DNA of 64,000 bases, from the NCBI GenBank assembly GCA_902624315.1, contig CACNXC010000004.1, positions 1 to 64,000 of the forward strand, written 5' to 3'. Each line of letters begins with the position of its first letter. Position 1 is the stretch's first letter. This DNA is from an uncultured Pelagibacteraceae bacterium. Its GTDB lineage: Bacteria > Pseudomonadota > Alphaproteobacteria > Pelagibacterales > Pelagibacteraceae. This document shows, piece after piece, positions 1 through 64,000 of the stretch. Under the pieces are notes generated by a model, which saw only the letters and a program-made list of their open reading frames with translations, made no database searches and was not told where the DNA came from. The translations under genes and the position numbers were made by a program.

Positions 1-104
1 AAGAAGTTTCCTGTAATTATCGCCACTGGATAAAGTCCAATTAAAAAAAGACTTAAACTGTCAATAAAATTATAATTGTTATATTTAAATTTTATTTCAG
101 TCAT
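1..104 (-). CDS. N-terminus of a probable membrane protein, truncated by the window edge
   Basis: Minus strand from ATG at 104 reads MTEIKFKYNNYNFIDSLSLFLIGLYPVAIITGNF; hydrophobic start, polysaccharide polymerase/ligase-like at best. Confidence 0.45.
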   Translation of the reverse strand, partial: MTEIKFKYNNYNFIDSLSLFLIGLYPVAIITGNF

Positions 105-108
105 TAAT

Positions 109-185
<77 letters not shown>

Positions 186-191
186 ATATAA

Positions 192-398
192 CTAAATTCT
201 ATTTTTTAATTTGTTAAGTTTTTTAACTCTCTTAATATTTTCTTGAAGAATTCTTTTTTTCTTTTCAGAGGGTTTTTCGTAAGTATTTTTTAATTTTATC
301 ACCTTAAAAAAACCATCTCTTTGAAGTTTTCTTTTTAAAACTCTAAGAGCTTGTTCTACATTATTATCTTTAACTTCTATTTTAATAAATACCTCCAA
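192..398 (-). CDS. rpsU: 30S ribosomal protein S21
   Basis: 68 aa; VEQALRVLKRKLQRDGFFKVIK S21 signature, basic C-terminus. Confidence 0.92.
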   Translation of the reverse strand: MEVFIKIEVKDNNVEQALRVLKRKLQRDGFFKVIKLKNTYEKPSEKKKRILQENIKRVKKLNKLKNRI

Positions 399-460
399 AA
401 AAAAAGTGTAGTTAACATTTTTATATTTTTATGTCCATTAAATTTATTCACAATTAACAA

Positions 461-1030
461 TTATATTGATTGTTTTTGTTTTTCTTTCTCTTTTTTTTCT
501 CTTTTAATTCGTCTTTCAGCTTTTTCTAATGCTTGAACCAAATCTTTTTGAGTAAATAAATTTAAAGCAACTGGATCTTTTGGATTTAAGTTATTAAAGT
601 TCCAATAACTTTTATTTCTTATTGAAGTAACAGAATTTTTAGTAACACCCACAAGCTTTGCAATTTGCGAATCTTTTAAAATATTATGATTTTTAATAAG
701 CCATAATGCTGAGTCTGGTTTGTCTTGTCTTTTTGATAGGGGAATATATTTTTTAATTTTTTTTTCTGAATTTGATATCTCAATGTCAGTATTTTTTATT
801 TCTAAAGGCCTAGATTGATCTTTTGAGGATAATTCAATTTCTTCTCTAGAAAGTTGTCCTGAGATTATTGGATTATAAGCTTTAATTCCTTTTGCAACTT
901 CTCCATCAGCTATCCCTTGAACCTCTACTTCATGCAAATTACAAAAATCGGCTATCTGTTTAAAAGTAAGTGTTGTATTTTCTACTAGCCATACAGCTGT
1001 TGCCATAGGCATTAAGGGAGCGTTTGTCAT
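461..1030 (-). CDS. DUF1013 family protein (TrcR-type cell-cycle transcriptional regulator)
   Basis: N-terminus [46 protein letters not shown] matches the alphaproteobacterial DUF1013 family. Confidence 0.85.
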   Translation of the reverse strand: MTNAPLMPMATAVWLVENTTLTFKQIADFCNLHEVEVQGIADGEVAKGIKAYNPIISGQLSREEIELSSKDQSRPLEIKNTDIEISNSEKKIKKYIPLSKRQDKPDSALWLIKNHNILKDSQIAKLVGVTKNSVTSIRNKSYWNFNNLNPKDPVALNLFTQKDLVQALEKAERRIKREKKEKEKQKQSI

Positions 1031-1263
1031 TAACTTTTATTTTCTGACCTAAAATTTTGGAATTTTTTATTAAATTTACTTATTCGACCTTTATCTAATA
1101 ATTTTTGTTTTCCGCCCGTCCAAGCAGAATGTGATTTGGGATCTATTTCTAGTTTAAGAACATCACCCTCTGCGCCCCAAGTAGACTTTGTCTCAAATTG
1201 AGACCCATCAGTCATTTCGACTTTTATAGTATGGTAATTAGGGTGTATTTTTTTTTTCATCAC
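1030..1263 (-). CDS. rpmE: 50S ribosomal protein L31
   Basis: [29 protein letters not shown]...[15 protein letters not shown]. Confidence 0.95.
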
Positions 1264-1295
1264 GAGACTTATAACAAAAGAAATTTTTAAAACAA

Positions 1296-2033
1296 TTAAA
1301 AGTTGCCCAGTTTTTCAATGAATTTGGCATTTATTTCAGATGATGAAGCTAAAACTTTTATATTCTTAATACTATTGAGATCAATATCATTAATTATTCC
1401 ACCAGCTTCTTTAATTAAAACTATACCTGCGGCTATGTCCCATAAATTTAAGTTACTTTGTGCGTATCCATCTAGTCTTCCAGATGCTACGTATGCAATA
1501 TCAAGTGCAGCACATCCGGATCTTCTATAAGTAAAGCCTGGTTCATTCTTTAATTTTCCAACTGCAAACAAACATTCATCTAAATTATTTTTTTTTGAGA
1601 CTCTTATTCGCTGATTGTTAAAAAAAGCTCCATTATTCTTTTCAGCATAAAACATTTCGTCCTTAATAGGATCAAAAATCAATCCACATATAATCTCATT
1701 GTCTGATTTCAAAGCAATAGATATTGCAAAATGTGGTATTCCATGTAAAAAATTAATTGTTCCATCAATAGGATCAATTATCCACGAATTAGAAATATCT
1801 TTATTCTTTTCTACACCGTTCTCTTCACTAATGATTGAATAGTTTGGTCTTGCCTTTTTAAGCTCCTCAATAATTATTTTTTCTGCTTTAACATCAGAAT
1901 TAGTTACAAAATCTCTTGGTCCTTTTTTGGATACTTGTAATTTCTCTAATTCACCAAAATCTCTTATTAAAATTTTAGATGCTTTTTCACATGCCTTTAT
2001 CATCACATTGAGATTTGCAGATATTGAATTCAT
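1296..2033 (-). CDS. suhB: Inositol-1-monophosphatase family protein
   Basis: [25 protein letters not shown] and [16 protein letters not shown] motifs. Confidence 0.92.
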
Positions 2034-2036
2034 AAA

Positions 2037-2597
2037 TTAAATTTTTTTGATGTATTCTAAATTTCTGGTATCTACGACAACATTATCTCCCGCTTCAATA
2101 AATGGTGGTACCTGAATACTTAATCCATTTTCTAAAACTGCAGGTTTATAAGATGATGAAACAGTTTGACCTTTTAATGCAGCGTCTGTGGTTTCAATTT
2201 TACAAGTTACCTGGTTTGGTAAATCTACAGAAATCGGGTTTTCATTATAAAAACTTATTGTTACCTCAAGATTTTCAGTCAATAACTTCCCTTTTTCACC
2301 AATTAAACTTTTTTGAATTTCTGTTTGTTCAAATGTTTTTGGATTAATAAAAAAGTACTTTTCTTGGTTCTCATATGAAAATGTAAAATTAGTATCCTCT
2401 AATGAGGCCTTTTCAATTGTTTCATTGGATCTAAATCTTTCATTAATTTTGGTATTTTTGTTTACACTCTTCATCTCCACTTGTGCAAATGCTCCACCTT
2501 TTCCAGGTTTGACATGCTGTGTTTTCAGCACCTGCCACAAATCATTTTTATATTCTAGCAACATGCCTACTCTAATTTCACCTGCATTAATTTTCAT
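2037..2597 (-). CDS. efp: Translation elongation factor P
   Basis: VKPGKGGAFAQVEMKSV, EF-P length and C-terminus. Confidence 0.95.
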   Translation of the reverse strand: MKINAGEIRVGMLLEYKNDLWQVLKTQHVKPGKGGAFAQVEMKSVNKNTKINERFRSNETIEKASLEDTNFTFSYENQEKYFFINPKTFEQTEIQKSLIGEKGKLLTENLEVTISFYNENPISVDLPNQVTCKIETTDAALKGQTVSSSYKPAVLENGLSIQVPPFIEAGDNVVVDTRNLEYIKKI

Positions 2598-3208
2598 ACT
2601 AATTTTTTAATCGCGTTCTTTGGTTTAAGTTTTTTATTTTTCCAAATGTAGCCTGAAATAGCTAAAAAGTTTGCTTTATTCAACAAAAGATTTTTATAAT
2701 TATTAAAGTTAATACCACCGATTGCAACAATTGGGGTGTTAGTGATCTTTTGAGCTTTTTTAAGTAAACTTACGGATGCTTTATATTTAACTTTTTTTGT
2801 TTTAGATGAATTAAAAGCTCCAAAAGCTAAATAGTCAGCTTCATTTTTAATCGCAATTTTTGCGAGTTTAATTGAGTTATGACATGTAATTCCAATTATT
2901 TTATTCCCAATTAATTTTCTTGCTTCTCTAATTTTCATATCACTTTGACCAAGATGGCATCCATCGGCATTTAATTTTTTTACAAGGTATACATCATCAT
3001 TTATTATAAATTTTACCTTAAATTTTTTACATATCTTTTGAATTTTACGTCCAATTATTAATTTTTTTTCGAAACTATTTTTTTTAAGTCGTAGTTGAAA
3101 AAAACTTGTTTTTTTTTGCTCTAAAACTTCATTTAAATGTTTGAAAAAATTTTTTTCAATTTTAGGTGGGGATATTAGGTAGATAAATCTTTTTTTATTA
3201 TATCTCAA
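2594..3208 (-). CDS. thiE: Thiamine phosphate synthase family protein
   Basis: QLRLK, INDD, DGCHLGQSD, IGITCHNS, PIVAIGGIN motifs. Confidence 0.82.
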   Translation of the reverse strand: MRYNKKRFIYLISPPKIEKNFFKHLNEVLEQKKTSFFQLRLKKNSFEKKLIIGRKIQKICKKFKVKFIINDDVYLVKKLNADGCHLGQSDMKIREARKLIGNKIIGITCHNSIKLAKIAIKNEADYLAFGAFNSSKTKKVKYKASVSLLKKAQKITNTPIVAIGGINFNNYKNLLLNKANFLAISGYIWKNKKLKPKNAIKKLV

Positions 3209-4205
3209 GATCTTTTGACCATTTTCCCTGAGCAGCCAATGTATTCATTTTAGCTCGGTGGTTAAAAATCTGCTGAGTGCCTTCAATATTCTTAATATCT
3301 TTGGACCAATATTTTAAGGCACCTTGTTGCAGAGCTCTCCCGTAAGAATAGCTCATGATAAAGCTGCTATCATTGTGTTTATTAATTAAATTCAAATTTT
3401 CTGTTGCTTCTATTTCGGACTGACCTCCAGATAGGAAAGCTATACCTGGAACTTCTGATGGCACTGAGGATTTTAAACATTCTAAAGTTAATTTTGCCAC
3501 TTCCTCATTATTAATTTTTTCTTTAGATTTATCTCCTGCTAAAATCATATTAGGTTTTAGTATAATTCCCTTCAAATCTACTTTGTGAATTATTAGTTCT
3601 TCAAAGCATTTTTTGATAACTTCAGATGTTTTTTCTAAACACTCTTTAGCGGAATGATCACCATCCATTAAGACCTCAGGCTCAACTATTGGAACCATAT
3701 TGCATTCTTGAACTAATGCAGAGTATCTTGCTAATGCATGTGCATTAGATTGTATTGAGAGTTTGCTTGGATAATTTCTAGTAATATTATAAACACCTCT
3801 CCATTTAGTAAATTTTGCACCTAATTTGTAATATTCTTTTAATCTTTCCCTTAATCCATCAAGACCCTCAGTAATTTTTTCATCTGGAGAACCAGCTAAA
3901 ATTTTTGCTCCTGTGTCTACTTTGATACCTGTCAACGAGCCAGTATCTGATATTAATTCTGGGATTGTATTTTTTTTTGATGATGTTTGTTTAATTGTTT
4001 CATCGTAAAGAATTACACCTCCAATACAATCTTTCATTGAAGATGAGCTGAAAAGTGTTTCTCTGAACAACAATCTGTTTTCTGGAGTTGAGGGGACATT
4101 TACACTGTCTAATCTTTTAGTCATTGTTGCAGTACTTTCATCTGCAGCTAAAATTCCTTTACCGTTTTCTAAAATTTTTAATGCTGTATTATTTAGTTCT
4201 GACAT
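3198..4205 (-). CDS. Fructose-bisphosphate aldolase, class I
   Basis: GKGILAADESTATMTKRL, VPIVEPEVLMDGDH, KGIILKPNMI, FLSGGQSE. Confidence 0.95.
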   Translation of the reverse strand: MSELNNTALKILENGKGILAADESTATMTKRLDSVNVPSTPENRLLFRETLFSSSSMKDCIGGVILYDETIKQTSSKKNTIPELISDTGSLTGIKVDTGAKILAGSPDEKITEGLDGLRERLKEYYKLGAKFTKWRGVYNITRNYPSKLSIQSNAHALARYSALVQECNMVPIVEPEVLMDGDHSAKECLEKTSEVIKKCFEELIIHKVDLKGIILKPNMILAGDKSKEKINNEEVAKLTLECLKSSVPSEVPGIAFLSGGQSEIEATENLNLINKHNDSSFIMSYSYGRALQQGALKYWSKDIKNIEGTQQIFNHRAKMNTLAAQGKWSKDLEI

Positions 4206-4206
4206 T

Positions 4207-5385
4207 TTAGTTTAGGGCTTTTATACCAGGAAGTTCTTTTCCTTCAAGATATTCTAAAAAAGCACCACCAGCAGTTGAAACAAAATTAAAATCATTAATT
4301 GCATTTAGTTGATTAACAACTGCCACAGTATCTCCTCCACCAATTACAGAATAAATCGAATTATCTTTATTTTTTTTAATAATTGTTTTCGCAATCTCAA
4401 TACTACCTTTGGCAAAGTTTGGATTTTCAAAATAACCAGCAGGACCATTCCAAAGAACTGTTTTACTTTCCTCAATTATATTTTTTATTTTTTTAAGTGT
4501 TTTAGGTCCCACGTCTAAGATTAAATCACCATCTGTTATGTCCTTAAGATCTTTTATCTGAGCATCGTCATTTACACTTTTGCCTATTATGACATCTTCT
4601 GGATAAGTAACGTCACAGAGTGTATTTTTTGAAATTTCAAAAATTTCTTTTATTATACTTTCGCAATTTTCCTCACAAATTGATTTTCCAATTTTATTAC
4701 CTTTAAATCTTAGAATATTGTTAGCCATTCCTCCCACAAAGATTATGTTGTTAAATTTAGGTATTAAATTTTTAATTATATCTATTTTTGTAGAAATTTT
4801 TGATCCACCAATAATACAAGTAATTGGTTTCTTGATTTCAATAGTAACTTTTTTTAAAGCATTTACTTCAGTCTCAAATTGTAATCCAGCAAATGATGGC
4901 AGAAATTCTGTAATTTTGCACACTGAAGCATGTGTTCTATGTGAGCAAGAAAAAGCATCGTTTACGTACAAATCTGCAAAACTAGCTAGGTGTTTTGAAA
5001 AATTTGACTCATTCTTTTCTTCTTCTGCATAAAATCTTATGTTTTCAAAAAAGATGACTTTCTCCTCAGGATCTTTAAATAAATCATCTCTTTTGATTTT
5101 TAAAATGTCTTCACTTATAAAATTGATTCTAGTTTTTATTTTTTTTTCTATGTAATCACAAATTGGTTTAAGGGAGAGATCTTTATTAAATTTGCCTTTA
5201 GGACGTCCGACATGAGAAATTATCAAAACTTTTGCATTTCTTTTAATTAAAAATTCGATAACAGGTATAATTTTAATAATTCTAGTCTCATCAACAATTT
5301 CACCATTTTTCAAAGGGACGTTAAGATCTAATCTTAATAAAACTCTCTTACTACTAAGATTTTCATAATCTTTAATATTGTTCAT
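4207..5385 (-). CDS. pgk: Phosphoglycerate kinase
   Basis: RVLLRLDLNVPLKNGEIVDETRI; GGGDTVA; NGPAGYFE. Confidence 0.97.
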   Translation of the reverse strand: MNNIKDYENLSSKRVLLRLDLNVPLKNGEIVDETRIIKIIPVIEFLIKRNAKVLIISHVGRPKGKFNKDLSLKPICDYIEKKIKTRINFISEDILKIKRDDLFKDPEEKVIFFENIRFYAEEEKNESNFSKHLASFADLYVNDAFSCSHRTHASVCKITEFLPSFAGLQFETEVNALKKVTIEIKKPITCIIGGSKISTKIDIIKNLIPKFNNIIFVGGMANNILRFKGNKIGKSICEENCESIIKEIFEISKNTLCDVTYPEDVIIGKSVNDDAQIKDLKDITDGDLILDVGPKTLKKIKNIIEESKTVLWNGPAGYFENPNFAKGSIEIAKTIIKKNKDNSIYSVIGGGDTVAVVNQLNAINDFNFVSTAGGAFLEYLEGKELPGIKALN

Positions 5386-6386
5386 TAAGAATTCTTATGA
5401 AGATATTCTACAATATCACACATTCTATTTGAGAAACCCCATTCGTTATCATACCAGGCTGAAATTTTACCCATATTTTTACTCACTACTTTTGTCAAGC
5501 TTTCGTCTATTATTGAAGAAGCAGGATTATGATTAAAGTCGATTGAAACAAGTTTTTCTTTTGTAGTTTCAAGAATTTTGTTTTTTTTGCTAAAATTTTG
5601 AAATGCTAAATTAATCTTATCAATACTAACATCTTTTTTTGTGCAAAAGACGAATTCAATTAATGAAACATTGGGCGTAGGGACTCTCATGGCCACACCT
5701 TCTAATTTACCTTTAAGTGAAGGTATAATCTCACTAATTGCTTTTGATGCACCTGTTGAGGTTGGCACAATAGACTGGCTTGCTGATCTAGCTCTTCTTG
5801 GGTCTTTATGAGAATTATCTAATATTCTTTGGTCACTTGTAAAGGAATGAATTGTAGTCATAAAACCTTTTTCAATTTCAAAATTTTCGTTTAAAACATG
5901 AGCCACTGGGGCAAGACAATTTGTTGTGCAAGAAGCAGCAGATATAATCTTATCCTCTTTTTTTAATTCCGTCTCATTAACTCCAAATACAATAGTTTTG
6001 TCAGCATTTTTACACGGAGCAGAAACAATAACTCTTTTTGCACCATTATTAATATGTGCTAGTAATTTTTCTTTTGAGTTAAATTTTCCTGTACACTCAA
6101 AAACATAATCCACTCCATATTTATTCCAATTAATATTATTTAAATCTGTTTCTTGGCCAAATAAAATTTTATTTTTGTTAATAATAATATGATTTTCATC
6201 AAAATCTATTTGTGCATCAAATTTTCCATGTATAGAGTCATATTTTAATAAAGATGAACATGTTTCAGAATTAGTTCTATTATTGATATATTTAATTTCT
6301 ATATTTTTATTTTTGTTCTCGATAATTGATCGAACAATCATTCTTCCAATCCTACCCATTCCATTTATACCAACTTTGACTGTCAT
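5385..6386 (-). CDS. gap: Glyceraldehyde-3-phosphate dehydrogenase
   Basis: [31 protein letters not shown]. Confidence 0.97.
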
Positions 6387-8314
6387 AATCTTTTTTTAAT
6401 TTTTTTTACTATAATTTCTGAGCTTAATCCAAAGTGATTATATATATCTTTATATGGTGCACTTTTTCCAAAATCATCAATTCCAAAATTAAGTCCTTTG
6501 CTGCCAGTATATTTTTTCCAATAACCAGTTTCAGAGGCCTCTATAGAAATTACAAGCTTAGTTTCATTTAAAATTTTATTTTTGTAGATTTCACTTTGTT
6601 GATCAAATAATTCCTGGCAAGGCATTGATATTACTTTTGAGTAAATGCCATCTGTGGCTAATTTATGACTAACGTCTATTGCAAGACTAGTTTCGGATCC
6701 TGTTGCTATAATGGTTGTACTTATTCTATTACTCGTTCTTAAAACTTCATAAGCGCCAGCTGTAGACAAATTTTTTGATGATTTTTTTGTTCGAACTGGA
6801 TTTAAGCTTTGTCTTGTGAGAGCTATTACGCTTGGAGAACTTTTACTTTTTAATGCTAATTGCCAACACTCAAAAGTTTCTATTAAGTCAGAAGGTCTAA
6901 AAATATTCAAATTTGGTATTGATCGCAAACTTGTCAATTGTTCTATAGGTTGATGGGTAGGTCCATCTTCTCCAAGACCAATTGAGTCATGTGTAAAAAC
7001 ATAAATAACTTTTTGTTTCATCATAGCTGCTAGTCTTATTGATGGTTTACAGTAATCGCTAAATATTAAAAAAGTTCCACCATAAGGAACAAGCTCACTA
7101 TGAAGTGAAATACCATTCATAATACCACACATTGCATGTTCTCTTACTCCAAAATGGATATAATTTCCGGAAAAATCATTTGATTGAATAATTTTATGAT
7201 TTTTGGTTTTGGTATTATTGGATCCTGCTAAATCTGCTGATCCACCAATTAAGTTTGGAAGTTTGGATGCAATTTCTAAAAATTTTTCTGAACATTTTCT
7301 AGTAGCCATTGGATGTAATTTTTTTAAGTAGTCTGATTTTGCTTTGTCTATTTCTGCATTGAAAGTATTTTTATTAAATCTTAGTGAAAATTTTTTCTTA
7401 TTTTTATTAGCTTTAATTGATGCTTTTTTTCCGATTGATCTCCATTGATCCATTAAGTTTTTTGGAATTTCAAAGGTATTGTGTGGCCAGTTCAATTTTT
7501 TTCTGACTAATCTTATTTCATCTTCACCTAATGGACTGCCATGAGATGAGGCTTTACCACCCTTATTTGGAGATCCGTATCCAATCGTTGTTTTACAAGA
7601 GATTGCTATAGGTTTTTTTGATTTTTGTGCTTTTTGAAGAGCCTTTGTTATTTCTTTGAAATTATGTCCATTAATTTTTAAATAATTCCACCCATAGCTT
7701 TTAAACCTTTTTTCATGATCATCAGAGACCGCTAAGCTAGTTGGACCATCTATTGAAATTGAATTGTTATCAAAAAGTAATATCAGGTTTTTAAGTTTTA
7801 GGTGTCCAGCAAGACTTAAAGCTTCATGACTTATTCCCTCCATCAAGCAGCCATCACCCGCTAAAACGTAAGTTTTATGATTGATAATTTTTTTTCCCAA
7901 TCTTTTTTTTAAAATTTCTTCTGAGATTGCAAAACCAACTGCATTTGAAATCCCCTGTCCTAAAGGACCTGTTGTAGTCTCAATGCCAGTGCTTGGATGA
8001 TATTCGGGGTGACCTGCACATATTGAATTTAGTTGTCTAAATTTTTTAATTTCTTTTAAAGAAATACTTTTATAACCTGTCAGATAGAGGAGCGAGTAAA
8101 GTAGCATAGAACCATGTCCTGCTGACAGAACAAATCTATCTCTATTAATCCAATCTGGATTTTTAGGATTAAAGTTTAAGAAATCTTTAAAAAGAACAGT
8201 TGCAACATCAGCCATTCCCATAGGCATACCTGGATGCCCAGAATTAGCTTTTTGGACAGCATCCATAGATAAAAATCTGATACAATTCGCTAATTCTTTA
8301 TAAAGTTTACTCAA
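6383..8314 (-). CDS. tkt: Transketolase
   Basis: [23 protein letters not shown]-type N-terminus; [33 protein letters not shown]. Confidence 0.97.
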
Positions 8315-8369
8315 GTAACTATCCTGCCTAGACTAAGAAGATTCTATTTAATAATATAATCATATATAT

Positions 8370-8693
8370 ATGAATTCTGTGATCGAAAAAGAAAAAAAAC
8401 TTAATTTAGCTTTAGCAAAATTAAAAAATTTAAACTTAAAAAACCCTGACGTTAAAAAAAATATAGAGAATTTAAGTAGTCAAAAAAATCAATTAGAAAT
8501 TGAAAAGCAAGAAATAGAAGAAAAATATAAAAGTTTAATTAATGATTATAATAGTTTAAGTAAAAAATTAGACGAATTACAAAATCAAGAAAAAGCTGAA
8601 CAAAAAAAACAGATTGAGTTTTCTGAAAAAATTGATGAATTAAATCAAGAAACAGATATTTTGTTAGATGAGATAGATAAATGGCAAACGTAA
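8370..8693 (+). CDS. Small coiled-coil protein upstream of zapA
   Basis: 107 aa Lys/Glu/Leu-rich heptad-like sequence; overlaps the start of zapA. Confidence 0.75.
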   Translation: MNSVIEKEKKLNLALAKLKNLNLKNPDVKKNIENLSSQKNQLEIEKQEIEEKYKSLINDYNSLSKKLDELQNQEKAEQKKQIEFSEKIDELNQETDILLDEIDKWQT

Positions 8694-9127
8694 GTATAAA
8701 GTTTAACGGGAAAGAATTTTTGTTGTCTTGTGAGGACGGCCAGGAAGAGCATCTTGAAGAATTATTAATTCAAATCAATCAGAAATTTAATAATCTTAAA
8801 AATGATCTTGGAAACCTTGGAGAGAATAAACTTCTGTTAATCACAGCTGTTAAAGTAATGGATGAATATTATGAAACTAAAAAAAAAGTAGATCAAAAAA
8901 AGAATGAGTTGAGAGATCTTTCAAATAAATTTAAAGAGCTTAAAACTTTAATTTATGAGTATAAAGATAAGAAAGAGCTGGAAATAAACTCACTAAATAA
9001 AGATCACCTTAAATTAAAAAATGAAATTGAAATAAATCAAAAGAGTTATGAGAAGTTGATTGACGAAGCTGCTGATGAAATTTCAAGTTTTGTTGAAAAA
9101 GCAAATTTAGAAAATATTTCTAAGTAA
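8681..9127 (+). CDS. zapA: Cell division protein ZapA family
   Basis: MANVSIKFNGKEFLLSCEDGQEEHLEELLIQINQKF...LLITAVKVMDEYYE; next to 5-FTHF cyclo-ligase. Confidence 0.85.
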   Translation: MANVSIKFNGKEFLLSCEDGQEEHLEELLIQINQKFNNLKNDLGNLGENKLLLITAVKVMDEYYETKKKVDQKKNELRDLSNKFKELKTLIYEYKDKKELEINSLNKDHLKLKNEIEINQKSYEKLIDEAADEISSFVEKANLENISK

Positions 9128-9134
9128 AATTCTA

Positions 9135-9677
9135 GTGAATAAATCTGAGATTAGAAAAAAATTATTAAAAGCAAGAAAACTAAATAACAATAAAAATTTA
9201 ATCATAAAATTTAGTAATATTGTAAAAATTTTAAAAAAAGAAAAAGTAAAAAGAAAAATAATTGGTGGTTATTATCCATATAATCATGAAGTTGATTCAA
9301 TTCAAATTCTAAATAAACTTGAAAAACTTGGTTATCAAATAGCATTGCCAAAAATTAAAAAAAATAATCAAATGGATTTTTTATACTGGTCAACAAAAGA
9401 GCCTCTATCAATAAATAAATATGGAATACCTGAACCTTCATCAAATCAAATTGTCTACCCAAGTATTCTTTTAGTACCACTTGTAGCTTTTGATAATCAT
9501 TTAAATAGAATAGGTTATGGTGGTGGTTATTACGATAGGTATATTAAGAATGTAAAAAAAAACAAAAAAATTATATTAATTGGGTTAGCTTATTCTTTTC
9601 AAAAAGTAAAAAAAATACCAGCTAACAAATATGATATGAAACTCGATTTTATTGTAACAGATAAAAATTTTATATGA
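9135..9677 (+). CDS. 5-formyltetrahydrofolate cyclo-ligase (GTG start)
   Basis: YYPYNHEVD, PLVAFDNHLNRIGYGGGYYDRY motif. Confidence 0.92.
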   Translation: MNKSEIRKKLLKARKLNNNKNLIIKFSNIVKILKKEKVKRKIIGGYYPYNHEVDSIQILNKLEKLGYQIALPKIKKNNQMDFLYWSTKEPLSINKYGIPEPSSNQIVYPSILLVPLVAFDNHLNRIGYGGGYYDRYIKNVKKNKKIILIGLAYSFQKVKKIPANKYDMKLDFIVTDKNFI

Positions 9678-10477
9678 GAATTTTATTTTTAGGAGATGTG
9701 GTAGGGAACTCAGGTTGTTCGAAAATTTTGAATAATCTTTTAAGCCAAAAAGAATTGAATAAAATTGATTTTGTAATCGTCAATGGAGAAAATGCAGCTG
9801 AGGCAGGAGTTGGATTAACAAAAGAAATCTGTGAGGATTTTTTTAAATGTGGTGTTGATGTCATCACCACTGGTAATCATGTTTGGGATCAAAAAGATAT
9901 TATGAAGTTTATCGATAATGAAAATAGGTTACTTCGCCCAAAAAATTTATTTGAGCCAGCACCAGGTAAAGGATTTGAAGTTTTTCAAAATGAAAAAAAT
10001 ATAAAAATTGGTGTCTTAAATTTAATGGGCAATGTTTTTATGAAAAAATGTGATGACGTATTTGAGATTTCAGAAAAATTTTTAAAAGAGCATAAACTAA
10101 AAGAGGATTATGATTTTCTAGTTGTTGACTTTCATGGAGAAATTACTAGTGAAAAAAATGCGATAGGATATTTTTTTGATGGAAAAGCTACTCTAGTAGT
10201 TGGAACACATACACATATTCCAACAAATGATGCGAGAATTTTGAAAAATGGGACAGCTTATCAAACAGATGCAGGTATGTGTGGTGATTATGACTCAGTT
10301 ATTGGAATGAATAAAGATAACTCTTTGAACAGATTTATGAAAAAAGAGTCAACCAAACATTATCCAGCAACTGGTGATGCTACTTTAAGTGGAGTAATTG
10401 TTGATTGTGATATAAAAACTGGTTTAGCAAATAAAATTGAAAGCTATGTTTTTGGAGGTCAGCTAAAGAATACTTAA
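9674..10477 (+). CDS. YmdB family metallophosphoesterase
   Basis: MRILFLGDVVGNSG; NGENAAEAGVGLT; TTGNHVWDQKD; GTHTHIPT. Confidence 0.93.
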   Translation: MRILFLGDVVGNSGCSKILNNLLSQKELNKIDFVIVNGENAAEAGVGLTKEICEDFFKCGVDVITTGNHVWDQKDIMKFIDNENRLLRPKNLFEPAPGKGFEVFQNEKNIKIGVLNLMGNVFMKKCDDVFEISEKFLKEHKLKEDYDFLVVDFHGEITSEKNAIGYFFDGKATLVVGTHTHIPTNDARILKNGTAYQTDAGMCGDYDSVIGMNKDNSLNRFMKKESTKHYPATGDATLSGVIVDCDIKTGLANKIESYVFGGQLKNT

Positions 10478-10484
10478 TTAGTTT

Positions 10485-11207
10485 ATGGCAGGACATTCTC
10501 ATTGGGCAGGAATAAAACATAAAAAAGGTAAAGCCGATAAGCAAAGATCTAAAATTTTTTCAAAGTTGTCGAAAGAAATTACTGTTGCAGCAAAACTTGG
10601 TGACAAAGATCCAGCAATGAATCCAAGATTAAGATCCGCGATTCAAGCTGCAAGATCAGCAAATATGCCCAAAGAAAATATAGAAAGAGCGATTGATAAA
10701 TCTTCGGTCAATACCGAGTCGAATTTTGAAAATTTAAGATATGAGGGCTTTGGACCAGAAAAAGTAGCAGTGATAATAGAAGCATTAACAGATAATAAAA
10801 ATAGAACAGCGTCCAGTATTAGAACAATTTTTCAAAAAGCAGGTGGCAGTTTAGGAACCCAGGGTTCTGCTTCTCATAATTTTAATCAATTAGGAATAAT
10901 AAAGATCGATAAAAAAGAGGTTTCTGATGATCAAATTTTTGAGCTAGCTACAAATGCTGGAGCTGATGAATGTAAATCGGAAAATGATTTTCACGAAATA
11001 CAATGTCCTGTCAGTGAAATTTATAATGTTAAAAAAGAATTAGAAAAAGAAATAGCTAATTTCATCTCAACAGAAATTGAATGGGTGCCACTCAATAGTG
11101 TAAAAATTTCTAAAGAAAAAAATGAAGATTTAATAAATTTCTTTGAATTACTTGAAGACAATGATGATGTACAAAATGTTTATTCTAACGCTGAATTTGT
11201 AAATTAA
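10485..11207 (+). CDS. yebC: YebC/PmpR family regulatory protein
   Basis: MAGHSHWAGIKHKKGKADKQRSKIFSKL. Confidence 0.96.
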   Translation: MAGHSHWAGIKHKKGKADKQRSKIFSKLSKEITVAAKLGDKDPAMNPRLRSAIQAARSANMPKENIERAIDKSSVNTESNFENLRYEGFGPEKVAVIIEALTDNKNRTASSIRTIFQKAGGSLGTQGSASHNFNQLGIIKIDKKEVSDDQIFELATNAGADECKSENDFHEIQCPVSEIYNVKKELEKEIANFISTEIEWVPLNSVKISKEKNEDLINFFELLEDNDDVQNVYSNAEFVN

Positions 11208-11210
11208 ATT

Positions 11211-11705
11211 ATGTTAATAATAGGTATAGATCCTGGAATTTCTGGTTCAATTTGTTTTTTAGATAATGGAAAAATCCTAGACGTTATTGAAATGCCCATA
11301 ATGACAGACGGAAAAAAAAATAAAAAACAAGTAAATGGTTCGCAAGTTTATAATGAATTTACCAAACGAATTAAACAATTTGAAAAAAATCAAATTAGAG
11401 TTGTTATCGAACACGTTTCTGCAATGCCTGGTCAAGGCGTTACTAGTATGTTTAATTTTGGACAATCATTTGGAATTTTAAAGGGTATTTGTACCGCGAT
11501 GCAATTACCCATGTACTTTGTAAGGCCTGCAAAATGGAAAAAATATTTTAACCTTTTAAACTCTGAAAAAGATGCCAGCAGGACAAGAGCAATAGAAATA
11601 TTTCCTTATTTTTCATCTCAATTATCTAGAAAGAAAGACTCAAATAAAGCTGATGCGATTTTGATAGCAAGTTTTTATCATGAAACTTACAAAATTGATG
11701 AATAG
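11211..11705 (+). CDS. RuvC-like crossover-junction endonuclease (phage-like subtype)
   Basis: IGIDPGISGSICFLDNG, VVIEHVSAMPGQGVTSMFNFGQSFG, NKADAILIASF; acidic RuvC/RNase H-fold positions kept. Confidence 0.82.
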   Translation: MLIIGIDPGISGSICFLDNGKILDVIEMPIMTDGKKNKKQVNGSQVYNEFTKRIKQFEKNQIRVVIEHVSAMPGQGVTSMFNFGQSFGILKGICTAMQLPMYFVRPAKWKKYFNLLNSEKDASRTRAIEIFPYFSSQLSRKKDSNKADAILIASFYHETYKIDE

Positions 11706-11755
11706 CTTTAATTATTCAGACAAAATCATGACACATTTAAGTGTGAGAAGACGAT

Positions 11756-12430
11756 ATGGAAGCTGATATCACGTCTCAAGCAGTTGGGCTGGCCTCAAGT
11801 GCTGATTTTTCTTTAATAAATTTATTTATTAGAGCTGACATAGTTGTCAAGTCAGTTATCATAATGTTAATAGCTTGTTCTATATATTCATGGGCAGTAA
11901 TAATTGAAAAATATAGATTGTTTAAAAAAATAAATCAATCTACAGAAGAGTTTGAAACAAAGTTTTGGAATTCTAAATCTGCAGAAACTTTTTATAATAA
12001 TCTACCAGCTAACGTTCAAGACCCAATGGCTTTAATTTTTAAAGATGCGATGCAAAACTTATTGAAGAGAAGATCTAGAACAGATTTAAACAATAGGATG
12101 ACTACAATGTTAGAGACGGGTATTGAAAAACAAATATCAAAAATCACTAAAGGTTTTACTTTTTTAGCAACAGTAGGATCAACAGCTCCATTCATAGGCT
12201 TATTCGGAACAGTTTGGGGAATTATGAACTCTTTTCAATCTATAGCAATTTCAAGAAATACGAGTCTGGCAATTGTTGCACCTGGAATAGCTGAAGCACT
12301 ATTCGCAACTGCTTTAGGTTTACTAGCAGCAATACCTGCGGTTGTTGCATATAATAAATTTAATAATGACTCGATTAAGTATTCCCAAAAATTAGAAAAT
12401 TTCTCAAAAAGATTTTTAACGATTATCTAA
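11756..12430 (+). CDS. tolQ: Tol-Pal system protein TolQ
   Basis: ATVGSTAPFIGLFGTVWGIMNSFQSIA; followed by tolR, tolA, tolB, pal. Confidence 0.95.
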   Translation: MEADITSQAVGLASSADFSLINLFIRADIVVKSVIIMLIACSIYSWAVIIEKYRLFKKINQSTEEFETKFWNSKSAETFYNNLPANVQDPMALIFKDAMQNLLKRRSRTDLNNRMTTMLETGIEKQISKITKGFTFLATVGSTAPFIGLFGTVWGIMNSFQSIAISRNTSLAIVAPGIAEALFATALGLLAAIPAVVAYNKFNNDSIKYSQKLENFSKRFLTII

Positions 12431-12431
12431 A

Positions 12432-12848
12432 ATGGCTTTTAAATTAAATCGTTCATCAAAAGAACCAATGAGCGAAATAAATGTAACACCATTTGTAGAT
12501 GTAATGTTGGTGCTTTTAATTATTTTTATGGTGACTGCACCTTTGTTAACTGTTGGAGTTCAGGTTGATTTACCAGAAAGTTCTGCAGACTCTCTTCCCG
12601 AAGAAGCTGAACCACTGACTTTAACAATAAACTCTAAGGGTGAAATTTATATTCAAGAATCAAAAGTTGAATATGAAAAAATAATAGCAAAAGTTTTAGC
12701 GGTTTCAAAAAATAGAACTGATACAAGAATTTACGTGAGGGGTGATAAAACAATTAATTATGGAAGAGTATTAGAAATTATGGGCCTACTATCTGGGTCT
12801 GGTTTCACTAAAGTAGCACTTATATCCGAACCATATAAAGAAAGGTAA
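12432..12848 (+). CDS. tolR: Tol-Pal system protein TolR
   Basis: ExbD/TolR: SEINVTPFVDVMLVLLIIFMVTAPLL. Confidence 0.95.
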   Translation: MAFKLNRSSKEPMSEINVTPFVDVMLVLLIIFMVTAPLLTVGVQVDLPESSADSLPEEAEPLTLTINSKGEIYIQESKVEYEKIIAKVLAVSKNRTDTRIYVRGDKTINYGRVLEIMGLLSGSGFTKVALISEPYKER

Positions 12849-12851
12849 GAA

Positions 12852-13661
12852 GTGAATAGAAGTATAATTATATCTTCTGTATCACATCTGGTTTTAATAA
12901 TGATTACAGCTTTTAGTTTACCTTTCTTAGCTAAAAAACCAATTGATCTTCCCCCAATTGTATCTGTAGAATTAATACAGATTACAGATAAAACGAATAT
13001 TCCATACGCACCTAAAGCAAAAAAAATTATTGAAAAAATTAAAGAGAAAGAAAAAAAGTTGGTATCTGAACAAGCTCCCCCAAAAAAAGTAAAAAAGATT
13101 AAACCAGATGCGGTTCCAATGCCAGATGATAAGCCTAAAAAGGTTAAGAAAATAAAAGAGGATAAACAAAATCCAGAAAAAATTGATAATGAAGTTAAGC
13201 AAGTTTCTGAATTTGAAAAAAAAGAGTTATTCGATCCAAATAATATTGCAGCCTTAATTGATAAATCTAAAGTTGAAAGTGCTGAAACGATAAAAAAAAA
13301 TAACAAAATTACGCAAGATCAAAAAAAGAATGTTGAAAATGCAGGTTTATCTTTAAGCGAAGAGGATGCTTTAAAAGCTCAAATATTTGGTTGTTGGAGT
13401 ATTCCTTTAGGTCTGCCTTACAATGAAAATTTATTAGTAAGAATCAAACTTCAACTGAATCCAGATGGAACAATTCAAGAGTCAGAGATTTTGGATCATG
13501 CAAGAATGAATAAACCTGGTCAGGGTTTTTATAAGGTTTTGGCGGAAAGTGCTCTTAGAGCAATAAAATTATGCCAGCCCTTAAGAGTTCCAACAACTGG
13601 TTATGAAAGATGGAAAGAATTACAATTAAATTTTGATGCAAGAGAAATGTTAGAGGGATAG
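12852..13661 (+). CDS. tolA: TolA-like protein (GTG start)
   Basis: N-terminal TM, Lys/Pro-rich linker, TolA/TonB-type C-terminus; between tolR and tolB. Confidence 0.87.
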   Translation: MNRSIIISSVSHLVLIMITAFSLPFLAKKPIDLPPIVSVELIQITDKTNIPYAPKAKKIIEKIKEKEKKLVSEQAPPKKVKKIKPDAVPMPDDKPKKVKKIKEDKQNPEKIDNEVKQVSEFEKKELFDPNNIAALIDKSKVESAETIKKNNKITQDQKKNVENAGLSLSEEDALKAQIFGCWSIPLGLPYNENLLVRIKLQLNPDGTIQESEILDHARMNKPGQGFYKVLAESALRAIKLCQPLRVPTTGYERWKELQLNFDAREMLEG

Positions 13662-13670
13662 AATATTTTA

Positions 13671-15011
13671 ATGAGAAATCTAATTATTTTATTTTTAATA
13701 TTTATAATACCTACTAAAGCATTAGGTCTAATTGAGGTAGATATTACACGAGGAAACTTGAATCCACTGCCTATTGCAGTGTCACCATTATCAATTGATG
13801 ACGAGTCAAAAAAGAGTTTTGAGAAAACTTTAAAGAAAAAAGATATTGGGTCAGAAATTTCTAAAGTTATCGAAAAAAATTTGAAAACTTCAGGTCTTTT
13901 TAATCCGTTAGATAAAAATGCTTTTCTTCAAGCACCTGATATTGCTCACCTAAAACCACGTTTTGAGGATTGGAATTTAATTAAAGCTCAAGCTTTAATA
14001 ACAGGTAAAGTTAAAAATGTTGATGATAAACTAAGAGTTGAGTTTAGATTATGGGATGTGCTTGCTGGAAAAGAAATGATGGCTCTAGCATTTACGACAG
14101 TGCCAAACAACTGGAGACGTGTTGGTCATATAATAACAGATAAAGTTTACGAGAGATTAACTGGAGAAAAAGGTTATTTTGATACGAGGATAATCTATGT
14201 TGCTGAAGAGGGTCCAAAAACAAAGAGAATTAAAAAATTAGCCATCATGGATCAAGATGGTGCAAATAACAAATTTTTAACTTTAGGAAATGAACTTGTT
14301 TTGACACCAAGGTTTAATCCTACAAGCCAAATGGTAACATATCTATCTTATTTTAGAAATTTACCTAGAGTTTATCTTCTTGATATAGAAACAGGTATTC
14401 AAGAAGTTGTAGGAGATTTTCCAGGAATGACTTTTGCTCCTAGATTTTCTCCAGATGGAAAAAAAATTATAATGAGTTTTGCTAAGGATGGAAATTCAGA
14501 TATTTATACAATGGATTTAGAAAATAGAATTGTAGAGAAAATTACCAATCATCCCTCTATAGATACTTCACCATCTTATTCCCCGGATGGAAAATTTATT
14601 TGTTTTAACTCTGACCGAAGTGGGTACCAACAAATTTATGTCATGAAAAGTGATGGCAGCAATGTTAAAAGAATTTCTTTTGGAAATGGTTTATATGGTA
14701 CTCCTGTTTGGTCTCCAAGAGGTGATTTAATCGCTTTTACAAAATTACATAAAGGTAAATTCTACATCGGTGTGATGAGAACTGATGGATCTGGTGAGAG
14801 ATTGTTGACAGAAAATTTTTATCAAGAAGCTCCTTCCTGGTCGCCTAATGGAAGAGTTTTAATTTTTTATAGAGAGACTAAAACTGATGATAAAGGAGAG
14901 GGTTTTTCTGCTAAATTGTGGTCAATTGATTTAACAGGCTATAATGAGAGGCTTGTAGATACCCCTACTGATGCATCAGACCCATCATGGTCATCTTTAT
15001 TAAGTAATTAA
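13671..15011 (+). CDS. tolB: Tol-Pal system beta-propeller protein TolB
   Basis: WD40-like repeats [35 protein letters not shown]. Confidence 0.95.
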
Positions 15012-15096
15012 CTTAAAATATCTTGATTTTTTACCTTGAAACATTTAATTAGTTGTGAAAAAGTTAGTTTTAAGAAATATTGACCAAGGAGCATTA

Positions 15097-15576
15097 ATGA
15101 AATTAAACAAAATTTTAAAGAACACTTTTTTAGTATTATTTGCATGTTTAGTGTTGTCTGCTTGCGCAACATCAAAAAAATCTACAGGACAAATGCAAGG
15201 GGATGTTTACACTGGAACTGATACAGTTGAATATTTAGCTTCAGGTGTTCCTGACAGAGTTTTCTTTGCAACTAATGAGTCAGTTTTGACTACCGCATCA
15301 AGAGAAACTTTAAGAAAACAAGCGGCATGGTTAAGAAAAAATTCTGACATTACAATCGTGCTTGAAGGACATGCTGACGAAAGAGGAACAAGAGAATATA
15401 ACTTAGCATTAGGTGAAAGAAGAGCTAATGCTGCTAAAGATTATTTAATGACTTATGGGATTTCCTCTAACAGAATTTCAGTTCTAAGTTATGGAAAAGA
15501 AAGACCAGTTGACTCTGGTTCTAATCCTTTGGCTTGGTCAAAAAACAGAAGATCTGTTACAGTAAAAGCAAATTAA
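15097..15576 (+). CDS. pal: Peptidoglycan-associated lipoprotein Pal
   Basis: OmpA-like EGHADERGTREYNLALGERRANAAKDYL; lipobox LSAC gives start 15097 rather than 15055. Confidence 0.94.
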   Translation: MKLNKILKNTFLVLFACLVLSACATSKKSTGQMQGDVYTGTDTVEYLASGVPDRVFFATNESVLTTASRETLRKQAAWLRKNSDITIVLEGHADERGTREYNLALGERRANAAKDYLMTYGISSNRISVLSYGKERPVDSGSNPLAWSKNRRSVTVKAN

Positions 15577-15588
15577 TTTTAAAAATTT

Positions 15589-15629
15589 AAGACCCTTAAT
15601 TAATTCAATTAGTTAAGGGTCTTTTTTTT
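15589..15629 (+). terminator. Rho-independent terminator after tol-pal
   Basis: AAGACCCTTAA / TTAAGGGTCTT perfect 11-bp stem followed by a T tract. Confidence 0.9.
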
Positions 15630-15658
15630 GCCATTATTTTAATCATAAGATTATTTTA

Positions 15659-16654
15659 ATGCGACACATTTTAAGAAAATTTAATATTATTACATTTTGT
15701 TTTAGTAATTTTTTTTTGATAACTTATTCTTACGCTGACAATCATAATATTTATGAAATAATAGATCAACTTCAGAAAGATATAAAGACACTAGAAAAAG
15801 CAGTATACTCAGGATCAATAGAATTAAATAGTGATAGCTCCATAAATTTAAATTCAAATTTAGATAGTAGTTCAGAAGATGTTCTTACAAGACATTTATT
15901 AAAACTTACAGAAATTGAAAATCAATTTCAGGAACTTACAAATAAGTTTGAGGAAATAAATTTTAAGTTAGACAAACTATCCAGCAGAATGTCAAAAGTG
16001 CAAGCAGATAATCAAATAAGATTTCAGGACTTAGAAAGTGTTGTGTCTTCTGATGAAACTATAAATAAATTAACAAAAAAAACAAATAATGAGCAGTTAG
16101 AAGTTTTACCTGGAAGTTCTCAACCTCAAGATTTGGGATCGATATCATATAAAGATACAGCGACCAATGAAACATCACAAAAAACAAATTCTGTAGACTC
16201 AACAGCTTTAGTAGTAACTGAAACTTTTCAAGCTGAAGAGAAAATTCTTCCAAATGAGTCTCCAGATAAACAATATCAGTTTGCTACAAGCTTTTTAAAA
16301 GTTGGTGATTATTCAACTGCTGAAAGAGCATTCAGAGAGTTCGTTGACACAAATCCTGAACATAATTTGGCTGGGAATGCTCAATATTGGTATGCAGAAA
16401 CTTTTAGGATACGACAATTGTATACGGATGCAGCCTCAGCATATTTAGAAGGTTATCAAAGATACCCTAAAGGTGAAAAAGCACCTATAAACTTATTAAA
16501 GCTTGGTGTATCAATGGTACAAATTGGAGAAAAAGATCAAGGTTGCAAAATGATCAATGGTGTTGAAGAACAATATCCAGAGGCAAACCAATCTGTGATA
16601 CAAAAAGCTAAATATGAGTCTCAGAAATTCGAATGCAACAACCAAAATTCCTAA
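15659..16654 (+). CDS. cpoB: CpoB/YbgF-like tol-pal accessory TPR protein
   Basis: Signal peptide, coiled coil, C-terminal YQFATSFLKVGDYSTAERAFREFVDTNPEHNLAGNAQYWYAET. Confidence 0.87.
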   Translation: MRHILRKFNIITFCFSNFFLITYSYADNHNIYEIIDQLQKDIKTLEKAVYSGSIELNSDSSINLNSNLDSSSEDVLTRHLLKLTEIENQFQELTNKFEEINFKLDKLSSRMSKVQADNQIRFQDLESVVSSDETINKLTKKTNNEQLEVLPGSSQPQDLGSISYKDTATNETSQKTNSVDSTALVVTETFQAEEKILPNESPDKQYQFATSFLKVGDYSTAERAFREFVDTNPEHNLAGNAQYWYAETFRIRQLYTDAASAYLEGYQRYPKGEKAPINLLKLGVSMVQIGEKDQGCKMINGVEEQYPEANQSVIQKAKYESQKFECNNQNS

Positions 16655-17642
16655 ACTTTTAAGAGATAACTTAAATAATAAAAGAATAAATAAGATTTAT
16701 AAAAAATTTGAGATCTCTTTAAATTTAGATGAAAGTTTTGCAGTTGCGGTCTCAGGTGGTCCAGATAGTCTTGCTTTAGCTTTTTTATCTAAAATTTATG
16801 CAATTAAAAAAAATTTAAAATCAAAGTTTTATATTATCGACCATAAACTTAGACCTGAGTCTACAAAAGAGGCTAAACTCGTTTTAAATTTGCTTAAAAG
16901 AAACTTTATAAAATCAGAAGTATTAACCTTGAAAGGAAAGAAACCAAAGAAAAGCATCCAGTCAATTGCTAGGACAAAAAGATATGAAATACTTTTCAAG
17001 AAATGTAATCAATTAAAAATCAAAGATATTTTAATGGGACATCACGAGGATGATTTTATTGAAAATTTTTTTATAAGACTTCTGAGGGGTAGTGGAATTA
17101 AAGGTCTCACATCTCTAGATATAAAGACAACAATAAAAAAAAAGAACATATTAAGACCTTTAATTGATATAAAAAAAGAGGATTTAATTTTTATTTCAAA
17201 AAAAGTTTTTAATTTTTATGTAGAAGATCCAACAAACTATGATGAAAAATATCAAAGAGTTCGAGTAAGAAAATTAATGGAAAATCTTGAAAGAGATGGG
17301 TTAGATAAAAATAAATTAAAAAAAACGATTAAAAATTTAAAATATGCAAACAAAGTAATTGAGTTTTATGTTGATAAAAATTTACGAGAAAATACTTCTT
17401 TTTTAAACAATAAAAAAAGATTAGTCATCAATAGTGATTTTTTTCTTCAACCCCAAGAGGTTACTTTTAGAGCTTTTTCGGAATCATTAAAGTTAATTGG
17501 TAAAAAATATTATTCTGTGAGAGGAAAAAAATTAGAAAAAATTATCTGGGAAGTTGAAAATAATCGATTGAATAGAGCTACATTAGGTGGTTGTATTATT
17601 GAAAAGGTCAATCAATCAATAATTATCTCTAAAGAGCCCTAA
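16614..17642 (+). CDS. tilS: tRNA(Ile)-lysidine synthase
   Basis: VAVSGGPDSLALAFL PP-loop; DHKLRPES; GHHEDDFIENFFIRLLRGSG. Confidence 0.93.
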   Translation: MSLRNSNATTKIPKLLRDNLNNKRINKIYKKFEISLNLDESFAVAVSGGPDSLALAFLSKIYAIKKNLKSKFYIIDHKLRPESTKEAKLVLNLLKRNFIKSEVLTLKGKKPKKSIQSIARTKRYEILFKKCNQLKIKDILMGHHEDDFIENFFIRLLRGSGIKGLTSLDIKTTIKKKNILRPLIDIKKEDLIFISKKVFNFYVEDPTNYDEKYQRVRVRKLMENLERDGLDKNKLKKTIKNLKYANKVIEFYVDKNLRENTSFLNNKKRLVINSDFFLQPQEVTFRAFSESLKLIGKKYYSVRGKKLEKIIWEVENNRLNRATLGGCIIEKVNQSIIISKEP

Positions 17643-17704
17643 AATAATGCCACTTTATACAAAATGCCACTTGTTAAATTGATAATAATTCTTATTTTAA
17701 GCCT

Positions 17705-19606
17705 ATGAATATGAAAAACATTGCAATGTGGGCTATCATAGTTTTTTTAACTATTGGTCTTTATAATATGTTTAAAAATCCCCAAACAAATATTAGAGGT
17801 GGGGACAAGGTTATATTCTCAGAATTCTTGACATCTGTAGAAAACGGAGAAGTATTAAAAGTAGAAATTCAAGGTAACAATATCAAAGGTGTGTATTCAA
17901 ATGGAAAATCATTTACAACTTATTCTCCTAACGATCCAAATTTAATTGAAAAACTTTCAGAAAAAGGAGTGAGTATTTCAGCTGCACCTATTGAAGAAAA
18001 AATGCCATCATTATTTGGTGTCCTGCTTTCATGGTTTCCTATGTTGTTATTAATTGCTGTTTGGATTTTTTTCATGAGACAAATGCAAGGTGGTAAAGGT
18101 GGAGCTATGGGTTTTGGAAGATCAAAAGCAAAAATGATGAATGAACTTAAGGGTAAAGTTACATTTAATGACGTTGCAGGTGTAGAAGAAGCAAAGGAAG
18201 AAGTTGAAGAAATTGTAGAATTTTTAAAAGATCCAAGAAAATTTAGTAGACTTGGGGGAAAAATACCTAGAGGTGCTTTATTGGTCGGTCCACCAGGCAC
18301 TGGAAAAACTTTATTAGCTAGAGCGATAGCTGGTGAAGCTGGAGTACCATTTTTTACGATCTCAGGATCAGATTTCGTTGAAATGTTTGTAGGAGTTGGT
18401 GCTTCTAGAGTGAGAGATATGTTTGAACAAGGAAAAAAAAATTCCCCTTGTATAATTTTCATAGATGAAATTGATGCTGTTGGAAGAAGTAGGGGCGCTG
18501 GTTTAGGTGGCGGAAATGATGAACGAGAACAAACTCTTAACCAGCTTTTAGTTGAGATGGATGGTTTTGATACAAATGAAGGAGTAATAATTATTGCTGC
18601 AACAAACAGACCAGATGTATTAGATCCCGCTTTATTAAGACCAGGTAGGTTTGATAGACAAGTGGTTGTATCCAATCCTGACATAATTGGACGAGAAAAA
18701 ATTTTAAAGGTTCATGTTAAAAAAATAAAAATGGCACCGGATGTTAATTTAAGAACTATTGCGAGAGGTACTCCTGGTTTTTCTGGGGCGGATTTAGCTA
18801 ATTTAGTAAATGAGTCGGCTTTATTGGCTGCTAGAAAAAATAAGAGAATTGTTACGCTAAATGAGTTTGAGGAGGCAAAGGATAAAGTAATGATGGGAGC
18901 TGAAAGACGTTCGATGGTGATGACCGAGGATGAAAAAAAATTAACAGCTTATCATGAAGGGGGTCATGCGCTCGTATCTTTTAACATGCCAAGTTATGAT
19001 CCTATACATAAAGCAACTATAATTCCCCGAGGTAGAGCATTAGGTATGGTTATGAATTTGCCAGAAAGAGATAAACATGGTCATTCTATAAAATATTTAA
19101 AAGCAAGGTTAGCAGTTTGTTTTGGTGGAAGAGTTGCAGAAGAAGTAATTTTTGGAAAAGATAATATATCAACAGGAGCAGGTGGAGGTAGTGGATCAGA
19201 TATAAATCAAGCTACGCAGCTTGCTAGAGCAATGGTAACTAAGTATGGAATGAGCGAGGAAATGGGACCTGTTGAATACGGCGAAAATCAAGAAGAGGTT
19301 TTTTTAGGAAGATCAGTAACGCAAACACAGTCAGTTTCTGAGGAAGTAGCACAAAAAATAGACAAAGAAATCAGAAAGCTTATAGATGAGGGTTACAATA
19401 CTGCAAAGAAAATTTTGACCGAAAAAGTTGAAGATTTACACAAAATTGCTAAAGCTCTTATGACTTATGAGACATTAACTGGAGAAGAGATTGAAAATAT
19501 AATCAATAAAAATATATACCCAGCAGACAAACAAGACTTGAAAGTAGAAGATGATAAAGGGTCAGCAATGGGTGCTCTAGGCCTAAAACCAAAAATTGTT
19601 CATTAG
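17705..19606 (+). CDS. ftsH: ATP-dependent zinc metalloprotease FtsH
   Basis: [31 protein letters not shown] zinc site. Confidence 0.98.
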
Positions 19607-19611
19607 ACTTA

Positions 19612-20664
19612 ATGTCTAGATATTACACTAGAGTGTGTAATTTCTATTATGGTGCAAAATCTAAATTATTAGTTAAGAAAAAAAAGACTTTACCACTTCA
19701 TAATAATTCTGAAATTTCTTTTGATAAAATAGAAATAATAACAAGAAATTCAAAAAAATTAATTTCTCTAAATGAGGTGAACAAATTACATGTAAATTTA
19801 AAGACAAAAGTAAAAAAAGATCTAAGATTAATTACAAAAAAAAAAAGAAATATTAAAAATTTAAATTTTCAAAATATTCCTCAAATAATGGGTATTTTAA
19901 ATATTACTCCAGACAGTTTCTCAGATGGAGGAAAATTTTTTAATTATGCATCAGCCAAAAAACAATTAAATTTTCTTTTAAACTCTGGCGCAAACCTTGT
20001 TGATATTGGAGCAGAGACCACTAAACCTGGATCTAAAGCTATTAAATCAAAAATAGAATGGAATAGACTCAAAAATATTTTAAAATTAATTGATAAAAAA
20101 AATTTTATATCTCTAGATACTAGAAAATCAGAAATCATGGAAAAGGGAATTAAACTAGGAGTAAAATTGATTAATGATGTTTCTGGTCTTAATTTTGATA
20201 AAAACTCAATCAAGATTTTAAAAAAGTATAACATACCTTTCGTACTCCAACACTCACTTGGTAATCCTGACGTAATGCAAAAAAATCCAAAATATAAAAA
20301 TGTATTATTAGATATTTACGATTTTTTTGAAGAAAAATTAAATAATTTACGTCAAAATGGAATTTATCATAATAATATAATCTTAGACCCTGGTATAGGT
20401 TTTGGAAAAAATTTGAAACATAATATGACGATAATTAAAAATATATCAATTTACCATTCTTTGGGTTTACCTATATTGCTTGGTATTTCCAGAAAAAGAT
20501 TTATAAAAGATTTATCTGGAAGTAATGATAGTTCTTTAAGAATTGGAGGAACAATAAGTAGCAGTATTTTTGCAATGTTACAGGGTGTACAAATGTTGAG
20601 AGTTCATGATGTCAACGAAGTTAATCAAGCTATAAAAGTTTTCAAAGCACTTATAAATAAATAA
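19612..20664 (+). CDS. folP: Dihydropteroate synthase
   Basis: IMGILNITPDSFSDGGKF; DIGAETTKPGS; ILDPGIGFGKN; LGISRKRFI. Confidence 0.93.
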   Translation: MSRYYTRVCNFYYGAKSKLLVKKKKTLPLHNNSEISFDKIEIITRNSKKLISLNEVNKLHVNLKTKVKKDLRLITKKKRNIKNLNFQNIPQIMGILNITPDSFSDGGKFFNYASAKKQLNFLLNSGANLVDIGAETTKPGSKAIKSKIEWNRLKNILKLIDKKNFISLDTRKSEIMEKGIKLGVKLINDVSGLNFDKNSIKILKKYNIPFVLQHSLGNPDVMQKNPKYKNVLLDIYDFFEEKLNNLRQNGIYHNNIILDPGIGFGKNLKHNMTIIKNISIYHSLGLPILLGISRKRFIKDLSGSNDSSLRIGGTISSSIFAMLQGVQMLRVHDVNEVNQAIKVFKALINK

Positions 20665-21989
20665 TGAAGTATTTTGGCACTGATGGAATTAGAGGGCAGG
20701 TAAATAGTGGAAACATTAATGGAGATATGTTCTTTAAGTTTGGACTAGCAGCAGGAAAATATTTTACAAATTTAAAAAAAAGAAAACAAACAGCAATTAT
20801 TGCTAAAGATACTAGACTTTCAGGATACGCATTAGAACCAGCATTAGTTTCTGGTTTAGCTTCTGCAGGAATGCATGTTTATACACTGGGTCCATTGCCT
20901 ACTAATGGCCTTGCAATGTTGACAAAATCAATGAACGCAAATCTTGGTATTATGATCACTGCTTCGCACAATTTATTTTATGATAATGGTTTAAAGTTAT
21001 TCGGTCCTGATGGATTAAAACTATCTGATAAAATTCAAAAAAAAATTGAAAATTTAATAGATAGCAAAGTTCAAAAACACTTATCAAATCCAAAAAAATT
21101 AGGAAGGGTTAAAAGGCTAGAGACTGGAACTGATGAATATATTAAAATTTGTAAAAAAAAGTTGTCAAGAAACTTTAAGTTAAATAACTTGAAAGTAGTT
21201 CTAGATTGTGCAAATGGAGCTGGATATAAATCTGCACCAAAATTAATCAGATCACTTGGAGCAAAATTGAAAGTTATAGGCAATAAACCAAATGGTTTTA
21301 ATATTAATAAAAATTGTGGCTCAACTTTTCCAGAAAAACTACAAAGAAATGTTAAAAAATTCAAAGCAGATTTGGGTATATCTTTAGATGGAGATGCTGA
21401 CAGAATAATAATGTGTGATGAAAAAGGATCTATAATTGATGGTGATCAAATTATTGCTGCATTGGCTTTACAATGGAAAAAGAGAAAAATTCTTAAAGGA
21501 GGCGTTGTCGGGACATTAATGTCAAACTATGGTTTAGAAAAATTTTTAAAAGAGAAAGGTATTAAATTTTTAAGAGCTAATGTTGGGGACAGATATGTTA
21601 AGGAATTGATGCAAAAGAAAAAATTCAATTTAGGAGGAGAACAGTCGGGTCATATTATTTTAGGAAAATTTGCAACAACTGGCGATGGTGTGCTTGTTGC
21701 TTTAGAGATTATCAAATCAATGAATAGAAAAACTAAAGCCAGTGATTTTTTTAACGTCTTTAAAAAAATTCCACAAATTTTAGAAAATATAAAAATAAAA
21801 GATGATAAAATACTTAAAAATCACTCTGTTAAAAGATCCGTTAAAATTGCAAAAAAATTGATTAAAAATCAAGGTCGAATTCTTGTAAGAAAATCAGGCA
21901 CTGAACCAAAGATAAGAATAATGGGTGAGAGCGAAAATAAAATTTTGCTTAAAAAATGTATAAAAATGATTTCAAAAGAATTTAAATAA
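20664..21989 (+). CDS. glmM: Phosphoglucosamine mutase
   Basis: YFGTDGIRGQVN; MITASHNLFYDNGLKLFG; SLDGDADR; GGEQSGH. Confidence 0.97.
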   Translation: MKYFGTDGIRGQVNSGNINGDMFFKFGLAAGKYFTNLKKRKQTAIIAKDTRLSGYALEPALVSGLASAGMHVYTLGPLPTNGLAMLTKSMNANLGIMITASHNLFYDNGLKLFGPDGLKLSDKIQKKIENLIDSKVQKHLSNPKKLGRVKRLETGTDEYIKICKKKLSRNFKLNNLKVVLDCANGAGYKSAPKLIRSLGAKLKVIGNKPNGFNINKNCGSTFPEKLQRNVKKFKADLGISLDGDADRIIMCDEKGSIIDGDQIIAALALQWKKRKILKGGVVGTLMSNYGLEKFLKEKGIKFLRANVGDRYVKELMQKKKFNLGGEQSGHIILGKFATTGDGVLVALEIIKSMNRKTKASDFFNVFKKIPQILENIKIKDDKILKNHSVKRSVKIAKKLIKNQGRILVRKSGTEPKIRIMGESENKILLKKCIKMISKEFK

Positions 21990-21990
21990 A

Positions 21991-24985
<2,995 letters not shown>

Positions 24986-25025
24986 AATGAGTTTATCTAA
25001 TTAATTATTTATATTTTTCAATGAT

Positions 25026-26006
25026 TTATTTATTAGTATTTCTTAGTATTTTTAAAATATTCTCAAGTTCCAAAGGTAAATTTGAGTTGAAAGTCATTTC
25101 TTTGTCTTTCGTGGGGTGAATGAATCCTAGAGTCTTAGCATGAAGAAATTGTCTATTAAGACTATTTAAATTTTGCTCTATCAACGGATTAATGTTTTTA
25201 ATTTTCTTAAACTTTTTTTTATATTTATCATCACCAACAATACTATTTCCTAAAAAATTCATGTGAACTCTAATTTGATGGGTTCTACCTGTTTCTAGTT
25301 TGCATTCTACTAAACTTAAAGTTGGTGTGTGTTTATTTTCAAAAATTTCAATAGTTCTATAATTGGTTATTGCTTTTTTTCCTTTAGTCTGACTAACTTC
25401 CATCATTTGTCTATTCTTTGAACTTCGTGTTATTAAAGTTTCAATTTTCCCCTTAGAAGGTCTTACTTTTCCCCATATTAATAATTGATAAACTCTTGTT
25501 ATAGAGTGTTTATTAAACTGATTAGATAAGTTTTCATGTGATAGATTATTTTTTGCTATGACTACTAAACCTGATGTATTTTTGTCTATCCTGTGTACTA
25601 TTCCCGGTCTAAGTTCATCACCAATACTTGAAAGAGAGTCTTTATCGTAATCTACTAACGCATTTACAATTGTATTGTCAAAATTTCCAGCTCCTGGATG
25701 CATCACAATACCTGCTGGTTTGTTTAGCACTATTATATCTTTATCCTCATGAACAATATCTAATTTGAATTTAAATGGTTTCAGCGAAGCTTTTTTAGGC
25801 TCTGGAATTATTAATTCAATAGCATCGTCTTTTAAAACCTTCTTAGCAGGATCTAAAATAACTTTATCATTAATCTTAAGTTTCTTGCCTAATATTAAGT
25901 TTTTTATTCTAGTTCTACTTATCTCATTTTCCTTACTATTAATAAAAACATCCACACGCATATTTTTATTACTTTCTTTTACAATCAAATTTATTTTTTT
26001 TTTCAT
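25026..26006 (-). CDS. rluD: RluA-family 23S rRNA pseudouridine synthase
   Basis: S4 domain; LNKPAGIVMHPGAG; GIVHRIDKNTSGL; ETGRTHQIRVHM. Confidence 0.92.
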   Translation of the reverse strand: MKKKINLIVKESNKNMRVDVFINSKENEISRTRIKNLILGKKLKINDKVILDPAKKVLKDDAIELIIPEPKKASLKPFKFKLDIVHEDKDIIVLNKPAGIVMHPGAGNFDNTIVNALVDYDKDSLSSIGDELRPGIVHRIDKNTSGLVVIAKNNLSHENLSNQFNKHSITRVYQLLIWGKVRPSKGKIETLITRSSKNRQMMEVSQTKGKKAITNYRTIEIFENKHTPTLSLVECKLETGRTHQIRVHMNFLGNSIVGDDKYKKKFKKIKNINPLIEQNLNSLNRQFLHAKTLGFIHPTKDKEMTFNSNLPLELENILKILRNTNK

Positions 26007-26029
26007 AAAATGATATATTACTATTATAT

Positions 26030-26106
26030 GCGCTTGTAGCTCAACTGGATAGAGCGCCTGACTTCGGATCAGGAGGTTCTGGGTTCGACTCCTAGCAGGC
26101 GCACCA
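26030..26106 (+). tRNA. tRNA-Arg (TCG), encoded CCA
   Basis: GCGCTTG...CAGGCGC acceptor stem; anticodon arm CCTGA-CTTCGGA-TCAGG; CCA. Confidence 0.96.
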
Positions 26107-26107
26107 A

Positions 26108-26899
26108 TTATTCACCCATATTAATTAATGTTCCTTTAATTCGAGCTCTCAAAAAAGATAAATAAAATAGAATTATTCCGATGATTAAATAGATCAGGTT
26201 TAACAAGTATGCTTGTTTTAAATTTGTATAATCAATTGAACCATTTAAAAGTATGTTTCTAGTCTCATCGAAAATATAAACAAGTGGTAAACCTTTTGCT
26301 ATGAATTGAAATAATTCTGGTAGAATTTCTATTGGATAATATATGCATCCTAAAGGAGCTAGCAAAAATAGGGATGACCATGCAATATTTTCAAAAGATG
26401 GACCAAATCTAATTAGTCCTGAACTCACAAACAACCCAAGTGTTATTCCAAAAAGATATAAACTAAGGAATAGGAATAAAAGTGGTATTCCTAATTTTAA
26501 AATTGATACACCAAATAGAGGAGAGGTAAGCATTATCGCAGGAACCAATCCTATCAAAGTCCTTATCAAAGCTGTAAAAATTAATGAAATAATAATTTCT
26601 TTAAGCTTTAGGGGAGCAATAAACAAATTTGTGAAATTTCTACTCCAGATTTCTTCTAAAAAAAGCATGTTAAAACTAATACTTGATCTAAAAAGAATAT
26701 CGTAAAGTATTGCGCAAGTTAAAATTACTCCCAAAGTATTGCTATAGTAGTCACTATGTATTGAGAAGAACTTCGAGATAAAACCCCATAAAATTATTTG
26801 AATTGTCGGCCAATAAATTAAATCCAAAATTCTTGGTAAAGAACTTTTAATTAAATAAAAGTGTCTTAGAAAAAGACCATACATTTTATTGAAATTCAT
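26108..26899 (-). CDS. ABC-2 type transporter permease
   Basis: Six-helix hydrophobic protein; partner ATPase overlaps at 26896. Confidence 0.85.
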   Translation of the reverse strand: MNFNKMYGLFLRHFYLIKSSLPRILDLIYWPTIQIILWGFISKFFSIHSDYYSNTLGVILTCAILYDILFRSSISFNMLFLEEIWSRNFTNLFIAPLKLKEIIISLIFTALIRTLIGLVPAIMLTSPLFGVSILKLGIPLLFLFLSLYLFGITLGLFVSSGLIRFGPSFENIAWSSLFLLAPLGCIYYPIEILPELFQFIAKGLPLVYIFDETRNILLNGSIDYTNLKQAYLLNLIYLIIGIILFYLSFLRARIKGTLINMGE

Positions 26900-27624
26900 A
26901 CTTTTTCCCTTGTTAGTTTTAAAAAAACTTCTTCCATATTTTTTCTTCCATGTTTTTTAATTAATTCCTCTGGTCTACCCTCATCAATAATTGACCCTTT
27001 ATTCATCATTAAAACTGAAGAACATAGTCTCTCTACCTCTGCCATATTGTGTGATGCTAATAGAATAGATGTTTTATTTTCCTGTTGATATTCCTCTAAA
27101 AAACTTCTAACAAAATCACCTGTTTCAGGATCAAGTGATGCCGTAGGTTCATCAAGAAGTAAAACTTTTGGATTATTAATTATTGATTTTGCAAGACTAA
27201 CCCTATTTTTTTGACCAGATGACAACTCCCCAGTTAATTTATCTATAAATTCGTAGAGTCTTAATTTTTCACACAGATATTCAATTTTTTCCTTATGATT
27301 GTTTACATCATAAAGCCTCCCATAAACTTCTAAATTTTGTCTAACTGTCAATTTTTTTGGCAACTCTATATAAGGTGATATAAAATTTAATTGATTTAAT
27401 AAATCTACACGTTGATTTTCAATTTCGACACCATTTATTAAAACTTTTCCTTTTGATGGTTTTAACAAACCTAAAATCATACCGATTGTAGTAGTTTTTC
27501 CACAACCATTAGGACCAAGTATACCAATAATTTCATTTTGATTTACTTTAAAAGAAACTTCTTTTACTGCTTCTTTTGTATTATAAGTTTTTGATAATCC
27601 TATTACTTCAAGTGGTTTTTTCAT
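26896..27624 (-). CDS. ABC transporter ATP-binding protein
   Basis: GPNGCGKTTTIGMILG, LSSGQKNRVSLAKSI, LLLDEPTASLDPETGD. Confidence 0.94.
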   Translation of the reverse strand: MKKPLEVIGLSKTYNTKEAVKEVSFKVNQNEIIGILGPNGCGKTTTIGMILGLLKPSKGKVLINGVEIENQRVDLLNQLNFISPYIELPKKLTVRQNLEVYGRLYDVNNHKEKIEYLCEKLRLYEFIDKLTGELSSGQKNRVSLAKSIINNPKVLLLDEPTASLDPETGDFVRSFLEEYQQENKTSILLASHNMAEVERLCSSVLMMNKGSIIDEGRPEELIKKHGRKNMEEVFLKLTREKV

Positions 27625-28555
27625 TGAATCTTGATGCTCTTAATAACCTATCATTAATTGTTTTACCATATCCTCTATCAGGAATTTTACATACTGCAAT
27701 CGAGCTGTATTTCTTTTTTTTTATTTTTCTTAAAGTAGAATATAAATTTTTTGCAGCTTCTTTTAGATTTCCTTGTTGTGACAAAAAATAATAATTTGGT
27801 TTACTTACTTTTTTCTTTCTAATCAATAAGTATGCCTCATCTTTACGAATATTTTTTGCATTAAGTCTGATGGGCAAACCTGGCGAATAATGAACCTTAA
27901 ATTGGCCGGGTGAAACGATTTTTGAAGGTTTGTTATTTATTGTTATTTTTTTTCCTAATATTTTTTGAATAGTTGAAACATTTAAGCCTCCCAATCTTAA
28001 GATTTTAGGTTTCTCTCTAAGGTCAATAATTGTTGATTCTACCCCAATAGATGATTTTCCGCCCTCAAGTATGTACTTAATTTTTTTTCCAAAATCTTCT
28101 TTTACATGATTAGATGTAACAGCACTAACCCTAGATGAGGGATTAGCACTTGGAGCTGCTAAAGGAAATTCTAAAATTTTTAGTAATCTTCTCGTGACTG
28201 AGTGCCGCGGAAATCTTACTGCCAATGTATTTTTTTTGTTAGTAATCATTTTTGAAATTTTTGATGATTTTTTAAGATTTAGTATAAAAGTTAAAGGACC
28301 AGGACAAAATTTTTTATATAGTTTAATAAAGTCATTGTTTAAATGACAATCTTTTTTCAACCTTTGAATATTCAGATAATGAACTATTAGAGGGTTATTT
28401 TTTGGTCTTTTTTTAAGTTTATATATTTTTTGACAGGCTTGGTCTGAGTAGGCATTACCCGCCAAACCATAAACTGTTTCTGTAGGTATAGCAATACACT
28501 CCCTTTTATATAGAAGTTTTTTTGCTTTTTTAATATTTGCAAGATTAATTTTCAT
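27608..28555 (-). CDS. tsaC: Sua5/YciO/YrdC L-threonylcarbamoyladenylate synthase
   Basis: AIPTETVYGLAGNAYS; KRPKNNPLIVH; AVRFPRHS; APSANPSSRVS; Sua5 C-terminal domain. Confidence 0.93.
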   Translation of the reverse strand: MKINLANIKKAKKLLYKRECIAIPTETVYGLAGNAYSDQACQKIYKLKKRPKNNPLIVHYLNIQRLKKDCHLNNDFIKLYKKFCPGPLTFILNLKKSSKISKMITNKKNTLAVRFPRHSVTRRLLKILEFPLAAPSANPSSRVSAVTSNHVKEDFGKKIKYILEGGKSSIGVESTIIDLREKPKILRLGGLNVSTIQKILGKKITINNKPSKIVSPGQFKVHYSPGLPIRLNAKNIRKDEAYLLIRKKKVSKPNYYFLSQQGNLKEAAKNLYSTLRKIKKKKYSSIAVCKIPDRGYGKTINDRLLRASRFNEKTT

Positions 28556-28575
28556 GTATTATCTGAGAGTATTAT

Positions 28576-28830
28576 ATGAAAGATAAAGATTTACCAAATG
28601 ATTATGAATCTTCGTCTCTGGAGGAATTAACTCTCGAAGCTAATAAGATAATTGAGGATTTAGAAAGTCAAAAAGATTTACAAAATTCAATTGAAAAATA
28701 TCAAAATTTGATAAAACTTAACAATATCATCGAGAAAAAATTTAAAAAAAAAGTCACCGATATTAATTCAACAACAAAAGATAATATATCTAAGATAACC
28801 TCAAAAAATAATGCAAAAAAAACTAAATAA
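28576..28830 (+). CDS. xseB: Exodeoxyribonuclease VII small subunit
   Basis: SSLEELTLEANKIIEDLESQKDLQNSIEKYQNLIKL; upstream of ispA/dxs as commonly found. Confidence 0.83.
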   Translation: MKDKDLPNDYESSSLEELTLEANKIIEDLESQKDLQNSIEKYQNLIKLNNIIEKKFKKKVTDINSTTKDNISKITSKNNAKKTK

Positions 28831-29683
28831 AATTGCTAAAGACACAAATATTTTTTTAAAAAGATTTATAAAAAAGCAAAAAAAATCAGAACTGATTGTC
28901 CCAATGCAATATGGATTATTTTCGGGTGGCAAAAAAATAAGATCAAAAATACTAGTTGATGTTGGTTCAATATTTAATTTAAATTATAGAACCTTACTAA
29001 TTATTGGTGCTGCTGTTGAATGTATTCATGCTTATTCACTTATTCATGACGATTTACCATGTATGGATAATGATTTAATAAGACGAGGTAAGCCTTCTAC
29101 TCATATCAAATTTGGAGAGTCTACAGCTGTTCTTGCTGGAAACTCACTCTTAACTATGGCATTCGAAATTTTGAGTCACAAAGACTTGAATGTTAATGAA
29201 AAAACAAAAATTAGATTAATTAATAAAATTTCTGAGAGTTCTGGACATCTAGGGATTGCGGGTGGTCAATATTTAGATCTTAGCTATGAACATAAGAAAA
29301 TTTCGGAAAAAAAAATAATTGAAATGGAAATAAAAAAAACTGGAAAACTATTTAGTTTTTGTTGTGTAGCTCCATTAATTTTAAAGAACAAAAGTAAAAA
29401 AGATATCCAAAAATTTGAAAATATTGGAGCTGATATAGGATTACTATTTCAAGTTGCTGACGATTTAATTGATTATAATGGAAGTCTTTCTGCTGCAGGA
29501 AAAAAAACTGGAAAAGATAAGAAAAAAGGTAAAGCAACTCTTATTAGTTTACTGGGAGATAAAAATACTATTAAATATGCGAATAAACTAATTTTAAAAA
29601 TAAATACTAAGTTAAAAAAGTATGGACCAAAATCTAAGAATTTAACCGAAACTCTAAATTATATTTTAAATAGAAATAAATGA
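28811..29683 (+). CDS. ispA: Polyprenyl (farnesyl/geranyl) diphosphate synthase
   Basis: [33 protein letters not shown]. Confidence 0.93.
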
Positions 29684-31593
29684 AAAAAAATTACGAATTT
29701 TTAGATCAGATTAATTTTCCATCAGACTTAAAAAAAGTTCCTGAAACAAAACTGCAAAAGGTTGCTGATGAATTAAGAGAGGAAATGATCGATGCAGTAT
29801 CAGTTACTGGAGGACATTTGGGTGCTAGTTTAGGTGTAGTAGAATTAAGCGTAGCATTACATTATATTTTTAACACACCAAGTGATAAATTAATTTGGGA
29901 TGTAGGACACCAATGTTATCCACATAAAATTTTAACAGGAAGAAAAGATAAAATAAGAACACTTCGGCAAGGAGGGGGTCTCTCAGGATTTACTAAGCGT
30001 TTAGAAAGTGAATATGATCCTTTCGGAGCTGCGCATAGTTCTACCTCAATTTCATCAGCTTTGGGAATTGCAGAAGCAAATAAATTATCAAAAAAATCAG
30101 AGAATGTTATAGCAGTGATTGGTGATGGTGCAATAAGTGCAGGTATGGCTTATGAGGCCATGAACAATGCAGGTGCCTCTAAGACTAAAATGATTGTGAT
30201 ATTGAATGATAACGACATGTCAATTGCAAGGCCTGTTGGAGCAATGGGAACATATTTAGCTAAAATTTTTTCTGGTAAAATTTATTTTAGTTTAAGAGAA
30301 ACTATAAAATTGATTACATCAGCATTTTCAAAAAGATTTAGTGCAAAAGCGGGTAAAGCTGAAGATTTATTAAGATCAGCTGTAACTGGTGGAACTTTAT
30401 TTAGTTCATTAGGTTTCTATTATATTGGTCCTATAGATGGCCATGACCTTTCTTCATTGATTCCAATTTTAAGAAATGCAAGAGACTCAAAACACCAAGG
30501 TCCTATATTAATTCATATAAAAACGAAAAAAGGAAAAGGTTATTCTTTTGCTGAGGAGGCAAAAGATCATTATCATGGGGTATCCAAATTTAATGTTAAG
30601 ACTGGAGAACAGGAAAAAAGTTCCAGTAAAGTACCATCATACACTAAAGTTTTTGCTGATACTCTGATACAACACGCAAAAAAAGATAGTAAAATAATTG
30701 CAATAACAGCAGCAATGCCAGATGGAACTGGATTAAGCAATTTTAGAAAAGAATTTCCAGATAGAACTTATGATGTTGGTATTGCAGAACAACATGCTGT
30801 TACGTTTGCAGCTGGTTTAGCGACTGAGAATTACAAACCTTATGCAGCAATTTACTCAACATTTCTTCAGAGAGCATATGATCAAGTCGTTCATGATGTT
30901 GCAATTCAGAGTTTACCTGTAAGATTTGCAATAGATAGAGCAGGATTAGTTGGAGCTGATGGACCTACACACGCTGGTAGTTTTGACACGACTTATTTAG
31001 CAACACTACCAAATTTTATTGTAATGGCTGCAAGTGATGAGGCCGAGTTGGTAAGAATGATTAATACTTCTACAGAAATTAATGATAGACCTTGTGCATT
31101 CAGATATCCAAGAGGGACTGGTATTGGATCAATATTGCCATCAATTAATGAAAAGATAGAGATTGGTAAATCAAGAATTATTCAAGATGGAAAAAAGTTA
31201 GCTTTAATAAACTTTGGTGCAAGATTAAGTGAAAGTTTAAGGGCATCAGAAAATTTAAAAAAAAAAGGTGTTAATATTACAATAGTGGATGCAAGATTTG
31301 CCAAGCCATTGGATGAAAATTTGATATGGCAATTAGCAACAACACACGAGGCAATTGTAACTATTGAGGAGGGGTCAATTGGTGGATTCGGTTCTCATGT
31401 GATTGATTTTTTAACAAAAAAGGGACTAATGGACTCAAATTTAAAATTTAGATCAATGAAACTTCCAGATATTTTTATTGATCAAGACAAACCTGAAAAC
31501 ATGTATAAACTCGCAAATTTAGATAGCATTTCTATTGAAGAACAAATTTTAGATGTATTAAATTCAAATATTATCTTACAAAAACAAAAATAA
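29680..31593 (+). CDS. dxs: 1-deoxy-D-xylulose-5-phosphate synthase
   Basis: [56 protein letters not shown]. Confidence 0.98.
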
Positions 31594-31598
31594 AGTGG

Positions 31599-32681
31599 TT
31601 ATCCACATTGAGCTTGATTCAATAAATAATGATCAAGTAAAACGCATGATAGCATAGCCTCACCCACTGGAACTGCTCTAATTCCAACACACGGATCATG
31701 TCTTCCCTTAACAGATATGCTAGTATTTTTTCCAAATTTATTAATTGTCTTTCTGCTCTTTAAAATTGATGATGTAGGCTTTACTGCAAATGAAACAATT
31801 ATTTGCTGACCAGAGGAGATGCCACCAAGAATTCCACCTGCATTATTTGAGTTAAACTTTAATTTATTTTTTGATTTTGAAATTTCATCTGAATTTTCTT
31901 CTCCAGACAATTGAGCGGAATTCATTCCAGAGCCAATATTAACTCCTTTTACAGCATTAATACTCATCATTGCAGATGCAATATCAGAGTCTAGTTTTGA
32001 GTAAATTGGTGCCCCCAGTCCTGCAGGAATACCATTAGCTCTAATTTCAATTATAGCACCACAAGACGAACCTGCCTTTCTAATACTTAAAAGATATTTT
32101 TCCCAGATTTTAAGCATAGATTTATCAGGACAAAAAAACGGATTTTTATAAATTATCTTATCATCCCACTTGTTTGTATCGCATCCAAGAATTCCAAGTT
32201 GTGTAACTGCACCAGAAATTTTAAATTTTTTACCTAATTTTTTTTCCAAAACTTTTTTTGCTACCGCTCCTGCTGCAACTCTAGAAGCAGTCTCTCGTGC
32301 AGAAGACCTTCCACCACCTCTATAATCTCTAATGCCATACTTTTTAAAGTAAGTAAAATCAGCATGACCTGGTCTGAATTTATCCTTAATATCACTATAA
32401 TCTTTTGAGCGCATATCCTCGTTATAAATTATTAAAGAGATTGGAGTTCCAGTTGTTTTACCTTCAAAGACTCCTGAAAGAATCTCTACTTTATCACTCT
32501 CTTTTCTTTGAGTAGTAAATTTAGATTGACCAGGTTTTCTTTTGTTGAGTTCTATCTGAATATCTCGTTCATTGAGGTTTATTAGTGGTGGACAACCATC
32601 TATTATACAACCAATTGCAGGACCATGAGATTCTCCCCATGTAGTGAAACGAAAAACCTTTCCAAAAGTATTAAATGACAT
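31599..32681 (-). CDS. aroC: Chorismate synthase
   Basis: [56 protein letters not shown]. Confidence 0.98.
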
Positions 32682-32714
32682 TATTTATATTGTATAGATT
32701 ATTTTGTTAAAATT

Positions 32715-33341
32715 ATGAATGAAAAAAACTCACTAGGGCTTAATAAATGCTTTCTGGATTTAGATGATCCTTTTAAATTATTTGAAAGTTGGTACGAAGA
32801 GGCAAAAAAGAATGAAATTAATGATCCAAATGCTTTAGCTCTTGGAACTGCAACAAAAAAAGGCGTTCCATCAGTAAGGATGGTGCTTCTTAAAGCCTAC
32901 GATAAAAATGGATTTGTTTTTTATACTAATCTTAATAGTCAGAAAGGAAACGAAATAAAAGAAAACCCCAATGCTACAATGTGTTTTCATTGGAAAAGTT
33001 TGCTTAGGCAAATTAGAATTGTAGGTACTTTGAGCCAAGTAGAAGATGAGGTAGCTGATAATTATTTTAATTCTAGAGCTTACGAAAGTAGAATTGGGGC
33101 TTGGGCATCAAAACAAAGTAGTGAATTAGTCAATAGGGAAGAATTGATAAAATCACTAGAAAAATTTAAAAATAAATACCAAGATCAAAATAATGTTCCA
33201 AGACCAAATCATTGGTCAGGCTGGAATTTAAAACCTACGAGCATAGAATTTTGGTTAGATGGAGATAATAGAATACACGAAAGACTAAAGTATAAATTGA
33301 CAGCAAATAATGATTGGACAAAAAGTCTTTTAAGCCCCTAA
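32715..33341 (+). CDS. pdxH: Pyridoxamine 5'-phosphate oxidase
   Basis: FYTNLNSQKGNEI; MCFHWKSLLRQIRIVG; WSGWNLKPTSIEFW. Confidence 0.94.
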   Translation: MNEKNSLGLNKCFLDLDDPFKLFESWYEEAKKNEINDPNALALGTATKKGVPSVRMVLLKAYDKNGFVFYTNLNSQKGNEIKENPNATMCFHWKSLLRQIRIVGTLSQVEDEVADNYFNSRAYESRIGAWASKQSSELVNREELIKSLEKFKNKYQDQNNVPRPNHWSGWNLKPTSIEFWLDGDNRIHERLKYKLTANNDWTKSLLSP

Positions 33342-34351
33342 AAATTTCTTGATAAACTAAAAGACGTTAAATTTTCGAGGATATTTTTTTCTTCAGAGTC
33401 TTTAAATACCGACAATGAATTTGATGACAAATTAATGTAGTGCTTGGCCTTTTGATAACAACTATTTATAATATCGTATTTTTTTATTAAAGATAAAGTA
33501 TAATTTAAATCACTTTGATTTCTCTCTTCTTTTGCGAAAGTTTTCTTAAGAGTTTCTTTTTCATCTTTATTAGCTTTTTGAAACAGAAGAATTATTGGTA
33601 GTGTAATTTTTCCCTCATAGAAGTCTTGACCGATATTTTTTCCAAATAGTTTTAATTCTGAGTTATAATCTAAAGTATCGTCAGCAATTTGAAAAGTTAG
33701 ACCTAAATTCCTACCATAAAACTCTAAAGCTTCTTTCTCTTTAGTTTTCATTTCTGATAAAATTGCTCCTACTTTAGTTGCAGCAGCAAATAACTCAGCC
33801 GTTTTAGAAGAAATTATTTTCAAATAAGTTTCTTCAAGCATATCAACTTCACCTCTATGCTGGAGTTGCAAAATTTCACCTTGAGCAATTATTGATGATG
33901 TTGACGATAATAGTTTTAAAACTTCAATATTTCCATCTTCTACCATCATTTCAAAACACCTACTTAGAAGATAATCGCCAGCCAGAACAGATGAGTGGTT
34001 ACCCCAAATTTTATTTGGTGTTTTTTTACCTCTTCTAATTGAACCATTATCTATAACATCATCATGCATCAAAGTTGCAGCATGAATTAGTTCTACACAA
34101 GCTGCTAAATTAATATCTCTGGTACCTTTTGTATAACCACATAACTTTGATGAACCCAAAGTTAATAAGGCTCTTAACCTTTTGCCACCAGTATTTAAAT
34201 GATAATCTGTCATTTTTTTAACTAGCTCAACATTACTATCTAGTTTTGATTTAATTTTTTCTTCAACAAGCATTAACTTATTTTCAACTGAGTTTTTAAG
34301 TTGAAAGTAAGAGTTATTAATTTGTTTTTTAAGTTGAATTACGCTTCCCAT
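33338..34351 (-). CDS. ispB: Long-chain polyprenyl diphosphate synthase
   Basis: GGKRLRALLTLGSS; LMHDDVIDNGSIRRGKKTPN; QIADDTLDYNSE. Confidence 0.92.
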   Translation of the reverse strand: MGSVIQLKKQINNSYFQLKNSVENKLMLVEEKIKSKLDSNVELVKKMTDYHLNTGGKRLRALLTLGSSKLCGYTKGTRDINLAACVELIHAATLMHDDVIDNGSIRRGKKTPNKIWGNHSSVLAGDYLLSRCFEMMVEDGNIEVLKLLSSTSSIIAQGEILQLQHRGEVDMLEETYLKIISSKTAELFAAATKVGAILSEMKTKEKEALEFYGRNLGLTFQIADDTLDYNSELKLFGKNIGQDFYEGKITLPIILLFQKANKDEKETLKKTFAKEERNQSDLNYTLSLIKKYDIINSCYQKAKHYINLSSNSLSVFKDSEEKNILENLTSFSLSRNF

Positions 34352-34464
34352 AATGTGAGCAAATTAGTGTAATAAGTTTCTTTTGATACTTATCAATTGA
34401 CGCACCTAAATCTTCAATTATAAGGTGTCTTTATATTAATACAAAAATTCTATAAAGTTTTGTT

Positions 34465-35271
34465 ATGCTCTCAATTTTTAAAAAGAAGAAAATTATTCCT
34501 CATATTAAATTAGCTGGTGTTATCGGAAACGTAGGTAAATTTAAACAAGGTATAGATTTTTCAGGTCAAGAAGATATTATTTTAAAGGCTTTTTCTGTAA
34601 AAAAAGCACCATGCGTTGCTATTACAATTAATTCTCCTGGTGGATCACCTGTTCAATCACACTTAATCTTTAATTTTATAAGACAACAAGCGAAAAAAAA
34701 TAAAAAAAAGGTAATAGTTTTTGCAGAGGATATTGCTGCATCAGGAGGCTATTTGATTGCGTGTGCTGGTGATGAAATTTATGCAAACTCTAGTTCAATT
34801 ATTGGATCTATAGGTGTAATTTATTCATCATTTGGTTTTACAGAATTAATTAAAAAAATTGGAGTTGAAAGAAGAGTTCATACTGCTGGTAAAAATAAAA
34901 GCACTCTCGATCCGTTTCTTGAAGAAAAAAAAGAAGATATAGAAAGATTAAAAAATATACAATTAGATTTGCATAAAGATTTCATTAATGTTGTTGAAAA
35001 AAGTAGAGGTGAAAAACTTAAGAAATCAGAAGTTGAGTTATTTTCTGGAGAGTTTTGGTCTGGAACTAAATCCAAAGAACTTGGTTTGATTGACGAAATA
35101 GGTGATGCCAATCAAGTGTTGAGAGAAAAATTTGGAGAAGATGTAATAATCAAAAAATTTGAAAAATCTAAAAGTTGGTTAAGTAAAAAATTATCATCAT
35201 CTAACGATCACGTCGATCAGGTTGCAAATATATTAGAAGAAAAATCTATTTGGCAAAAATATGGCCTCTAA
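34465..35271 (+). CDS. S49 family serine peptidase (SppA/SohB-like)
   Basis: [49 protein letters not shown]. Confidence 0.91.
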
Positions 35272-36142
35272 AAAAAGTAAAAAAAAACCAAAATTTCAAA
35301 CTTTCCAGGATACAATTTTAAACCTCCAAAAATATTGGAGTAAACATGGTTGTATAATTTTACAACCATATGATATGGAGGTTGGGGCAGGAACTTTTCA
35401 TCCAGCCACAACTCTGAGGTCACTTGGACCGAAACCATGGAAAGCAGCTTATGTACAACCTTCTAGAAGACCGACTGATGGAAGATATGGAGATAACCCT
35501 AATAGACTTCAGCACTATTATCAATTTCAAGTTATAATTAAACCTTCTCCATCAAATATAAAAAAACTTTATTTAAATAGTTTGTCTACAATTGGTATTG
35601 ATCATAAAAATCATGATATTAGATTTGTTGAGGATGATTGGGAAAGTCCAACTCTAGGTGCAGCAGGTCTTGGTTGGGAAGTTTGGTGTGATGGAATGGA
35701 AATAACTCAATTTACATATTTTCAACAAATGGCTGGCTTTGAATGTAAACCTGTTTCAGTAGAAATTACCTATGGCTTAGAAAGAATTTGTATGTTCACA
35801 CAACAAAAAAATAATGTTTATGATTTAATTTGGAATAACGAAAATGTTGAATACAGAGAAGTTTTTCATCAAGCGGAGAAAGAATTTTCGGCTTATAACT
35901 TTGAACATGCTAATACTTCGAATCTGTTTAAAATATTTGATATGTTCGAAAATGAGGCTAAATCATTAATAAATAAAAAAATATCGCTCCCAGCTTATGA
36001 TCAATGCTTAAAAGCAAGTCATGTATTTAATATACTCGATGCAAGAGGAGCTATCAGTGTTGCCCAGAGAGCAGAATATATTGGACGTATAAGAGAAATT
36101 ACAAAATCTGTTGCTTCAATTTGGATTGATACACAAATATAA
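35261..36142 (+). CDS. glyQ: Glycine--tRNA ligase alpha subunit
   Basis: [64 protein letters not shown]. Confidence 0.98.
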
Positions 36143-36143
36143 A

Positions 36144-38216
36144 ATGGCAGAATTTTTTTTAGAATTATTTAGTGAGGAAATTCCAGCTAATTTACAACAA
36201 AATTTTCGTGAAAAACTTTTAGAGGAATTTAGAGAATATTTTATCAATAAATCTATAAAATCAAAAAAAAGTTTTTCATTATCAACTCCAAACAGAGTAA
36301 TTATCGTATTTGAGGGTTTACAAAAAAAAATTAAAGTTGGGTCTAAGGAAATAAAAGGACCCAAAACTAGTGCTCCTGTAGAAGCAATTGAGGGTTTTTT
36401 GAGATCAAATAAAATTGACAAAAAACAACTTATTAAACGTGATACAGAAAAAGGAGAATTCTACTTTTTTAAAACACCCTCGAAAACATTGAACACTTCA
36501 GATTTGTTAAAAGATTTAATACCAAAACTTTTAGGTAGCTACCAATGGAAAAAATCAATGAAATGGGGTGAATTTAACCTTAATTGGGCGAGACCACTAA
36601 AGTCTATTTTATCAGTGTTTGATGAAAAAATAATAGATTTTAAATTTTACCATCTAACTTCTTCTAATAGGACCTTTATTGATAAGGATTATGAGGAAAA
36701 AACAGGAGTATTTAAAAATTTCAAATCTTATGAAAGATTTATGAAAATACATGGAACGATTGTTGATCAAACTAAAAGAAAACAAATTATTCAAAAGGAA
36801 TTCACAAAGATATTAAGTAAAAAAAAATTATTTATTTTAGAAAATTTAAAATTATTTGATGAGGTTGTAGATTTAGTTGAATGTCCAAACGTTTTACTAT
36901 GTGATTTTGACAAAAAATTTTTGTCGATTCCGAAGGAAATACTTATTTTGACTATGCAGTCACATCAAAAATATTTTCCTACGATTGATAAAAATAATCA
37001 AATTACAAATCAATTTTTACTCGTTGCAAATAAAAAAGACCAAAAAGGGTTAATCAAACTTGGAAATCAAAGAGTTGTTGATGCTAGATTGAGCGATGCA
37101 GAATTTTTTTGGAATAAAGATAAAACACAAAATTTAGTGAAAAAGGTATCTGAATTAAAAAAAATTAATTTTTTCAAGGGACTTGGAACCTATTTTGATA
37201 AAGTTCAGCGAATGAGAAGATTAGGTGGAATGATATCTGATGAATTATTAATTAGTAAAGAAAAAGTAGAATTATCAGCATCTATTTGTAAAACAGATTT
37301 AACTTCTGATTTAGTTGGTGAGTTTCCTGAATTACAGGGAATTATGGGAGGCTATTTTTCTGCACAACAAGGTTTTGATAAAGATATTTGTTTATCAATA
37401 ACTGAACAATATTTACCGATTGGATTAGTTTCAAATGTACCAAAAAAACCTTTCAGTATTGCTTTATCGATGACAGACAAAATAGATAATCTTGTTGGTT
37501 TTTTTGGGATTGATGAAAAACCCACAAGTTCAAAAGATCCGTTTGCACTTAGAAGAGTGGCGCTTGGTATTATAAGAATAATAATTGAAAATAAAAAAGA
37601 TTTAAAATTAAACGATTTATTGAATTATTCTATTGGTTTATATCAAGAACAAAATTTTACTCTCGTAAATGATGATTTAAAAAAAGATTTAAGTAATTTC
37701 TTAAAAGATAGATTTAGATATTATCTTAAAGAAAAAGATATTCGATTTGATATCATTGAGGCAACGATTTCAAATTTTTCAACTAATAAATTGTTTTCAT
37801 CTTTCGAAAAAGCAAGATGTGTAAATAGAGTAATAAATAATCAAATTGGTATAGATATAACATCAAGTTATAAAAGGGCTTCCAATATACTTCAAAGTGA
37901 AATGGAAAATAAAGAAATTGAAATAACTAATTCAACTGATCCTGGTATTTTTAAAAGCGATTATGAAAAAAATTTGTTTAAAAAGATTACTGATATAAAG
38001 AAGTATTATTCAGATATAGATAATAATGAAAATTTTGAAGAATCTTTATCGATCTTAGCTGGAGCAAAAAAAGAAGTTTTCGAATTTTTTGATAATGTCA
38101 AAGTGAATGAAGATAATGAAGATTTAAGAAAAAATCGTTTGGAACTTATAAATATGTTATGTAAAACCTTTCAAAATTTTATGAATTTTCAATTGTTAAA
38201 AGCAAATAATGAATAA
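36144..38216 (+). CDS. glyS: Glycine--tRNA ligase beta subunit
   Basis: MAEFFLELFSEEIPANLQQ start (ATG 36144); TDLTSDLVGEFPELQGIMGGYFS. Confidence 0.97.
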   Translation: MAEFFLELFSEEIPANLQQNFREKLLEEFREYFINKSIKSKKSFSLSTPNRVIIVFEGLQKKIKVGSKEIKGPKTSAPVEAIEGFLRSNKIDKKQLIKRDTEKGEFYFFKTPSKTLNTSDLLKDLIPKLLGSYQWKKSMKWGEFNLNWARPLKSILSVFDEKIIDFKFYHLTSSNRTFIDKDYEEKTGVFKNFKSYERFMKIHGTIVDQTKRKQIIQKEFTKILSKKKLFILENLKLFDEVVDLVECPNVLLCDFDKKFLSIPKEILILTMQSHQKYFPTIDKNNQITNQFLLVANKKDQKGLIKLGNQRVVDARLSDAEFFWNKDKTQNLVKKVSELKKINFFKGLGTYFDKVQRMRRLGGMISDELLISKEKVELSASICKTDLTSDLVGEFPELQGIMGGYFSAQQGFDKDICLSITEQYLPIGLVSNVPKKPFSIALSMTDKIDNLVGFFGIDEKPTSSKDPFALRRVALGIIRIIIENKKDLKLNDLLNYSIGLYQEQNFTLVNDDLKKDLSNFLKDRFRYYLKEKDIRFDIIEATISNFSTNKLFSSFEKARCVNRVINNQIGIDITSSYKRASNILQSEMENKEIEITNSTDPGIFKSDYEKNLFKKITDIKKYYSDIDNNENFEESLSILAGAKKEVFEFFDNVKVNEDNEDLRKNRLELINMLCKTFQNFMNFQLLKANNE

Positions 38217-40866
38217 GTTAATTTTAAATTTTAAATCTAAAGATTCTAAAAAAATTAAAAATCCCAAAAATTTTTTAGGGGGTAAAGGTGCTAATTTATC
38301 GGAAATGGGAAGAATGGGTCTTCCAGTTCCGCCTGGATTTACAATTTCAACAAACGTCTGTGATCTTTTTTACCAAAATAAAAAGAGATTGAATTCTTCA
38401 TTGATAAATCAAATTAAAAAAGAGTTAAAGATAATTGAAAAAGATGTAAAAAAAAAATTTGGGGATCTAAAAAATCCACTTTTATTGTCTGTGAGATCTG
38501 GTGCTAGAGTATCTATGCCCGGTATGATGGATACAATACTTAATCTTGGTTTGAATGACAAAACTGTTAAGGCACTAGCAAACAAAACCTCTAACGGAAG
38601 ATTTGCAAAAGATAGTTATAGAAGATTTATTCAAATGTATGGAAATGTTGTTCTTGGAGTAGAAAGTTATCATTTTGAGGAACTTATAGAAAATTATAAA
38701 TTAACCAAAGGAGTTTTGCTGGATACAGAACTTGATGAAGATGATTGGGATGGTTTAATAAACGATTTTAAAAATATTGTTAAAGAAAAAACAAAAAAAG
38801 AATTTCCTCAAGATGTTTATCAACAATTATTTGGAGCAATAAGTGCAGTATTTCTATCTTGGGAAAGTAATAGAGCTAAAATTTATAGAAAGTTAAATCA
38901 TATACCTTCTGAATGGGGCACAGCAGTTAACGTGCAATCTATGGTTTTTGGAAATATGGGAAATGATTGTGCTACTGGAGTTGTTTTTACAAGAAATCCG
39001 TCAGACGGATCAAATAATATTTATGGAGAGTATTTAATTAATGCTCAAGGAGAGGATGTAGTAGCAGGAACAAGGACACCGCAATATATTACGAAAAAAG
39101 CCAAACGAGAGGCAAAAGTTGAAGCACTTTCTATGGAAGAGTCTATGCCAAAAGTTTATTTACAGCTTCATAAGATTTTAAAAAAGTTAGAGGCGCATTA
39201 CAAAGATATGCAAGATGTAGAATTTACAGTTGAGAATGAAAAATTATGGATACTACAAACCAGGTCAGGTAAAAGGACTGCGAAATCAGCAGTTAAGATT
39301 GCTGTAGATATGGTTAAAGAAAAATTGATTTCAAAAAAACAAGCTATTTTAAGAATTGATCCAAATTCTTTGGATACATTATTGCACCCAACTTTGGATG
39401 AAAAAAGCTCTATAGAAATAATTGCAAATGGTTTGCCTGCTTCACCAGGGGCTGCTAGTGGAAAAGTAGTGTTTACATCTGAAGAAGCTGAAAGACTTAA
39501 TAATATGATGCAAGATGTAATATTGGTTAGAGTAGAAACTTCTCCAGAAGATATTCAGGGTATGCACGCTGCTAAAGGAATATTGACTGCTAGGGGAGGA
39601 ATGACTAGTCATGCAGCTGTTGTTGCAAGAGGGATGGGTAGACCATGTGTTTCAGGCTCAAGTGAAATTGATATTGATTATGAAAAAAAAATTTTCAAAA
39701 CTGCTTCATTGGAAATTAAAGAAGGTGATATAATCACAATTGATGGGTCCTCTGGAAGAATTATTTTAGGAAGCGTACCAACAGTAAAACCCGAAATTTC
39801 TGGTGACTTTTCAAGGTTAATGGGTTGGGCTGACAATCTTAGAAAACTTAAAGTTCGAACAAATGCAGAAACTCCATTAGATACAAAAGTTGCAAGAGAT
39901 TTTGGAGCAGAGGGAATTGGCTTATGTAGAACGGAGCATATGTTTTTTGATGAGGAAAGAATTATTTCTGTTCGAGAGATGATACTTTCTAAAACTAAAG
40001 ATGATAGATTAAAAGCACTCTTAAAGCTTTTACCACATCAAAAAAAAGATTTTGTTGAAATATTCAAAATTATGCATGGATTACCAGTTACAGTTCGTTT
40101 ACTTGATCCTCCATTGCATGAGTTTTTACCAAAATCTGAAAAGGAAATTTCAGAGGTTGCAGAAGTGGTTGGTACAAGTGTTAAAGAAGTAAAATCTAGA
40201 ATTGATGAACTTCATGAACAAAATCCCATGCTTGGACACAGAGGTTGTAGATTAGGTATTTCATTCCCTGAAATTTATGAAATGCAATGTGAGGCAATTT
40301 TTAAAGCTTTGTCAGAGCTTAAAAAAAATAAACAAAAATTTGCATTCCCTGAAATAATGATTCCACTTGTGTCGACTGAGGCAGAAATCAAAATAATGAA
40401 AGACCTTGTAATTAATACCGCAAGAAAAGTACAAAAAGAAAATAAAGTAAAAATAGAATTTTTAGTCGGAACAATGATTGAGCTACCAAGAGCAGCAATT
40501 AAAGCAAAAGATATAGCAAAACATGCTGAGTTTTTTAGCTTTGGGACTAATGATTTAACGCAAACTACTTTTGGTATTAGCAGAGATGATAGTGGAAAAT
40601 TTCTGAATGATTATATTGAAAACAAGATTTTTTCAATTGATCCGTTTATTTCAATAGATGAAGGTGTAGAAGATTTAGTTGAGATAGCTGTTACTAAAGG
40701 AAAAAAACAAAACAAAAAAATTAAGTTAGGTATTTGCGGTGAACACGGAGGTGATCCTAAAAGTATATATTTTTGCTCAAAAATAGGTCTTAATTATGTT
40801 TCATGTTCTCCATATAGAGTTCCAATAGCAAGACTGGCTGCAGCCCAGGCTGAAATAAATAAATAG
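38209..40866 (+). CDS. ppdK: Pyruvate, phosphate dikinase
   Basis: GGKGANLSEMGRMGLPVPPGFTI; GGMTSHAAVVARGMGRPCVSG; GTNDLTQTTFG. Confidence 0.98.
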   Translation: MNKLILNFKSKDSKKIKNPKNFLGGKGANLSEMGRMGLPVPPGFTISTNVCDLFYQNKKRLNSSLINQIKKELKIIEKDVKKKFGDLKNPLLLSVRSGARVSMPGMMDTILNLGLNDKTVKALANKTSNGRFAKDSYRRFIQMYGNVVLGVESYHFEELIENYKLTKGVLLDTELDEDDWDGLINDFKNIVKEKTKKEFPQDVYQQLFGAISAVFLSWESNRAKIYRKLNHIPSEWGTAVNVQSMVFGNMGNDCATGVVFTRNPSDGSNNIYGEYLINAQGEDVVAGTRTPQYITKKAKREAKVEALSMEESMPKVYLQLHKILKKLEAHYKDMQDVEFTVENEKLWILQTRSGKRTAKSAVKIAVDMVKEKLISKKQAILRIDPNSLDTLLHPTLDEKSSIEIIANGLPASPGAASGKVVFTSEEAERLNNMMQDVILVRVETSPEDIQGMHAAKGILTARGGMTSHAAVVARGMGRPCVSGSSEIDIDYEKKIFKTASLEIKEGDIITIDGSSGRIILGSVPTVKPEISGDFSRLMGWADNLRKLKVRTNAETPLDTKVARDFGAEGIGLCRTEHMFFDEERIISVREMILSKTKDDRLKALLKLLPHQKKDFVEIFKIMHGLPVTVRLLDPPLHEFLPKSEKEISEVAEVVGTSVKEVKSRIDELHEQNPMLGHRGCRLGISFPEIYEMQCEAIFKALSELKKNKQKFAFPEIMIPLVSTEAEIKIMKDLVINTARKVQKENKVKIEFLVGTMIELPRAAIKAKDIAKHAEFFSFGTNDLTQTTFGISRDDSGKFLNDYIENKIFSIDPFISIDEGVEDLVEIAVTKGKKQNKKIKLGICGEHGGDPKSIYFCSKIGLNYVSCSPYRVPIARLAAAQAEINK

Positions 40867-40884
40867 AATTTAGTTAAGTTATAA

Positions 40885-41667
40885 ATGTTACCAAATTTTT
40901 TAAAACCTTATCATACAGCTTTATCTAATTTAATTAGGCTTGGAAGAAAATCAGATGGTGGATATGTTATAGACAAACGTGTTATAAGTAAAACTAGAGC
41001 AATTATTACTTGTGGACTTGAAGCCGAATGGAGTTTTGAAAAACAATTCCAAGAATACAATAAAAATTGTAAAATTTTAGCTTTTGACCACACAGTCAAC
41101 AATAAATTTTGGGCTGATAGATTTTTAAAAGATTTTATTTCTTTATTATTGTTGAGAAAAATTAAACCTTATCAAATATTAGATGTTTTCAAATTTGTGC
41201 AATACTTAACTTTTTTCAAGGGTAAAAATAAACATTATTTAAAAAAAATTGTTTCAAAAAAGACAAAACAAAATAATCAAATCACAATTTCTGAGGCAAT
41301 CGGAGACAATAAGGATATTATCTTAAAAGTAGATATTGAAGGTGATGAATATAAGGTTTTAAAAGAAATTAATGAAAATTTTAACAAACTAAATTTAGTA
41401 ATTATAGAATTTCACGAACTTCAAAAAAATTTAAAAAAAATAAAAGACTTCATAAATCAAACAAAGCTAAGAAATATTCATATAAGTGCAAATAATTATG
41501 GTATGGTAGACAATAAGGGTATCCCCCAAGTAATTGAAATGACATTAATAAATCCAAAAAAATTTAAGATAAAAAAACAAAAAACGACAAGAAATTATCC
41601 TATTCAAGGTTTAGATTATAAAAATCGTAAAAGAGGACCTGAAATTAAAATCTCTTTTAAAAAATAG
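40885..41667 (+). CDS. FkbM-like methyltransferase domain protein
   Basis: SDGGYVID, DIILKVDIEGDEYKVLKEI, LVIIEFHEL. Confidence 0.65.
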   Translation: MLPNFLKPYHTALSNLIRLGRKSDGGYVIDKRVISKTRAIITCGLEAEWSFEKQFQEYNKNCKILAFDHTVNNKFWADRFLKDFISLLLLRKIKPYQILDVFKFVQYLTFFKGKNKHYLKKIVSKKTKQNNQITISEAIGDNKDIILKVDIEGDEYKVLKEINENFNKLNLVIIEFHELQKNLKKIKDFINQTKLRNIHISANNYGMVDNKGIPQVIEMTLINPKKFKIKKQKTTRNYPIQGLDYKNRKRGPEIKISFKK

Positions 41668-41676
41668 ATATAACAA

Positions 41677-43041
41677 TTAGCTATTTTTTCTTAAAACCGA
41701 TATTGAACTTGTAGATTCTAAAAAAATTATAATTAATTTTTTATCTTTAGAGATTATCATATCACGAACTCTTTCATTTAGTAAAAAGTAATCATGTTTA
41801 ATAACTTTATCTCTATTCTCATTTAGCTTAATGTAGTGAAGTCCTAAATCCTGATCGGCAATCTCATTTCCCATTGCTCCAATTAAAAATTCTGTATCTG
41901 CTTCATTAAGGGAAATTGTTTGACTAATACCAATTGATGGATCAAAATATTTAATAGGTTCTTCAAAACCAAATTTTTTATGAGATTTATTAAGTGGTGC
42001 TTCTTTCAATATTTTGTCTGAATAATTCTTTGCATAATGTTCTCCATACGATGAAATCGGCCATCCGAAATTTTTAACTTTTAAAAAAGGTTTATTATTA
42101 ATATTGATTTCGTCACCACCTTTTGGTCCATGCTCAGTAGATAAAATAAAGTCAAATTTTTTACTGTAATATAAACCTTGTGGATTTCTATGGCCCATGG
42201 ATACAATCTCTGAATTTTTATTTTGAATGTTAATTTTTAAAATTTTTCCAAAGTCGCTTTTAAAATCTTGTGAAAGGGGTCTATTTCTAAAATCTCCTGT
42301 AGTAAATAATAGGTTTGAACTATCAAGATTTACAATTCTTCCGCCTGCACCTTGGTGAGCCCAAAATCCATGATTGTTATTTTTATCAACGCAATTTAAT
42401 GTTTGATAAAATAAATTAAAATCTAAAAATTTTTCATTTAATTCGCTAAAAATAATTTTAAGATCGTAACAATTATCTTTTCTTTCACCAATATATGAGA
42501 CGTATAATTTATTATTGTCTATATGAATGTCCTTAATACCATATTGCTCATGAAAATAAAATTTATCATATTTTATTATTGAATTAATATTTGAGTCGAT
42601 TTTTATAAAATTTTCTAAGTTATTAAGATTAGTAAATGCAAAAATTCCATCATAAGTTGCGATCAATAAATTTTTATCATTATTATAAAAGTCAATATAT
42701 GCTGTCCCAGTAGCACCACGATTACCATTAAATAAAATATCCTTAGTTGAATATTTTGAATAAGAAAAATTATTCAATCCATCAAGTTTTTTATCTTTAA
42801 ATATATTTTTAAAAGTGATCCCTTTTTTATTAATTATATCATTTAAGTTTTTTCCGTCTTCGAATAATTTTTTTTGTATTTTAGCTAGCTGATTATTTCT
42901 AGTTTTAAGTTGATTTACTATGTTTGAAATCTCATTTTTTTTGGATGCTGAACTCTTCTTGTTAATTTGGTGACCAATAATTAATAAAGCAATTAAAAAT
43001 GCTATTATTATAAGATAAATAAAATTTGCTTTAACTTTCAT
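41677..43041 (-). CDS. Membrane-anchored glucose/sorbosone (PQQ-dependent) dehydrogenase-like beta-propeller protein
   Basis: N-terminal TM plus coiled coil; GHRNPQGLYYSKKFDFILSTEHGPKGGDEIN...NFGWPISSYGEHY. Confidence 0.8.
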   Translation of the reverse strand: MKVKANFIYLIIIAFLIALLIIGHQINKKSSASKKNEISNIVNQLKTRNNQLAKIQKKLFEDGKNLNDIINKKGITFKNIFKDKKLDGLNNFSYSKYSTKDILFNGNRGATGTAYIDFYNNDKNLLIATYDGIFAFTNLNNLENFIKIDSNINSIIKYDKFYFHEQYGIKDIHIDNNKLYVSYIGERKDNCYDLKIIFSELNEKFLDFNLFYQTLNCVDKNNNHGFWAHQGAGGRIVNLDSSNLLFTTGDFRNRPLSQDFKSDFGKILKINIQNKNSEIVSMGHRNPQGLYYSKKFDFILSTEHGPKGGDEININNKPFLKVKNFGWPISSYGEHYAKNYSDKILKEAPLNKSHKKFGFEEPIKYFDPSIGISQTISLNEADTEFLIGAMGNEIADQDLGLHYIKLNENRDKVIKHDYFLLNERVRDMIISKDKKLIIIFLESTSSISVLRKNS

Positions 43042-43117
43042 TTAAACTTTCCTACACTTTATATTTAAATTTTACTAAATAAATTTTAAAAATTTTAAGC
43101 GACAAAAAATACTTTAT

Positions 43118-43287
43118 AGGGGGGGCGTTCTGTTGCCAGGTGCCCCAAACCCCGTTTACTCAATTAATAAATTAATTAAGCAGCAATTGCGTAACTTTCG
43201 TTAGCATTTATAAATTAGCCCTTTACGGAGGAACAATTCCGAACGAAAGAATAGCCTTTAGTCACCCGTCGAATCTAGTTCACCCCC
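43118..43287 (-). ncRNA. ssrA: Two-piece tmRNA, coding (mRNA-like) piece
   Basis: Minus strand starts GGGGGTGAACTAGATTCGACGGGTGAC; tag ORF GCT AAC GAA AGT TAC GCA ATT GCT GCT TAA; 3' GGGGCACCTGGCAACAGAACGCCCC hairpin/pseudoknot; ends approximate at 3'. Confidence 0.92.
43176..43205 (-). other. tmRNA proteolysis tag reading frame ANESYAIAA-stop
   Basis: Frame in the coding piece ending YAIAA, like E. coli YALAA; resume codon inferred as GCT. Confidence 0.82.
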
Positions 43288-43299
43288 ATAAGTTGTAAT

Positions 43300-43378
43300 T
43301 GGTGGAGGTGGTGGGTACTGCCCCCACGTCCGCAATGGTTATTACGAAATTCGTTTATCGTCATAGTTGGAAAACCAA
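43300..43378 (-). ncRNA. ssrA: Two-piece tmRNA, acceptor piece (5' end approximate)
   Basis: Minus strand ...TTGCGGACGTGGGGGCAGTACCCACCACCTCCACCA; CACCTCC pairs with GGGGGTG of the coding piece (7 bp incl. G3-U70), CCA encoded. Confidence 0.88.
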
Positions 43379-43421
43379 CTTTATTAATATAAAAGGAATC
43401 GCAAGAGATTCAATAACAATC

Positions 43422-44369
43422 ATGAAATTAACTAAAGAACAATCTGCGGAAATAAAGAGTCAGCAGTCTCAAAATAATAAAACAAAAAGGGTTGTAGTAT
43501 CAGAGTTGGAAAATATTCTTTATGAGGCAATACCAGCTTTAGATCATGGTTTTGTAAGGGTAGTTGATTACATGGGTGATGATACATCCATCGTTCAAGC
43601 TGCAAGAGTTTCTTATGGAAAAGGAACTAAACAAGTATCAACTGATGCCGGATTGATAAAATATTTGATGCGTCATTGGCATAGCACACCATTTGAAATG
43701 TGTGAAATTAAATATCACATCAAATTACCAATTTTTATAGCACGTCAATGGATAAGACATAGAACTGCAAATGTTAATGAATATTCTGCAAGATATTCTA
43801 TTTTAGATAAAGAATTTTACTTACCAACCTCTGAAAATTTAGCAGCTCAATCAACAAGTAATAGACAAGGAAGAGGGAATGTCCTTGAAGGAAGTCAAGC
43901 AAAAGAGGTTTTAGAGCTTTTGAAAAATGATGCTGAAAGAACTTATTCCAATTATGAAATCATGCTTAATGAAAGATATGATGGATCTACTATAGATGAT
44001 AATAAAAAAGGCTTAGCTAGGGAACTTGCTAGAATGAATTTAACATTAAACACTTATACTCAGTGGTATTGGAAAACAGATCTTTTAAATTTAATGAATT
44101 TTTTAAGACTCAGAGCAGATCACCATGCTCAATATGAAATTAGAGTTTATGCCGACATTATGTTGGATACATTAAAAAAGTGGGTGCCAATAACTCATGA
44201 AGCTTTTATGGATTATAGAGTAGGTGGTACAGAGGTTTCTGCTAAAGGAAATGTCGTTATTCAAAAATTAATTAAAGGTGAAGACGTCTCTTTAGAAAGC
44301 TCCGGTTTGTCCAAAAGGGAGTGGAATGAGTTAATGGAGTCTTTTAATCTAAAAGATAAGTTGATTTAA
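43422..44369 (+). CDS. thyX: Flavin-dependent thymidylate synthase
   Basis: [15 protein letters not shown] ThyX motif; start set to ATG 43422 because the upstream extension overlaps tmRNA. Confidence 0.95.
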
Positions 44370-45174
44370 TTTTATTAGCAAAATCTATATAAATTTTTGA
44401 AATTTCACAATTTGGATCTTCCTCAACTATTGGTTTTCCATTATCACTTGTCTTTGCTATTTCAGAATTAATTGGTATTTCTCCTAAAAATTCTTTATTA
44501 AATTCTTCTGAGGTTTTGCGAACTCCACCCTCACCAAATATTTTATATTTTTTATTATCATCTCCAATGAAGTAACTCATGTTATCAACAAGTCCTAAAA
44601 TTTTTATCCCTAATTTATCAAACATTTTAATTCCTCTTTTTACATCTAACAAAGCCACTTCTTGAGGTGTAGAAACTATGATTGCTCCGTCCATTTTTAT
44701 CTCTTGTGAGAAAGTTAACTGCGTGTCTCCTGTGCCTGGAGGCATATCTACAATTATGAAGTCCAAATCTTTCCAATTTACTTTTTGAGTAAAAGTTCTT
44801 ATTGCACTGGTTACCATTGGACCTCTCCAAATCATTGGAGTTTGCTGATCGGTAAGAAAACCAATAGACATACACTGAATATCATATTTAATTATAGGAT
44901 CTAGTTTTTGGCCATCACTTTTTGGTTTTTCATCTATACCAAACATTTTTGGAATTGAAGGTCCATAAATGTCTGCATCTAACAAACCAACTTTACATCC
45001 AATATGTTTTAAAGCTAATGCAAGGTTGGATGCGAAAGTTGACTTTCCAACCCCTCCTTTTGCACTCGAAATTGCAATAGTAAATTTTGTTCCAATAATT
45101 GGTTTTTTGGTGAATACCTTTCGTCCATTATCTTTACTCGTTGCGGCACTAAGTTCTGGCTTTTTATCAGACAT
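44344..45174 (-). CDS. Mrp/NBP35 (ApbC) family P-loop Fe-S carrier ATPase
   Basis: [47 protein letters not shown]. Confidence 0.93.
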
Positions 45175-45224
45175 TTTTTGATCTTAGCTTGTTTTTGTGA
45201 AATTAGACACTATATAGATAGTCT

Positions 45225-46334
45225 ATGTCAGATGATTTTCAACAAAGAGGTGGAAGTCCCTGGGGATCACCTCCAGGTGGAGGTGGTAGTGGTAATGGCT
45301 CTGGAAGAGGTCCGAGGCCACCTGATGTAGATAAAATCATAAAAGAGTTTCAAGAAAAAATTAAAAAATTTTTACCAGGTGGAAGTTCCTCTGGAGGAAA
45401 GCAAGCAGTTTTAGTATTAATTATTTTAGGCTTTATTTGGTTAGCAAGTGGTCTTTATAGAGTACTTCCTGATGAACAAGGAGTTGTTTTAAGATTTGGA
45501 AAATTTGTCAAAACAACTCAACCAGGTTTGAATTATCATATTCCTTTTCCAGTAGAATCCGTTTTAACTCCAAAAGTAACTAAAGTTAATAGAATTGATA
45601 TTGGTTTTAGGTCAGAAAGAGATAGTGGTTTTTCTTCTGCAGCTGGAGGAGTAGCAGATGTACCACAAGAAAGTCTTATGCTTACTGGTGATGAAAATAT
45701 TGTGAACATAGATTTTTCTGTTTTTTGGGTAATTAAAGATGCAGGTAATTTTTTATTTAAGATTCAAGATCCTGAAGGAACTGTTAAAGCTGCAGCAGAA
45801 ACAGCAATGAGAGAAGTAATTGCAAGATCTGATATTCAGCCAATTTTGACAGAGGGAAGATCATTAATTGAAACAGATACCCAAGAAATAATCCAAAAAA
45901 TTTTAGATGAATACACATCAGGAATTCAAATTACTCAAGTTCAAACTCAAAAAGCAGATCCACCAGACCAAGTAATTGATGCGTTTCGTGACGTGCAAGC
46001 AGCAAGAGCTGACATGGAAAGATCTAAAAATGAAGCTGAGGCATATGCCAATGATGTAATCCCAAGAGCACGAGGGGAAGCTGCAAAAATTTTACAAGCC
46101 GCAGAAGCTTATAAAAAAGAAGTGGTAGCTAAAGCTGAGGGTGAAGCAAGCAGATTCTTAGCTATTTATAATGAATATAAAAAGGCAAAATCTGTAACTC
46201 AAGAAAGAATGTACCTAGAGACAATGGAAAAAGTATTGGCTGACATTGATAAAGTTATAATTGAGAAAAATGCTGGCTCAGGCGTGGTTCCATATTTACC
46301 ATTACCAGAATTAAAAAAGAAAGTGACGAATTAA
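45225..46334 (+). CDS. hflK: HflK, SPFH-domain FtsH modulator
   Basis: Gly-rich N-terminus, GLYRVLPDEQGVVLRFGKFVKTTQPGLNYHIPFPVE; followed by hflC. Confidence 0.95.
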   Translation: MSDDFQQRGGSPWGSPPGGGGSGNGSGRGPRPPDVDKIIKEFQEKIKKFLPGGSSSGGKQAVLVLIILGFIWLASGLYRVLPDEQGVVLRFGKFVKTTQPGLNYHIPFPVESVLTPKVTKVNRIDIGFRSERDSGFSSAAGGVADVPQESLMLTGDENIVNIDFSVFWVIKDAGNFLFKIQDPEGTVKAAAETAMREVIARSDIQPILTEGRSLIETDTQEIIQKILDEYTSGIQITQVQTQKADPPDQVIDAFRDVQAARADMERSKNEAEAYANDVIPRARGEAAKILQAAEAYKKEVVAKAEGEASRFLAIYNEYKKAKSVTQERMYLETMEKVLADIDKVIIEKNAGSGVVPYLPLPELKKKVTN

Positions 46335-46335
46335 G

Positions 46336-47205
46336 ATGAAAGCAGGAAAAATTATAGCAGGTCTAGCTGTTTTTATTGCAGCAACGTTATTCTTCTCAAT
46401 ATTTATTGTTAAAGAAGTTAATCAAGCAATTGTACTTCAATTTGGTGATCCAAAAAGAATAATTTTAAAACCTGGTTTGAACTTTAAATTACCATTTATT
46501 CAAAACGTCGTATTTCTTGATAAACGAATTTTAAATTTAGATACACCACCTGAAGAGGTGATAGCTTCAGATCAAAAACGATTAATCGTTGATGCTTTTG
46601 CAAGATTTCAAATTGTAGATCCTCTTAAGTTTTATATCTCAGTTGGAAATGAGAGAGTTGCAAGATCTAGATTAGCAACAATTATCAATTCAAGAATTAG
46701 AAATGTTTTAGGTCAGCAAGAGCTACAAACACTTTTATCAGAGGATAGAACGAAACAAATGGCTTTAATCCAAGAGGGTGTAAACAATGAAGCACAAAAC
46801 TTTGGTATTGAAATTGTAGATGTAAGAATTAAACGTGCTGATCTTCCTCAAGCAAATAGTGATGCGATCTTTAGAAGAATGCAAACAGAGAGGGAGAGAG
46901 AGGCAAAAGAGTTTAGGGCAAAAGGTGCTGAAATGGCGGTCACGATAACATCGACTGCTGATAAAGAAGTGACAGTTATTTTAGCAGATGCACAAAAAAA
47001 ATCTGAGATTATGAAAGGTGAAGGCGATGGAAAAAGAAATAATATTTTCGCTAATGCTTTTGGCCAAGATCCAGAATTCTTTGCTTTTTACAGAGCTATG
47101 CAGGCTTACGAAAAAGCTCTAATTGGTGGAGAGACTTCATTAATATTATCTCCTGATAGTGAGTTCTTTAAATTTTTTGGAAATATAAAACCAAATTCAC
47201 AATAA
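46336..47205 (+). CDS. hflC: HflC, SPFH-domain FtsH modulator
   Basis: VKEVNQAIVLQFGDPKRIILKPGLNFKLPFIQNV; EFRAKGAE. Confidence 0.95.
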   Translation: MKAGKIIAGLAVFIAATLFFSIFIVKEVNQAIVLQFGDPKRIILKPGLNFKLPFIQNVVFLDKRILNLDTPPEEVIASDQKRLIVDAFARFQIVDPLKFYISVGNERVARSRLATIINSRIRNVLGQQELQTLLSEDRTKQMALIQEGVNNEAQNFGIEIVDVRIKRADLPQANSDAIFRRMQTEREREAKEFRAKGAEMAVTITSTADKEVTVILADAQKKSEIMKGEGDGKRNNIFANAFGQDPEFFAFYRAMQAYEKALIGGETSLILSPDSEFFKFFGNIKPNSQ

Positions 47206-47212
47206 ACTATTC

Positions 47213-47398
47213 ATGAAAGAATTGATCATTGCCTTTGGTCTATTCTTGTTTATTGAGGGAATTTTATATGCCATATTTCCATCAAAAATGAAAAGTATGT
47301 TAAAAAAATTAGAACTTATTAAGGATAGTCAGTTAAGATCAGGTGGATTAATCTTTGCAGTCATAGGTTTTATAATTGTTTATTATATGAAGAACTAA
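47213..47398 (+). CDS. DUF2065 small membrane protein
   Basis: 61 aa, FGLFLFIEGILYAIFPSKMKSMLKKL; hflC-DUF2065-degP context. Confidence 0.83.
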   Translation: MKELIIAFGLFLFIEGILYAIFPSKMKSMLKKLELIKDSQLRSGGLIFAVIGFIIVYYMKN

Positions 47399-47399
47399 A

Positions 47400-48803
47400 A
47401 TGAGCAGAATAAATACATTATTTATAGCGATTATTTTGATTATAGGCCCTCAATTAAAATCGTTAGCTCAAAATCACCCTAGTTCTTTTGCTGATTTAGC
47501 AGAAAAGTTGATGCCATCTGTAGTAAATATATCAACAACTACAACAGTTAAAACACAAACCAATCCTTTCCCTTTTCAATTTCCCCCCGGTTCACCATTT
47601 GAAGACATGTTTAAGGAATTTGGAACACCACAAGAAAGACCATCAGCAGCTTTAGGATCAGGATTTATCATAGATGAAAAAGGTATTGTTGTTACAAACA
47701 ATCATGTAATTCAAGATGCTGATGATATTATTATAAGAGTAGGTAACAAAGAAATTAAAGCAAAAGTTTTAGGTGCTGATCCTTTGTCTGATATTGCGGT
47801 ACTCCAATTAGAAACAAATGAGAAGTTTAAACCTGTAAAATTTGGCGACTCTGATAAAGCAAGAATTGGTGATTGGGTAATAGCAATTGGTAATCCCTTT
47901 GGTCTTGGAGGGACTGTAACTTCAGGAATTATTTCTGCAAGAAATAGATCTATAGGTTTATCTAGATATGAAGATTATATTCAGACAGATGCATCGATCA
48001 ACCAAGGAAATTCTGGTGGGCCCTTATTTGATATGAACGGAGATGTGATTGGAATTAATACAGCTATCCTTGGAAGGAATGGATCAATTGGAATTGGTTT
48101 TTCAATTCCTTCAAATAGTGCAAAAATAGTTATTGATCAGTTAATAGAGTTTGGAGAAACAAAACGTGGTTGGTTAGGTGTAAGAATTCAAGATGTCACA
48201 AAAGAAATTGCTGAAGTCGAAAAATTAGATAAACCACGTGGGGCACTAGTTGCAAGTGTTGCAGAGAATAGTCCATCTGCCCAAGCAGGAGTAAAAGCCG
48301 GTGATATTATTTTAGAATTTAATGGTGAAAAAATAAATCAGATGAAAGAACTTCCCATGATTGTAGCAAGAACTGAAGTTGGTAAGAAAGTGGAAGTTAA
48401 AATCTGGAGAGATAAAAAAGAAATTGTTAAAATTGTTAAACTTGGAAGATTAGAAACTTCAGAAGATTTTAAAGTTTCAGAAAAATCAGAAAGTCCGAAA
48501 GAAACAGAAATAAAAGATTTAAAAGTAACAGTAAGACAAATTACCAAAGATGATATCAAATCACGAAACTTACCTAATCAAACCTCTGGATTAGTTGTAA
48601 CTAAGATAGCAAATGATAGTCCTTTATTAAGTTCTGTTGAAGCTAATAGTATTATTTTAGAAGCCCAAAAAAAAAAGATAAGAAACGTAAATGATCTAAA
48701 CCAAATCGTGAAACAAGTTTTAAATAGTAATCAAAAAACTATTTTATTAGTTATCTACAATAGCCAAAATCAGAGACGATATATTGGAGTTAAATTAGAT
48801 TAA
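47400..48803 (+). CDS. degP: Do-family serine endoprotease (DegP/DegQ)
   Basis: Signal peptide, TNNHVIQDAD, DIAVLQLE, NQGNSGGPLFD, two PDZ domains. Confidence 0.94.
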   Translation: MSRINTLFIAIILIIGPQLKSLAQNHPSSFADLAEKLMPSVVNISTTTTVKTQTNPFPFQFPPGSPFEDMFKEFGTPQERPSAALGSGFIIDEKGIVVTNNHVIQDADDIIIRVGNKEIKAKVLGADPLSDIAVLQLETNEKFKPVKFGDSDKARIGDWVIAIGNPFGLGGTVTSGIISARNRSIGLSRYEDYIQTDASINQGNSGGPLFDMNGDVIGINTAILGRNGSIGIGFSIPSNSAKIVIDQLIEFGETKRGWLGVRIQDVTKEIAEVEKLDKPRGALVASVAENSPSAQAGVKAGDIILEFNGEKINQMKELPMIVARTEVGKKVEVKIWRDKKEIVKIVKLGRLETSEDFKVSEKSESPKETEIKDLKVTVRQITKDDIKSRNLPNQTSGLVVTKIANDSPLLSSVEANSIILEAQKKKIRNVNDLNQIVKQVLNSNQKTILLVIYNSQNQRRYIGVKLD

Positions 48804-48806
48804 TTA

Positions 48807-49715
48807 ATGGATTTAAAATCCAAAATTATTTTAATTTATGGCCCAACTGCATCAGGAAAGTCAAATTTTGCAATTAAACTTGCTAAAAAGATTAAAGGAG
48901 AAATTGTTAATGCTGATAGCATGCAGGTATATAAAGAATTAAAAATTTTATCTGCAAGACCTTTTCCAAAAAATTACATGAATATAAAGCATCATTTATA
49001 TGGATTTCAAAGTGTAAAAAAAAACTTTTCCTCAGGAGATTGGTTAAAATTAGTTAATAAAAAAATTCTAGATATAAAAAAGAGAAAAAAAACTCCTATT
49101 CTTGTGGGTGGTACCGGATTGTACTTTAAAGCAATAACTGAGGGTTTAGTAAATATTCCAAATATCCCAATTCGATTAAGATCAAAAATTAGGTTGTTTC
49201 ATAAAAAAATTGGAACAAAGAAGTTTTTTTCAGAATTAGTAAAGCTAGATCCTATATCAAAAAACTTTGTTAAGCCTACGGACACGCAAAGAGTAATTCG
49301 AGCTTATGAAGTTAAATCATTTACAAAAAGATCAATTTACGATTGGTTCAAAAGTACACGATCAGATTACGAAAAGGACGATTTTTTTAAAATTTGTATT
49401 GATTATCCCAGAGTTGAGTTGATTAAAAGAATTAGTGATCGTACAGAAGATATGATTAAAAATGGAGCAATTTCAGAGGTAAAAAAATTTATAAGATTAA
49501 AAGTTCCAAGAGTTAAAACTGCCTCAAAGGCGATCGGAATTGCAGAAATTAGAGAATATCTTGAGAAAAAAATTGAGATATCAGAGGTAATTGAGAAAAT
49601 ATCAATAAAGACTAGGCAATATGCAAAGAGACAATCTACTTGGGGCAGAGGGAATATGATTGACTGGAACAAAATAAATTCAAAGGACCTAAATAAATTT
49701 TTAAAAAAGATTTAG
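48807..49715 (+). CDS. miaA: tRNA dimethylallyltransferase
   Basis: IYGPTASGKSNFAIKLAKK; NADSMQVYKELKILSARP; GGTGLYFKAI; TRQYAKRQSTW. Confidence 0.96.
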   Translation: MDLKSKIILIYGPTASGKSNFAIKLAKKIKGEIVNADSMQVYKELKILSARPFPKNYMNIKHHLYGFQSVKKNFSSGDWLKLVNKKILDIKKRKKTPILVGGTGLYFKAITEGLVNIPNIPIRLRSKIRLFHKKIGTKKFFSELVKLDPISKNFVKPTDTQRVIRAYEVKSFTKRSIYDWFKSTRSDYEKDDFFKICIDYPRVELIKRISDRTEDMIKNGAISEVKKFIRLKVPRVKTASKAIGIAEIREYLEKKIEISEVIEKISIKTRQYAKRQSTWGRGNMIDWNKINSKDLNKFLKKI

Positions 49716-49732
49716 ATATCACGTAGTAATTC

Positions 49733-49762
49733 TTGACCAATAAGCACAACTTCAGCTAGATT
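49733..49762 (+). promoter_or_regulatory. Candidate sigma-70 promoter of ilvB
   Basis: TTGACC -18 nt- TAGATT; -10 ends 6 nt before the ATG. Confidence 0.5.
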
Positions 49763-49768
49763 GCATTA

Positions 49769-51535
49769 ATGTCTAAATTATATACAGGTGCTGAAATTGT
49801 ATTTAAATGTCTAGAAGACCAAAATGTTGAATTTATTTTTGGTTATCCAGGTGGTGCAGTGTTACCCATTTATGATGAGTTAAAAAATCATAATTCAATT
49901 AAACATATTTTAGTTAGACATGAACAAGGCGCAGGTCATGCTGCAGAAGGTTATGCCAGATCATCTGGCAAACCAGGTGTTGTACTTGTAACTTCTGGAC
50001 CTGGAGCAACTAATGTTGTTACAGCATTAACAGATGCATATATGGACTCTGTTCCATTAGTTTGTATCTCGGGACAAGTGCCAACGCATTTAATTGGCAC
50101 TGATGCATTTCAGGAATGTGACACAACTGGAATTACGAGACCATGCACAAAACATAATTGGTTAGTCAAAGATATTAAAGATTTATCTAAAACTCTTCAT
50201 GAGGCATTTAAAGTTGCAACTACAGGAAGACCTGGACCAGTTTTAGTAGATATACCTAAAGATATCCAGTTTGCAAAAATTAGGTATTCAAAACCTAAAG
50301 TTGAAAAAAAACTAAATGGAAAATCATCGAATCATTTTTCACAAAAAGACATTGATACTTTGATCGGTTTAATGAATAAATCAAAAAAACCTATCATTTA
50401 TTCTGGTGGTGGAGTCATTAACTCTGGACCAGAGGCGAGTAATGTTTTACGAGAACTTATTGAACTCACAGGTTTTCCAATCACCTCTACGTTGCAAGGT
50501 CTGGGAGCATACCCAGGAGATGATAATCAATTTTTAGGCATGCTTGGTATGCACGGAACCTATGAAGCTAATAACGCAATGCATGATTGTGATTTATTAA
50601 TAAATATTGGTGCTAGATTTGATGATAGAATAACTGGTAAAATTGACGAGTTCTCTCCAAAATCGAAAAAAGTTCACATCGATATTGATCCTTCATCAAT
50701 AAATAAAATCATTAAAGTTGATTTAGCATTAGTTGGTGATGTTAAGGAGGTTTTAAAAGGAATTACCAAAACTCTAAAGAAAAAAAACTTAGATTTGAAA
50801 AAATCTAATAAGCAACAAATTGCTAAATGGTGGGAGCAAATACAAAAATGGCGAACCAAAAATTCTCTTCATTTTAAAAATAGTGATGAAACCATAAAAC
50901 CTCAACATGCAGTTCAGAGATTGTACGAGCTTACAAAACATAAAGACACTTATGTCACGACCGAGGTGGGTCAACATCAAATGTGGGCAGCTCAACATTA
51001 CAAATTTAATAAACCAAATCGTTGGATGACTTCTGGTGGTCTTGGAACAATGGGATATGGATTACCTGCCGCTGTGGGTGTGCAAATAGCTCATCCAAAA
51101 AAATTAGTAATTGATATTGCAGGTGAAGCTTCAGTTTTAATGACAATGCAAGAGATGTCTACAGCAGTTCAATATAATCTACCTATTAAAATTTTTATTT
51201 TGAATAATCAATACATGGGAATGGTGAGACAATGGCAAGAATTGTTACATGAGAAAAATTATTCTGAAAGTTATACAGAGGCTTTACCTGATTTTATAAA
51301 AATGGCAGAGGCTTATGGTTGTAAGGGTATAATGGCTGAAAAACCAGATGAATTGGATGAAAAAATTAGAGAAATGGTTGAGTTTGATGGACCTGTTATT
51401 TTTGATTGTCGAGTAGATCCAAATGAAAATTGTTTTCCAATGATCCCTTCAGGAAAACCTCACAACCAAATGATATTAGGGCCAAGTGAAAAAGAGGAAA
51501 ATAAAATTACCGGTAAAGGTAAAGCTTTAGTTTAA
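49769..51535 (+). CDS. ilvB: Acetolactate synthase large subunit
   Basis: [51 protein letters not shown]. Confidence 0.97.
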
Positions 51536-51537
51536 GT

Positions 51538-53126
<1,589 letters not shown>

Positions 53127-53215
53127 ATTTTAGTTCCAAATTGGGACAAATTCAGTATTTTACTTTTGCAATCTAAACGAGAGGTTGTATATTTCAAAAA
53201 CAAAAAATTTTTAAT

Positions 53216-55827
<2,612 letters not shown>

Positions 55828-55832
55828 GAGTA

Positions 55833-57062
55833 ATGGCCTCTAGCAGAGATGATTTTATAATAGCAATTCGTTCTGCTTTTTTAAAAAAAAGCACTCAGCA
55901 AAAATTTTCTCTACTTACTTTAGTATTTATTTCTATATTTATTATCCTTTTATCAAGCCTAGACTTTAAGGCAGTAAGATATCTGAAGGCTGGATTAAGT
56001 GAGGTGGTTTATCGATCATCTTTTATTGTCTCTATACCTGAAAACTTTGTCAGGAATTCATTTATTAATATAATTGAATACACAACATTTTTTAATAGAT
56101 ATCAAAATAATAGAGATGAATTGGATAAACTTAAATCTGATTTTGTATCTAACGAAATTATTCAGTATGAAAATCAAGAACTGAAGGTACTAATTGATGA
56201 TTATATTTCAAGTTCAAATAAAATTTTAGCAAAAATAATTGTTGATCATGATAGTCCCTTTCTAAAGAGCATAATCATAAATAAAGGAAGTAAAGACGAT
56301 ATAAAAATTGGTACAAATATTTATGATCAATCTTATTTAGTTGGTCGGGTAATTGAGGTGAATTATAAAACATCAAGGGTATTATTGTTATCAGATTTAA
56401 ATTCTAATGTTCCAGTAACAATTGCCCCTCAAAATATTCAAGCAATAGTCACAGGGAGCGGAGACAATTTTGGACAAATTAAATATATTAAAGCGGGTTT
56501 GTCAGAGGAGTTAGTTGATGAAAGTATAGTTTACACCTCAGGTACTGGAGCAATATTTAAAAGTGGAGTACCAATAGGCAAATTAAGATCTAAAAAAATT
56601 GGTTCTTCTAATAGATACAACGTTGAATTCTACAGCGACTTTACACAATTAAAATATGTTTTTGCAGAAACAATCACTCAAATTGAAATTCCTCAAGTTG
56701 AACCAGAAATAGTTCCAATTGAAGATAAAAGTGAAGAACTTGAAGAGTCAAAATTAAAGATTTTAGAAGATGAACTTAAAATTATTGAGGAGACTAATTC
56801 AAAATTTATAGAAGAAAATGAAAATTTAACTAGTGAAATTAATGATTTAAACAATCAAATTTCAGTTTTAAATAATGAAATTTTTTTACAAAAGCAAAAA
56901 ATCAATCAATTCAATATTGATACTCAAGAATTAGAATTTTTAAAGTTAAACTTAGAACATGGTCATAAATGTAGAAAATCTTTTTTTAATGCTGATGGTT
57001 TTAATGTTGGAACTGAAGAGTACAAGAGTTGTGTTTTAAATGGAGGTAGAACAGGTGGCTAA
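55833..57062 (+). CDS. mreC: Rod shape-determining protein MreC with long C-terminal coiled-coil tail
   Basis: MreC core ...GTNIYDQSYLVGRVIEVNYKTSRVLLLSDLNSNVPV; between mreB and mreD. Confidence 0.93.
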   Translation: MASSRDDFIIAIRSAFLKKSTQQKFSLLTLVFISIFIILLSSLDFKAVRYLKAGLSEVVYRSSFIVSIPENFVRNSFINIIEYTTFFNRYQNNRDELDKLKSDFVSNEIIQYENQELKVLIDDYISSSNKILAKIIVDHDSPFLKSIIINKGSKDDIKIGTNIYDQSYLVGRVIEVNYKTSRVLLLSDLNSNVPVTIAPQNIQAIVTGSGDNFGQIKYIKAGLSEELVDESIVYTSGTGAIFKSGVPIGKLRSKKIGSSNRYNVEFYSDFTQLKYVFAETITQIEIPQVEPEIVPIEDKSEELEESKLKILEDELKIIEETNSKFIEENENLTSEINDLNNQISVLNNEIFLQKQKINQFNIDTQELEFLKLNLEHGHKCRKSFFNADGFNVGTEEYKSCVLNGGRTGG

Positions 57063-57561
57063 CTTAAAGACAAAGGGAACATTTTCTAAATTATATACCT
57101 GGTTACCAATAATTTTCTTATTTGTCTCAGTGCTCAATGAATTTGATTTTAATTATTTAAAACTTGAGTATTTTTCTTTTAATTTCCCATTTATTTTGAT
57201 CTTTTTCTTTACCTTAAAAGATTTTAAACATTTTGATTATCTTTTTGTATTTTTTGCAGGTTTGCTCAACGACACTGTTATAGGTTTGCCCCTAGGTATT
57301 AGCAGCTTGTCTTATACACTAATTTGTATTGCTACGGCATATATTAGAAATATAACAATTAGGCCAAGTCCCATGAAAGATTGGTTCTACTTTTTATTTA
57401 TAATAAGTTTGATTAACTCTTTAAATTACTCAGTTTTAAGTTTATTCTTTTCGTACAATTTGGTTTTAACGAGTTATCTAGTTAACACGACTTGTACATT
57501 TTTACTTTATATAATTTTTGTATCAATATTTAAATATTACATGAAAGGAATTAATGATTAA
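57040..57561 (+). CDS. mreD: Rod shape-determining protein MreD
   Basis: Hydrophobic, FAGLLNDTVIGLPLGISSLSYTLI; mreBC context. Confidence 0.87.
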   Translation: MEVEQVANLKTKGTFSKLYTWLPIIFLFVSVLNEFDFNYLKLEYFSFNFPFILIFFFTLKDFKHFDYLFVFFAGLLNDTVIGLPLGISSLSYTLICIATAYIRNITIRPSPMKDWFYFLFIISLINSLNYSVLSLFFSYNLVLTSYLVNTTCTFLLYIIFVSIFKYYMKGIND

Positions 57562-59428
57562 TTCTTCAAGTGATAATGTAAAGAAACTTAACTCTATTAA
57601 TAGAAGAATGTTCATTACAGGTTCATTAAAATTTTTTGTAATGATAGGAATAGTCAGTAGATTATTCTTTTTACAAGTTAAAGAAAATAAAAAGTATTTA
57701 ACTCTTTCCGACAAAAATAGAATTAGAGAATGGAAGCTAGCTCCTGTGAGAGGAGAATTTCATGATTATTTTGGTAATGTTATTGCAGGAAATTTTGAAG
57801 CTTATCAACTCCACGTGATACCAGAACAAGTTGAAGATTTTAGGTATGTTATATATCGATTAAAAGACTTACTAGAATTATCAGATAACGAATTTAAAAA
57901 AGTATTAAAAAAGAAAAATGAGATAAAGCCTTGGGAAACTTTAATTGTTTCTGATAATTTAAGTTGGCAAAAGTTTTCAAAGATCAATAATCATTTGTAT
58001 GATTTAAATGGGGTAAAACCAGTTATATCTATTTCTAGAAACTATCCTTTTAAAGAAAATTTCACACACTTAGTCGGCTATGTCAGTCAAGCAAACCAAG
58101 ATGATATCGAATCAACACAAGCCATAAAAAAGAATTTTGTCCCAGGTTTAAAAGTTGGAAAAGTAGGTTTAGAAAAGACATTTGAGGAAAAACTAATAGG
58201 TACCAACGATATTGAGAGATATGAAGTAAATGCTTATGGCAGAAGAATAAGTCAATTGGAATTTCAAAAAGGTGAAAAAGGTAAAACTTTAAGACTAACC
58301 ATAGATACAGAGATACAAAAGTTAGCTAATGAATTATTAAAAGATAAAGCAGGTTCTATCTGTGTAATGGATATTTATACAGGTGCAGTAATTGCAATGC
58401 ATTCTTCACCATCGTTTGATCCAAATTTATTTGTATTTGGTATTAGTCAAGATGATTGGCAATTAATTCGAAATGATCCAATGAAACCATTAGTTAATAA
58501 AACTTTACAAGGGAATTACTCACCAGGTTCAACGATTAAACCAATTGTTGCCTTATCTGCTTTAGAGAATGGAATAATTAATACAAGTTTTACAGTTAGA
58601 TGTACTGGTAAAACAGAAATGTATGGCCAAACTTATCATTGCTGGAAGAAAAAAGGCCACGGTTATGTAAGTTTAAGAAATGCCATGAAGCAATCTTGTG
58701 ACACCTATTTTTATGAAGTTGCTCGTAAACTTGGTGTTGATAAATTGAGCGAAACTGCAAAAAAATTTGGCCTTGGAGAAAAAGTTTTTGGTGATTTATT
58801 TGATATTGAAAAAAAAGGATTAATTCCAAATACTCAATGGAAAAAAAATGCTCTGGGTAAAGGATGGTTATTAGGTGAAACAATAATAACAGGAATTGGA
58901 CAAGGCTACATACAAACTACCCCAATTCAATTATGTTTAATGACAGCGCAAATTGCAAATGGTGGTTATAAAATTTATCCTCATCTTGTTGTAGATGACA
59001 AAGTTAAAGATCAGCCTATTGATAAATTTATACCACTCTATAAAAATTCAAAAAATATTAAAATTGTCCAAGATGCTATTTTTGGATCAACTAATGAGGT
59101 GATGGGTACATCTTATCGTTCAAGAATTGATAACCCAAAATATCAGTTTGCTGGAAAAACCGGTACAGCGCAGGTTAAAAAAATTACTGAGGAAGAAAGA
59201 GAATTAGATCTTAAAACATTCCAGATTCCATACGAGCAAAGAGATCATGCTTTGTATGTAGCCTTTGGTCCATATAAAAATCCTAGATATGCATTAAGTA
59301 TCATTGTAGAACACGGAGGAAATGGAAGTACAACGGCTGCACCCATGGCAACTAAATTATTTAAATTGATTATTGATCGGCACAAGATGAGAGAGTCATT
59401 AGGAAATAAAAAGTATTTGGAGATATAG
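57554..59428 (+). CDS. mrdA: Penicillin-binding protein 2
   Basis: YSPGSTIKPIVALSALE (SxxK); KTGTAQVKKI (KTG); upstream of rodA. Confidence 0.95.
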   Translation: MINSSSDNVKKLNSINRRMFITGSLKFFVMIGIVSRLFFLQVKENKKYLTLSDKNRIREWKLAPVRGEFHDYFGNVIAGNFEAYQLHVIPEQVEDFRYVIYRLKDLLELSDNEFKKVLKKKNEIKPWETLIVSDNLSWQKFSKINNHLYDLNGVKPVISISRNYPFKENFTHLVGYVSQANQDDIESTQAIKKNFVPGLKVGKVGLEKTFEEKLIGTNDIERYEVNAYGRRISQLEFQKGEKGKTLRLTIDTEIQKLANELLKDKAGSICVMDIYTGAVIAMHSSPSFDPNLFVFGISQDDWQLIRNDPMKPLVNKTLQGNYSPGSTIKPIVALSALENGIINTSFTVRCTGKTEMYGQTYHCWKKKGHGYVSLRNAMKQSCDTYFYEVARKLGVDKLSETAKKFGLGEKVFGDLFDIEKKGLIPNTQWKKNALGKGWLLGETIITGIGQGYIQTTPIQLCLMTAQIANGGYKIYPHLVVDDKVKDQPIDKFIPLYKNSKNIKIVQDAIFGSTNEVMGTSYRSRIDNPKYQFAGKTGTAQVKKITEEERELDLKTFQIPYEQRDHALYVAFGPYKNPRYALSIIVEHGGNGSTTAAPMATKLFKLIIDRHKMRESLGNKKYLEI

Positions 59429-60556
59429 ATGTATCAACATACAAGACTTACAACAAACAGACTTGGCTTTTTTCAAAAATTTAGAAACTTTGATTATATA
59501 TTGTTGGTTTGTATATTGTTACTTGGCTTTATTAGTTTAGCAACTATGTACTCCACAGATGGTGGTGAGGTTAAATTTCATACCAAAAGTCATTTTACAA
59601 AATTAGCGGTTTTTACTTTGATGATGCTAGTAATGTCATTTATAAATATCAAATATTGGTTCTCAGTAGGTTATTTAGCATATATAGCAGTTGTAGGTTT
59701 ATTGGTTGGGACTTATTTATTTGGAATTACCTCATCAGGATCTCAAAGATGGATTAATTTATATTTTATTAATTTACAGCCATCTGAATTAATGAAAATA
59801 TTTATCATTGTTTGTTTGGCTAAATTTTTTCATAGAATGAAGTTAGAAAATGTAAATTCAATTTATACAATTTTAACTTCTTTAATAATTATTTTGTTAC
59901 CAATGGGGCTGGTAATTGTGCAACCAGACCTTGGAACTGCAGTGTTAATCGCAATTAGTGGAATAGCAGTGTTGTGGTTTGCTGGAATAAATTATAAGTA
60001 TTTTATTTATACTATTTTAGGTTTCGTAATCTCCTTACCTTTTGTCATAGCTTTTTTAAAACCCTATCAAAAATTAAGAGTGTTAACATTTTTAAATCCT
60101 GATAAGGATCCTCTAGGTGCTGGTTATCAAATCATACAATCAAAAATAGCTGTAGGATCTGGAGGAATATTTGGTAAAGGTTTTTTAAAAGGCACTCAAA
60201 GCTATCTTGAGTTTTTACCAGAAAAACATACTGATTTTATTTTCACACTTTTCTCAGAGGAATTTGGTTTTGTGGGATCTGCAATACTTTTAATAATTTA
60301 TGCGATTATTATTTATAGAATTGTTGCAATAGGAGCTAATTCCAGAAGTTATTTCGCAAAAATTTTTTGTTATAGTTTTGGTGCAGCAATTTTTGTATTC
60401 ATCACTATTAATATGAGCATGGTCTTGGGTTTACTACCTATAGTAGGTTCCCCTTTACCAATTATGTCTTATGGTGGTTCCTCAATGCTGGCAACTATGA
60501 TTGGCTTTGGAATTGTCATGAGTGCTAGAGTTCACAATCAACAATTGATTGCCTAA
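59429..60556 (+). CDS. rodA: SEDS glycosyltransferase RodA
   Basis: SGSQRWINLYFINLQPSELMKI; QPDLGTAVLIAISG; MSYGGSSMLATMIGFGIVMS. Confidence 0.96.
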   Translation: MYQHTRLTTNRLGFFQKFRNFDYILLVCILLLGFISLATMYSTDGGEVKFHTKSHFTKLAVFTLMMLVMSFINIKYWFSVGYLAYIAVVGLLVGTYLFGITSSGSQRWINLYFINLQPSELMKIFIIVCLAKFFHRMKLENVNSIYTILTSLIIILLPMGLVIVQPDLGTAVLIAISGIAVLWFAGINYKYFIYTILGFVISLPFVIAFLKPYQKLRVLTFLNPDKDPLGAGYQIIQSKIAVGSGGIFGKGFLKGTQSYLEFLPEKHTDFIFTLFSEEFGFVGSAILLIIYAIIIYRIVAIGANSRSYFAKIFCYSFGAAIFVFITINMSMVLGLLPIVGSPLPIMSYGGSSMLATMIGFGIVMSARVHNQQLIA

Positions 60557-60605
60557 GTATAATTTGTCGCTTAACTTATTTGACAGATAGATTGTATATT
60601 TTTTT

Positions 60606-61847
60606 ATGAGTAAAAATTTACATGTAGGAATTGTTGGCTCAGGAATTCAAGGGGTTTCAAACGCGTTATTTCTTCAAAAAAAAGGTTTTAATGTAACTAT
60701 ATTTGATAGAGATAACCCTGGCAGTCCAGCGGCTTCATATGGAAATGCGGGTCACTTTTCACCTTATGCTTCATTATCATTGAATAGAACTGATGTTCTT
60801 GCTGATGTTCCAGCGATGTTATTAAGTTCAACAGGCCCTCTAGCTCTTAAATGGAATTATGTGCCAAAAATGTTGCCTTGGTTTTTTAAATTCATTTTAA
60901 ATACCAGTAAAAACAAGATGATGCACACTGCAAGAAATATGCATCAAATTTTAGATTTAGCATTACCTGCATATGATGAACTTTTTGATGAAATTAATTT
61001 AGAGGGTCTCGTTGAAAATAAAGGAATTCTCTATATTTGGAATGATAAAGACTTAAAAAGCAGAGAATTAGAAATTAAAGTAAGAGATGAACTCGGTGTA
61101 AAACAACAACTAGTCAATAAATCTGAAATTCACGATCTAGAACCTAACATAAAACCTTTTTATCATGCAGGAGTTTATTATCCATATGCACGACATGCCC
61201 GAAACCCTAAAAAAATCTTACTTAAATTATTTGAATTATTTTTAAAAAAGGGTGGAAAGTTTGAAAAGAAAAATATTAATGATATTGAGTTTGATACAGA
61301 AAAACCAGTTTTTGTAACAGATGGGGAAAGATATACTTTTGATAAAATTGTAATTGCTTGTGGAGCTTTCTCAAAAAAATTAACAGACAATTTAGGTGAA
61401 CGAATTCCACTTGATACTGAAAGAGGTTACCATGTTCACTTTAAGGATTGTGATCATCTTTTAAGTAGACCAGTCATTTTTTCTAATAGAGGATTTGGTA
61501 TTACTCCTATGGAACAGGGATTAAGAGTGGTTGGCACAGTTGAGTTTGGTGGATTAGACAATCCCCTTTCAAAATCTAGAATAAAAAATTTGATTAATAA
61601 TGCAAAGTATATGTTAGGCGATCTTCCAGAACATGAAGATGAATGGTTAGGTTTTAGACCTACACTGCCAGATTTTTTACCTGTAATGGGACCCTCAAAA
61701 AATTATAAAAATGTATTTTATTGTTTTGGACATCATCATTTAGGATGGACATTAGGTCCGATTTCTGGAAAGATTGTCTCTGGAATGATAGCTAAAGAAA
61801 ACACAAATCTAAATTTAGATCCTTATAGCTCAGTAAGATTTAGTTAA
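60606..61847 (+). CDS. FAD-dependent oxidoreductase, D-amino-acid dehydrogenase (DadA)-like
   Basis: VGIVGSGIQGVSNALFLQKKGFNVTIFDRDNPGSPAASYGNAG; GFRPTLPDFLPVMGPS. Confidence 0.87.
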   Translation: MSKNLHVGIVGSGIQGVSNALFLQKKGFNVTIFDRDNPGSPAASYGNAGHFSPYASLSLNRTDVLADVPAMLLSSTGPLALKWNYVPKMLPWFFKFILNTSKNKMMHTARNMHQILDLALPAYDELFDEINLEGLVENKGILYIWNDKDLKSRELEIKVRDELGVKQQLVNKSEIHDLEPNIKPFYHAGVYYPYARHARNPKKILLKLFELFLKKGGKFEKKNINDIEFDTEKPVFVTDGERYTFDKIVIACGAFSKKLTDNLGERIPLDTERGYHVHFKDCDHLLSRPVIFSNRGFGITPMEQGLRVVGTVEFGGLDNPLSKSRIKNLINNAKYMLGDLPEHEDEWLGFRPTLPDFLPVMGPSKNYKNVFYCFGHHHLGWTLGPISGKIVSGMIAKENTNLNLDPYSSVRFS

Positions 61848-61851
61848 TCAA

Positions 61852-62745
61852 ATGCAAAATACTAAGGCGTACATAATGCTAGTATGTGCAACATTATTTT
61901 GGGCAGGAAACTTTACGTTAGCAAAGCTTGCTTATTTAGAAAATATACCTCCCAACTCACTCGCATTTTTAAGGTGGTGCCTAGTATGGATAATATTACT
62001 TCCCTTCACCTATAAAGAGATATTAAAATTAAAAAATCAAATTAAAGGAAATTTATCATTATTTCTTATTCTAGGTTCTACTAGTGTATGTATATTTACT
62101 TCTTTTACTTATAACGCTTTAAATTACACTCAAGTAATTAATGCATCACTTTTTAATACCGCAATACCCGTAACAATAATTTTAGTTTGTTTTTTATTAA
62201 AAATTGAAAAAACAAATATTTTTCAAATATCTGGATTAGTCATTTCAGTTTTAGGAATTTTAGCTATTATTACTAAACTTGATCTAAATATTTTACTTAC
62301 CTTAAATTTTAACAAAGGCGATTTATTTATGGTTGGAGCAATTATTGCTTGGGGAATATATTCTGCATATTTGAGAAAAAGAACCTTTGAAGTATCTTTA
62401 CTTGCTCTTGTCCATATAATTTGCACATTTGGATTAATTTTTCTTTTACCTCTATTTATTTTAGATATGACACAAGGCAAAATTATTGAGATGAGTAGTA
62501 ATTTTTTTTATATTTTAGCTTATGTTGCAATATTTCCAAGTATTGGCTCTTACTATTGTTGGGCTGGCGCTGTTTCAATCATTGGGGCAAATCGAGCTGG
62601 AATATTTTTATCTTTAATTCCATTATTTAGTACTTTGATGGCGATATTCTTTTATAATGAGCAGTTTCAATTTTTTCACTTGATTGGGGCAATTTTAATT
62701 ATATTAGGTTTATTTTTATCAAATAAAGAAATTAAAAATGCTTAA
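61852..62745 (+). CDS. EamA-family (DMT superfamily) transporter
   Basis: Multi-TM, FWAGNFTLAKLAY...LAFLRWCLVWIILLPF duplicated EamA architecture. Confidence 0.9.
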   Translation: MQNTKAYIMLVCATLFWAGNFTLAKLAYLENIPPNSLAFLRWCLVWIILLPFTYKEILKLKNQIKGNLSLFLILGSTSVCIFTSFTYNALNYTQVINASLFNTAIPVTIILVCFLLKIEKTNIFQISGLVISVLGILAIITKLDLNILLTLNFNKGDLFMVGAIIAWGIYSAYLRKRTFEVSLLALVHIICTFGLIFLLPLFILDMTQGKIIEMSSNFFYILAYVAIFPSIGSYYCWAGAVSIIGANRAGIFLSLIPLFSTLMAIFFYNEQFQFFHLIGAILIILGLFLSNKEIKNA

Positions 62746-63688
62746 AGTTGCAATATTAGACGACTATCAAAATGTTTCTCAACAATTTGTTGATCTTGAA
62801 AAACTTGCAGGAAAATATGAAATTAAAATTTTTAGTGAGCCATTTGAGGATGAGGCTGATGTCATAGATAAATTGGCTGATTTCGAGGCATTATTAGTCA
62901 TGAGAGAAAGAACACCAATTACAAAAAATATTATAGAAAATTTGTCTAAGCTAAAATTTATAATCACCAGTGGGTTGAGAAATAAATCAATTGACTTGGA
63001 TGCTGCAAAAAAAAGAAAGATTATAGTTAGTGGAACCGAAAGTAATTTAAACCCAACTCCAGAATTAACTTGGACTTTAATTCTTGGGTTAGCCAGAAAT
63101 ATTAAAGAGGAAATAGATAATATGTATCAGGGATATTGGCAAACCACAGTTGGTGTTGAACTCAAAGGGAAAATCCTAGGATTAATTGGGCTTGGAAAAG
63201 TAGGCTCTCAAGTAGCAAAGATAGGCAAAGCTTTTGGTATGCAAGTAATGGCTTGGAGTGAAAATCTTAATCTTGATAAATGTAAAGAGCTCGATGTTTT
63301 ACCTTGCACCAAAGAAGATTTAATTAAAAATTCTGATTTCTTATCTATTCATGTTCAGGGTGGCAAAAGATATAAAGATTGTATTACTTTAAAAGAACTA
63401 GATAAAATGAAAAAAACTGCTTTTTTGATTAATACTTCAAGAGGCCCAATAGTAAACGAGGACGATTTGATAATTGCTTTATCTACAAATGTAATCGCAG
63501 GCGCTGGATTGGATGTTTATGAAAAAGAACCTTTACCAGAGAATAACAAACTAAGATTTTTACCTAATGCTTTATTAACACCTCACTTAGGATATGTGAC
63601 TGCAGAAAATTATAATGTTTATTATAGTCAAATGATAGAGTCACTTGAAGCTTGTGCATCGGGTAAGCCAATCCGAGTAATTGAATAA
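62738..63688 (+). CDS. D-2-hydroxyacid dehydrogenase family protein
   Basis: GLIGLGKVGSQVAKIGKAFGMQVMAWS; LINTSRGPIVNEDDLI; LTPHLGYVT. Confidence 0.92.
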   Translation: MLKVAILDDYQNVSQQFVDLEKLAGKYEIKIFSEPFEDEADVIDKLADFEALLVMRERTPITKNIIENLSKLKFIITSGLRNKSIDLDAAKKRKIIVSGTESNLNPTPELTWTLILGLARNIKEEIDNMYQGYWQTTVGVELKGKILGLIGLGKVGSQVAKIGKAFGMQVMAWSENLNLDKCKELDVLPCTKEDLIKNSDFLSIHVQGGKRYKDCITLKELDKMKKTAFLINTSRGPIVNEDDLIIALSTNVIAGAGLDVYEKEPLPENNKLRFLPNALLTPHLGYVTAENYNVYYSQMIESLEACASGKPIRVIE

Positions 63689-63690
63689 TT

Positions 63691-64000
63691 ATGGATTTAT
63701 CAGTTGTCAATCACGAGGATTATTTTGCAAAAATTGGTGATGATCATAAGTTCCCAATTAATAAATTTGGAGAACTTGCAAAGTATTTAATTGATAAAAA
63801 GATAATTAAAAAATTTCATCAGCCGTATGCATGCTCTGATGAAACTTTAAAAAGAGCTCATTCTGAAAAATATATTAATGATGTTAAAAATAAAACCTTA
63901 GACCAAAATACAATTAAGAAAATTGGATTTCCATTAGTGGATAGTGTCATTCAAAGATCATTAGTTGCAACCGGTGGAACAGTGCTTGCTACAAAGCTTG
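63691..64000 (+). CDS. Histone deacetylase-like (acetoin utilization/acetylpolyamine amidohydrolase) family protein, truncated at the window end
   Basis: ATG 63691: MDLSVVNHEDYFAKIGDDHKFPINKFGELAKYL...ACSDETLKRAHSEKYINDV. Confidence 0.75.
   Translation, partial: MDLSVVNHEDYFAKIGDDHKFPINKFGELAKYLIDKKIIKKFHQPYACSDETLKRAHSEKYINDVKNKTLDQNTIKKIGFPLVDSVIQRSLVATGGTVLATKL

Follow-up and report, generated by a model that had tools for sequence, protein, structure and literature searches.

What kind of RNA gene lies at positions 43118-43378 of the window, the whole stretch of 64,000 nucleotides analysed here from an uncultured Pelagibacteraceae bacterium, and why does the end of this gene recur elsewhere in SAR11 genomes? 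The initial annotation proposed a permuted two-piece tmRNA on the minus strand, with the Rfam alpha_tmRNA model as a check. The cmscan results show that RF01849 (alpha_tmRNA, gathering score 50 bits) matches 43118-43417 on the minus strand with 225.5 bits and E 4.9e-64 over the full model (positions 1-355), and that a second Rfam family, RF04321 (tmRNA_permuted), is found at the locus with 134.8 bits; ARAGORN calls a tmRNA* at 43085-43394. The two-piece permuted identity is thus supported, since two independent methods agree, and the match lies far outside what chance would produce. As for the extent, the tmRNA does lie in the proposed interval, but Rfam carries its 5' side on to 43417. On the minus strand, the acceptor (tRNA-like 3') segment, with the T arm and the CACCTCC-ACCA end, occupies 43300-43417 by the RF01849 alignment and the sequence, the 5' boundary being that of Rfam, and its terminal letters are CACCACCTCCACCA (43300-43313). 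It stands upstream of the coding segment (43118-43287 by the RF01849 alignment), which opens with GGGGGTGAACTAGATTCGACGGG and holds the tag reading frame ANESYAIAA plus stop at 43176-43205 (ARAGORN). A 12-nt spacer, ATTACAACTTAT, separates the two pieces at 43288-43299, and the acceptor end and coding start are exactly where they had been placed. GGGGGTG and CACCTCC do form the predicted 7-bp acceptor stem with an alanine-type G3-U70 pair, and this stem does not vary among the 31 distinct stem-spacer combinations found in SAR11. The tag ends in AA, and the partner SmpB is encoded in the same genome (G000 C10:4818-5243, 191.7 bits). Judged by its letters, the locus is the permuted two-piece ssrA of a SAR11 bacterium. 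Going by the family, cleavage of its transcript at the spacer would presumably yield two RNAs, acceptor and coding, that are joined by base pairing in the acceptor stem and work with SmpB in trans-translation.

Two further statements about the locus need correction. It had been called the most GC-rich non-coding stretch; it is GC-rich, with 44.1% where the window has 30.3%, and no other non-coding piece of 100 nt is as rich as the best one here (53%), but taken as a whole the gap with tRNA-Arg (26007-26107) exceeds it, at 46.5%. To say that ORF calling misses it is too simple, as the longest-ORF call for the divergent neighbour thyX (43299-44369, plus strand) runs through the acceptor piece from a TTG start at 43299, inside the tmRNA. 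The likely true start is the ATG at 43422, which gives thyX the extent 43422-44369 on the plus strand.

Across the family, which includes many incomplete genomes, 160 of 197 have RF01849, and when only the good genomes are counted it is present in 74 of 78; the ThyX signature adjoins 149 of 176 tmRNA copies. The spacer, noted as very short and perhaps reflecting streamlining, is really short, but it is not special to this genome. Spacers in SAR11 range from 9 to 17 nt with a mode of 12 (76 of 99 tmRNA loci), on which ground we rejected the spacer as an oddity of this genome; in other alphaproteobacteria, the 25 best-scoring tmRNAs have spacers of 10 to 58 nt, with a median of 36. The short SAR11 spacer fits genome streamlining, which it does not prove. 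That permuted two-piece tmRNA is already established in alphaproteobacteria was rightly stated: in P. ubique a split, permuted tmRNA beside thyX was described in 2009, with an overlapping thyX mis-start (PMC2704228), and our locus resembles that ssrA in gene order, acceptor stem, tag, thyX neighbour and thyX mis-start. The two-piece tmRNA of Caulobacter is a further known example of the permuted alphaproteobacterial kind, with no essential difference. The tag here is ANESYAIAA, and the commoner SAR11 tag is ANESYALAA. In itself, the tmRNA is ordinary for SAR11 and adds nothing new.

It is the 3' end of the gene that deserves discussion. This end contains a 25-bp motif, GGGGCACCTGGCAACAGAACGCCCC, at 43122-43146 on the minus strand (hereafter M), which the junction evidence given below marks as a putative cassette attachment site. 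In an Rfam search of the own genome, a second, sub-threshold match of 20 bits proved to be due to a copy of the tmRNA 3' end right after the rnhA stop codon. A pattern search shows M elsewhere in this genome at C1:83210, C1:83963 and C3:162597, the latter two diverged, with a weak copy at C6:53372; a reversed control pattern has zero matches there. Among the genomes of the genus, 47 of 61 are matched by the M pattern, several with 2-4 copies, and all control counts are zero; more than one copy is found in 16 of the 30 good genomes. In total we collected 304 distinct copies (163 in tmRNA), named loci included, and the named records with M are almost all Pelagibacteraceae single-cell genomes. 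Together with the thyX-ssrA arrangement known from P. ubique, these records point to Pelagibacteraceae (SAR11) as the most likely family of the genome. The secondary sites lie after the stop codon and on the same strand at rnhA, pnp, sodB and a lipoprotein gene. Two genomes, G003 (L186) and G113 (L188), are without M downstream of rnhA and have an unrelated hairpin-like sequence there. Across the class, the exact 16-mer core of M occurs in 39 of 289 sampled genomes; the carriers outside SAR11 have a single copy each, and multi-copy M is confined to SAR11 in this sample. A pseudoknot GUUC/GAAC around M was considered and dropped, as by eye the upstream letters vary freely while GAAC does not.

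Below we report how sequence similarity behaves around M, in a sample of sixty regions of up to 16 kb with 143 M copies, the loci being chosen for holding M. Among these copies, 47 pairs share the flank after M and not the one before, and 63 pairs show the reverse. The tmRNA is shared in all 2850 pairs of tmRNA copies, the sequence after it in only 124. With each alignment end counted once per locus, the density of ends is 38.3 per kb up to 20 bp from M and falls to 2.6-3.1 per kb at distances above 1 kb. The first value is 14.4 times the background beyond 500 bp, a density that tells where breaks fall within M-selected loci and not the share of M in all SAR11 variation.

The same is seen where filled and empty sites can be compared. 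In the own genome, rnhA is followed by M, by 753 bp that contain a single 172-aa gene, by a diverged M and by a peroxiredoxin-like gene, and G227 has the empty site, namely rnhA, one M and then the peroxiredoxin-like gene. The two are 89.4% identical before M, 94.0% after the second M and 53.3% after the first, the last being the level of unrelated sequence. At ssrA, M directly abuts a pyruvate phosphate dikinase-like gene in G253, and in G113 a 1596-bp cassette and a second M precede that gene, with identities of 93.2% before M, 81.0% after the second M and 54.1% after the first. A difference of the same type separates G109 from G131, G123, G172, G206, G101 and G069 at ssrA. In short, a filled site differs from an empty one by one cassette and exactly one M more. 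The same cassettes are also met at different sites: a 342-bp cassette with an 80-aa gene lies after ssrA in G208 and recurs elsewhere in G213 with 96.8% identity over 342 bp, a segment with a 135/140-aa gene lies after a pnp-like gene in G213 and forms the second unit at ssrA in G219, and a segment after ssrA in G190 recurs in the rnhA array of G083. Tandem arrays of M in the same orientation are found as well, and single-cell and one-contig genomes are among those that have them.

As for the window, what lies between its M and the pyruvate phosphate dikinase-like gene (40867-43117) is a variable segment, in a place that is empty in G253, and it contains an FkbM-like gene (40885-41667, plus strand, Pfam PF05050) and a glucose/sorbosone dehydrogenase-like gene (41677-43041, minus strand, Pfam PF07995). 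No second M is found in the window with up to 6 mismatches allowed, which we count against the attachment-site reading, and the segment is not a proven cassette because no second M remains. In a comparison of 150 distinct right flanks of ssrA, these fall into 54 similarity clusters, while the opposite side has the ThyX signature in the 149 of 176 copies given above.

Overall, M bounds 69 distinct segments, counted between same-orientation copies at most 4 kb apart, with lengths of 34-2776 bp (median 712, mostly 0.25-2.8 kb). The longest ORF of a cassette opposes the direction of M in 44 of 60 (p = 4e-4). Accessory genes make up the cargo, which has Pfam matches to MrcB_N with an HNH-like end, MrcB_N-NOV_C, Mrr_cat and HNH_2, further to a polysaccharide lyase, a family 5 cellulase, an inverse autotransporter and a MetE-like enzyme; some of it matches PADLOC models, and many of the encoded proteins are small and appear to be secreted. 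Restriction-like proteins (MrcB_N, HNH, Mrr_cat, NOV_C) are carried by the cassettes of several loci (L384, L132, L463 and L457), which suggests a role in anti-phage defence for part of the pool. Free cassettes often have a dyad and ACAAAGTT ahead of M, for example ATTATTCGCGAATAATGGTACAAAGTTCGGGGCACC. A left end of about 65-90 nt (CCCCTTTCCAAAGGTTTCCGTTGTCC and variants) is alike in different cassettes (L076, L040, L083, L100, L163, L080) and may be an end or a terminator that they have in common. G209 has a SAM-V riboswitch (58.3 bits) close to an M array, at L075:7978-8042 on the minus strand.

With its last 25 bases recurring as cassette junctions, the tmRNA gene appears to offer at its end a place where exchangeable genes can dock. 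We consider it probable, on comparative sequence grounds, that the ssrA 3' end serves in Pelagibacteraceae as the attachment site of small cassettes that lack a recombinase and are moved in trans. A cassette would carry one M at one end, and this M would recombine with that of ssrA or with that of a secondary site at the 3' end of rnhA, pnp, sodB or the lipoprotein gene, so that insertion would yield M-cassette-M and leave the tmRNA end intact. The simplest account would be conservative recombination between M on a circular cassette and a chromosomal M, and we infer that a conservative site-specific recombinase does the exchange. No circular intermediate is visible in the assemblies, a point against this account. 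In the rnhA array of the own genome, the second M has a host-type right half, AACTGCCC, as in G172 and G069, and the first M a cassette-type one, which places the exchange left of that point; there are also arrays in which the tmRNA copy has the centre GGGC and the second M has TGGC or GAGC. These few cases suggest that the crossover may fall within M, right of its centre. The wider reading, for which the arguments stand about level, would be that SAR11 bacteria share a pool of recombinase-free cassettes with a copy of the tmRNA 3' end, shuttled between ssrA and the secondary sites in an integron-like exchange by a trans-acting recombinase not yet recognised.

Which enzyme could act here was followed in several searches. 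No serine recombinase (PF00239) is found in 29 SAR11 genomes, whereas 10 of 14 controls have a match. The surroundings of M in 315 loci (2.0 Mb) are free of integrases, and the cargo of the 69 segments includes no recognisable recombinase. The putative recombinase must therefore act in trans, because the cassettes encode none that is recognisable. The lack of a dedicated enzyme in these 29 genomes and 315 M loci also speaks for an exchange that would need no site-specific recombinase, in which imported linear DNA recombines at M copies by a RecA-dependent route, homologous or with short homology. M together with neighbouring conserved sequence offers at least 25 bp of identity, and high recombination in SAR11 has been reported; for a surface-gene region that lies between conserved RNA genes, homologous exchange has been proposed (PMC2217521). 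Nevertheless, the same short unit moves between unrelated loci, and the breaks fall at M and not in the longer shared flanks. Moreover, 25 bp is short for efficient homologous recombination, and altogether we regard this explanation as unlikely.

Another candidate is the conserved Xer-like tyrosine recombinase of SAR11, which could act on M as a second class of target beside a dif-like site of its own. No other PF00589 protein is present in the genome of the window or in most of the relatives with a match; the gene lies at G000 C3:16424-17377 (L175:1425-2378, minus strand) and has homologues in L176-L179, L182 and L184. The best NCBIfam match of the protein is XerD with 70.9 bits, below the cut-off, and against the integron integrase model it scores 31.1 bits where the cut-off is 265. 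However, a conserved imperfect AT-rich dyad, ACTAATGATAATTAATTGTTATCAATAGT, lies directly upstream of the gene in 7 of 7 loci and is dif-like and unlike M, and the gene adjoins surface-polysaccharide genes, not cassettes. The gene and the dyad possibly form a single-recombinase Xer system, and an action on M is distinctly unlikely.

It could also be argued that M is no recombination site at all and that several genes share it at their 3' ends as a terminator or RNA 3'-end element (stem GGGGC/GCCCC) which has spread among them, with the turnover of neighbours reflecting ordinary gain and loss in intergenic gaps. M is indeed the RNA 3' end in tmRNA, conserved across Alphaproteobacteria in the Rfam consensus. 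Its position after stop codons on the same strand at the secondary sites, and its replacement by a hairpin-like sequence at rnhA in G003 and G113, are what such an element would have. On the other side, the later M copies of the arrays mostly oppose the cassette genes (the 44 of 60 above) and, running against gene direction, do not end cassette transcripts. In addition, M itself is where similarity breaks, and a filled site has precisely one M more than an empty one. A terminator element alone is thus quite improbable. Many of the genomes are fragmented and incomplete, and the arrays could in principle have arisen as artefacts when metagenomes were assembled or binned. This is largely excluded, since M is multi-copy also in the one-contig genomes G003 and G040 and in many single-cell genomes, and since one and the same unit is met in different genomes with diverged sequence.

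M as a phage attP was rejected. The exact 22-mer of M is present in only eight viral contigs, at apparent phage tmRNA genes without integrase, and a looser pattern gives mostly chance matches. The viral loci L167-L174 (IMG/VR) are apparent myophage contigs with ribonucleotide reductase genes and seemingly complete tmRNA genes with exact M, in agreement with the two-piece phage tmRNAs reported before (PMC9004378).

If the wider reading of a shared cassette pool is true, there would be integron-like gene exchange in bacteria thought to lack such a system. As a 25-bp mark of cassette junctions, M would give a handle on the gain of restriction, polysaccharide-degrading and surface genes and would allow cassettes to be counted in existing metagenomes, and it would help to explain the high variability of the ssrA side away from thyX.

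Finally, we compare the cassettes with known systems. The integron cassettes share with them the small units, the recombination site at one end, the tandem arrays and the mobile cargo. In SAR11, however, there is no integron integrase and no recognised attC, M is the end of a tmRNA gene without a GTTRRRY/RYYYAAC pair (by eye), and the cargo mostly opposes the site; for the hypervariable regions of HTCC1062, no attC was reported (PMC2217521). The tycheposons of Prochlorococcus and OM43, as far as they are summarised in PMC10872708, resemble the SAR11 units in RNA-gene-bounded cargo and in belonging to streamlined aquatic bacteria, but are described there as elements of 4-200 kb with a tyrosine recombinase, while the SAR11 units, searched up to 4 kb, are mostly below 3 kb, reach at most 2.8 kb and carry none. 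The additive island of Ca. Methylopumilus (PMC10872708) is likewise from a streamlined aquatic bacterium and has a repeated RNA-gene end and variable small cargo, mostly of no known function; its repeats are of the last 20 bp of tRNA-Lys, hence another RNA gene in another lineage, and it is described as one island, whereas the SAR11 units lie at several loci. Also comparable are the ssrA islands of Dehalococcoides (PMC2764846, PMC3146451), where, as in SAR11, tandem modules are bounded by direct repeats of the ssrA end, of about 20 bp there, and where some islands also have no integration module. Those islands are about 12 kb, have a serine recombinase module (DsiB/DsiA) and all lie within 100 kb downstream of a standard ssrA, in contrast to the SAR11 units, which are small, are without such a module, belong to a permuted ssrA and have copies at unlinked secondary sites. 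For SAR11, no account of cassettes of this sort was found in the open-access literature.
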